Shown here one piece after another: positions 1 through 35,445 of a stretch of 35,445 nucleotides of DNA. Source of the stretch: Minisyncoccota bacterium (lineage in GTDB: Bacteria; Patescibacteriota; Minisyncoccia; Phycocordibacterales; UBA9973); the NCBI GenBank assembly GCA_017992305.1, contig JAGOOX010000004.1, positions 1-35,445 on the forward strand, given 5' to 3'. How positions within the stretch are numbered: the first letter of the stretch is position 1; every line of letters begins with the position of its first letter. The notes beneath the pieces are model-generated. The model ran no database searches, had not been told where the DNA came from, and saw only the letters and a program-made list of their open reading frames with translations. Position numbers and translations under genes: made by a program.

Positions 1-838
1 AGCTTATATTGAAAAGAAGAAGCGTGATGTTTATGGCAGAGCCAACACTGAAGCTAACTACCAAGCCGACAGACAGGCAGGCATTGCCAACACTGGCGAC
101 CTAGCGGGTGCAGGTGGTGCAGCTACAGGTTTGGGCTTGGCGGCATCGGCGGTTGGTGTGGGTACAGGTGTTGGTTTGGCGGCCGCAGTTGTATTAGGTT
201 CTAACGCCAGGGCCCAACGCGAGGCCGACTTAGAGTTTTTGCGTGACCAAGAGGTTGGTAAAAAGAAAGAAAAAAAGACTAAAGAGGCTATAGAAAAAAT
301 TGAAGTATTAAACAATCGTAAAGAAGCCCAACTAACTGACCTGACCCAAGAATTAAAACAAGTTTCAGAGGCACTTAAACAAAATTCAAATACATACAAA
401 GACGTGACTGGAACAATGAAAGATAGCTTCAAAGAAACTTTTGATAAGGTGTTTGACGACTTTGAGAAAAAGAACAATATTGTTAAAAATCAAGGCGAAG
501 ACGAAGAATGGTCAGCTGAAAAACTAGAAAGTGAGGCAATAAAAGAGGCTTATAAAAAATTCGTAACCGATATTGGCAAGACAATGACCGCAATCACCAC
601 AGAGCTAAAAACCGCAACCGGAGCAAGGCAGACCGAGCTAACAAATGACCTAGCTGAACTGACAAATGCATACAATAGCATAAAATCAGACATGAGCGAT
701 CTTAACAAAAAAAGCACTGATTACGAAAAAGTTAAAGACTCGGTAGAAAAAAACAAATCTACAATAGATAGACTTAAAGAAGAAAGAAAGAATGAAGCCG
801 AGGCAAAAAGCAATGATAAAAAAGAAGACAAGAAATAA
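1..838 (+). CDS. Partial coiled-coil protein with Gly/Ala hydrophobic segment (5' end off window)
   Basis: The reading frame is already open at base 2 and runs to a TAA at 836-838, so the start lies left of the window; internal TTG or ATG starts would be arbitrary. About 278 residues are visible. They begin with a charged stretch, followed by a Gly/Ala/Val-rich low-complexity hydrophobic segment at roughly 127-200 bp (GVGTGVGLAAAVVLG), which may be a membrane hairpin. The rest is a long Lys/Glu-rich predicted coiled coil. The protein precedes another charged protein and then PrgI/TraC/VirB4 genes on the same strand, so a structural role in the secretion-like complex is possible. No family was recognised. 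A VirB6/TrbL-type C-terminus is an alternative that cannot be judged without the missing N-terminus. Confidence 0.7.
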   Translation, partial: AYIEKKKRDVYGRANTEANYQADRQAGIANTGDLAGAGGAATGLGLAASAVGVGTGVGLAAAVVLGSNARAQREADLEFLRDQEVGKKKEKKTKEAIEKIEVLNNRKEAQLTDLTQELKQVSEALKQNSNTYKDVTGTMKDSFKETFDKVFDDFEKKNNIVKNQGEDEEWSAEKLESEAIKEAYKKFVTDIGKTMTAITTELKTATGARQTELTNDLAELTNAYNSIKSDMSDLNKKSTDYEKVKDSVEKNKSTIDRLKEERKNEAEAKSNDKKEDKK

Positions 839-855
839 TTAAATAAATATCAAAT

Positions 856-1836
856 ATGTATAGTGAAAAATTAGCACAATTTAAAAAAACAGTTGACCAA
901 AAAACTATTTTGGCAGTGTTAAACGCTAACACTGAAAACGAATTACGTAAACTAATTCAAAAATACCACATTCATATTGATGTGGCCGAAGAAGCTTTTA
1001 GTGTATTAATGTTAATGTGCTACGGGGCAGTTAGCAGTAGTGACTGTTTTAATATAATTAACGATATGAAGGTTGTTAAAAATGAAGACTTTGCAAACTT
1101 CATTACCGACATAAACGTAAACATATTAAAAACCATACAAGAAAAGATAAAAAGTAGTATTGTTTCAAATGAAAACATGCCACAACAATCATATGACGAA
1201 AAGCTAGTAAACCCGACCAGTTACGAAATAAAGCAAAGCGTATTTGACACAATGGAAGAAAGCACTGAAACAGCCGAAGAGATTTTAGCCCGTATTGAAA
1301 AGGAAGCAAACGAAGAAGTCGACGAAGAAATTCTCCAAAGGCAACAAATTGAAGCCCAAAAAGCCAAAGAGGCCGAAGAACTAAGGCTAGTTCAAGATAA
1401 AAAAATAGAGGAAGAAGCCGGTAAAGAATTCGATGCATTACCTGAACTAGACATACTTGAGCAAGAATTTGAAGACCTGGCGACCGAGGAGGCTTCAATA
1501 AAACAAGACGCTACAAACAAACAAATGGCCCAAACCCAAAACCAAATTACCGCCGACATTGACCTAGATATGGTACCCAAAACATCAGTCAATACATACA
1601 TACATACAAACATGCCGACAGACGAGCCCATAGAAGTTGTTACACCACAGGCGCCAAACCCAATAACAGAATCAATGACACAGTCTGTCGAGCATCAGGA
1701 TGAACAGTTAAACACCTCACTAAGCTTCATTGAATCAAAAGCCAGTGGGCAAATTGTTTCAAGCACTGATACAAAAAACCCGCCAAACCAAGACTCAAAA
1801 AACTACATGAAAGACCCTTACCACGAAGAATTATAA
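856..1836 (+). CDS. Hypothetical acidic coiled-coil protein
   Basis: This is a 326-residue protein with an ATG start 17 bp after the preceding stop, so the two genes are probably co-transcribed. Residues 1-100 look like a compact helical domain containing cysteines. Residues about 130-215 are a Glu/Lys/Ala-rich coiled coil (repeats such as EEILARIEKEA). The last 100 residues are polar, Gln/Thr/Pro-rich and probably disordered. No signal peptide or membrane helix is visible, so it should be cytoplasmic. A strong hairpin terminator directly follows the stop, closing the transcript before the PrgI gene. No family was recognised; placement suggests an accessory factor of the secretion-like cluster, which is inference only. 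Confidence 0.75.
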   Translation: MYSEKLAQFKKTVDQKTILAVLNANTENELRKLIQKYHIHIDVAEEAFSVLMLMCYGAVSSSDCFNIINDMKVVKNEDFANFITDINVNILKTIQEKIKSSIVSNENMPQQSYDEKLVNPTSYEIKQSVFDTMEESTETAEEILARIEKEANEEVDEEILQRQQIEAQKAKEAEELRLVQDKKIEEEAGKEFDALPELDILEQEFEDLATEEASIKQDATNKQMAQTQNQITADIDLDMVPKTSVNTYIHTNMPTDEPIEVVTPQAPNPITESMTQSVEHQDEQLNTSLSFIESKASGQIVSSTDTKNPPNQDSKNYMKDPYHEEL

Positions 1837-1839
1837 TAT

Positions 1840-1867
1840 AAAAAGCCCACAAAGTTGTGGGCTTTTT
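1840..1867 (+). terminator. Rho-independent terminator
   Basis: A 13-bp perfect stem (AAAAAGCCCACAA / TTGTGGGCTTTTT) with a 2-nt AG loop starts 3 bp after the stop of the preceding gene and ends in a T run. It separates the first two genes from the PrgI promoter. The A run on the other side could let it work in both directions. Confidence 0.9.
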
Positions 1868-1880
1868 ATATTAAACAGTT

Positions 1881-1886
1881 TATAAT
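1881..1886 (+). promoter_or_regulatory. -10 box of the PrgI gene (leaderless type)
   Basis: A perfect TATAAT lies 6 nt upstream of the ATG at 1893, so the predicted transcription start coincides with the start codon. No good -35 is visible at 16-18 bp. Confidence 0.75.
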
Positions 1887-1892
1887 AGATAC

Positions 1893-2306
1893 ATGCGTTT
1901 TGAAGTACCAAAATTTATTGAATTCGAAGACAAGATATTCGGGCCTTTTACCTGGAAGCAATTTTTATACTTGTGCGGCGGGGCAGGCTCATTACTAATT
2001 GCACAGCACTTTATAAAAGATATTTTTTGGTCAATCATTGTAACTTCACCAATTATTGCAACAGCGCTGGCACTGACTTTTTACAAAGTAAACGGGCAAA
2101 ACTTTTCTATTATACTAAAAGCCAGTATTCAGTATTTTTTTAGGCAAAAATTGTATGTATGGAAGGCTGCAAAGCCAGAAAAGAAAAAACCAGAATCCGC
2201 AATTGCAAAACCAGTAACAAATGAAAGTGAGTCTAGTGCGACAGCTCGCAAAGAGGCCCGCATTGATGATGTTTCGTGGGGCTTAGACGTACTGGACAGA
2301 AAATAA
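1893..2306 (+). CDS. PrgI family protein (VirB3-like T4SS inner-membrane subunit)
   Basis: A 137-residue protein. The N-terminus MRFEVPKFIEFEDKIFGPFT, followed by two closely spaced membrane helices (about residues 24-43 and 46-66), is typical of the PrgI family (VirB3-like), small inner-membrane subunits encoded next to VirB4 ATPases in Gram-positive and CPR type IV secretion systems. After the helices comes a short conserved-looking amphipathic stretch ending near Trp90, then a Lys/Glu/Ala-rich cytoplasmic tail. The TraC-like and VirB4 genes follow at once, as expected. A TATAAT ends 6 nt before the ATG and no Shine-Dalgarno is possible on such a transcript. The family call is confident; the substrate of the system is unknown. 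Confidence 0.88.
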   Translation: MRFEVPKFIEFEDKIFGPFTWKQFLYLCGGAGSLLIAQHFIKDIFWSIIVTSPIIATALALTFYKVNGQNFSIILKASIQYFFRQKLYVWKAAKPEKKKPESAIAKPVTNESESSATARKEARIDDVSWGLDVLDRK

Positions 2307-2336
2307 TTTTTTTAATTCGTATATTTGTGTTGTGTT

Positions 2337-2345
2337 TGTTATAAT
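2337..2345 (+). promoter_or_regulatory. Extended -10 promoter of the TraC-like gene
   Basis: TGT-TATAAT ends 8 nt before the ATG at 2354, predicting a leader of 0-2 nt. No clear -35 hexamer is visible. Confidence 0.7.
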
Positions 2346-2353
2346 AAACACAT

Positions 2354-2992
2354 ATGTCAATTGATGCACAAGCAACTCAGGACTTTGTTCCCGTCAAAGA
2401 AATTCGCGACGGTATTATAGTTTTAAACACAGGCGAACTAAGGGCGTTGATTTTAGTTAGTCCCATTAACCTTTCTCTGAAAACTGACGAAGAGCAATCT
2501 GCTGTATTTTCACAATTTATGAGTTTTTTAAACTCATTAGATTTTTCTACACAAATTGTTGTGCAATCTAGAAGGTTAGATATAACACCATACCTGCTAA
2601 CCCTTGAAAAAAAATACGAGACCCAAACCGAACCCCTACTTAAAATTCAAACCAAGCAATACATTGAATTCATCAAAGACTTCACCGACCAAAATTCAAT
2701 TATGACTAAAACTTTTATAGTTGTTGTGCCTTATGGTAGTGAACAACTAGCGTTTGAAAAACCAGGATTTTTTAGTAGCCTTTTTGGCAAGAAATCACAA
2801 GGTGTAACCGTAGCCGAGAAGAAAGAATTCGAAGAGTCACGCACACAACTAGAGCAACGTATTGGTTTAGTACAGGGTGGTCTAGGGTCGTGTAACCTGT
2901 CATCCTCAGTATTAAACACCGACGAAGTAACTGATGTTTTATATAAAGTCTTTAACCCAGGCGATAGGCGTAAGGCGATTAATTTTGAGTAG
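2354..2992 (+). CDS. TraC-like domain protein of the T4SS cluster
   Basis: A 212-residue protein between PrgI and VirB4. Its beginning (VPVKEIRDGIIVLNTGELRA) and the following alpha/beta pattern, including FLNSLDFSTQIVVQSRRLDI, match the TraC-like N-terminal region of VirB4/TraC ATPases. In CPR genomes this region is commonly encoded as a separate gene before the ATPase gene. No Walker motif and no membrane helix are present. The protein probably forms part of the cytoplasmic ATPase platform with VirB4. A TATAAT box lies 8 nt upstream of the start. The gene ends 14 bp before the VirB4 start. The domain call rests on pattern recognition and genomic position. Confidence 0.8.
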   Translation: MSIDAQATQDFVPVKEIRDGIIVLNTGELRALILVSPINLSLKTDEEQSAVFSQFMSFLNSLDFSTQIVVQSRRLDITPYLLTLEKKYETQTEPLLKIQTKQYIEFIKDFTDQNSIMTKTFIVVVPYGSEQLAFEKPGFFSSLFGKKSQGVTVAEKKEFEESRTQLEQRIGLVQGGLGSCNLSSSVLNTDEVTDVLYKVFNPGDRRKAINFE

Positions 2993-2994
2993 TA

Positions 2995-3000
2995 TATAAT
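2995..3000 (+). promoter_or_regulatory. -10 box of the VirB4 gene (leaderless type)
   Basis: TATAAT ends 6 nt before the ATG at 3007 and starts 2 bp after the stop of the upstream gene. No convincing -35 is visible. Confidence 0.7.
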
Positions 3001-3006
3001 AAACAT

Positions 3007-5073
3007 ATGGCATTATTTGGCCTTTTTGGAAAAAATAAAAAAGAAGAATCTGAACCTAATCTTGATCTAACCCCAATAAACCCTGACGAGATTTACAACA
3101 AAGCGAAAATGGAACTTCGCGATATTTTGGCACCTGCGGCTCTTGAAATCTCACCAAAATCTCTTCACTTGGGTGATAAAATTGCCCGAACATATTTTAT
3201 AGTTTCTTACCCAAGCTTTTTAACTGATAACTGGTTTTCAGAAGTTATAAATTTAGACAAAATTTTTGACGTTTCAATTTACATACACCCAGTTGATACA
3301 GCACGACTTTTAAAAATATTTGAAAAAAAGGTCGCCGAAGTAGAAAGCCAAATAATGGCCCGCGAGGAAAAGGGTATGGTGCGCGACCCAGCACTAGATG
3401 CAGCATATAAAAACCTTGAAAATTTGCGCGACAGCCTAATTCAAGCCGAAGAAAAAGTTTTTGATTTTGCAGTTTACATAACAATTTACGCCGACAATGA
3501 AACCGAGCTTTTTAAAACCGAAAACGAAGTTCGTGCAATTCTAGAAACCCAGATGGTTATTTTAAAACCAGCCCTATTTCAACAAGAAGAAGGCTTTTTA
3601 TCAGTTGTGCCACTGAACAACGATAGGTTGCAAATAACTCAACAAATGAACACTGAACCCGTGGCTAGTATTTTTCCATTCGTGTCATTTGACCTAACCT
3701 CTGATTCAGGTATTTTATATGGTGTTAATAGGCACAATGCCAGTTTAGTTATTTTTGACCGCTTTTCATTAGAAAACTACAATTCAGTAACCATTGCAAC
3801 ATCAGGTTCAGGTAAATCTTTTGCTAATAAATTAGAGGTTATAAGGTCACTAATGTTTGGTACTGACGTTATCATTATCGACCCTGAACGCGAATACGAA
3901 TACTTGGCCGAAGCGGTAGGGGGTAGATATTTTAATATTTCACTTTCATCAGATCACCATATTAACCCTTTTGAATTACCAGCAGTTAGAGAGGACGAAA
4001 ACCCTGCCGACGTTTTGCGTTCGCAAATTATTTCACTTGTTGGACTGTTTCGATTGATGTTGGGTGGTTTGACACCCGAAGAAGACTCAATCGTCGACCG
4101 AGCACTGTCTGAAACATACGCCCTGAAAGATATTACACCCGAGGCCGACTTTACCGAATCTGACCCACCACTATTATCAGACTTTGAAATGGTTTTGGCA
4201 GGCATGGATGGCTCAGAGTCAGTTTTACAAAGACTACGCAAGTTTACCAGTGGCTCATGGTCAACATTTATAAACCAACCTAGTAATGTAGATATTTCAA
4301 AAAAACTAGTCGTTTTTTCAATTCGTGACATGGAAGACGAACTAAAACCTATTGCTATGTACATAGTTACGCACTTTATCTGGAATTCAATTCGCCACAC
4401 ATTGAAAAAGCGTTTATTTGTAGTTGACGAAGCCTGGGTTATGATGCGCTCACCCGATACTGCGTCGTTTTTATACGGCATTGCCAAACGTGGCCGTAAA
4501 TACTACCTAGGTCTGTCAGTTATATCACAAAACATTGACGACTTTATGAAAAACGAGTATGGCACAGCCATTGTTACCAACTCGGCTATGTTATTATTGT
4601 TAAAACAAAGCCCAAGCTCAATCGATGTGCTCCAAAAAACATTTCACCTAACTGACCAAGAGCGTCTAGTACTGCTTGAATCAAGCGTAGGTGAGGGCAT
4701 ATTCTTTGCGGGCAAACAACACGTAGCCATCAAGGTTTTGGCCTCATACACCGAACAACAAATTATTACCTCTGACCCAGCCCAAATACTGGCTATTCGC
4801 AAGGCTCGAGAGATAGTTGAAGCACAAGAAATAGAGTCTGAAAACGAAATCAACCAAGTAATACAAGACGTAACCCCTCAAGAAAGCGAAGTTGCGACTG
4901 AACCCGATTTACAGCAACAACAGAAACTTGATACACAAAACACGCAAGAAAACTTCTCAACACAGACAGTAAATACAGATACAAAACCCTCTAACCTAGA
5001 GTACGACAAAGAAAACGAGCCCGATGAAGACATTGCCAGACTTGAGCAAATGTTACGCGAAACGTTAAAATAA
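3007..5073 (+). CDS. virB4: VirB4 family T4SS ATPase
   Basis: A 688-residue cytoplasmic ATPase that would power assembly and substrate transfer of the type IV secretion-like machine. The N-terminal third carries the TraC/VirB4 helical insertion region with a coiled coil (about residues 100-145). The P-loop ATSGSGKSF has its lysine at residue 270, a typical VirB4 sequence. The Walker B is LFVVDEAWVMM with Asp474-Glu475, followed by a GRKYYLGLSVISQ motif as in VirB4/TrwK. The last 90 residues are an acidic Gln/Glu-rich tail, probably disordered. It follows PrgI and the TraC-like gene on the same strand. No VirD4 coupling ATPase or relaxase is visible in the window, so conjugation cannot be concluded. 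Confidence 0.93.
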   Translation: MALFGLFGKNKKEESEPNLDLTPINPDEIYNKAKMELRDILAPAALEISPKSLHLGDKIARTYFIVSYPSFLTDNWFSEVINLDKIFDVSIYIHPVDTARLLKIFEKKVAEVESQIMAREEKGMVRDPALDAAYKNLENLRDSLIQAEEKVFDFAVYITIYADNETELFKTENEVRAILETQMVILKPALFQQEEGFLSVVPLNNDRLQITQQMNTEPVASIFPFVSFDLTSDSGILYGVNRHNASLVIFDRFSLENYNSVTIATSGSGKSFANKLEVIRSLMFGTDVIIIDPEREYEYLAEAVGGRYFNISLSSDHHINPFELPAVREDENPADVLRSQIISLVGLFRLMLGGLTPEEDSIVDRALSETYALKDITPEADFTESDPPLLSDFEMVLAGMDGSESVLQRLRKFTSGSWSTFINQPSNVDISKKLVVFSIRDMEDELKPIAMYIVTHFIWNSIRHTLKKRLFVVDEAWVMMRSPDTASFLYGIAKRGRKYYLGLSVISQNIDDFMKNEYGTAIVTNSAMLLLLKQSPSSIDVLQKTFHLTDQERLVLLESSVGEGIFFAGKQHVAIKVLASYTEQQIITSDPAQILAIRKAREIVEAQEIESENEINQVIQDVTPQESEVATEPDLQQQQKLDTQNTQENFSTQTVNTDTKPSNLEYDKENEPDEDIARLEQMLRETLK

Positions 5074-5075
5074 AC

Positions 5076-5549
5076 TTAAAGGGTTGAACAAAAAGCTTTG
5101 TCAGTTGGCCCATCATAGCTAGCATTAGCTATATTAGAAAAACCATCACCATCTACGCACCAGCTTTTTTGTGGATTTGTTTTTAGAGGTACTGATATTG
5201 CCCAAGAGTTTGCCAGTCCATATTGTCCAGTTGTGTCACCCAGTATGCACAGAGCTGTATTGTTTGACCTTTTCTCTGCCTCCGCAACGAATTTAGCAAT
5301 AGTACTTGAAGTAAAAAGAGGGTCCTGGCAATTTGGTGAGCCGTAGACAGTTGCAGTACCATAACTACCATGAGCATCATAGTATTCTGCAGAGAAATTG
5401 TTTATAGACCTTAAATTAGATTTGATCGAAGCATCGTGAGCCTTGCCATTGGCCGAATTTACTGCAATTAAAATAACAGAGGCCAAAGAGCCAATAATGG
5501 CAATAACTACCAGTAATTCTAATAGTGTGAACCCTGCATCTTTTATCAT
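5076..5549 (-). CDS. Type IV pilin-like protein with class III signal peptide
   Basis: A 157-residue pilin or pseudopilin. The start at 5549 is chosen because it gives the short charged leader MIKDAG followed by FTLLELLVVIAIIG, the canonical prepilin peptidase site (cleavage after Gly6, with Glu at mature position 5) and hydrophobic spine. A longer frame to 5651 has no such logic. The C-terminal globular part contains Cys residues (NCQDP, ALCILGD, SWCVDGDGF, AFCSTL) that could form disulfides. The gene is antisense to, and placed between, the VirB4 and coiled-coil genes. It has its own extended -10 promoter, giving a leader of about 9 nt. The ATPase PilB is encoded at 22.3-24 kb; prepilin peptidase and PilC are not in the window. 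Confidence 0.9.
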   Translation of the reverse strand: MIKDAGFTLLELLVVIAIIGSLASVILIAVNSANGKAHDASIKSNLRSINNFSAEYYDAHGSYGTATVYGSPNCQDPLFTSSTIAKFVAEAEKRSNNTALCILGDTTGQYGLANSWAISVPLKTNPQKSWCVDGDGFSNIANASYDGPTDKAFCSTL

Positions 5550-5564
5550 AAATTTATGTTTTAA

Positions 5565-5573
5565 ATTATAGCA
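5565..5573 (-). promoter_or_regulatory. Extended -10 promoter of the pilin gene
   Basis: On the minus strand TGC-TATAAT ends 15 nt before the ATG at 5549, predicting a leader of about 9 nt. It is divergent from the promoter at 5614-5643. Confidence 0.65.
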
Positions 5574-5613
5574 TACCACATACATAATAGTGCGTAATAT
5601 TTCACCTATAATG

Positions 5614-5643
5614 TCGACACGGGTTGTACAAATAGGGTATAAT
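5614..5643 (+). promoter_or_regulatory. Promoter of the small coiled-coil gene (leaderless type)
   Basis: TCGACA (5614-5619), an 18-nt spacer and TATAAT (5638-5643), then 6 nt to the ATG at 5650. This fixes the start at 5650 rather than the upstream in-frame ATG at 5590, which would lie upstream of the promoter. Confidence 0.7.
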
Positions 5644-5649
5644 AAAATC

Positions 5650-6015
5650 ATGCAAGATGAACAAAAAAATCAAGACCAAGTAGTTACCGATCTAGAAGAA
5701 GCCTACAAGCAAACCATTTCTTCATCGGGCACCACAACAAATACTACCAACTCAAGCCTGTCTGATGAAAAACAAAAAATAAACGAACTTGCTTTAAACA
5801 TTGACAGTTTATTAATTAATAAAAAATCAACTGTCGAAAAGAAGTTGCTTGAATTAAAAGCCCTAAAAACCGAGATAGAAGAAGGATTGGAAGATCTTAA
5901 AAAAACCGAGGCCAAAAAGGCCACCCTGCAAGCCGAACTAACTAAAATCGAAAAAATCGAACAAGAGCAAAAACAAATTGAATCAGAGGTCGCAAACATT
6001 TCATCACAAATATAG
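5650..6015 (+). CDS. Small coiled-coil protein
   Basis: A 121-residue protein. The ATG at 5650 is preferred over an in-frame upstream ATG at 5590 because a TATAAT box ends 6 nt before it. Residues about 1-40 are polar with a Ser/Thr/Asn-rich linker. Residues 40-120 form one continuous predicted coiled coil rich in Lys, Glu and Leu, ending EVANISSQI. There is no signal peptide, so it is probably cytoplasmic. It is followed 28 bp later by a secreted protein of the same cluster. No family was recognised; it may be a scaffold or spacer in the secretion-like system, by position only. Confidence 0.75.
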   Translation: MQDEQKNQDQVVTDLEEAYKQTISSSGTTTNTTNSSLSDEKQKINELALNIDSLLINKKSTVEKKLLELKALKTEIEEGLEDLKKTEAKKATLQAELTKIEKIEQEQKQIESEVANISSQI

Positions 6016-6043
6016 TTTATAAAACACCTAGTTTACAAATAGT

Positions 6044-7012
6044 ATGAAGAAGCTTTTAAAAATTTTAATAAGTACAATGTTTTTAGCTTTTTTATTATGC
6101 CTTGTGCCAACTCATACTAGTGCGCAAACAGCTTCAGATATAGACATTAAAACCAGCCCAAGCATACCCGAGCCAGGGCAAAAGGTAACACTAACACTTG
6201 AAAGCTTTAGTGTAAACTTAACCGATTCAAACATTCAATGGTTTGCCAAAGGCCAGCTTGTCAAAGAAGGCCAAGGTGTTAACTCTATAACATTTATTGC
6301 CCCAAACGAAAGTCTAACTTTTGCTGTTCAAATAATGACCCCTGAACGCACCGAAATTATAAAATCAATAACTATTTCGGCTAGCAGTGTTGACTTATTA
6401 TGGGAGGCAACCGACACATATGCGCCCCCTTTTTATAAAGGCAAGTCACTACCTGGACCCGAGTCATTGGTTAAATTCGTCGGTATACCTAGTAGCTCAA
6501 CCAAGTTTGGACAAGAGGGCACCAAGCAAGTCAGTTTCATTTGGCAAAGAAACAGTCAAGTCGCCGGCTCAAGCAATGGTAAAGGTAAAGACTCGTACAC
6601 AATACTAATGGATAGTTTGAAAAATTCTGAACTTATTGAACTGGCAACCAATTCGTCAGGTAAAATAGCAAGTGCCCAGGCAACGCTTAAGCCTTTTGCT
6701 CTAGACCTATCAATATATCCACTTTCATCAGGTGGTGAGCCTTTTATAACACGAGCCCTTCGATCAGGTGATAGCATAAACCGCGAATCATCATTTTTTG
6801 CAAGCCCTTATGGCGCGCGACCTAAATATTTGGATTCTAAGAACATAAAATTTTACTGGAGCGTGGCTGGAAACAATATTAGCCCAAACTCTAGACCATT
6901 TTTAATAACACTTTCGCCGGGGGGTGACTCTAACCAAGAAATGAAGGTTTCTTATGAAATTATAAAAAGTCTTTTTGATGGATTTGCACGTACGTATCAA
7001 ATAAAAATTTGA
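6044..7012 (+). CDS. Secreted protein, Ig-like beta-rich, unknown function
   Basis: A 322-residue protein with a clear signal peptide (MKKLLKILISTMFLAFLLC, cleavage probably after THTSA near residue 27). The mature part is beta-rich. Residues about 30-115 (PSIPEPGQKVTLTLES onward) resemble a bacterial Ig-like domain. A second region (about 120-320) repeats the beta pattern and contains FYWSVAGNN. No transmembrane anchor or sorting signal is seen at the C-terminus, so it is presumably secreted or held by partner proteins. It ends with TGA, showing that TGA is a stop in this organism. The next gene starts 12 bp later behind its own -10 box. The function is unknown; co-location suggests an extracytoplasmic component of the T4SS-like apparatus. 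Confidence 0.8.
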   Translation: MKKLLKILISTMFLAFLLCLVPTHTSAQTASDIDIKTSPSIPEPGQKVTLTLESFSVNLTDSNIQWFAKGQLVKEGQGVNSITFIAPNESLTFAVQIMTPERTEIIKSITISASSVDLLWEATDTYAPPFYKGKSLPGPESLVKFVGIPSSSTKFGQEGTKQVSFIWQRNSQVAGSSNGKGKDSYTILMDSLKNSELIELATNSSGKIASAQATLKPFALDLSIYPLSSGGEPFITRALRSGDSINRESSFFASPYGARPKYLDSKNIKFYWSVAGNNISPNSRPFLITLSPGGDSNQEMKVSYEIIKSLFDGFARTYQIKI

Positions 7013-7018
7013 TATACT
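7010..7018 (+). promoter_or_regulatory. Extended -10 promoter overlapping a stop codon (leaderless type)
   Basis: TGA-TATACT: the TGA stop of the upstream gene doubles as the TGn extension of the -10 box (7013-7018), which ends 6 nt before the ATG at 7025. Confidence 0.6.
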
Positions 7019-7024
7019 ATATAA

Positions 7025-9259
7025 ATGAGTCATTCTAAAAATATCATAGAAAAGATTTTCGCAAAAAAACTATTACTAGCGTTTTTTGCTTTTTTGTTTT
7101 TATTGTCAAACACAGGCATAGCCTTTGCTCAAAACTCGGCTGCATCAAACCCTAACCAGCAAATTATTGATTACAAAGACGGGTCACCGGGTGTAATAGG
7201 TCAATTACGCATAACAACTGAAAGCATGTCAGCTGATTCGGGTAATATTTTAATTACTGGTAATTTAAAATATGAATTCCCCCCACAACCAAAAAGCATA
7301 ACCTTTACAGTTAAAAATATTGACGGCAAGGGTACATTCAAAGATTTCACGATTTCAGGCACCAGCAGCACACCTGACAACATAAGCATACTACTAACCA
7401 ATGTACCGCTAGATAAAAGTTCTAAAACAAAAACACTTGCTACCAAAGACCGATTTTTAATAACATCAAAGGTAGATAGAGGTACCGATTTTTTCTTTGC
7501 GGGCAATAGTACCTATTTAAGCTTTAATACGTTTTCGGTTTTGCCACAAAAAACCGTTCAACCACCAGATAATCTTTCGTTCCCAGTACCTGTTGTTTCA
7601 GGTAAATCATTTACTCAGTCAATAATAGTTACGGCTTCAAAACTAATCAGCGCAGGTACTAGCAAAACCAAAGCGACCGCAAGTGTTGATTTTGCTGCGC
7701 TGACCCTACTACCATCAAATCACTACGGCCCAATTTATGTAGGCCTTGCCAGAATAAACAACGATAACGTAATAGACTATACAGTTGGCGAGTGGCGAGA
7801 AATACAAGACCCCGATGCTCCACGTCCCGATGGTATGGTTCTAGGTGCCTCAACTCATACTTTTACAGTCGAAAAAGGTACAACCTATCTTGTCAGGGCA
7901 TGGGGTGACACTAAATCAACAACAACGCCTGACCAAGGTGAAAACCTGGGCACATTTAGTATAAATTCTGATTATCTATTTGGTAAAAAAGTAATAGCGG
8001 CAACACCTGGCCTGCAACCGATCAATCAGTCAAAAATTGATGATATTTGGAATTCAATTACTGGTACATTTAACCCTGGCGATATTGAATTTTTCAAAAT
8101 CGGCAGCAATAGCGGGCTTGATAAAACAGACAGGGAAGAGGCCTATATTTTTTTAGCCGATATTCCAGGACTTGCAAACACCAAAGTCACTCGCGAAGTT
8201 GACGTGACACAGCCCGACGGGAGTACAAAAAAACAAATGGTTGATTTTCCAGCTTTTGACCCAACCATACAGGGCTCTTTCAGTAAATATATTTCAACAT
8301 TTATAAACATGATTTATGGTTTTATTGCCTTGGTTGCAGTAATTAACATAATTCATTATGGTCTAAAATTAATGGCAAATGCTGCGGTACCTTCTATTAA
8401 AAAAGAAAGTGCTGAAATGATTTGGAATTCATTTATAGCACTAGGTATTGCATTGGGTTCATACCTACTACTAAACACAATTAACCCAAACCTAACCAAT
8501 TGGGGCATAGGCTTAAATAGGGTCGAGGTTGCTGGCGAAGCATTAAAAGCTATTCAAATAAGTGATTCTAGTAAAGAAAGAATGCTAGAGCAAGACGCCG
8601 CCGAGGAAAAATTAACCCCAGGGAGTACAAAAGTTTTTAAAAAAACAGTCTACTATAATCGTATAAAGCTTGCAGTTTCGAGCTCTAAAACAGGCATACA
8701 CCACTGTTTTATGCAGGTTGCAATTCAACGAGAGTCACGAGGTAAACCAGGACTTATTGGTCATGATGAAAACGTACGCTCATCAGGTATACCATCACGT
8801 AGAGCTTTTATAGATTCAAAAATAACATTCAAAAAAAATCCTATCGTTGGTTCAATCCTTGACAAAAGTGCAAAAAACGATGACACCCTAGACCTATCTG
8901 CTCCAGACCTAGGTCTTGACTGGCGATTTTCACACAGTATAGGAATGTTTGGTACCACCTTTTTTCCAAAAGGCTCAAAATATGCCGACTACTCAAAGGG
9001 TCTTTATATACCTTCTTTGAAAAAAAATGTTTATCCTTTGGATATCTATACAAACAAGGAAGAAGCTGACTTTATAGCATATACATGGATACTAAAAAGT
9101 CACTACGATAACTGCAAGGGGGATGTTCTAGGTACCTTTTATTCACTTGGGGTTAACGCATGTAGAAGTGACAATGAATTCATACGAGTCGAAGCCCCTC
9201 TTCGAGCAGATTTATATAATCAGTGCGTGACTTGTGACGCAACTAATAGTTGTAAATAA
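7025..9259 (+). CDS. Exported multidomain protein: VirB2-like helix pair plus lytic transglycosylase-like domain
   Basis: A 744-residue protein. It has an N-terminal signal peptide or anchor (residues about 12-36, ending IAFAQ) and a beta-rich extracytoplasmic region to about residue 350. A helix pair follows at about 427-449 and 465-487 (IYGFIALVAVINIIHYG; FIALGIALGSYLLLN), an arrangement typical of VirB2/TrbC-type pilins. The C-terminal domain has features of the lysozyme-like SLT fold: QVAIQRESRGKPGLIG with the putative catalytic Glu570, then HSIGMFGTTFFPKG, resembling the SxGxMQ motif. It would cut peptidoglycan while being membrane-anchored at the secretion site. The C-terminus carries several Cys. 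The helix-pair and SLT assignments come from motif reading; the fusion is unusual. Confidence 0.75.
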   Translation: MSHSKNIIEKIFAKKLLLAFFAFLFLLSNTGIAFAQNSAASNPNQQIIDYKDGSPGVIGQLRITTESMSADSGNILITGNLKYEFPPQPKSITFTVKNIDGKGTFKDFTISGTSSTPDNISILLTNVPLDKSSKTKTLATKDRFLITSKVDRGTDFFFAGNSTYLSFNTFSVLPQKTVQPPDNLSFPVPVVSGKSFTQSIIVTASKLISAGTSKTKATASVDFAALTLLPSNHYGPIYVGLARINNDNVIDYTVGEWREIQDPDAPRPDGMVLGASTHTFTVEKGTTYLVRAWGDTKSTTTPDQGENLGTFSINSDYLFGKKVIAATPGLQPINQSKIDDIWNSITGTFNPGDIEFFKIGSNSGLDKTDREEAYIFLADIPGLANTKVTREVDVTQPDGSTKKQMVDFPAFDPTIQGSFSKYISTFINMIYGFIALVAVINIIHYGLKLMANAAVPSIKKESAEMIWNSFIALGIALGSYLLLNTINPNLTNWGIGLNRVEVAGEALKAIQISDSSKERMLEQDAAEEKLTPGSTKVFKKTVYYNRIKLAVSSSKTGIHHCFMQVAIQRESRGKPGLIGHDENVRSSGIPSRRAFIDSKITFKKNPIVGSILDKSAKNDDTLDLSAPDLGLDWRFSHSIGMFGTTFFPKGSKYADYSKGLYIPSLKKNVYPLDIYTNKEEADFIAYTWILKSHYDNCKGDVLGTFYSLGVNACRSDNEFIRVEAPLRADLYNQCVTCDATNSCK

Positions 9260-9262
9260 TTT

Positions 9263-10534
9263 ATGTCAAAAACTCAAAAAATAATTCTATTTATAGGTGT
9301 TGGTTTGATAGGTTCAAGCTTGATCTTTTTATTAATAAATACGTTATTGAAAAAAGACAAAAACCCAAATCAAAACGACGTGCCAAACACAAACTTGTTT
9401 TCATTGTTTGATAGGCCAGTAAATACAAATACCAACAATGACGAACCAGTACTTGATACCAACGAACCAGTAACCGACGAGGGTGGGGTATTGGGCCAAA
9501 GCGCGCCAGCTAAAAACTATTCACTAATTTCAGAACAACCAATAATAAACTTTATACCTGTCGAAAAAACCGTTGATCAAATATCTTTTAGTCCAGACAA
9601 AAAAATACCCGACGCCAAAGTTAAAAAGTTTGGTGTTAGGTATATAAAATACGACGGTATTGTTTACGAGCAATACCCTGGCGAAGTTGAACAAAGACTT
9701 TCAACCACAGTAACAGCAAGACTGGGTGAGGCTTTCATATTTAACGATTCGGTAGTGTATCGTTACAGCAGGGAAGATATGCAAACAATTGAAACATTTA
9801 TTGGTACGATTTCAAAAAAAGAGGCTAATTTAGGGACAGTTGTGGGCGACTATTTACCAAAAAATGTTCGGTCGTTTTCATTAAATGAAAAAAGTGGCAA
9901 ATTTGCAGGCTTAATCTCAGATGAATCTCGCCAATCAGCTCAAATTATTACCGGTGCTTTGGGTAGTGTTAACAGATCAACAATATTAAAAACAACTTTT
10001 ACTGACTGGTTATTGGATTGGTTTGATGATAATAACTTAGTTTTAACCAGCAGGGCGTCGGGCAAAGTTTCTGGTTCGGCTTATATTGTTAACACCAAAG
10101 ACTCTTCAAAAACAAAAATAACTAGTGGTTTTGGTTTGACCACCAAGGTCTTGCCGTTTGATGCTGGTGTATTAATTAGTACAGTTAATGAAAATCAGTA
10201 CGAGACCAACTTATATAAAGACAAAAAATTAGGTTTTTTTCCAATAAAAACCGTAGCTGACAAGTGTACCGCAGCTAGCAGGGTAGTGGTCGTGTGTGCG
10301 ACCCCTGTGGCCCCACAAGGCGTGTTACCAGACGACTGGTATAAAGGTGAGGTAAATTATAATGACTCAATAATTTCGTATGCAGTAGAAACTGGTACAC
10401 AAAAAGTTTTAATTGGCAGTAACGAAACAAGCACAAGCTTTGACATTGATATTATCAAACCATCAAGCGACGGTAAATTAATATACTTCAGAGATAAAAA
10501 AACAGGGTTACTATATAAGTCAAAAACTGAATAA
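9263..10534 (+). CDS. Membrane-anchored beta-rich protein of the T4SS-like cluster
   Basis: A 423-residue protein starting 3 bp after the preceding stop, so it is co-transcribed and probably co-translated. One N-terminal membrane helix (residues about 7-28, IILFIGVGLIGSSLIFLLI) is followed by a Pro/Asn/Thr linker to about residue 75. An extracytoplasmic beta-rich domain follows, with repeated short blades (for example GSAYIVNTKDSSKTKITSGF) that suggest a beta-propeller. Two Cys (DKCTAASRVVVVCATP) could form a disulfide. It is the last gene of the run and is convergent with jag, with only 12 bp between stops and a small AAACCGGTTT palindrome there. A bitopic envelope subunit role is inferred; no named family was recognised. 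Confidence 0.75.
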   Translation: MSKTQKIILFIGVGLIGSSLIFLLINTLLKKDKNPNQNDVPNTNLFSLFDRPVNTNTNNDEPVLDTNEPVTDEGGVLGQSAPAKNYSLISEQPIINFIPVEKTVDQISFSPDKKIPDAKVKKFGVRYIKYDGIVYEQYPGEVEQRLSTTVTARLGEAFIFNDSVVYRYSREDMQTIETFIGTISKKEANLGTVVGDYLPKNVRSFSLNEKSGKFAGLISDESRQSAQIITGALGSVNRSTILKTTFTDWLLDWFDDNNLVLTSRASGKVSGSAYIVNTKDSSKTKITSGFGLTTKVLPFDAGVLISTVNENQYETNLYKDKKLGFFPIKTVADKCTAASRVVVVCATPVAPQGVLPDDWYKGEVNYNDSIISYAVETGTQKVLIGSNETSTSFDIDIIKPSSDGKLIYFRDKKTGLLYKSKTE

Positions 10535-10546
10535 ACCGGTTTAGGC

Positions 10547-11032
10547 CTAGTCGGGGTAAACAACGATTTGGCGCTCGTCACCCACACCAACCGATTCATG
10601 CCTAACTTTGTAAATATTATCAATATACAAATGCTTTAAACGTCTTTCAAAGGCGTTTTTTGATTTTAAACCAATTGATTGATTGTAATATTTTGCCTGG
10701 TTAATTGCGCTATGAACCTCGTCTTTTATTATTTCTAATAGCTTTGAAAAACCGTTATTAAAATCTACTTTTAAAAATACCTCTTTCGGTAGTACTGCAT
10801 GCAGTACGGTTTCAAGCGCCACACAAAATTCTTGATCAAAACAATAACCACCTTGTTTATCTTGCTGTTTGTCTTGTTCTTTGTTTTGATTATCAATTTT
10901 TATTAAAAAAATATTAAAATCTGTATTAAAAAAAACAACATTAGAATTAATGTTGAAAAAACTAAGTATTTTAATTATTTCTAGTTCGGTTTCTTTATTA
11001 TCTTTAATTTTTAAATTAAATTCTGCTTGCAT
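10547..11032 (-). CDS. jag: Jag/KhpB-like RNA-binding protein with R3H domain
   Basis: A 161-residue protein. The C-terminal R3H domain is visible as AINQAKYYNQSIGLKSKNAF followed by ERRLKHLYI and a terminal ESVGVGDERQIVVYP. This matches the ERR...H...S.G.G..R pattern of Jag. The middle part should be a divergent KH domain, and the N-terminus corresponds to the Jag_N region. The family binds RNA and affects cell elongation and division in Gram-positives. The start at 11032 overlaps the end of yidC by 17 bp, consistent with the conserved rpmH-rnpA-yidD-yidC-jag order. The KH GxxG loop is not obvious, so the RNA-binding part may be divergent. Confidence 0.85.
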   Translation of the reverse strand: MQAEFNLKIKDNKETELEIIKILSFFNINSNVVFFNTDFNIFLIKIDNQNKEQDKQQDKQGGYCFDQEFCVALETVLHAVLPKEVFLKVDFNNGFSKLLEIIKDEVHSAINQAKYYNQSIGLKSKNAFERRLKHLYIDNIYKVRHESVGVGDERQIVVYPD

Positions 11033-11723
11033 AATATCTTCTAACTAAAACTTCTTGCAGTACTGCCAGTAGGGTACTGATTAGTAGGTATAGTGATAGT
11101 GCACCATTTGTAGCATAGGCCAAAAAGACCATCATAATAGGTAGCACATACTTCATTTGCATTTGCATTGAACGAGCCAATTGGGCCTGCATATCGTCTC
11201 CTGTGGTCGACATTTGATTACTAGTTATGTGGGCCATAAAATATTGAGCAGCACCAACTAAAATAGCTAGTGGGATTGATTTTGCAAGTAAATCTATACC
11301 TAAAAACATTGAGTTGATATGTTCTGGGGCAGTCAAACCAAAAGGTATAGCTCCATCAACAAAAGATACGCTTAAAACTTGATATAGCGCGATTAGAATG
11401 GGTATTTGAATCAATAATGGTAAACACCCTGACATTGGGTGAACACCCTCTTTTTTATAAAGTGCCATTAATTCTATAGCTTGAGTATTTTTATCTGTGA
11501 ATTTTATTTTTAGGGCGTCAATTTTAGGCTGAATACGTCTCATTAAAACAGCATTTTTGCTTGATTTTAATGATAGTGGTAATAAAACAATCTTAACCAA
11601 TATTGTAATTAAAATAATAGCCAAACCTAGTGAACCACCAGGGACAATACCTAAAATTATAATAAAAAGGCTTAAAATTGGTTTGTAAATTATGTTTTTC
11701 CAGAAGGCTTTCATTAATACCAT
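11016..11723 (-). CDS. yidC: Membrane protein insertase YidC/Oxa1 family
   Basis: A 235-residue insertase that places proteins into the inner membrane, with or without SecYEG. It has the short form without the large periplasmic P1 domain of Proteobacteria. Five hydrophobic segments are visible, with the family region RRIQPKIDALKIKF followed by the MALYKKEGVHPMSGCLPLLI block and the late helix IMMVFLAYATNGALSLYLL. A second in-frame ATG at 11714 is an equally good start. It lies 56 bp after yidD and overlaps jag. The genomic order is the classical origin-proximal block. Confidence 0.95.
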   Translation of the reverse strand: MVLMKAFWKNIIYKPILSLFIIILGIVPGGSLGLAIILITILVKIVLLPLSLKSSKNAVLMRRIQPKIDALKIKFTDKNTQAIELMALYKKEGVHPMSGCLPLLIQIPILIALYQVLSVSFVDGAIPFGLTAPEHINSMFLGIDLLAKSIPLAILVGAAQYFMAHITSNQMSTTGDDMQAQLARSMQMQMKYVLPIMMVFLAYATNGALSLYLLISTLLAVLQEVLVRRYYASRI

Positions 11724-11779
11724 TCTACTTGTTTTTCAATAAAAAACAATCAGCCCCCAAATAAGCCTTTAAATATAAG

Positions 11780-11980
11780 TTATTTTAAAACATCAATGGT
11801 TAAACCCCTAAACGGGTGGCACTTTAAAATTCTCTTAAAGCCTAAAAATAAGCCTTTAAATAAGCCATATTTTACTAATGCCTGCTTTGTATACTCTGAA
11901 CAAGAGGGGGTAAAGTTACAATAATGACCCTTTGGTGCAGCTTGGTAGTAATTGATTAATTTTATTGCAAATTTCAACAT
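11780..11980 (-). CDS. yidD: Membrane protein insertion efficiency factor YidD
   Basis: A small protein of 66 residues from the ATG at 11980; a GTG at 11986, directly abutting the rnpA stop, would add two residues. The diagnostic motif [17 protein letters not shown] and [15 protein letters not shown], with three conserved Cys, identifies the YidD family (Pfam haemolytic domain PF01809). YidD is a membrane-associated helper for YidC-dependent insertion. The length is close to the usual 70-85, with the C-terminal Gly-Asp-Pro segment shortened to [10 protein letters not shown]. It sits between rnpA and yidC as expected. Confidence 0.93.
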
Positions 11981-11986
11981 AAACAC

Positions 11987-12322
11987 CTATTTTAGCTTTA
12001 AAACACTGTTTATTTCATCCAAAATCTGATTTTTATCCTTATTTAATATATTTTTTTTGACAAAAATAAAGACTTTTTCAAATTTTGTATTCAAATTAGT
12101 CGCCAGATCCTCTAGGGCAGAGTAGGTCAATCTTTTGGCCTTATTCCTAGAAACGGCTAATTTATAAAGCTTTTTTGGGGCAACAACAGCAAAACGGCCT
12201 CTTGAGCCGCTTTGAGTATGCTTTAATATGTAGCTAATCGTAAAATTTTCAGTGTGATACCTTTGGGTTTTAGGTAGGCTTTTGAAGTCTTCTGTTTTTA
12301 AACGGAGCTCTTTTTTAAGCAT
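11987..12322 (-). CDS. rnpA: Ribonuclease P protein component RnpA
   Basis: A 111-residue basic protein that binds the RNase P RNA and helps remove 5' leaders from pre-tRNAs. The family signature is visible as KLAVSRNKAKRLTYSAL (the RNR/RNxxKR box), preceded by GRFAVVAPKKLYKLAV. The N-terminal LKKELRLKTEDFKSL corresponds to the usual start region. The length is normal for RnpA (110-125). It lies 22 bp after rpmH and is directly followed by yidD. The RNase P RNA gene was not found in the window. Confidence 0.93.
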   Translation of the reverse strand: MLKKELRLKTEDFKSLPKTQRYHTENFTISYILKHTQSGSRGRFAVVAPKKLYKLAVSRNKAKRLTYSALEDLATNLNTKFEKVFIFVKKNILNKDKNQILDEINSVLKLK

Positions 12323-12344
12323 ATTAAGTTATATTTAAATAGGA

Positions 12345-12479
12345 CTAAACAGCCAGTTTTGCGCGACCTTTTTGTCTGCGGCGGGCAAGAATATTTTGAC
12401 CACTAGTGCTTTTTGAGCGAACTAGAAAGCCATGAGTTTTTGCTCTCTTTCTGGTTTTAGGTTGGTATGTTTGTGACAT
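12345..12479 (-). CDS. rpmH: Large ribosomal subunit protein bL34
   Basis: A 44-residue protein with start CAT at 12477-12479 and stop CTA at 12345-12347. The residues [14 protein letters not shown] and [16 protein letters not shown] are the unmistakable L34 pattern. It is the first gene of the minus-strand block leading away from oriC. Upstream on the minus strand are TTGCAT, a 16-nt spacer and TATATT, with the -10 ending 6 nt before the ATG, so its mRNA would be leaderless. Confidence 0.97.
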
Positions 12480-12485
12480 AGACGC

Positions 12486-12513
12486 AATATATCATTTTTA
12501 TTGAAAAATGCAA
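12486..12513 (-). promoter_or_regulatory. Promoter of rpmH operon (leaderless type)
   Basis: Minus strand: TTGCAT (12508-12513), a 16-nt spacer, TATATT (12486-12491), then 6 nt to the rpmH ATG at 12479. Confidence 0.7.
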
Positions 12514-12638
12514 CCTTTTTATTAAAAATAGGTATTTTATAACCTTACTTAAAAATAGGGTAGGGTTATTAATTATATACACACTATCCACACATTTCCC
12601 ACAGTTTTCTTTTTTTTAATTTTTTAAACCAAATAGAG

Positions 12639-12644
12639 TATAAT
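12639..12644 (+). promoter_or_regulatory. -10 box of dnaA
   Basis: TATAAT ends 9 nt before the ATG at 12654, so the leader would be only about 3 nt. It lies 36 bp after the DnaA-box cluster, which could allow autoregulation. Confidence 0.65.
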
Positions 12645-12653
12645 AGTAAAACT

Positions 12654-13997
12654 ATGGTAGAAAACACACAACTTTGGCAAGCTTGTTTAATCGACTTGGA
12701 AAATGAAGTTTCTAAACCAAACCTTACAACCTGGTTTAAGAACACAGTACTACTAAATTTAGAACTAGGTACCGCATATATTGGTGTCCCAAATGATTTT
12801 GTTAAAGAGTGGCTACAAACTAAATTTCATAAATTAATTCTAAAAACCCTTATGAATCATGATGATTCTATTAGGGCAATCGAATATGAAATAATTAAAA
12901 CAAATCAAGTAAACACAAATAAAAAAGGTGTCCCTGAAACAAGCCCTCAATCTCTACCTCTACAAGACTTATATGTAAACAAAGAAGACAACCTAAACTC
13001 TAGGTACATATTTGATTCATTCATTGTTGGTTCATTTAACGAATTAGCCTATGCTGCGTCACAAGCTATTGTTAAAAACCCAGGTACGGTTTATAACCCT
13101 TTCTTTATTTTCGGCAATACTGGTTTAGGTAAAACCCACCTTATCCAATCAATAGGGAATGCTGTAAAACAAAACTTTCCTAATAAAAAAGTTCACTACA
13201 CAACAACTGAAAAGTTCTACATTGATTATATAAATGCCCTACAAGGTAATAAAATTAGTGTTTTCAAAGAAAAATACAGACGTTTTGATGTTTTAATTAT
13301 TGACGACATTCAATTTGTAACCACAAAAACCAAAACCCAAGAAGAGTTATTCCATGTTTTCAACACCCTACATGAACAAAACAAACAAATTATATTCTCC
13401 TCTGACAAACACCCAAACTTCATCCCTGGGCTTGAAGACCGCCTAAGGTCCAGATTCCAACAAGGTATGATTGTAGAGGTTTTAGAGCCTGATTACGAGT
13501 CTCGTATGGCAATAATCAAGCAAAAACTAGAGTCTCAAAAAATCCATATAGCTCAGGATGTATTAGAATTTGTAGCAGAAACAGTAGAGGGTAGTATTAG
13601 AGAACTTGAAGGTATTGCAAATAATATAATCCTTCAACAAACAATGCGTAAAAAGGTTTTTGACTTAAGTGAAGCAAAAATACTACTTAAGAATACGACT
13701 AAACCTAAAAAGCAAGTTTCAATCGAAGATGTAGTTAAAAAAATAGCCACATTTTACAATCTAAATGAATCAATTATTTACGAAAAGACCCGACGCAAGG
13801 AAATAGTACGGGCAAGACAAATAATTATGTACATTTTAAGAGAAGAATTCAGTATATCTTTTCCACTTATCGGTCAAAAATTAGGTGGAAAAGATCATAC
13901 AACAGTCATCCATTCATGTGAAAAAGTACGCAAAGATTTAGAAAATAACCCAAGCCTCCAAAAAGAATTAGACGATATTAAAATTTTATTCAGGTAG
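12654..13997 (+). CDS. dnaA: Chromosomal replication initiator DnaA
   Basis: A 447-residue AAA+ initiator of normal length. Domain I is visible at residues about 1-80 (LTTWFKNTVLLNL). A short linker is followed by the Walker A GNTGLGKTH (Lys160) and the Walker B VLIIDDIQFV. The sensor 2/box VIII region is EGSIRELEGI. The C-terminal DNA-binding domain has the DnaA signature PLIGQKLGGKDHTTVIHSCE, which reads DnaA boxes. The gene sits downstream of the DnaA-box cluster and upstream of dnaN. Confidence 0.98.
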   Translation: MVENTQLWQACLIDLENEVSKPNLTTWFKNTVLLNLELGTAYIGVPNDFVKEWLQTKFHKLILKTLMNHDDSIRAIEYEIIKTNQVNTNKKGVPETSPQSLPLQDLYVNKEDNLNSRYIFDSFIVGSFNELAYAASQAIVKNPGTVYNPFFIFGNTGLGKTHLIQSIGNAVKQNFPNKKVHYTTTEKFYIDYINALQGNKISVFKEKYRRFDVLIIDDIQFVTTKTKTQEELFHVFNTLHEQNKQIIFSSDKHPNFIPGLEDRLRSRFQQGMIVEVLEPDYESRMAIIKQKLESQKIHIAQDVLEFVAETVEGSIRELEGIANNIILQQTMRKKVFDLSEAKILLKNTTKPKKQVSIEDVVKKIATFYNLNESIIYEKTRRKEIVRARQIIMYILREEFSISFPLIGQKLGGKDHTTVIHSCEKVRKDLENNPSLQKELDDIKILFR

Positions 13998-14070
13998 TAT
14001 TAACAAAATCTTTTCCAGAATAGCTATACAAATAAAGGTTAAAAAACACTTATCAACAAATTAACAGAGC

Positions 14071-14076
14071 TATAAT
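14071..14076 (+). promoter_or_regulatory. -10 box of dnaN
   Basis: TATAAT ends 12 nt before the dnaN ATG at 14089, giving a leader of about 6 nt. A DnaA-box-like TTATCAACA (14050-14058, one mismatch) lies just upstream. Confidence 0.55.
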
Positions 14077-14088
14077 ATAAATAATATT

Positions 14089-15186
14089 ATGTATATAGAA
14101 TGTAATATAAAAGATATACAAAAAACAATTTCGTTTGCTGAAAAAGTTTCTAGTAAAAATTCAACACTACCTGCACTTGAAACTATTGTGTTTGATGTTA
14201 AAAATAATTCTTGTGATATTAGGGCAACAAATCTTTCACTAGGTTTTAATGGCACACTACCTGCAAGTGTTAAAAAAGAAGGCATTGTTTCAGTTAAGGC
14301 AAACACTATTGCGTCAGTTATTTTAAATCTAAACGACGAAGGAATTGTTACCATCGAAGAATTAGATGGTTTTTTAGTAATATCAACTAAAAACACAACA
14401 GCAAAATGTTTAGTATTACCGAGTGATGACTTCCCAATAATTCCATTTGGGGGTGATGAAAGTTTTTCAATTAATAAAGATAATTTTATTAATTTATTGA
14501 AATCAACATTTTGGAGTGCTTCACAATCTGAAATAAAACCCGAAATGTCATGTGTATATATTTACGGAGACAATAAACAAATGATTGCTGTGGCAACTGA
14601 CGGTTACCGTTTAGCTGAAAAAAGAATTTCGTTTAGTGAGTTAAATACACCGTTTTTAATACCAATAAAAAACATACCTGACATAATAAAAATTGTTTCA
14701 GATTGGAGTGATGATTTAGTTGTAAATTATACAAAAAACCAATTAACTTTTTCAGATATTAAAAATCAGTATTTATTATCAACCCGCTTAGTTGATGGCC
14801 AGTTCCCTGATTATAAACAAATTATACCAATGAGTAATACAACTAAGGTTGTGGTATTAAAAGATGATGTTTTAAAAAATATAAGATTAACAAATGCTTT
14901 TATAGATAAATTTAATCATATTCGTTTTAATGTTGATAGTGCAAATAAAAATTTATCTATTTATGCTGGCAGTAATGAATCGGGTGAAATAGATTCTATA
15001 ATACCAGCAAATATTGAGGGTGATGGTCTGATAATAAATTTTAATTACAAATACTTTTTAGAATGTTTTAATTCTATAAATGAACAATCGATTGTTTTAA
15101 ATCTAACAACACCAAATAAACCAATGATTATAAATGGTTTAAATAATCAAGACTTCTTATATTTAGTGATGCCTTTAAATAGGTAA
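14089..15186 (+). CDS. dnaN: DNA polymerase III beta sliding clamp
   Basis: A 365-residue sliding clamp of standard length with three topologically similar domains. Recognisable elements are the N-terminal FAEKVSSKNSTLPALETIVF, the middle VATDGYRLAEKRI (conserved DGxRL), the strand STRLVDGQFPDYKQIIP (the typical GxFPDY element), and the C-terminal YLVMPLNR, equivalent to the usual xxMPMRL. It tethers the replicative polymerase to DNA. It follows dnaA by 91 bp with its own -10 box, and a small gene follows 11 bp later. Confidence 0.97.
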   Translation: MYIECNIKDIQKTISFAEKVSSKNSTLPALETIVFDVKNNSCDIRATNLSLGFNGTLPASVKKEGIVSVKANTIASVILNLNDEGIVTIEELDGFLVISTKNTTAKCLVLPSDDFPIIPFGGDESFSINKDNFINLLKSTFWSASQSEIKPEMSCVYIYGDNKQMIAVATDGYRLAEKRISFSELNTPFLIPIKNIPDIIKIVSDWSDDLVVNYTKNQLTFSDIKNQYLLSTRLVDGQFPDYKQIIPMSNTTKVVVLKDDVLKNIRLTNAFIDKFNHIRFNVDSANKNLSIYAGSNESGEIDSIIPANIEGDGLIINFNYKYFLECFNSINEQSIVLNLTTPNKPMIINGLNNQDFLYLVMPLNR

Positions 15187-15197
15187 TAAGATATAAA

Positions 15198-15452
15198 ATG
15201 AAACAAATTAATGACTATTTAAATAATATTTTAAAAATTAAAAGTAAACCGCTTTTAATAAAAATTAAAATCATAGAAATAGTTTTAAAAAATACAGGTG
15301 TTGTTTTAAAGAAAGAGGAAATTAGTATTGTTGGCGATGTTTTAAAAATAAAAACAAAACCAATTTTAAAACATAAAATTGGTTTGAGTAAAAATATTGT
15401 TTTAGAAGAGATTGACAGTCAGTTAAATTTAAAATTAAAAGACGTTGTTTAA
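15198..15452 (+). CDS. Small basic protein, possibly DciA-like (DUF721)
   Basis: An 84-residue Lys/Ile/Leu-rich protein starting 11 bp after dnaN, in the place where other bacteria carry recF or small replication helpers. The central GDVLKIKTKPILKHKI followed by LSKNIVLEEI resembles the C-terminal half of the DUF721/DciA fold (a G-x-L-x-V strand, a helix, then L...K..I...I). DciA loads the replicative helicase in most bacteria that lack DnaC. The resemblance is weak and rests on pattern only; no other domain is visible. The stop codon lies inside an 18-bp palindrome that may terminate transcription. Confidence 0.6.
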   Translation: MKQINDYLNNILKIKSKPLLIKIKIIEIVLKNTGVVLKKEEISIVGDVLKIKTKPILKHKIGLSKNIVLEEIDSQLNLKLKDVV

Positions 15453-15459
15453 ACAACGT
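15442..15459. terminator. Possible bidirectional terminator
   Basis: A perfect 18-bp palindrome, ACGTTGTTTAAACAACGT, spans the stop of the small + gene and is followed by TTTTAATTT. It lies between two convergent genes. The stem has few GC pairs, so termination is plausible but uncertain. Confidence 0.45.
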
Positions 15460-15475
15460 ATTTTAATTTAATAAT

Positions 15476-17950
15476 TTAGAATGTTATTGTTTTAGATGTA
15501 GAGTTACTCATTACATCTTCAGTTATTAGTGTTACTGAGTTCTGCTCTAAGACATCCTCGGTTGTTAATTGTTTTGAGAAGTTACTTGTTGTTGTTTCGC
15601 CAATAAATTTACCATTAAAAAATACATTTGTTTTTCTTATTTGATTTTTTGAAGTTATTGAAAAATCAAAAGATAATAAATTATTTTTTAATATTTCATA
15701 AGGATTTGTTGTTATTATTATTTGGGGTTTGTTTATGTTTGATTCTGTATTTAAGTTTAAACTCATTGAGCTACCATAACGACCTGAATTTTTTGACCAC
15801 CAGTTTTGTACGCCGTACTCCCAGTTTTTAAACATTGGGTTATTATATGGGTTGCTTGGTTTATCACCTAGCGGATTGTTTTTGTCTACGTAGTAAAGTA
15901 TTGAGTGTACACCACCACTTATAACTTCTTTTTTAAATTCTATTGGTGTTGTGTCGTCAGCTAACATACCTGTTCTAGAATCTATGATTTTTGACTCGTC
16001 ACCCATCCATGAACCACGCAGGCTAGGTTTAATATTTGTGTTTATTGCTGGTGCTTCCATGAATACTTCGGCTGGATATTTTGATAGAGCATAGCGCATA
16101 AATTCATTCCATGAAGGGCCGGCAATTGCAGCACCACCTTTTTTCATTTGTTTATTGTCATTATTACCTGCCCAAACACCAACTGTAATGTTTGGTGTAT
16201 AACCAATTAACCAAGCGTCCTTATTGTTGTTTGTAGTACCTGTTTTAGCCGCTATTTGGTATCCGGGTATATATAGTGCTGAATTAGCGCCAAACGTTGG
16301 TATACGGGCCGTATTATCGGTTAGAACGCTAGCTAGGGTTTTGGTTGCATCTTCGGTTATTACCTGAGTACCTTCTTTTTCGGTGTACTCTTCTAGAACA
16401 TTACCTTTACCATCTACAACTCTTAAAATGCCAGTATCTGGTAAAAACTTTCCATAATTAGCTAATGTGCTATAACCATGAACCATATCTAGTAGTGAAA
16501 CTTCACCACCTCCTAGAACCAAAGAAAGCCCATACTGATCTTTATTACCAGCTAGATCAATACCTAAATCCTTGGCTGTTTTTATGGTTTCATCAATACC
16601 GACTAAATATAAAAGTTTTACAGCTGGTATGTTGATTGATTGTTGTAATGCATCTCGTAACTTTATTGGGCCCTTGAATGTTCCATCAAAATTGTCAGGG
16701 CTATAACATTGTTTATCGGTACTACCCCATGGTGCACAACCGGTATTAAATTCTGTTGGGACATCAAATAAGACAGTATCTGGTGTATAACCTTTTTCAA
16801 AAGCTTTAGCATAAACAATTGGCTTAAATGATGATCCGGGTTGTCTTTGGGCTGTTGCAACATTATAAGCACCGTCAATTTTTGTGTCAAAGTAGTCACG
16901 TGAGCCAACCATGGCTAGTATTTGACCACTTTTTGGGTCTATAGTTACAAGGGCTTGATTACTAGCATCAAACGCCTTCTCGGCTTCTAGGGATTTACGC
17001 TTTAATATTTCCTCGGCCTTTTTTTGTAAATCATAATCGAGTGTTGTGTAAACTGATAGACCACCGTTTTCAACTGCTTCGTCGCCATATTTTAGAGCCA
17101 AATATTCTTTTATGTAAAATACAAAGTGTGGAGACTTGATACCCCTATTTTCAGCTGGAGCAAAAACCACAACCTCGGCAAGGGCTTTTTTGTATTCGTC
17201 TTCTGTAATAGCGCCAGTGTCTAACATTCTTTTTAGTACATAGTTTTTACGGTCTTCAAGTTTTTGTTTATTTTTACCATATGGTGAATAAATACTTGGG
17301 CCCTTTGGAATTGCCGCCATATAAGCCGACTCTGCCAATGTTAAATCTTTGGGATCTTTGTTAAACAAACCCCTGGCACCTTCATAGGCACCATAGGTAA
17401 CACCCCCGTATGGGTTTTGGTTTAGGTAAGTTTCTAAAATTTGATCCTTACTCATGGTTGACTCTATTCGAATTGCCAATACCCACTCTTTTATTTTTCG
17501 AGAAACTGTTCGTTCGCGAGTTAAGATTGCATTTTTAACAACCTGTTGAGTTATTGTTGAACCACCTTGTTTTTTGCCAGTGGTAAGTGTTTTAAATATT
17601 GCGTAAATTGTTGATTTTGGTCGAACACCACCGTGTGTATAAAATGTGGCATCTTCAACTGCAATAGTCGCTTTCTTTAAATTCTCGCCCATGTTGGCTA
17701 GTGGTATTTCAGTTCGCCTAACTGAACCTTGTAGGTCATACAAAACGATATCACCAGTCCTGTCATAAATTTTAGTTGAGTTGCTAATTTTATAATCTAA
17801 AAAGTTGTTAAAATCAGGCAACTTCATTTGGCTGTAAACTAAAACAACGATTGTTACAAAAATGAAGCACAGACTTAAAAAACCCAATAAAAGGTTCCTA
17901 AGAACTGGACTTTTTGTATTTTTTGATTTTTTAAATTCTTTTTTATCCAT
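15476..17950 (-). CDS. Class A penicillin-binding protein (PBP1A family)
   Basis: An 824-residue bifunctional peptidoglycan synthase. A cytoplasmic basic tail is followed by one membrane helix (about 17-40). The GT51 glycosyltransferase domain shows VEDATFYTHGG (catalytic Glu99), GGSTITQQVVKNA, RKIKEWVLAIRIE and the LNQNPYGG motif. The transpeptidase domain shows PGSSFKP (nucleophile Ser373, Lys376), QSINIPAVKLL as the SxN motif, and AAKTGTTNN (Lys569-Thr-Gly). After about residue 640 comes an extra C-terminal region of some 180 residues ending in an Ig/FN3-like beta domain (FFNGKFIGETTTSNF). It polymerises glycan strands and cross-links peptides outside the membrane. It is convergent with the dnaN operon. 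Confidence 0.96.
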   Translation of the reverse strand: MDKKEFKKSKNTKSPVLRNLLLGFLSLCFIFVTIVVLVYSQMKLPDFNNFLDYKISNSTKIYDRTGDIVLYDLQGSVRRTEIPLANMGENLKKATIAVEDATFYTHGGVRPKSTIYAIFKTLTTGKKQGGSTITQQVVKNAILTRERTVSRKIKEWVLAIRIESTMSKDQILETYLNQNPYGGVTYGAYEGARGLFNKDPKDLTLAESAYMAAIPKGPSIYSPYGKNKQKLEDRKNYVLKRMLDTGAITEDEYKKALAEVVVFAPAENRGIKSPHFVFYIKEYLALKYGDEAVENGGLSVYTTLDYDLQKKAEEILKRKSLEAEKAFDASNQALVTIDPKSGQILAMVGSRDYFDTKIDGAYNVATAQRQPGSSFKPIVYAKAFEKGYTPDTVLFDVPTEFNTGCAPWGSTDKQCYSPDNFDGTFKGPIKLRDALQQSINIPAVKLLYLVGIDETIKTAKDLGIDLAGNKDQYGLSLVLGGGEVSLLDMVHGYSTLANYGKFLPDTGILRVVDGKGNVLEEYTEKEGTQVITEDATKTLASVLTDNTARIPTFGANSALYIPGYQIAAKTGTTNNNKDAWLIGYTPNITVGVWAGNNDNKQMKKGGAAIAGPSWNEFMRYALSKYPAEVFMEAPAINTNIKPSLRGSWMGDESKIIDSRTGMLADDTTPIEFKKEVISGGVHSILYYVDKNNPLGDKPSNPYNNPMFKNWEYGVQNWWSKNSGRYGSSMSLNLNTESNINKPQIIITTNPYEILKNNLLSFDFSITSKNQIRKTNVFFNGKFIGETTTSNFSKQLTTEDVLEQNSVTLITEDVMSNSTSKTITF

Positions 17951-17961
17951 AAAATTACTTT

Positions 17962-17997
17962 AACACAAAAACCAAGCAATCGCTTGGTTTTTGTGTT
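17962..17997 (-). terminator. Rho-independent terminator
   Basis: A perfect 16-bp stem (AACACAAAAACCAAGC / GCTTGGTTTTTGTGTT) with a 4-nt loop lies between the small acidic gene and the PBP gene. On the minus strand it follows the acidic gene. The T-rich side of the stem serves as the U tract. Confidence 0.75.
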
Positions 17998-18017
17998 TAT
18001 TTTTAAATATTTTTTAT

Positions 18018-18239
18018 TTAGTTTATTTCGCCAGCGTTTGATTCTTCTTCGTTACCTAGTGCTTGAAAACCACCAGAGAATTCACTGTCTTCACTATCTA
18101 GTGCAAAAGGGTCTTCTGTCTCAACTTCTTCGCCAGACATATCATCTTCTTCGTTAAACTTAAATTCGCTATCAAAACGATTCACTTTGTTTGCAAGGAT
18201 CGGTTCGCTAGAAACTATTTCTTCATCTTCTTTATCCAT
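18018..18239 (-). CDS. Small acidic hypothetical protein
   Basis: A 73-residue, strongly acidic protein rich in Glu, Asp and Ser, with no hydrophobic core, cysteines or membrane helix. It is probably disordered. It lies 61 bp downstream of ruvC on the same strand and is closed by a strong terminator. Its codon pattern looks like that of a real gene and it starts with ATG at 18239. No family was recognised; no function is proposed. Confidence 0.6.
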   Translation of the reverse strand: MDKEDEEIVSSEPILANKVNRFDSEFKFNEEDDMSGEEVETEDPFALDSEDSEFSGGFQALGNEEESNAGEIN

Positions 18240-18300
18240 GATTTTTAAAATAAATTAGTAATTAAGAAGTGTTATATCAAGCTTTAAAAAACTTTGCAAG

Positions 18301-18828
18301 TTATTTTTGTCGGTGCTGTGCAAAAAAAGTTAAACCAATACAAATTGCATCAATTTCATCGTCTAACATTTTTACATTTGGTATTTCAATTAGTTTTTTA
18401 GCCATAAAATATATAGCTTTTTTGTCGGCTCGCCCCGAACCTGTAATCGCGATTTTAATATCGGCAGGGTGAAGTTCAATAATTTTTAAACCATATTTTT
18501 TGGCGATGTATAATATTATACCGCGGGCCTCGGCCACCATCATGGCTGTTTTTGCATTATTACTGAAAAATAATTTTTCTGTGGCTAGAAATTCTGGTTT
18601 ATGTTTTAAAACTGTCTCTTCGATTTTTTGACCAATTAAAAATAGTCTTTCAGTGTGGTCAATTTTTGAACTGGTTTTAAAACACTCTGAAAAAATTAAT
18701 TTTTCTGCAAATTTATTTTGACCACTTACTTTTTCTAAAACAGCAACACCTAGTCGTTCATACCCTGGGTCGATGGCTAAAACTTTTAAATTTTTATTTA
18801 AATCTTTTTCAGTACTATTTTTTATCAT
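18301..18828 (-). CDS. ruvC: Holliday junction resolvase RuvC
   Basis: A 175-residue endonuclease that cleaves Holliday junctions. The start at ATG 18828 is preferred; an upstream in-frame TTG at 18855 would overlap ruvB by 20 bp. The four acidic metal ligands can be placed: Asp20 in LAIDPGYERLG, Glu in ATEKLFFSNNAKTA, and the paired Asp in KMLDDEIDAICIG. The ITGSGRADK segment, equivalent to VxGxGxAxK, supports the call. ruvB lies 7 bp upstream, so they form an operon. ruvA is not in the window. Confidence 0.95.
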   Translation of the reverse strand: MIKNSTEKDLNKNLKVLAIDPGYERLGVAVLEKVSGQNKFAEKLIFSECFKTSSKIDHTERLFLIGQKIEETVLKHKPEFLATEKLFFSNNAKTAMMVAEARGIILYIAKKYGLKIIELHPADIKIAITGSGRADKKAIYFMAKKLIEIPNVKMLDDEIDAICIGLTFFAQHRQK

Positions 18829-18835
18829 TTTGTAG

Positions 18836-19852
18836 TTACTTTTCTTTGATATCAAAACCTAATAATTCATAAGCTTTGTTTGTGGCAATGCGACCCCTTT
18901 GTGTACGTTCAATAAAACCTTGTTGTATTAGGTAGGGTTCGATCACGTCTTCGATTGTTGACTCTTCCTCTGACAACGCTGACGCTAGTGTGTTAACACC
19001 GGTTGGGCCACCGTTAAATTTTTCAATCAAAACCCCTAAGTATTTGCGGTCAGATTGGTTTAGGCCACTATCGTCAACACCCAACATGTCTAATGCTTCT
19101 TTGGCGACATTTTTAGTTGCGTCTTTTTTATAAACTTGTGCAAAATCACGCACACGCTTTAAAAAATAATTTGCCGTACGGGGTGTTTGACGACTACGAA
19201 TTACAACCTCATTTATGGCGTCAGTGTCAGCAACTAGGCCTAGTAGTTTTGCTGAACGCTCGACTATTTTAGTTAATTCATCAATTGAATAATATTCTAG
19301 TCTGTATGCTCCACCTGAAAAACGTGACCTTAATGGGGCCGACAATGACGCAACCTTGGTTGTAGCACCAATTAGTGTAAATGGTGGCAGGTCTAATTGT
19401 ATGGTGCGGGCCGATGGGCCCTTGCCGATAATAATATCTAAAACGCCCGATTCCATAGCGGGGTATAGAACCTCTTCAATCATTTTGTTTAACCTATGTA
19501 TTTCGTCAATAAATAATATGTCGCCTGGTTGTAGGTTTGTTAGTATAGATGCTAAATCGCCAACTTTTTCAATTGCGGGCCCAGATGTAACCCGAATTTG
19601 TCGGCCAGTTTCGCGGGCAATTAGGTGGGCAAGGGTAGTTTTACCCAAACCTGGTGGGCCATAAAATAAAATGTGTTCGGCTGGGTGGTTACGCTCGCTA
19701 GCAGCTAAAAGTAGTATTTTAACATTGTCTTTTATATGCTCTTGGCCAACATATTCGGCCCAAGTATCGGGTCGTAGGGTACTGTCTAAAAAGCCCTCGT
19801 CATGAAGTTTTTGAACGTCTTTTTCTTGATTTTTTACTGTTTTTTGGCTCAT
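18836..19852 (-). CDS. ruvB: Holliday junction branch migration helicase RuvB
   Basis: A 338-residue AAA+ motor of normal length. The Walker A is YGPPGLGKTTLAH and the Walker B is LFIDEIHRLN. The sensor 1 region is LIGATTKVASLSAPLRSRF, where RuvB normally has GATTRxGxLxxPLRxRF. The winged-helix C-terminal region is IEPYLIQQGFIERTQRGR. It acts with RuvA to drive branch migration before RuvC cuts. The first 26 bases around the start codon are duplicated just upstream (see the repeat at 19820-19877). No clear promoter was found; the divergent intergenic region ahead holds a DnaA-box cluster. Confidence 0.97.
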   Translation of the reverse strand: MSQKTVKNQEKDVQKLHDEGFLDSTLRPDTWAEYVGQEHIKDNVKILLLAASERNHPAEHILFYGPPGLGKTTLAHLIARETGRQIRVTSGPAIEKVGDLASILTNLQPGDILFIDEIHRLNKMIEEVLYPAMESGVLDIIIGKGPSARTIQLDLPPFTLIGATTKVASLSAPLRSRFSGGAYRLEYYSIDELTKIVERSAKLLGLVADTDAINEVVIRSRQTPRTANYFLKRVRDFAQVYKKDATKNVAKEALDMLGVDDSGLNQSDRKYLGVLIEKFNGGPTGVNTLASALSEEESTIEDVIEPYLIQQGFIERTQRGRIATNKAYELLGFDIKEK

Positions 19853-19877
19853 TTTTCTTGATTTTTTACTGTTTTTT
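19820..19877. repeat. 26-bp direct repeat spanning the ruvB start
   Basis: Two identical 26-bp copies (19820-19845 and 19852-19877), period 32 bp. The first lies inside ruvB codons 3-11 and the second directly upstream of the ATG. It looks like a tandem duplication that created or copied the 5' region of ruvB. Confidence 0.85.
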
Positions 19878-19951
19878 TAGTTATTTTGACTTTTATTTTA
19901 CCCGTTTTTCAACCACTTTCTGCCTGTTTTTAACCTTGTTTTTAAACGTAT

Positions 19952-19978
19952 TTGTCCACAATATTCACATTACCCACA
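19952..19978 (+). promoter_or_regulatory. Three abutting DnaA-box-like 9-mers
   Basis: TTGTCCACA, ATATTCACA and TTACCCACA follow each other head to tail with no gap. Each has one mismatch to TTATNCACA. The cluster lies 22 bp upstream of the -35 of a strong promoter and resembles the arrangement at the dnaA origin region. Confidence 0.6.
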
Positions 19979-20000
19979 GGATTTAAGACTAGCGTCAATA

Positions 20001-20028
20001 TTGACAAATGATTTCATATTGCTATAAT
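20001..20028 (+). promoter_or_regulatory. Strong promoter of the putative ncRNA
   Basis: TTGACA (20001-20006), a 16-nt spacer with TGC extension, and TATAAT (20023-20028). Both hexamers are perfect. The predicted start is near 20035. Confidence 0.85.
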
Positions 20029-20034
20029 AGAAGT

Positions 20035-20330
20035 CTTGGTGATGGATTTGTGAGATTATTTAAGGAACTATTTGTATAAATTTTTCTTTAAACTTTCTCG
20101 TAAATCTATTATACCAAAGAAGGCACAACTCTCTAAGTGGCCAGCTCCGGCCCAGGGGATCGTGAAGAGGACGTTCTGGTTTCGACTGGATCTATCCTTT
20201 GAGCTTTTCCTACTCGCAATTATGTATAATCGCGAGGGCCGTTTAGAGATTTGTGCTTTTTTAATGCAAAAAAACTCAAGATATATTTTTTATATAATTC
20301 AAAACCCCCTAATTTTCAGGGGGTTTGTTT
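20035..20330 (+). ncRNA. Putative structured RNA of about 295 nt, family not recognised
   Basis: The unit runs from a consensus promoter to a terminator with no credible protein. The 87-residue frame inside (20072-20335) runs through the terminator hairpin and shows no domain, so it is rejected. Visible structure: AGCTC (20143-20147) pairs with GAGCT (20201-20205), and directly inside it AGGGGAT (20154-20160) pairs with ATCCTTT (20194-20200), with the CGGCCC bulge between them. A long hairpin lies at 20213-20236 (CTCGC-A-ATTAT / ATAAT-C-GCGAG). The GGACGTTCTGGTTTCGACTG segment resembles the 5' end of tmRNA, but no T-arm or matching acceptor 3' end exists nearby. No RNase P or SRP RNA hallmark was seen. 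A 6S-like RNA remains possible. Confidence 0.65.
20302..20330 (+). terminator. Terminator of the putative ncRNA
   Basis: AAACCCCCT pairs with AGGGGGTTT around a 7-nt loop, followed by GTTTATT. It is placed just before the independent promoter of the M16 gene. Confidence 0.85.
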
Positions 20331-20331
20331 A

Positions 20332-20360
20332 TTGACAAAACATATAAAATAGTGTATATT
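20332..20360 (+). promoter_or_regulatory. Promoter of the M16 peptidase gene
   Basis: TTGACA (20332-20337), a 17-nt spacer and TATATT (20355-20360). The ATG is 25 nt further, giving a leader of about 19 nt. The AAAGGA element (20364-20369) overlaps the predicted transcription start and lies too far from the ATG to be a normal Shine-Dalgarno. Confidence 0.8.
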
Positions 20361-20385
20361 GTAAAAGGAAAATTAATAAAATCTA

Positions 20386-21666
20386 ATGGAAGAAATAAAA
20401 ACACTCGCCGAATTCGGCGTAACAAAACATGAAAAAGTCCTTGATAATGGGCTGCAAACTATCTTTATAGAAAAACCATTCTCGCCAATTTACGCCAAAA
20501 TTGTAATTGGTGCCGGATCGGTTTTTAACCCGTCCGACAATGGATTGGCTCATATGGCTGAGCATTTATTGGCTGGATCTAAAAACACATCCAAAGAGGA
20601 GTTTCATAGAATTATTGAGTCTATTGGGGGATTTAAAAACATGTTTACCTCAAGGGAATGGGCGTCGGTTAATGCCGAGGTTGCCGAAACGTCTCAGTTG
20701 CCGGCAGTATCAAAATTATTTGATGAAGCCTTGGCGTCTATTTATTTAACGCCTGAATTTTTAAGGAAAGAAAAAGAAGTGATCTTTTCTGAAATTCAAG
20801 AAGTCTTAAATAAAAATCCTTACCGTAATGCCTCTAGACAAATACTGCGTGCGTTTACTCAGTCGAGCCCATGGAGTTATTCGAATTTTGGTGAGGTTGA
20901 TCAAATGATGAATCTAACGACTAGTGATATTGAAGACTTTTTCTCTAAGTATTATGTTGTTGAAAATATGCTTTTGGTTGTTGCTGGTGGGTGCAAAATG
21001 TCTGACATTGAAGAACAGTTTTCAAAAATCAATTTTTTACATGGAACAAGGGCTGTATTGCCCGAAAGTCCTAAGGTTGTAAACAACCAAAGATTTTTTC
21101 AAGCGCTGGATGTTTCGCAAACAGAACTTTCTGTGGGCTTTAAGGGTCCAAATCCTAATACACGAGAAAGTCATGTTTTAAACTTTGCAATGTTTTTTGC
21201 TCATGATGGTTTAGCTTCACGTTTTTACAGAAGTATTCGAGGCGACAAATCTCTCGCTTACAGTCTTTCTGGAAATATGCTTGTTCTAAATAGGACAAAA
21301 TATTTTGGAACCGTTTTGAGTGTACCTGGTGCTAAAATTGATGAAACAATCGACACTGTGCTTGATTGCTATCAAAATTTTGCATCAGAGGGCATGACCC
21401 AAAAAGAGATTGATGGTAAAAATGAAACAGCTTGGTTTTCTGTAAAAAGAAATATGGAGCGTTCGTTTGATTGGGTTGAAAAATTTGACAACTTCTTGTT
21501 CGAAAATGAAAGTATCAACACTGTCTTTGGAGAGTTTCCAGGCGTTTATAACTTTAGAAAAAGCATTACTGTTGACGAGATCGACGCAGTGCTTAAAAAA
21601 TATATAACGCCCGAGTCTTTTAACTTACATGTAGTCGGCAAAGAACCCAGTAAAAAATATTTTTAA
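20386..21666 (+). CDS. M16 family zinc metallopeptidase (pitrilysin/insulinase-like)
   Basis: A 426-residue single-chain M16 peptidase of the half-size (two-domain) type. The inverted zinc site HMAEH lies at residues 56-60 (His56, Glu59 catalytic, His60), and the third ligand is a Glu near residue 136 in FSEIQEVLNKNPYR. The second, non-catalytic domain begins around residue 230. No signal peptide is visible, so it should be cytoplasmic unless exported by another route. In other bacteria half-size M16 proteins process peptides, often as pairs; no inactive partner is adjacent here. It has its own strong promoter and a terminator at both ends of the unit. Confidence 0.93.
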   Translation: MEEIKTLAEFGVTKHEKVLDNGLQTIFIEKPFSPIYAKIVIGAGSVFNPSDNGLAHMAEHLLAGSKNTSKEEFHRIIESIGGFKNMFTSREWASVNAEVAETSQLPAVSKLFDEALASIYLTPEFLRKEKEVIFSEIQEVLNKNPYRNASRQILRAFTQSSPWSYSNFGEVDQMMNLTTSDIEDFFSKYYVVENMLLVVAGGCKMSDIEEQFSKINFLHGTRAVLPESPKVVNNQRFFQALDVSQTELSVGFKGPNPNTRESHVLNFAMFFAHDGLASRFYRSIRGDKSLAYSLSGNMLVLNRTKYFGTVLSVPGAKIDETIDTVLDCYQNFASEGMTQKEIDGKNETAWFSVKRNMERSFDWVEKFDNFLFENESINTVFGEFPGVYNFRKSITVDEIDAVLKKYITPESFNLHVVGKEPSKKYF

Positions 21667-21674
21667 CAAAATTT

Positions 21675-21712
21675 AAATCGGAAGGTTGTAATACACAATC
21701 TTCCGATTTTTT
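21675..21712 (+). terminator. Rho-independent terminator after the M16 gene
   Basis: AAATCGGAAG pairs with CTTCCGATTT, extended inward by TTGT/ACAA with single bulges, followed by a T run. It begins 9 bp after the stop. Confidence 0.9.
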
Positions 21713-21740
21713 AATTCCACGTGCATAAGATCTGGTTTAC

Positions 21741-21769
21741 TTGACAAGACTATTTAAATCTGATTAAAT
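21741..21769 (+). promoter_or_regulatory. Promoter of the small membrane protein gene
   Basis: TTGACA (21741-21746), a 17-nt spacer and TTAAAT (21764-21769), with the ATG 20 nt later. The -35 is perfect and the -10 is weak. Confidence 0.6.
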
Positions 21770-21789
21770 AAATTAAAAGATACGAAAAA

Positions 21790-22206
21790 ATGAAAAGTAT
21801 ATCCAAGCTCCTACTGGCTACTTTTGTAGCGATTTTAATTATTGTTTTAGTTGCCCAGTTTAATTACTATGCAATTGGTTACTATGTAAAAATTAATGCC
21901 ATTATTGCAAGTGTGTTTATTGTTGTGTGGGCCCTTCTTTCAGATAGCTACCGTGGTCACACAGAAGTTGGTCATGAGGGTATGGTTGTTTCAGTCATAG
22001 AAATGAAGACCGGTTGGCTGATACTATTTTTGGCTACATTGGGCGTATGTATTCCTATAGGTTTACTCATACGATGGTACTATTCTTATGGAATTTTATC
22101 TTTCCCAGAAAGCAATTCGGCGACATGGAAGAAGTCTCAAAAAAAGCTTTACATGTTTTTCAATAATAATATTGTAAATGTTAGATGTCTGCCAGACACA
22201 GATTAA
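21790..22206 (+). CDS. Hypothetical membrane protein, three helices
   Basis: A 138-residue protein. Hydrophobic segments lie at about residues 6-28, 34-52 and 73-97 (WLILFLATLGVCIPIGLLI). The short region between helices 2 and 3 is polar with His residues (YRGHTEVGHEG). The C-terminal 35 residues are soluble and end NIVNVRCLPDTD. It is a single-gene unit with its own promoter and a strong terminator. No family was recognised; the histidines could bind metal, but that is a guess. Confidence 0.7.
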   Translation: MKSISKLLLATFVAILIIVLVAQFNYYAIGYYVKINAIIASVFIVVWALLSDSYRGHTEVGHEGMVVSVIEMKTGWLILFLATLGVCIPIGLLIRWYYSYGILSFPESNSATWKKSQKKLYMFFNNNIVNVRCLPDTD

Positions 22207-22231
22207 AAAGTAAAAAACGCTACTATTTACT

Positions 22232-22260
22232 AAGCCGTCCCACAAGGGACGGCTTTTGTT
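22232..22260 (+). terminator. Rho-independent terminator
   Basis: A 10-bp GC-rich stem AAGCCGTCCC / GGGACGGCTT with loop ACAA, followed by TTGTTTT. It lies between the small membrane protein gene and the convergent pilB gene. Confidence 0.92.
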
Positions 22261-23961
22261 TTACTCCTCAAAATTTAGATCAACTGCACCTAACACTTCT
22301 TCGTACGAAGTTATACCTTTTAATAATTTTAAAATACCATCTTCGCGCATATTTAATATGCCTTGTTTGTTGGCGACTTTTTCAATTTCATGTTCTGAGG
22401 GTGATGTAGGTATTAAGTTTGCCATTTCATTGTCGGTAAGTATTGCTTCAAATACACCAATACGGCCTTTGTAACCTGTAAAGTTACACTTGTCGCAACC
22501 AACAGCTTCGTACGCTTCAAATGGGGCAGTTATGTTTATTCCGTAACTGGCCATGTCTTTACCCATTTGTTTTGCATAGTCTAGTATTTTTACAATTTGT
22601 TTTTCAGGATCAGGAGCAATGGTTGTTTTTTGTTTACAAAATGGGCACAAACGGCGCACTAAACGTTGTGCCATTGAAACGCTCAATGCTGAAACTAAGA
22701 TTTTTGGGTTGGCACCTAGGTCAATTAAACGGGGTATAACACCAGCCGCCGAATTGGTGTGTAAGGTTGAGAAAACCATGTGCCCAGTTAGCGCAAAGTT
22801 TATCGCCACACCGGCAGTTTCTTTGTCGCGAATTTCACCCACCATACAAACCTCGGGGTCTTGTCGCACAGCGGCACGCACAGCATCGGCGAAAACATAT
22901 TTTTCATCGGCTTGAGTTTGGGTAATACCAGGTAGGTGAAATTCAATAGGGTCTTCGACGGTAATGATTTTTATTTCGCTTGAATAAATACGACGCAAAA
23001 ATGAATACAGTGTTGCAGTTTTACCACTACCTGTTGGGCCCGTAATTAAAATCAATCCATGCGGTTTTTTAATTTGTTCATCAAGGATCGCAAACAGTTT
23101 AGGTTCAATACCTAGGTCTTCAAATTTAACTTGGGTAATTTTTGGGTCAAGTAATCGCATAACAATACCTTCGCCATATGCACCCGGCACGGTTGATGTA
23201 CGAATACCAATTTCTTCGTTTTTATAAAAAATACTAAAACGACCGTCTTGCGCACTGTTTGTTTGGGTTAGTTTTAGGCCCGACAATAATTTCAAACGAG
23301 AATTTATTAAGTGATATTTTTCGCTTTTTAGTTCGGCAATTTCTTCAAGCACGCCGTCTAATCGGTAACGCAATCGAATAAATCCCTCCTCGGGTTCAAT
23401 GTGTATGTCAGATGCGCCAACCACAATCGCACCAGCTAAAATAATTTCAAGTAATCGTGATGTTGAATGCAAATCATTTAACTTGGCTACATCGTTAACA
23501 GCCCTTGAAACGTCTTGCATGGTTTTAATTTGCAAACCTAAACGAGTTAAGGTCTCGCTTGAAATATCAATACCGCCCTCGCGCGAAATAGTTGAGTGCG
23601 AAATTTCAGTGTAGCGTTCGTAAACCCTGTTTAAACTTGCAAGGCTGGCAAGGTAAAAGTGGGGCACCATACCCATGTCTTTTAGTTTGTGTCTAATTTC
23701 ATCAAGTTTTTTATTTTCAGGTGAACGCAATGCAATGTGTATGTGTTTACCACCGGCTTTGAATGGGGCAATACCAGCCTCGCGTGCCAATGTTTCAGGA
23801 ATATATTTCAATGCATCGGCCTCTAATGGCATGCCGGCCAAATTAATATAAGGCAAACCAAAATTATTGGCGGCCATGGCTTCAACTAACTGCTCTTCTT
23901 CTTTCAAAATTGCGTCGTTAATTTTACCTTTTGATTTATCATCAGTAAAAGAAATAGTCAT
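22261..23961 (-). CDS. pilB: Type IV pilus assembly ATPase PilB (GspE family)
   Basis: A 566-residue secretion ATPase that powers pilus extension at the inner membrane. The N-terminal MshEN/T2SSE domain spans residues about 20-135. The catalytic domain has ITGPTGSGKTATLYS (Lys314), an Asp box around IKIITVEDPIEF, Walker B CMVGEIRDKETA and the His box ALTGHMVFSTLHTN. The tetracysteine zinc site is CPFC and CDKC, as in PilB/GspE and not PilT. It would act on the pilin encoded at 5.1 kb. A minus-strand extended -10 ends 6 nt before the ATG, so the mRNA should be leaderless. PilC and prepilin peptidase are not in the window. Confidence 0.95.
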   Translation of the reverse strand: MTISFTDDKSKGKINDAILKEEEQLVEAMAANNFGLPYINLAGMPLEADALKYIPETLAREAGIAPFKAGGKHIHIALRSPENKKLDEIRHKLKDMGMVPHFYLASLASLNRVYERYTEISHSTISREGGIDISSETLTRLGLQIKTMQDVSRAVNDVAKLNDLHSTSRLLEIILAGAIVVGASDIHIEPEEGFIRLRYRLDGVLEEIAELKSEKYHLINSRLKLLSGLKLTQTNSAQDGRFSIFYKNEEIGIRTSTVPGAYGEGIVMRLLDPKITQVKFEDLGIEPKLFAILDEQIKKPHGLILITGPTGSGKTATLYSFLRRIYSSEIKIITVEDPIEFHLPGITQTQADEKYVFADAVRAAVRQDPEVCMVGEIRDKETAGVAINFALTGHMVFSTLHTNSAAGVIPRLIDLGANPKILVSALSVSMAQRLVRRLCPFCKQKTTIAPDPEKQIVKILDYAKQMGKDMASYGINITAPFEAYEAVGCDKCNFTGYKGRIGVFEAILTDNEMANLIPTSPSEHEIEKVANKQGILNMREDGILKLLKGITSYEEVLGAVDLNFEE

Positions 23962-23967
23962 GGATAA

Positions 23968-23976
23968 ATTATAACA
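23968..23976 (-). promoter_or_regulatory. Extended -10 promoter of pilB (leaderless type)
   Basis: Minus strand TGT-TATAAT, with the -10 ending 6 nt before the ATG at 23961. No good -35 was found. Confidence 0.72.
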
Positions 23977-24041
23977 TATAAAGTTTTTAAATTACTTATT
24001 TTTACCTTTAAGGCCAAGCCTAAAACCAAAAGGGTAGGGTA

Positions 24042-24070
24042 TTGACTTTTTTATACAAATTTGCTATAAT
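24042..24070 (+). promoter_or_regulatory. Near-consensus promoter of a secreted protein gene
   Basis: TTGACT (24042-24047), a 17-nt spacer ending in TGC, and TATAAT (24065-24070). The ATG lies 29 nt downstream. Confidence 0.85.
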
Positions 24071-24099
24071 GTAGACTGAAATATACAGACACACGGATC

Positions 24100-25236
24100 A
24101 TGAAAATAATGACAAGTTCTTCGAAAAAAGCCCTTTTATTGATTCTGGCTATGGCCACAATCTCAATAGGCAAAGTTTTTGCACAAAATAGTGAGCATTC
24201 ACCTTTTTTCAAAAAGCGATACTCAACAACACTAGAGGTTGCCAACGACCTTGCAAAAGGTAAGTTAGCACTTGTTAACAATATGGACACGTTAAGGTTC
24301 ATAAACCTACAATTAAAAAACTGGAACAATCAGTTGGCCGCTAGGGGTATACAAAAAGATGATGGCTCGACCTTTCAGCTTGAATCAAACTTTACCTCCA
24401 TGCGTCAAGCGCGCCCTTACTTTTGTAAGATATTGCGCAACTATTGTGCGGAGGTTCAATTAGTTTGGAAACGTGGAGAATTTCTGGTTTCGCGAGTTAA
24501 TAAAAAAACTGGCGAAATAAGCTCCCTAATCAGGGCTAACTATGACGGCGAACTTGTTGCAACATTAAGAACTGCAACGTTCGACAATGAAATAAGTGAT
24601 GCTGATGGCGACATTGGAAAACCTGACATTTACGGATTCTCTTTAGCTTGCGGTAATGAACTTACCCCGGTTAAAAAAGCCGAGAAGGTTGAAAAAGTTG
24701 AAAAAGTTGCTGAAAAGGTTATTCATAAAGAGGAGAAAAGGGCCAGTATCGTTTCAGTTGGTTATGAGGTAACTTATGACCCGATTATTGATAAAGGCAC
24801 ATTTGCTACAACTACTGCGGGTAACAACACATATAATGTGTACAATACCGTAAACAATCCTCCGCCACCCCCAGCGCCTCCGGTTAATAAACATCCAAAT
24901 CGTGGAATCTTTATAACGGCCGCAATTGGTATAATCACGGCGATTGTAACTTTTTTTCTTAACAGAAGACTGCAACAAAGCTATCAACCAGTTATGTACT
25001 CACCTCAGGTTTACCCCTATCAGGCCCCGAACGCTCCGGTTGTAACGTACCCACCAATTGAGGGCAATACTGGAACGAATGTTTATAACCCTCCAATACA
25101 AGGTAATACTGGCAATACTGTTGGTTATAACCCAGTACAAGGTGTCACTAATGGCGTTGTTGGATACAATCCTATACAAGGAGGTACGACTTTACAACAA
25201 GTCTATGACCCAGTTCAGGGTTGGATATGGAGATAA
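24100..25236 (+). CDS. Secreted/membrane protein with C-terminal YNPxQG repeats
   Basis: A 378-residue protein. The signal peptide MTSSSKKALLLILAMATISI ends near FAQ (residue 29); the ATG at 24109 is an alternative start. Residues 30-190 form a soluble extracytoplasmic domain with three Cys (YFCKILRNYC, LACG). A Lys/Glu/Val repeat (KVEKVEKVAEKV) follows, then a Pro run (PPPPPAPP) and one membrane helix at about 268-286 (GIFITAAIGIITAIVTFFL). The C-terminus after the helix is a Tyr/Pro/Gln/Gly-rich tail with about five imperfect repeats of the form YxPPIQGxTG. No family was recognised. The strong promoter suggests abundant expression; a surface or envelope role is inferred. Confidence 0.8.
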   Translation: MKIMTSSSKKALLLILAMATISIGKVFAQNSEHSPFFKKRYSTTLEVANDLAKGKLALVNNMDTLRFINLQLKNWNNQLAARGIQKDDGSTFQLESNFTSMRQARPYFCKILRNYCAEVQLVWKRGEFLVSRVNKKTGEISSLIRANYDGELVATLRTATFDNEISDADGDIGKPDIYGFSLACGNELTPVKKAEKVEKVEKVAEKVIHKEEKRASIVSVGYEVTYDPIIDKGTFATTTAGNNTYNVYNTVNNPPPPPAPPVNKHPNRGIFITAAIGIITAIVTFFLNRRLQQSYQPVMYSPQVYPYQAPNAPVVTYPPIEGNTGTNVYNPPIQGNTGNTVGYNPVQGVTNGVVGYNPIQGGTTLQQVYDPVQGWIWR

Positions 25237-25257
25237 CTGCAAAAACTTTAAGATTCG

Positions 25258-25290
25258 AACCCTGTACCATGTTTGGTACAGGGTTTTTTG
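25258..25290 (+). terminator. Rho-independent terminator
   Basis: A perfect 12-bp stem AACCCTGTACCA / TGGTACAGGGTT with loop TGTT, followed by TTTT. Confidence 0.95.
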
Positions 25291-25335
25291 TTTGTAAAAT
25301 TTAAAAATAGTCTTTCAGCGCCCCTTGTGTAGCTA

Positions 25336-25364
25336 TTGACATTTTCAAACCATTTTGTTATAAT
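25336..25364 (+). promoter_or_regulatory. Perfect consensus promoter of the surface protein gene
   Basis: TTGACA (25336-25341), a 17-nt spacer ending in TGT, and TATAAT (25359-25364). This is the best promoter in the window. The leader to the ATG at 25402 is about 31 nt. Confidence 0.92.
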
Positions 25365-25401
25365 CAGAGGGTTAATAGTAAGTAAGAAAAAAATTCAGAA
25401 T

Positions 25402-27102
25402 ATGAAAATTATAAAAAATCTAATCAAATATGTAACGGTTTTTGTCTTTATATTTGGCCTGGCTTTTAACGCCTCGGCTCAAGTATGGACAAATGACATT
25501 CAAGTTTTAAAAGTCGCTAAAAGTGGCGAATTTGCTGGTACTAATTCGGTAAATGAATATGTTAGCAATGGTGACACTGTTTCAGTGCAAGTTTATTACC
25601 GACCTTCTACTAGTATGAGCGATGCAACTGTAAAATTAAACGGTGGCACTGGTGGCTCAAGTAACACACAAACAATTACTGGTGGTGTTTATTCATCGGC
25701 TGGTAATTCGCTTGGCCAGGTTAACATTAGTTCATCTACGCCTTTTACATTAAATCCAATCGGAGCAATGTGGTTTAGAAACGATGGTACTGGTAATCGA
25801 ACTCAAACTGATATTTCAGGCTACGCAAGTCAAATTGCTGGTGGCTCTGGTATGTCATTGGGTGCCCTTAATTCAAATTTAAATACACAAGGTGCGATTG
25901 TGGTTAAGTACCAAGTTATTGGTCAAGCTGTAAATCCTACACCATATAACCCACAACCAACTACATATCAATGTAATGATGGATATGACAATGATGGCGA
26001 TGGTGTGCGCGATGCACAAGACCCCGACTGTCACAGCGATCGTAATGCAAGTAATTACAATAGTTATGTAATTACTTATCCTGAAAATACTTACAACAAT
26101 CCTACTCCTACAACTAGCGCTCCGTCAGTTGTTACAAACCCAGCGACAAGTGTTTATGAAACATCGGCTCGCTTAAATTCAATCGCATCATCAAATGGTA
26201 TTGATTCAGCGACTTGGTACGAATGGGGTTCAACTGTTAGTATGCAAAACCGCACAAATAGTCAGTCAATCGGGCTGGGTAATAGTGTGCCTGTTTCTGA
26301 CGGTATTAGTGGCCTAAATGTCGGTACTGTTTATTTCTATCGTGCAGTTGTTCGTAACAACCAGGGTGTAGTTCGCTATGGTGGTGTTGAATCTTTCAAA
26401 ACACTTGGCACACCAGTTGTTGTACAACCAACAGTGCGTACTGTAGTACGAACTGTTTACCGAACAGTTGCGCCAGCGCCAACAGCTCCACAAATAAACT
26501 TGGTGGCTAATAATTTGGTGCCTGGACTAGTTGCTCTACGTGTAACTGATACTTCTTCTACAAACCTAAACAACATCAATGCTTGTGTGGGTGACCAGTT
26601 TAATTATGAAATCGTTTACCAAAACGTTTCAGGTAAAACTTTAACTAACTCAGTATTAGAAGTTAAAATACCAACCGAGCTTGACTATGTAAGGTCAACT
26701 AATGGTGGCACATATTCAAACAACAACCGTAGCTTGGTTTATAACCTAGGTACACTAAACCCAAACCAAGGTGGTACATTAAATGTTACCGTCACAGCGT
26801 CAAGCCTGGCGCGTGGTAAGGGTTCAGTTGTGACATCATTATCATTGTCATACACAAATCCTGACACACTAGCCCAAGAAGAGGCAATTGCATATGTAAT
26901 TCATAACTTTGGTGATTGTACAAATAGTAATGGTGCGTTAGCCTTTTTTGGCGCAACATTTTTGCCAACAACTTTGGCTGGATGGTTGCTACTAATAATT
27001 CTAATCTTGGCACTACTATTGCTTGCTCGTACTGTTTATGACAGAACTCGTAAAACTGGTACAAAGACTACATACCAAACAACTCAAGAGACTCGAGTAT
27101 AA
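25402..27102 (+). CDS. Surface protein with FN3-like and DUF11-like domains and C-terminal anchor
   Basis: A 566-residue protein. The ATG at 25402 is chosen because it begins the signal peptide (MKIIKNLIKYVTVFVFIFGL, cleavage near NASAQ) and lies after the consensus promoter; an upstream frame opening at 25336 would include the promoter. Segments in order: a beta-rich N-terminal domain, an Asp-rich calcium-type motif CNDGYDNDGDGVRDAQDPDC (about residues 193-212), an FN3-like domain (SARLNSIASSNGID to ESFKT), a Pro/Thr-rich linker, a DUF11-like domain (YEIVYQNVSGKTL, LDYVRSTNGG, LNVTVTA), and one membrane helix (GWLLLIILILALLLLA) with a basic tail. It is probably a displayed cell-surface protein and likely abundant. 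Confidence 0.88.
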   Translation: MKIIKNLIKYVTVFVFIFGLAFNASAQVWTNDIQVLKVAKSGEFAGTNSVNEYVSNGDTVSVQVYYRPSTSMSDATVKLNGGTGGSSNTQTITGGVYSSAGNSLGQVNISSSTPFTLNPIGAMWFRNDGTGNRTQTDISGYASQIAGGSGMSLGALNSNLNTQGAIVVKYQVIGQAVNPTPYNPQPTTYQCNDGYDNDGDGVRDAQDPDCHSDRNASNYNSYVITYPENTYNNPTPTTSAPSVVTNPATSVYETSARLNSIASSNGIDSATWYEWGSTVSMQNRTNSQSIGLGNSVPVSDGISGLNVGTVYFYRAVVRNNQGVVRYGGVESFKTLGTPVVVQPTVRTVVRTVYRTVAPAPTAPQINLVANNLVPGLVALRVTDTSSTNLNNINACVGDQFNYEIVYQNVSGKTLTNSVLEVKIPTELDYVRSTNGGTYSNNNRSLVYNLGTLNPNQGGTLNVTVTASSLARGKGSVVTSLSLSYTNPDTLAQEEAIAYVIHNFGDCTNSNGALAFFGATFLPTTLAGWLLLIILILALLLLARTVYDRTRKTGTKTTYQTTQETRV

Positions 27103-27141
27103 AAATAAACCAAAACAAATTAAAGAACTTTCTAAAAAAGC

Positions 27142-27174
27142 AAAAACCGCCCATAAAGTATATGGGCGGTTTTT
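27142..27174 (+). terminator. Rho-independent terminator
   Basis: A perfect 14-bp stem AAAAACCGCCCATA / TATGGGCGGTTTTT with a 5-nt loop; it could work in both directions. Confidence 0.93.
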
Positions 27175-27273
27175 GTAACATAATTCCAAACTTCAAACAC
27201 TTAACAAAGCTTGCTTATGGGGTGGACAATTTGACTTAAAGGTGATTAACTAGGGGTAGTTTATTGTATTGTT

Positions 27274-27771
27274 ATGAAAAAAGAAGAAGATGAAGAATAC
27301 CCACAAGGGCTTACCGAAGAGACCGCTCAAGCACACTTCCTGGAAAAGGTTTATGATAAAATTATTGCTCGAGATAATTTAAAAAATGAATTTGTACATT
27401 TTTTTAGTCGGTTTAAAAACTACCAAGAATCGGAGTTGGTGAATTATACCGACAAGTTAATTAGTATTATTGAAGGTAAAAATTTTAATCCTAAGTTTTT
27501 GAACAAAGGATTTGTTGTAGGGCTTCTGGTTAATTGTAAAATAAAATTAATCGAATCTGAAACTATCGAGCCAAATGATATTGAAGACCTGCTTCTATTG
27601 TCATATAAGTATCTTATCGAAGAGCGAGATGAACAATTCTATGACTTTATGGTTTCAGTAGGGCTTCGTAACTCCCACAAAACAGAAATGATATCCTCAT
27701 CTGAAATGAAGAACATGTGGCTTCCTGGTAAGGACTCAAAACAGCTTGCAAAAGAATTTGGCCAAGGGTAA
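27274..27771 (+). CDS. Hypothetical helical protein
   Basis: A 165-residue soluble, mostly helical, acidic protein. It has no signal peptide or membrane segment, and only one Cys. Hydrophobic heptad-like stretches (KLISIIEGKNF, GFVVGLLVNCKIKLI, IEDLLLLSYKYLIEE) suggest a compact helical bundle. A weak -10-like TATTGT (27262-27267) ends 6 nt before the ATG, fitting the leaderless pattern seen elsewhere. A terminator follows 5 bp after the stop. No family was recognised. It is between the surface protein gene and tsaE, without an evident functional link. Confidence 0.7.
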   Translation: MKKEEDEEYPQGLTEETAQAHFLEKVYDKIIARDNLKNEFVHFFSRFKNYQESELVNYTDKLISIIEGKNFNPKFLNKGFVVGLLVNCKIKLIESETIEPNDIEDLLLLSYKYLIEERDEQFYDFMVSVGLRNSHKTEMISSSEMKNMWLPGKDSKQLAKEFGQG

Positions 27772-27776
27772 AAAAT

Positions 27777-27803
27777 AAACTGCATCTTAGGATGCGGTTT
27801 TTT
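27777..27803 (+). terminator. Rho-independent terminator
   Basis: A 10-bp stem AAACTGCATC / GATGCGGTTT with one G-T pair and loop TTAG, followed by TTT. Confidence 0.85.
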
Positions 27804-27869
27804 AGTTCTTGCTTGTGTGGTAGCTGTTGTAGGGGTTTTGTTTTTTTATATTTATAGTAAACTATCAGC

Positions 27870-28346
27870 ATGAACGAAAAGGCTGTTTGGGAGACAGGAA
27901 ATATTAATGAATTTGAAAACGCAGCTTGCGAGCTTTTTGAGATTTTAAAACAACTAAATGGTTCGACTGTTGTCGTTGGTTTGATGGGCGATTTGGGTGC
28001 AGGTAAAACCACGTTGTCTAAAATTATTGCTAAACAAATGGGTGTACAAAACGATGTTGTTAGCCCAACTTTTAATATTATGAAAATTTACAAAACTGAC
28101 AATGACCGGTTTGAAACTTTCGTACACATAGATGCTTACAGAATTGACACACCTGACGAGGTTGAGAGCTTGGGTAAAAACTTAAATTTGCACAGTAATA
28201 CTGGTGGGTATTTTACTATGCCAAATACGCTAGTTTTTATTGAATGGCCTCAAAACATAAAACCTATTTTGCCAATAAATACAAATTATGTTGAAATAGG
28301 GCATATTTTTAACGACCATGAAAAAAGGCGTATTTCGTTGTACTAG
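27870..28346 (+). CDS. tsaE: tRNA threonylcarbamoyladenosine biosynthesis ATPase TsaE
   Basis: A 158-residue P-loop protein needed for t6A37 modification of ANN-decoding tRNAs, acting with TsaB, TsaC and TsaD. The Walker A is LMGDLGAGKTTLSK (Lys46). The family motif SPTFNIMKIY and the later FVHIDAYRIDTPDEVESLG (with the conserved DxYR) are present, and FIEWPQNI corresponds to the usual IEWxE/xxx element. Length and order match the family. It stands alone here; the other Tsa genes are not in the window. Confidence 0.95.
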   Translation: MNEKAVWETGNINEFENAACELFEILKQLNGSTVVVGLMGDLGAGKTTLSKIIAKQMGVQNDVVSPTFNIMKIYKTDNDRFETFVHIDAYRIDTPDEVESLGKNLNLHSNTGGYFTMPNTLVFIEWPQNIKPILPINTNYVEIGHIFNDHEKRRISLY

Positions 28347-28376
28347 TTTAATAGTAAATACTCCATAAGTCTTTAA

Positions 28377-28407
28377 ATAAAAAAGCCCGATTGTTAAAAT
28401 CGGGCTT
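28377..28407 (-). terminator. Rho-independent terminator (minus strand)
   Basis: A 10-bp stem AAGCCCGATT / AATCGGGCTT with loop GTTAA. The T tract is on the minus strand (six Ts), so it ends the secreted-protein gene at 28415-29413. It may also stop tsaE transcripts weakly. Confidence 0.85.
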
Positions 28408-28414
28408 AGGGCTC

Positions 28415-29413
28415 TTAATTTGTTTTATATAAATTAATACTTTTTGGTTGCAAAATAATATAATTTATTTTCTTTGCCTCCAGAAGGTCTTCTATAAAGC
28501 ATTTGGGATATTTTGTAGAAAAAATACTCATGTTTTTAAAATGATTGGCTCCTAAAATTAAAACACCTTTAGGGTCAACAGATATCAAATCTACGACGTG
28601 TTTGTTTCTCTCGCATATTTTAATGTGTTCTTGGTAACGTGAAGACATTTCCACAACTTCGTTAAAGGCAAGTATTGGTCCATAGGGTTTATCCATAAGC
28701 GAGTCACAGATACGAGAGATTTCTTTTGTAAAAAACATTGTTTTTCTTAAGTCATCTTCTCCTGCGTCCCAAGTCACTTTATCAATAAAAGATTCTTCAA
28801 AATTCAAAAGGTTATATCTAAAAAGCTTAAGCTGTATATCGTCTGTCTGACTTTCTGAGGCGCCACTTAGGCTTTCTAACCACTCTTGAAGCAGCCTAAC
28901 AACATTAGCTAATGTTCTAATTGAATCACTCTCGACCCCTCTAATATTTATAAAAGTGTCAGAACCAGCAATCCAATCAAAGAATTGGCCTCTACGTGCT
29001 ATTTCTAAGCTATCCGCAACTATCTGGGGTCTCCCAAGTGAATCCGGGGTATAGGTATCAGGTAAGCCTTCGATGTAAAAATTATAGTCTTTAAGTTTGC
29101 GAGTCGATTTAAATATTTCTTGTTGGACAAGGGCAACATTTCTTACTAAATAGTGCGTATCGGGTAGGGATAAGTAGTTCTCAACAAAGTGTCTGTCTGT
29201 ATAAGCAATTATGTAGTTATCTCCTGGGTACTTATGACACGTATCTAATATGTTAACATTCGAATCCAGTTTAAATATTTGAATCATCTCTTCAAAGGTC
29301 GTTTTTTTTACCAACAACGTGTTGTTTTGTCCATATGAAGATTGTGCAGTAAAACCTAGAATTACTAGGGTGAAAGCTACCAAAAGGCTCGCTTTAATAT
29401 GTTTCCATTTCAT
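28415..29413 (-). CDS. Secreted protein, possible distant TraB/TIKI-like fold
   Basis: A 332-residue protein from the ATG at 29413; a TTG at 29422 would add three residues and is less likely. The signal peptide (MKWKHIKASLLVAFTLVILG) probably ends near SYGQ. The mature part is soluble with no anchor. Three short features resemble the TraB/TIKI/ChaN-like superfamily: an early YIEGLPD, then ICERNKHVVDLI, then GVLILGANHFKNM, matching the pattern ERN..V..I / G..H. This is weak pattern evidence and the usual metal-binding residues are not secured. It has its own minus-strand promoter and terminator. It is divergent from polA. Confidence 0.7.
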   Translation of the reverse strand: MKWKHIKASLLVAFTLVILGFTAQSSYGQNNTLLVKKTTFEEMIQIFKLDSNVNILDTCHKYPGDNYIIAYTDRHFVENYLSLPDTHYLVRNVALVQQEIFKSTRKLKDYNFYIEGLPDTYTPDSLGRPQIVADSLEIARRGQFFDWIAGSDTFINIRGVESDSIRTLANVVRLLQEWLESLSGASESQTDDIQLKLFRYNLLNFEESFIDKVTWDAGEDDLRKTMFFTKEISRICDSLMDKPYGPILAFNEVVEMSSRYQEHIKICERNKHVVDLISVDPKGVLILGANHFKNMSIFSTKYPKCFIEDLLEAKKINYIILQPKSINLYKTN

Positions 29414-29431
29414 TTTTATCAAATTTTTAAT

Positions 29432-29460
29432 ATATTAACATGCTATACTGTATTTGTCAA
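29432..29460 (-). promoter_or_regulatory. Promoter of the secreted protein gene
   Basis: Minus strand TTGACA (29455-29460), a 17-nt spacer ending in TGT, and TAATAT (29432-29437). The ATG at 29413 lies 18 nt downstream. Confidence 0.75.
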
Positions 29461-29535
29461 AGGTTCCGCAATGGTTTATCGGCTTGGGTGAAGTTATCGC
29501 TTTGAGACAGGTTAAAATCAAAAGTATTCACAAGA

Positions 29536-29544
29536 TGCTATAAT
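29536..29544 (+). promoter_or_regulatory. Extended -10 promoter of polA (leaderless type)
   Basis: TGC-TATAAT, with the -10 ending 6 nt before the ATG at 29551. A DnaA-box-like GTATTCACA (29524-29532) lies just upstream but may be chance. Confidence 0.72.
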
Positions 29545-29550
29545 AGGGGT

Positions 29551-31992
29551 ATGGAAAAAGCCCCTCACGAAGCAAAAACAGCAAAAGCCAAAAATGCAGG
29601 TGCCAAAAAGCGACTTGTGGTGCTAGATACTCATGCCATTATTCACCGGGCTTATCATGCCATACCTGACTTTACAACCCATGATGGCAAGCCCACAGGG
29701 GCCTTGTACGGCCTATCTACTATGATCATGCGCATTATTGCCGACCTTAAACCTGACTACATTGTTTCAGCCTATGATTTACCTGGTAAAACCTTTAGGC
29801 ATGAAGCGTACGATGCCTACAAGGGCACCCGCCAAAAAACCGACGATGTTTTAGTTACACAACTGATCGAATCGCGCGAGGTCGTCGAGGCTTTTGGTAT
29901 ACCTATAATTGACGCGCCAGGTTTCGAAGCTGATGACGTTATTGGCACAATTGCCCACAAATTAAAAAATAGCAAAACCGTCGAGGTCATCATTGCCTCG
30001 GGTGATATGGACACAATGCAGTTAGTAAACAATAGTCATATTTTTGTTTATACTTTAAAAAAATCTTTGAGCGATACGGTACTATACAACGAAGACATGG
30101 TGGTTGAACGTTACGGTTTCAAGCCCGAATTTATTGTTGACTACAAAGGCTTGCGGGGCGACACCTCTGATAACATTATTGGCATTGCTGGCATTGGCGA
30201 AAAAACAGCAACTACATTAATTCAAACATACGGCAGTATCGAAAATATTTATAAGGCTTTAAAAAAAGATTTTGCAGATTTTCGTGCTAAAACTGGCCTA
30301 TCTGAAAGATTGGCAAATTTAATCAAAGACAACAAAGACGAGGCGATTTTTTCAAAAACATTGGCCACAATTCGCCACGATGCCCCAATTGATTTTAATA
30401 TTGATGAATGTGATTTTCGTAAAAACATTGATACGGCAAAATTGCGCGAAGTTTTCACACGACTTGAATTTCGTTCTCTGGTTAATAAGATAGATGATTT
30501 AAAGAATGGCACAAACACTGTCGCTCGTGCTGAAAGTTTAAAAGCCGAAAGTAATGCATCTGAAAAAAATAAAAACGACAGCCCTGTACCCAAAGACATA
30601 GCCCTGATGACAACATTGGTTTATTCAGACTATATCGACCCGTCGTGGGATGATGTTTTGCAAGTCTCAAAGGTTAAAACTGTTGATGAGAAAATTATTC
30701 GCGAGGCATTAATAAAACGCATGACCGAAGAGGGTGTTTTAAATGTTTACAAACATATTGAAGAGCCGCTAATCGAAGTTGTCGAAAAAATGGAGAAAAA
30801 TGGCATAAAGGTAAATGTAAAATTTTTACAAGACTTAGCTAAAAAATACCACACCGAATTAGATAGTATTGAGAAAGATATTTTTAAAATGGTTGGTGTT
30901 GAATTTAATATTAATTCGCCTAAACAGTTGGGTGAAGTTTTGTTTGATAAGCTTGAATTAAATAAAAATTTAAAAATTAAAAAAAGCGCCGGGGGTAAAA
31001 TATCAACTCGCGAATCAGAGCTTGAAAAAATGCGCGACCTACACCCAGCCATAGCGCAAATATTAGAGTACCGCGAACTGCAAAAATTACTTTCAACTTA
31101 TTTAGATGTATTGCCAACGCTTGTTGATGAGGGTAATAGAATCCATGCAACGTTTAACCAAATCGGGGCAGTGACTGGGCGATTTTCATCTAAAAATCCA
31201 AATTTACAAAACATACCAATTAAAACTGAAAGGGGTAGGGTTATTCGCGATGCCTTTGTTGCCGAAGCTGATCATTCGTTAGTGGTGCTTGATTATGCGC
31301 AGGTTGAACTGCGACTGGCTGCATTATTTTCGCAAGACATTGCAATGCTTGATGCTTTTAATAACGGCAAAGACATTCATACGGTTGTTGCGGCTAAAAT
31401 ATTTCACGTGCCCGAGGGCGAGGTTGGTAAAGAAATGCGTCGCAGTGCCAAAACAATTAATTTTGGTATTTTGTATGGCATGGGTGTAAATGCATTGCGT
31501 GAAGGTTTGGGTGGTAGTCGGGCCGAGGCTCAAGAGTTTTATGATGCTTATTACAAAGAGTTTGCAACCCTTGCTGGTTACCTAGAATCGGTCAAGGCTT
31601 TTGCGCGCGAAAATGGCTATACTCAAACACTGTTTGGTCGTAAAAGGATTTTCAACACAATTAAATCGCCACTACCTTTTCTACGTGCCCAGGCCGAGCG
31701 TATGGCTATAAATGCACCCATTCAAGGCACACAGGCTGATATGACAAAATTAGCCATGATTGCGCTGAACAGTTTAATTGTTAAAAAATACAATGATACT
31801 GATGTTAAAATAGTTTTACAGGTCCATGATGAATTGGTTTACGAGGTAAAAGATGAAATTGCAAGCAAGTTTTTGACCGATGCTGTCAGTGTAATGTCGT
31901 CTGTCGTGCCCGAGGCTTTCTTTGCCGGTCGTACACCGGTAAAATTTGAAGTTTCTGGGGGTATTGCCAAAGACTGGGGTAGTGTGAAATAA
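29551..31992 (+). CDS. polA: DNA polymerase I without proofreading domain
   Basis: An 813-residue family A polymerase that fills gaps and removes RNA primers. A short basic N-terminal tail precedes the 5'-3' exonuclease domain (LVVLDTHAIIHRAYHAIPDF; the acidic GFEADDVIGTIA site; KGLRGDTSDNIIGIAGIGEK). Residues about 305-400 are a short Lys/Glu/Ser-rich linker where the 3'-5' exonuclease domain would be. No DEDD motif is seen. The polymerase domain has motif A VVLDYAQVELRLAALF (Asp581), motif B RRSAKTINFGILYGMG and motif C VHDEL (Asp760), so all catalytic residues are present. The downstream methyltransferase gene starts 7 bp after the stop, so they are co-transcribed. Confidence 0.97.
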   Translation: MEKAPHEAKTAKAKNAGAKKRLVVLDTHAIIHRAYHAIPDFTTHDGKPTGALYGLSTMIMRIIADLKPDYIVSAYDLPGKTFRHEAYDAYKGTRQKTDDVLVTQLIESREVVEAFGIPIIDAPGFEADDVIGTIAHKLKNSKTVEVIIASGDMDTMQLVNNSHIFVYTLKKSLSDTVLYNEDMVVERYGFKPEFIVDYKGLRGDTSDNIIGIAGIGEKTATTLIQTYGSIENIYKALKKDFADFRAKTGLSERLANLIKDNKDEAIFSKTLATIRHDAPIDFNIDECDFRKNIDTAKLREVFTRLEFRSLVNKIDDLKNGTNTVARAESLKAESNASEKNKNDSPVPKDIALMTTLVYSDYIDPSWDDVLQVSKVKTVDEKIIREALIKRMTEEGVLNVYKHIEEPLIEVVEKMEKNGIKVNVKFLQDLAKKYHTELDSIEKDIFKMVGVEFNINSPKQLGEVLFDKLELNKNLKIKKSAGGKISTRESELEKMRDLHPAIAQILEYRELQKLLSTYLDVLPTLVDEGNRIHATFNQIGAVTGRFSSKNPNLQNIPIKTERGRVIRDAFVAEADHSLVVLDYAQVELRLAALFSQDIAMLDAFNNGKDIHTVVAAKIFHVPEGEVGKEMRRSAKTINFGILYGMGVNALREGLGGSRAEAQEFYDAYYKEFATLAGYLESVKAFARENGYTQTLFGRKRIFNTIKSPLPFLRAQAERMAINAPIQGTQADMTKLAMIALNSLIVKKYNDTDVKIVLQVHDELVYEVKDEIASKFLTDAVSVMSSVVPEAFFAGRTPVKFEVSGGIAKDWGSVK

Positions 31993-31999
31993 TTTGATT

Positions 32000-32473
32000 A
32001 TGAAAAAAACAACCTTTAAAAACACGGTGCACGGTATATTGGGCGAATCGTACATGGTTTATGTTGTGTGTTTAGTCGCGGGCGTTTTCATGCACTCACT
32101 TTTTGACATAGACTTGATAAGTCAAAACCTGCAATACTTTGGGGTTTTTTGTATGGTTTTTTCTCCACTTCTAATTTCATCGGCACAGCGTGCATCACGT
32201 AGGTTTAAACAAGTACATGCCGAACGCGAGGTTGGCCCCAGTGACTTTATGCATGGTCCCTACAAATATCTACAATCACCAACCCATATGGGTATATTTT
32301 TGCTTTCAATTGGTTTTTCAATTGTTATGAATTCGGCCATGTTGGTTGTTGCGACATTTGTGGCTTATTTAATAACACATTTGATTTTTTTACCCAAAGA
32401 GCAAGAGGTTTTAAAAAGAAAGTACGGTGCAACATACGAAGCTTATTTAAAAAAAGTTAAACTTTCGATATAG
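32000..32473 (+). CDS. Isoprenylcysteine carboxyl methyltransferase-like membrane protein
   Basis: A 157-residue integral membrane protein; the ATG at 32000 is preferred to an upstream TTG at 31994. Four hydrophobic segments are visible. The C-terminal block HGPYKYLQSPTHMGIFLLSI, followed by FLPKEQEVLKRKYGATYEAY, is the ICMT/PEMT-type SAM-binding signature (GPY..RHP.Y and EE..L...FG..Y..Y), with Gln-Ser replacing the usual Arg-His in RHP. Such proteins methylate small lipophilic or cysteine substrates; the actual substrate here is unknown. It is in an operon with polA (7 bp) and the HolA-like gene (11 bp). Confidence 0.8.
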   Translation: MKKTTFKNTVHGILGESYMVYVVCLVAGVFMHSLFDIDLISQNLQYFGVFCMVFSPLLISSAQRASRRFKQVHAEREVGPSDFMHGPYKYLQSPTHMGIFLLSIGFSIVMNSAMLVVATFVAYLITHLIFLPKEQEVLKRKYGATYEAYLKKVKLSI

Positions 32474-32484
32474 AATTTGTTAAT

Positions 32485-33153
32485 ATGATTTCAGTTTTTA
32501 TAAATCACACCCGCGACGAAATACGAAGTTTTTTAAATAAAAAAAAGCTTGCCTATATAAATATTGAAAACACTAACGGTAACAATTTAGAAGACCTAGC
32601 CCGTCAGCAAGATATTTTTGGTGCCAGCTTAAATTACTTTATTTTTGAATACCCTAAAACCAAAGATGAGGCCGCAATTTTGAACAGTGATTTTTTAATC
32701 AATTCACCACATAATTTTTATTTTGAATGCTTGTGCGCAAAAAGCTACTTACCTAAAAAGGTGCAAGACTTTATCGTTGCCAAAGAGGTAAAAACAACAG
32801 CTCCTAAAAAAGGTTCTGATGTTTTCGCGCTATCTGATGCAGTTTTTTCGTGCAATGTGCAAAAGGCTTGGCTTGTTTTTAATAAACTAAAAAATGATAA
32901 AACTATTGAAAGTTTTGAAGAACTGCATGGCACATTTTTGTGGGCAATTAAAACAATTTTAATGTCTTATGATGCAGAGGCTAAAAAAACTATTTCACCA
33001 TATGTCGCTAGTAAAATCTACAAATTTAAAAGTGATAAATCTATTTTAATTAATTATTACCAAAAAGCCTTAATGCTAGGCATCAAGGCTCATTTGGGCG
33101 AATCTGATTTTGATAAAGGTTTTGAAAAACTTATTCTCGAGATGCCGAAATAG
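32485..33153 (+). CDS. Small HolA-like DNA polymerase III delta subunit
   Basis: A 222-residue protein, short compared with the usual 320-340 of HolA. The pattern LEDLARQQDIFGASLNYFIF matches the delta element that follows the P-loop region (l.....slFg...lv). The segment DVFALSDAVFSCNVQKAWLV fits the conserved FALxDA....D...A region of the third delta domain, and the C-terminal helices (INYYQKALMLGIKAHLGESD) fit the ring-forming collar. Delta opens the sliding clamp in the clamp loader. The N-terminal AAA+ module appears reduced. The gene is in an operon behind polA and the methyltransferase. Its last 23 bp overlap the convergent dsbB-like gene. The call is by pattern only. Confidence 0.7.
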   Translation: MISVFINHTRDEIRSFLNKKKLAYINIENTNGNNLEDLARQQDIFGASLNYFIFEYPKTKDEAAILNSDFLINSPHNFYFECLCAKSYLPKKVQDFIVAKEVKTTAPKKGSDVFALSDAVFSCNVQKAWLVFNKLKNDKTIESFEELHGTFLWAIKTILMSYDAEAKKTISPYVASKIYKFKSDKSILINYYQKALMLGIKAHLGESDFDKGFEKLILEMPK

Positions 33154-33655
33154 AATTTCTCGTTCCTAGTATAAACATAACTGAAACAAACAACATCAAA
33201 GCCATTAATGGTATAGACATGAATCCGTACTCGTTAACATATTTAGCTGTGCACGAAACTACTGCGTCACAAGGTATGGGTGAAAAGTCTGTGTAATACG
33301 TTATGTTGTGGTAAACAGATATTACAAAACCCATAATTGTTAGCACCCAAATATACACTAGGTCCAAAGGTTTTTTAGTGACCGCTGACGTTAGTGCAAT
33401 AATTGCTGTAGCATATATAAACACTCTTTGGTACCAACACCAATCACATGGTGGGTAGCCAATACCGATTGAGTAAATCAATGAACCAATCGCGCCGGCT
33501 AACGAAATCAAACCAATTGTTAGTATTTTATTTTTAGCAAAATATTTTGTTATAAAATTAAGTTGCGCAAAATAATTACCCAGTAATGCCAAAAATGTGA
33601 TGACTAGAATTAGTATTGATCCTAGTGAAAGTATTTGATTTATAAATTCAGTCAT
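33131..33655 (-). CDS. DsbB/BdbC-like disulfide bond formation protein
   Basis: A 174-residue, four-to-five-helix membrane oxidase. The first redox pair is in PPCDWCWYQR (Cys70-Cys73) and the second in PIPCDAVVSC (Cys129-Cys135). These are the two Cys pairs of DsbB/BdbC that pass electrons from the thioredoxin-like partner to quinone. GFMSIPLMALM after the second pair is also typical. The stop overlaps the end of the convergent HolA-like gene by 23 bp. The thioredoxin-like gene ends 1 bp upstream on the same strand, so the two form an operon. The pair should oxidise exported proteins; several Cys-containing exported proteins are encoded nearby. Confidence 0.92.
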   Translation of the reverse strand: MTEFINQILSLGSILILVITFLALLGNYFAQLNFITKYFAKNKILTIGLISLAGAIGSLIYSIGIGYPPCDWCWYQRVFIYATAIIALTSAVTKKPLDLVYIWVLTIMGFVISVYHNITYYTDFSPIPCDAVVSCTAKYVNEYGFMSIPLMALMLFVSVMFILGTRNSISASRE

Positions 33656-33656
33656 A

Positions 33657-34067
33657 TTATTCGGTCGGGGCAGTACAACCTGTTTTTTCGGCTAATTGAG
33701 CAAAAGTTAGTTCGCCTGTTTGTGTTGTATCGTCGGCAAACCTCCATGTAGGGTAGCTTTTAATACCCGCATCTTTACATACTTGATTTTGAGCTTTACC
33801 GTCAGGGGTTGAACACTCTATGTAATTTACTTTTTTAACAGCTTGTGTGCCAAATAGTTTCTTTTGAGCTTGGCAGTGCGGGCACGAAAAAGCACCATAG
33901 AATGTTGCACCTTTGTCGGTCAAACATTGCGCAAAGGCAGCTTTGGGTGAAAGAGTCTCTAATCCGCCTTCGTCAATATTGCCACTTTTTTTATTACTAA
34001 ATATAGCCGCGCCTATGCCAACTAGTACAATAACTCCAATTACGATAAAAAATATACGTGTTTTCAT
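33657..34067 (-). CDS. Membrane-anchored thioredoxin-like thiol oxidoreductase (CPHC)
   Basis: A 136-residue protein. The start at ATG 34067 is chosen because a TATACT -10 box ends 6 nt before it and because it begins the membrane anchor MKTRIFFIVIGVIVLVGIGA; a longer frame to 34130 would include that promoter. After the anchor come the active site FYGAFSCPHCQAQKKLFG (Cys62-Cys65) and the cis-Pro element IKSYPTWRF. YIECSTPDGKAQNQVCKDAG carries two more Cys. This arrangement matches the thioredoxin domain often fused to VKOR enzymes. Here its redox partner is the DsbB-like protein encoded directly downstream. Confidence 0.9.
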   Translation of the reverse strand: MKTRIFFIVIGVIVLVGIGAAIFSNKKSGNIDEGGLETLSPKAAFAQCLTDKGATFYGAFSCPHCQAQKKLFGTQAVKKVNYIECSTPDGKAQNQVCKDAGIKSYPTWRFADDTTQTGELTFAQLAEKTGCTAPTE

Positions 34068-34073
34068 GTGTTT

Positions 34074-34082
34074 AGTATAACA
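34074..34082 (-). promoter_or_regulatory. Extended -10 promoter of the Dsb pair (leaderless type)
   Basis: Minus strand TGT-TATACT, with the -10 ending 6 nt before the ATG at 34067. Confidence 0.72.
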
Positions 34083-34115
34083 AATTTGAAATTCAAGTAA
34101 AAGCAGTCTTTGGCT

Positions 34116-34144
34116 TTGACAACGTGCCAATAAAAATGTATCAT
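34116..34144 (+). promoter_or_regulatory. Promoter of the ZIP-like transporter gene
   Basis: TTGACA (34116-34121), a 17-nt spacer and TATCAT (34139-34144). The box overlaps the ATG at 34143, which argues for the next in-frame ATG at 34155 as the true start. Confidence 0.6.
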
Positions 34145-34154
34145 GGCCACAAGT

Positions 34155-34850
34155 ATGGAAACACTATTTATAATTATTTTTGTGTTAGCGCCGCTCTTTT
34201 CACTGATTATTTCAAATACACTATATATAAAAGAACATGGCGATACGAAACACTTTTTCCATGTATTTTCTATTAGTTATTTGATAATGCTTTTGCTGGG
34301 TGAAATAACAAATTCCCTAAGTGATCGAAGTGGTTATTTGGCAATAGCTATTTGCTGTATAATTGTAGCGACTCTATTTCTAAAAGATGTTGATGAGAAA
34401 AAGGGACTATTTAGTCACCATCACCATAGTAAACTTTCAACTGGTTTGGCTGTAGTTTTTGTTCTACATTCTTTCTTTGATGGCTTATTTTTTAGCTTTG
34501 AAGGTTTACAGGTCGGCTTAATCTTGCACCGGGCTATTGATGGGTTTGTTGTTGCGGGGCTAATTGGTAACGAGGATGTCCCGACAATGAATTTTTGGAA
34601 AATTAAAACATTAAAAAGATTCTCAATCTTTTTGCTTTTAGTTATTGCCCCTGTCATTGGAATTATTTTACCAGGTGCAGTGTCAGATTCTTTTTCATGG
34701 GTACAGACAATCCTGATGGTCATTCTGGTACCGTTTTTGGCCGTAGATGTTCTGTCAGAATTTCATAAAGAGCATCGAAGAAGTAGTAATAATATTTTCT
34801 ACATAGCAATATTTTTTGCTTTTATGGCCGGATTATTCTCTTTACATTAA
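34155..34850 (+). CDS. ZIP-like divalent metal transporter
   Basis: A 231-residue membrane protein with about seven hydrophobic segments. The start at 34155 is preferred to 34143 because the predicted -10 box covers the earlier ATG. A His-rich loop (FSHHHHS) lies between helices 3 and 4. Next come FVLHSFFDGLFFSF and LILHRAIDGFVVAGL, which resemble the HNxxEG and HExP/HxxxD metal-binding motifs of ZIP helices 4 and 5 with Asp in place of Glu. The family moves Zn, Fe or Mn into the cytoplasm; the actual metal is unknown. It ends in a terminator that overlaps its stop codon. It is divergent from the Dsb pair. Confidence 0.82.
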   Translation: METLFIIIFVLAPLFSLIISNTLYIKEHGDTKHFFHVFSISYLIMLLLGEITNSLSDRSGYLAIAICCIIVATLFLKDVDEKKGLFSHHHHSKLSTGLAVVFVLHSFFDGLFFSFEGLQVGLILHRAIDGFVVAGLIGNEDVPTMNFWKIKTLKRFSIFLLLVIAPVIGIILPGAVSDSFSWVQTILMVILVPFLAVDVLSEFHKEHRRSSNNIFYIAIFFAFMAGLFSLH

Positions 34851-34881
34851 AAACCGCTTTATATACTTAAAGCGGTTTTTT
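34849..34881 (+). terminator. Rho-independent terminator
   Basis: A perfect 13-bp stem AAAAACCGCTTTA / TAAAGCGGTTTTT with a 6-nt loop, followed by more T. It begins inside the stop codon of the ZIP-like gene. Confidence 0.92.
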
Positions 34882-34891
34882 GTATGGTGTC

Positions 34892-35056
34892 TGATTGGAA
34901 GCCTGCCCGACCGAACGATATCAGCCGTTCGGGCGGGGACTCGGTCATACATAAATTTATTGACTCAAATTTTGTGCGACCCCGCCTCGCGCTCGGCTAT
35001 CGCTTTGCGATATAGCCGGCTTCGCGCGCTCTGGCTTTCTCGTCCTTCCTGCACGG
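34892..35056. other. GC-rich palindromic intergenic element
   Basis: An approximately 165-bp non-coding patch that is visibly richer in G and C than its surroundings. One hairpin has CCGAACG (34911-34917) pairing with CGTTCGG (34926-34932), extended by CCCG/CGGG. Another has CGGCTAT-CGC (34994-35003) pairing with GCG-AT-ATAGCCG (35007-35018), extended outward by CGCGC (34988-34992) and GCGCG (35024-35028). GGCGGGG (34932-34938) could also pair with CCCCGCC (34980-34986). Open frames here show no domain. It may be a dispersed repeat or a structured RNA. Confidence 0.6.
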
Positions 35057-35058
35057 CA

Positions 35059-35102
35059 AAAATAAAAGGCCCAATGCTTACACATTGAACCTTTTATTTT
35101 TT
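35059..35102 (-). terminator. Terminator of tRNA-Lys
   Basis: AAAATAAAAGG pairs with CCTTTTATTTT, with an inner CAATG/CATTG stem and a 2x2 internal loop. It directly follows the 3' end of the minus-strand tRNA. Confidence 0.7.
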
Positions 35103-35103
35103 G

Positions 35104-35176
35104 TCCGCTTGGAAGGACTCGAACCTTCGACCCTCTGCTTAAAAGGCAGGTGCTCTACCACCTGAGCTACAAGCGG
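35104..35176 (-). tRNA. tRNA-Lys (anticodon UUU)
   Basis: A 73-nt cloverleaf on the minus strand. The acceptor stem CCGCTTG / CAAGCGG is perfect. The D arm begins GCTCAGGTGG and the anticodon loop is CTTTTAA with anticodon TTT. The T arm GAAGG-TTCGAGT-CCTTC is perfect. The discriminator is A and the 3' CCA is not encoded (the next bases are CAA). The first base pair of the anticodon stem appears to be a C/A mismatch. Confidence 0.95.
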
Positions 35177-35214
35177 GTTGGTGGCAACCGCAACTAAAAA
35201 ATTAGGTTACGGTA

Positions 35215-35223
35215 TGCTATGAT
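35215..35223 (+). promoter_or_regulatory. Extended -10 promoter of the methyltransferase gene
   Basis: TGC-TATGAT, with the -10 ending 11 nt before the ATG at 35235. Confidence 0.55.
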
Positions 35224-35234
35224 TTGTAACATAT

Positions 35235-35445
35235 ATGACTGAAAAAATCAACCAAAAAACTGAAAATAAGCTTGAAATTATACTTGTGCTACACAACATT
35301 CGTTCAACCCACAACGTGGGCTCATTGTTTCGTTCAGCTGATGGGGCAGGGGTTGCCGAAATTATTTTGTCGGGCTATACACCCACCCCGATCGATAAAT
35401 ACGGTCGCAATCGTAACGATATTGCCAAAACAGCTTTGGGGGCAG
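35235..35445 (+). CDS. SpoU/TrmH family RNA methyltransferase (3' end off window)
   Basis: Only the first 70 residues are visible, starting at ATG 35235. The SpoU motif 1, [20 protein letters not shown], is complete; it contains the conserved Asn and Arg of this 2'-O-ribose methyltransferase family (SPOUT fold, AdoMet-dependent), which modifies tRNA or rRNA. The following [20 protein letters not shown] and IAKTALGA correspond to the region linking motifs 1 and 2. The exact target nucleotide cannot be told from this part. It is divergent from tRNA-Lys. Confidence 0.92.

Follow-up and report, generated by a model that had tools for sequence, protein, structure and literature searches.

A conserved four-armed RNA candidate beside ruvB in Paceibacteria that matches no catalogued RNA family

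The window, a 35,445-nt stretch of a Minisyncoccota bacterium genome (609 kb in 52 contigs), carries ruvB on the minus strand (18836..19852; Pfam RuvB_N/RuvB_C) and an M16 peptidase gene on the plus strand (20386..21666; identified by Pfam) that has its own promoter at 20332-20360. A preliminary description of this DNA had placed a candidate structured RNA between these two genes, at 20035-20330, and the Pfam matches confirmed both neighbors. Farther along on the minus strand lies a pilB/gspE-type ATPase gene (22261..23961; Pfam T2SSE and MshEN), which is the usual convergent neighbor in relatives. The M16 peptidase gene, by comparison, is a neighbor in this locus only; it adjoined the RNA at no other locus checked, and its presence in the window is a local insertion.

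Upstream of the candidate RNA, a plus-strand promoter at 20001..20028 matched the consensus at 12/12 bases (-35 TTGACA, 16-nt spacer, extended -10 TATAAT, with TG preceding the -10). The usual form in relatives was TTGACA-17-TGCTATACT. At least 11 of the 12 consensus bases were present upstream of 59 of 93 members, compared to 0-2 in Markov controls, and at least 10 of 12 upstream of 80 of 93, compared to 4-9 in controls. The distance between promoter and conserved core varied among relatives from a few nt to ~150 nt, so the start sites are uncertain. Two possible transcript ends were noted on the plus strand. An earlier candidate is a U run at 20257-20262, at the foot of the P1 stem described below, and the second is an intrinsic terminator at 20302..20326 with a 9-bp stem and a T-rich tail. 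The sole open reading frame of the candidate region (87 aa, 20072-20335) had no Pfam match. Folding of 20035-20330 gave z = -8.0 and folding of the core gave z = -5.2, with no shuffle equally stable in either case. The perfect promoter, the clean terminator and the lack of a credible reading frame, all noted in the preliminary description, were thus borne out. From the promoter and terminator, which are the support for a transcript, we infer that the RNA gene is transcribed.

We searched 100 related genomes at the DNA level (most of the genomes that we compared are metagenome-assembled) and saw conservation begin at about 20117 and stop at about 20262. This conserved core (20117..20262, plus strand) was matched by covariance model R1 at 20117-20266 with 136.6 bits (E 2.9e-31). 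The 5' leader before it (20035..20116, plus strand) folds into a long hairpin in the window species (MFE -25.4 kcal/mol, z of about -7), and the leader of a congener, different in sequence, also does so (z of about -5). No sequence conservation of the leader was found in relatives' genomes outside the genus, where leaders differed in length and were mostly unstructured. The leader hairpin is confined to the genus of the window species and was therefore rejected as a conserved element. The proposal of a structured RNA at 20035-20330 accordingly held, but the conserved unit is shorter than proposed, extending over 20117-20262 or, by the model match, to 20266.

To obtain the fold, 16 members were aligned with MAFFT and then folded to one consensus. 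P1 is a 26-bp closing stem in which 20117..20142 pairs with 20237..20262; its inner half is near-invariant in sequence, and its 3' strand ends in the U run. Enclosed by P1, on the same plus strand, are a small hairpin, P2 (20143..20153); an arm, P3 (20155..20211), in three helical parts, P3a (20156-20162/20204-20210), P3b (20168-20171/20195-20198) and P3c (20173-20180/20185-20192); and a further hairpin, P4 (20213..20236). In the window species all that remains of P2 is a UCCG tetraloop closed by 2 bp; across relatives 4/4 of the P2 pairs covary, as do 8/8 of the pairs in P4. The P3 arm carries a conserved GGACGNNNTGG...CTGGNNCTATCC motif plus a tmRNA-like stretch. The linkers between the arms were 0-2-2-0 nt in 67-68 of 69 members, and P1 to P4 are predicted to meet in a tight four-way junction. 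One of the two long helices reported previously, 20213-20236, is exactly P4, whereas the other, 20143-20205, was not recovered, the conserved pairing there being that of P3; the main helix, P1, had been overlooked. P1 passes straight into at least 5 U in 53 of the 69 members, and the U run that ends its 3' strand is a possible built-in terminator.

Covariation was assessed in two alignments. The MAFFT alignment was made independently of the structure; in it 92.3% of the pair cells were standard, both partners had changed in 31 of 56 pairs, and covariation scored 0.396, compared to 0.181 for shuffled and at most 0.12 for slid alignments. The model alignment of 69 members, which leans to the structure, had 94.2% of cells paired, double changes in 47 of the 56 pairs, and a score of 0.424 (0.171 shuffled, at most 0.11 slid). 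The preliminary description had suggested looking for conservation and covarying pairs in relatives; both proved very strong, and the covariation gives the predicted fold overwhelming support across divergent genomes. We conclude that the window evidently holds a stand-alone structured RNA that represents a real gene family. Within the pairs there were 617 G-U cells and 47 A-C cells. This asymmetry clearly points to the plus strand as the RNA strand, and the minus strand was rejected on the same count. The palindromic nature of P1 lets the model score to some extent on both strands, as would be expected if there were no RNA gene here and the locus were a palindromic DNA element or a mobile repeat. 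Against that explanation are the G-U to A-C asymmetry, the conserved promoter, and the occurrence in each genome at a single locus whose position is fixed, and we regard it as scarcely credible.

Sequence conservation was concentrated in the helices, with a mean of 1.24 bits for paired columns and 0.65 bits for unpaired columns. Loops were variable in both sequence and length. Apart from the UA linker leading into P4 and a C that faces UA in P3, no unpaired base was near-invariant, and the aligned members had no conserved unpaired stretch of more than 2 nt. In two helical regions the sequence was constrained beyond the needs of pairing. One is the inner half of P1 (AAUCUCUAAGCAAUC / GAUUGUUUAGAGAUU); the other is P3b/P3c (GGACGNNNUGG...CUGGNNCUAUCC), whose internal loop is one-by-two and whose tandem U-G/G-U is invariant. 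A mutual-information search for a pseudoknot gave no consistent extra helix. A stand-alone gene with a promoter and a terminator would suit a small regulatory RNA that pairs with mRNAs by means of a single-stranded seed. However, the loops are what varies most, and since no unpaired run longer than 2 nt is conserved, there is no such seed; this explanation is therefore quite improbable. Conservation of bases in helices, and not in free loops, favors instead a trans-acting RNA-protein scaffold in which the helices and the junction would be read by protein.

Model R1 matched 91 of the 100 relatives (56 of 60 in the same family and 35 of 40 in other families of the order), nearly always at one locus per genome. 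Model R2 matched 101 of 287 genomes sampled from the class, a count that is probably a lower bound given the strict search filters. An even sample of the phylum (380 genomes) gave 15 matches, 14 of them within the same class. The RNA thus appears nearly confined to one class of Patescibacteria, Paceibacteria. Nearly all the named loci that a pattern from the window RNA picked up belonged to Candidatus Nomurabacteria/Paceibacterota, and the named matches included Vogelbacteria. Carriage by phages or viruses was rejected: phage genomes had no pattern match, and the lone pattern match in IMG/VR was not matched by the model.

The position of the RNA was as constant as its fold. Among loci with enough sequence, ruvB lay upstream on the opposite strand in 109 of 109, within 600 nt in 107, and a pilB/gspE-type ATPase gene lay downstream within 900 nt, facing the RNA, in 82 of 102. 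Distant members of the class repeat this arrangement of divergent ruvB and convergent pilB. Because the downstream gene is mostly convergent and ruvB always divergent, the RNA is its own transcription unit and not the leader of a conserved downstream gene; a riboswitch or cis-leader would precede such a gene and run in the same direction, which is not the usual arrangement at these loci. That the RNA keeps its place next to ruvB could point to a local role, which would speak against action in trans. Specifically, the RNA could be a cis-linked regulator of divergent ruvB or convergent pilB, acting through its transcription or its structure by interference or antisense, in a connection with DNA uptake and recombination; speculatively, its four-way junction could serve as a decoy for RuvB-type proteins. 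The arrangement is kept across many families, a point in favor of such a regulator. However, as a rule neither the ruvB nor the pilB-type gene is overlapped, a transcriptional effect in cis would not need 47 covarying pairs, and in the window the pilB-type gene has moved 2 kb away while the RNA is still intact. Regulation in cis is consequently an unlikely explanation.

No family in Rfam 15 matched the core of the window RNA, either at gathering cut-offs or at E<=10, and none matched in 20 relatives at E<=10; one further member gave only microRNA-type chance matches far below cut-off. We found no earlier description in the open-licence literature, although one could exist outside it. The RNA matches no family database searched and appears to be new to the catalogues; together with the strong conservation and covariation, this supports the earlier suggestion of a new RNA of this lineage. 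The preliminary description was also correct that hallmarks of tmRNA, RNase P RNA and SRP RNA are missing. Neither ARAGORN nor Rfam detected a tmRNA, with its tRNA-like domain and tag frame, in the window, and the true tmRNA (RF00023) of this genome lies on another contig (G000:C10:12047-12413, 101.8 bits). The stretch said to imitate a tmRNA 5' end, GTTCTGGTTTCGACT (15 nt), does resemble it but forms the end of the P3 hairpin, conserved in the outer part (GGACG..TGG) and variable in the UUUCGA loop. A permuted or degenerate tmRNA was rejected given the variable loop and the tmRNA elsewhere. RNase P RNA (RF00010) was likewise not found in the window; contig C52 has a match (E 3.4e-30) whose 94.6 bits fall slightly below the cut-off of 100.

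SRP RNA (RF00169, domain IV) was found in 0 of 21 genomes. The Ffh M domain (PF02978) was over cut-off in 0 of 21 relatives, 0 of 287 genomes of the class and 1 of 380 genomes in the phylum sample, and was present in 14 of 14 control genomes. Matches to the SRP54-type GTPase family (PF00448) in relatives were short P-loop matches, one of them barely over cut-off. A 2015 paper on Parcubacteria (PMC4508563) already described the loss of ffh and 4.5S RNA, and our counts add a larger sample only. The window RNA resembles bacterial small SRP RNA in size and in being single-copy, and with SRP RNA, the Ffh M domain and SRP GTPases all missing here, it might be a stand-in for SRP RNA in an SRP-less lineage. 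However, SRP loss is phylum-wide and the RNA belongs nearly to one class, so the two do not coincide, and the RNA has neither the SRP domain IV motif nor an Ffh to bind. Identity with SRP RNA was rejected, as RF00169 gave no match and SRP loss does not track the RNA, and we consider a replacement role very improbable.

The preliminary description also suggested a 6S-like RNA, which would make the RNA this lineage's version of the open-promoter mimic that binds the RNA polymerase holoenzyme and is freed by product-RNA synthesis. Like 6S RNA (RF00013), the RNA is stand-alone and single-copy and falls within 150-200 nt. The layouts are also alike, in that a long closing stem leads to a central junction flanked on either side by hairpins and then to an apical arm, and the promoter of the window RNA is of the type used for abundant RNAs. 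No 6S RNA was otherwise detected, with 0 of 21 genomes over cut-off anywhere. In lactic acid bacteria the 6S gene is next to rarA, a recombination AAA+ ATPase gene (PMC8414754), much as the present gene adjoins ruvB. Against this, RF00013 did not match in the window or in 20 relatives even at E<=10, E. coli 6S did not match model R2, and the RNA differs from 6S in its tight four-way junction and long invariant sequence stretches. An open, mostly unpaired central bubble was not found; both strands of the center are covarying hairpins, P2 and P4, that shut it with linkers of 0-2 nt. Free B. subtilis 6S-1 does form a hairpin in its 3' bubble (PMC8876501), a point in favor of the 6S suggestion. 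A -10 mimic in the 3' part of the center was rejected, its best match to UAUACU (4.1/6) being no better than that of shuffles (3.9/6). Ms1 RNA of actinobacteria, set beside the window RNA by description, is also a lineage-specific, structured, 6S-type RNA that was recognized through its conserved gene neighborhood (PMC9130861), but it is ~300 nt long, has another neighborhood and binds core RNA polymerase. With neither a covariance match nor an open bubble, the 6S suggestion is neither proven nor refuted, and we hold it to be doubtful, although clearly better placed than regulation in cis.

Taken together, these data indicate that the RNA is probably a trans-acting part of a ribonucleoprotein in Paceibacteria, single-copy, independently transcribed and uncatalogued. 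The strong sigma70-type promoter would give a transcript with a conserved core of ~150-170 nt, and this core would fold compactly, with the P1 closing stem, P2, the P3 arm and P4 forming the four-way junction. From the conserved helices we infer that the RNA binds protein, which probably reads the inner half of P1 and P3b/P3c. The other housekeeping RNAs of these cells are either accounted for (tmRNA, RNase P RNA) or undetected (6S, SRP RNA). By elimination only, RNA polymerase leads the candidates for a single partner, in a 6S/Ms1-type role, and this assignment would be tentative. Somewhat more plausible, yet short of an even prospect, is that the RNA dates back to the ancestor of Paceibacteria and belongs to a novel type of housekeeping ribonucleoprotein; in these SRP-less cells its partner would then be something other than RNA polymerase or the RNA-binding machines known so far. 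Minimal-genome bacteria throughout a class have retained the RNA as a single copy at a constant chromosomal site, so it very likely matters to the cell, and a housekeeping function is very probable. It would be either a 6S RNA of new architecture, the one missing so far from Paceibacteria, or an unfamiliar kind of RNA machine, and the covariance model makes it directly testable in metatranscriptomes and co-cultures.

Three further observations were made at these loci and in the searches. DnaA-box-like sites (TTATCCACA, at most 1 mismatch) occur between ruvB and the RNA at 19952-19978 in the window and in the upstream regions of relatives; there were 39 in 68 loci, compared to about 5 in controls, chiefly in one subgroup. 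A replication origin was rejected, as the enrichment is seen in some relatives only and GC skew has no clear switch. The model match outside the class (genome G344, locus L075), read by eye, lacks P3 and is not a member; it is a palindromic repeat, ATTTCTAACGGGGTTTAGAGATTAG, on the minus strand at L075:1501-1632 in another class of the phylum, which partly mimics P1 and looks like a separate repeat element. Finally, one relative has a weaker second match to model R1 (G077:C9:70800-70959, E 2.2e-10), which is possibly a second copy or a paralogue.
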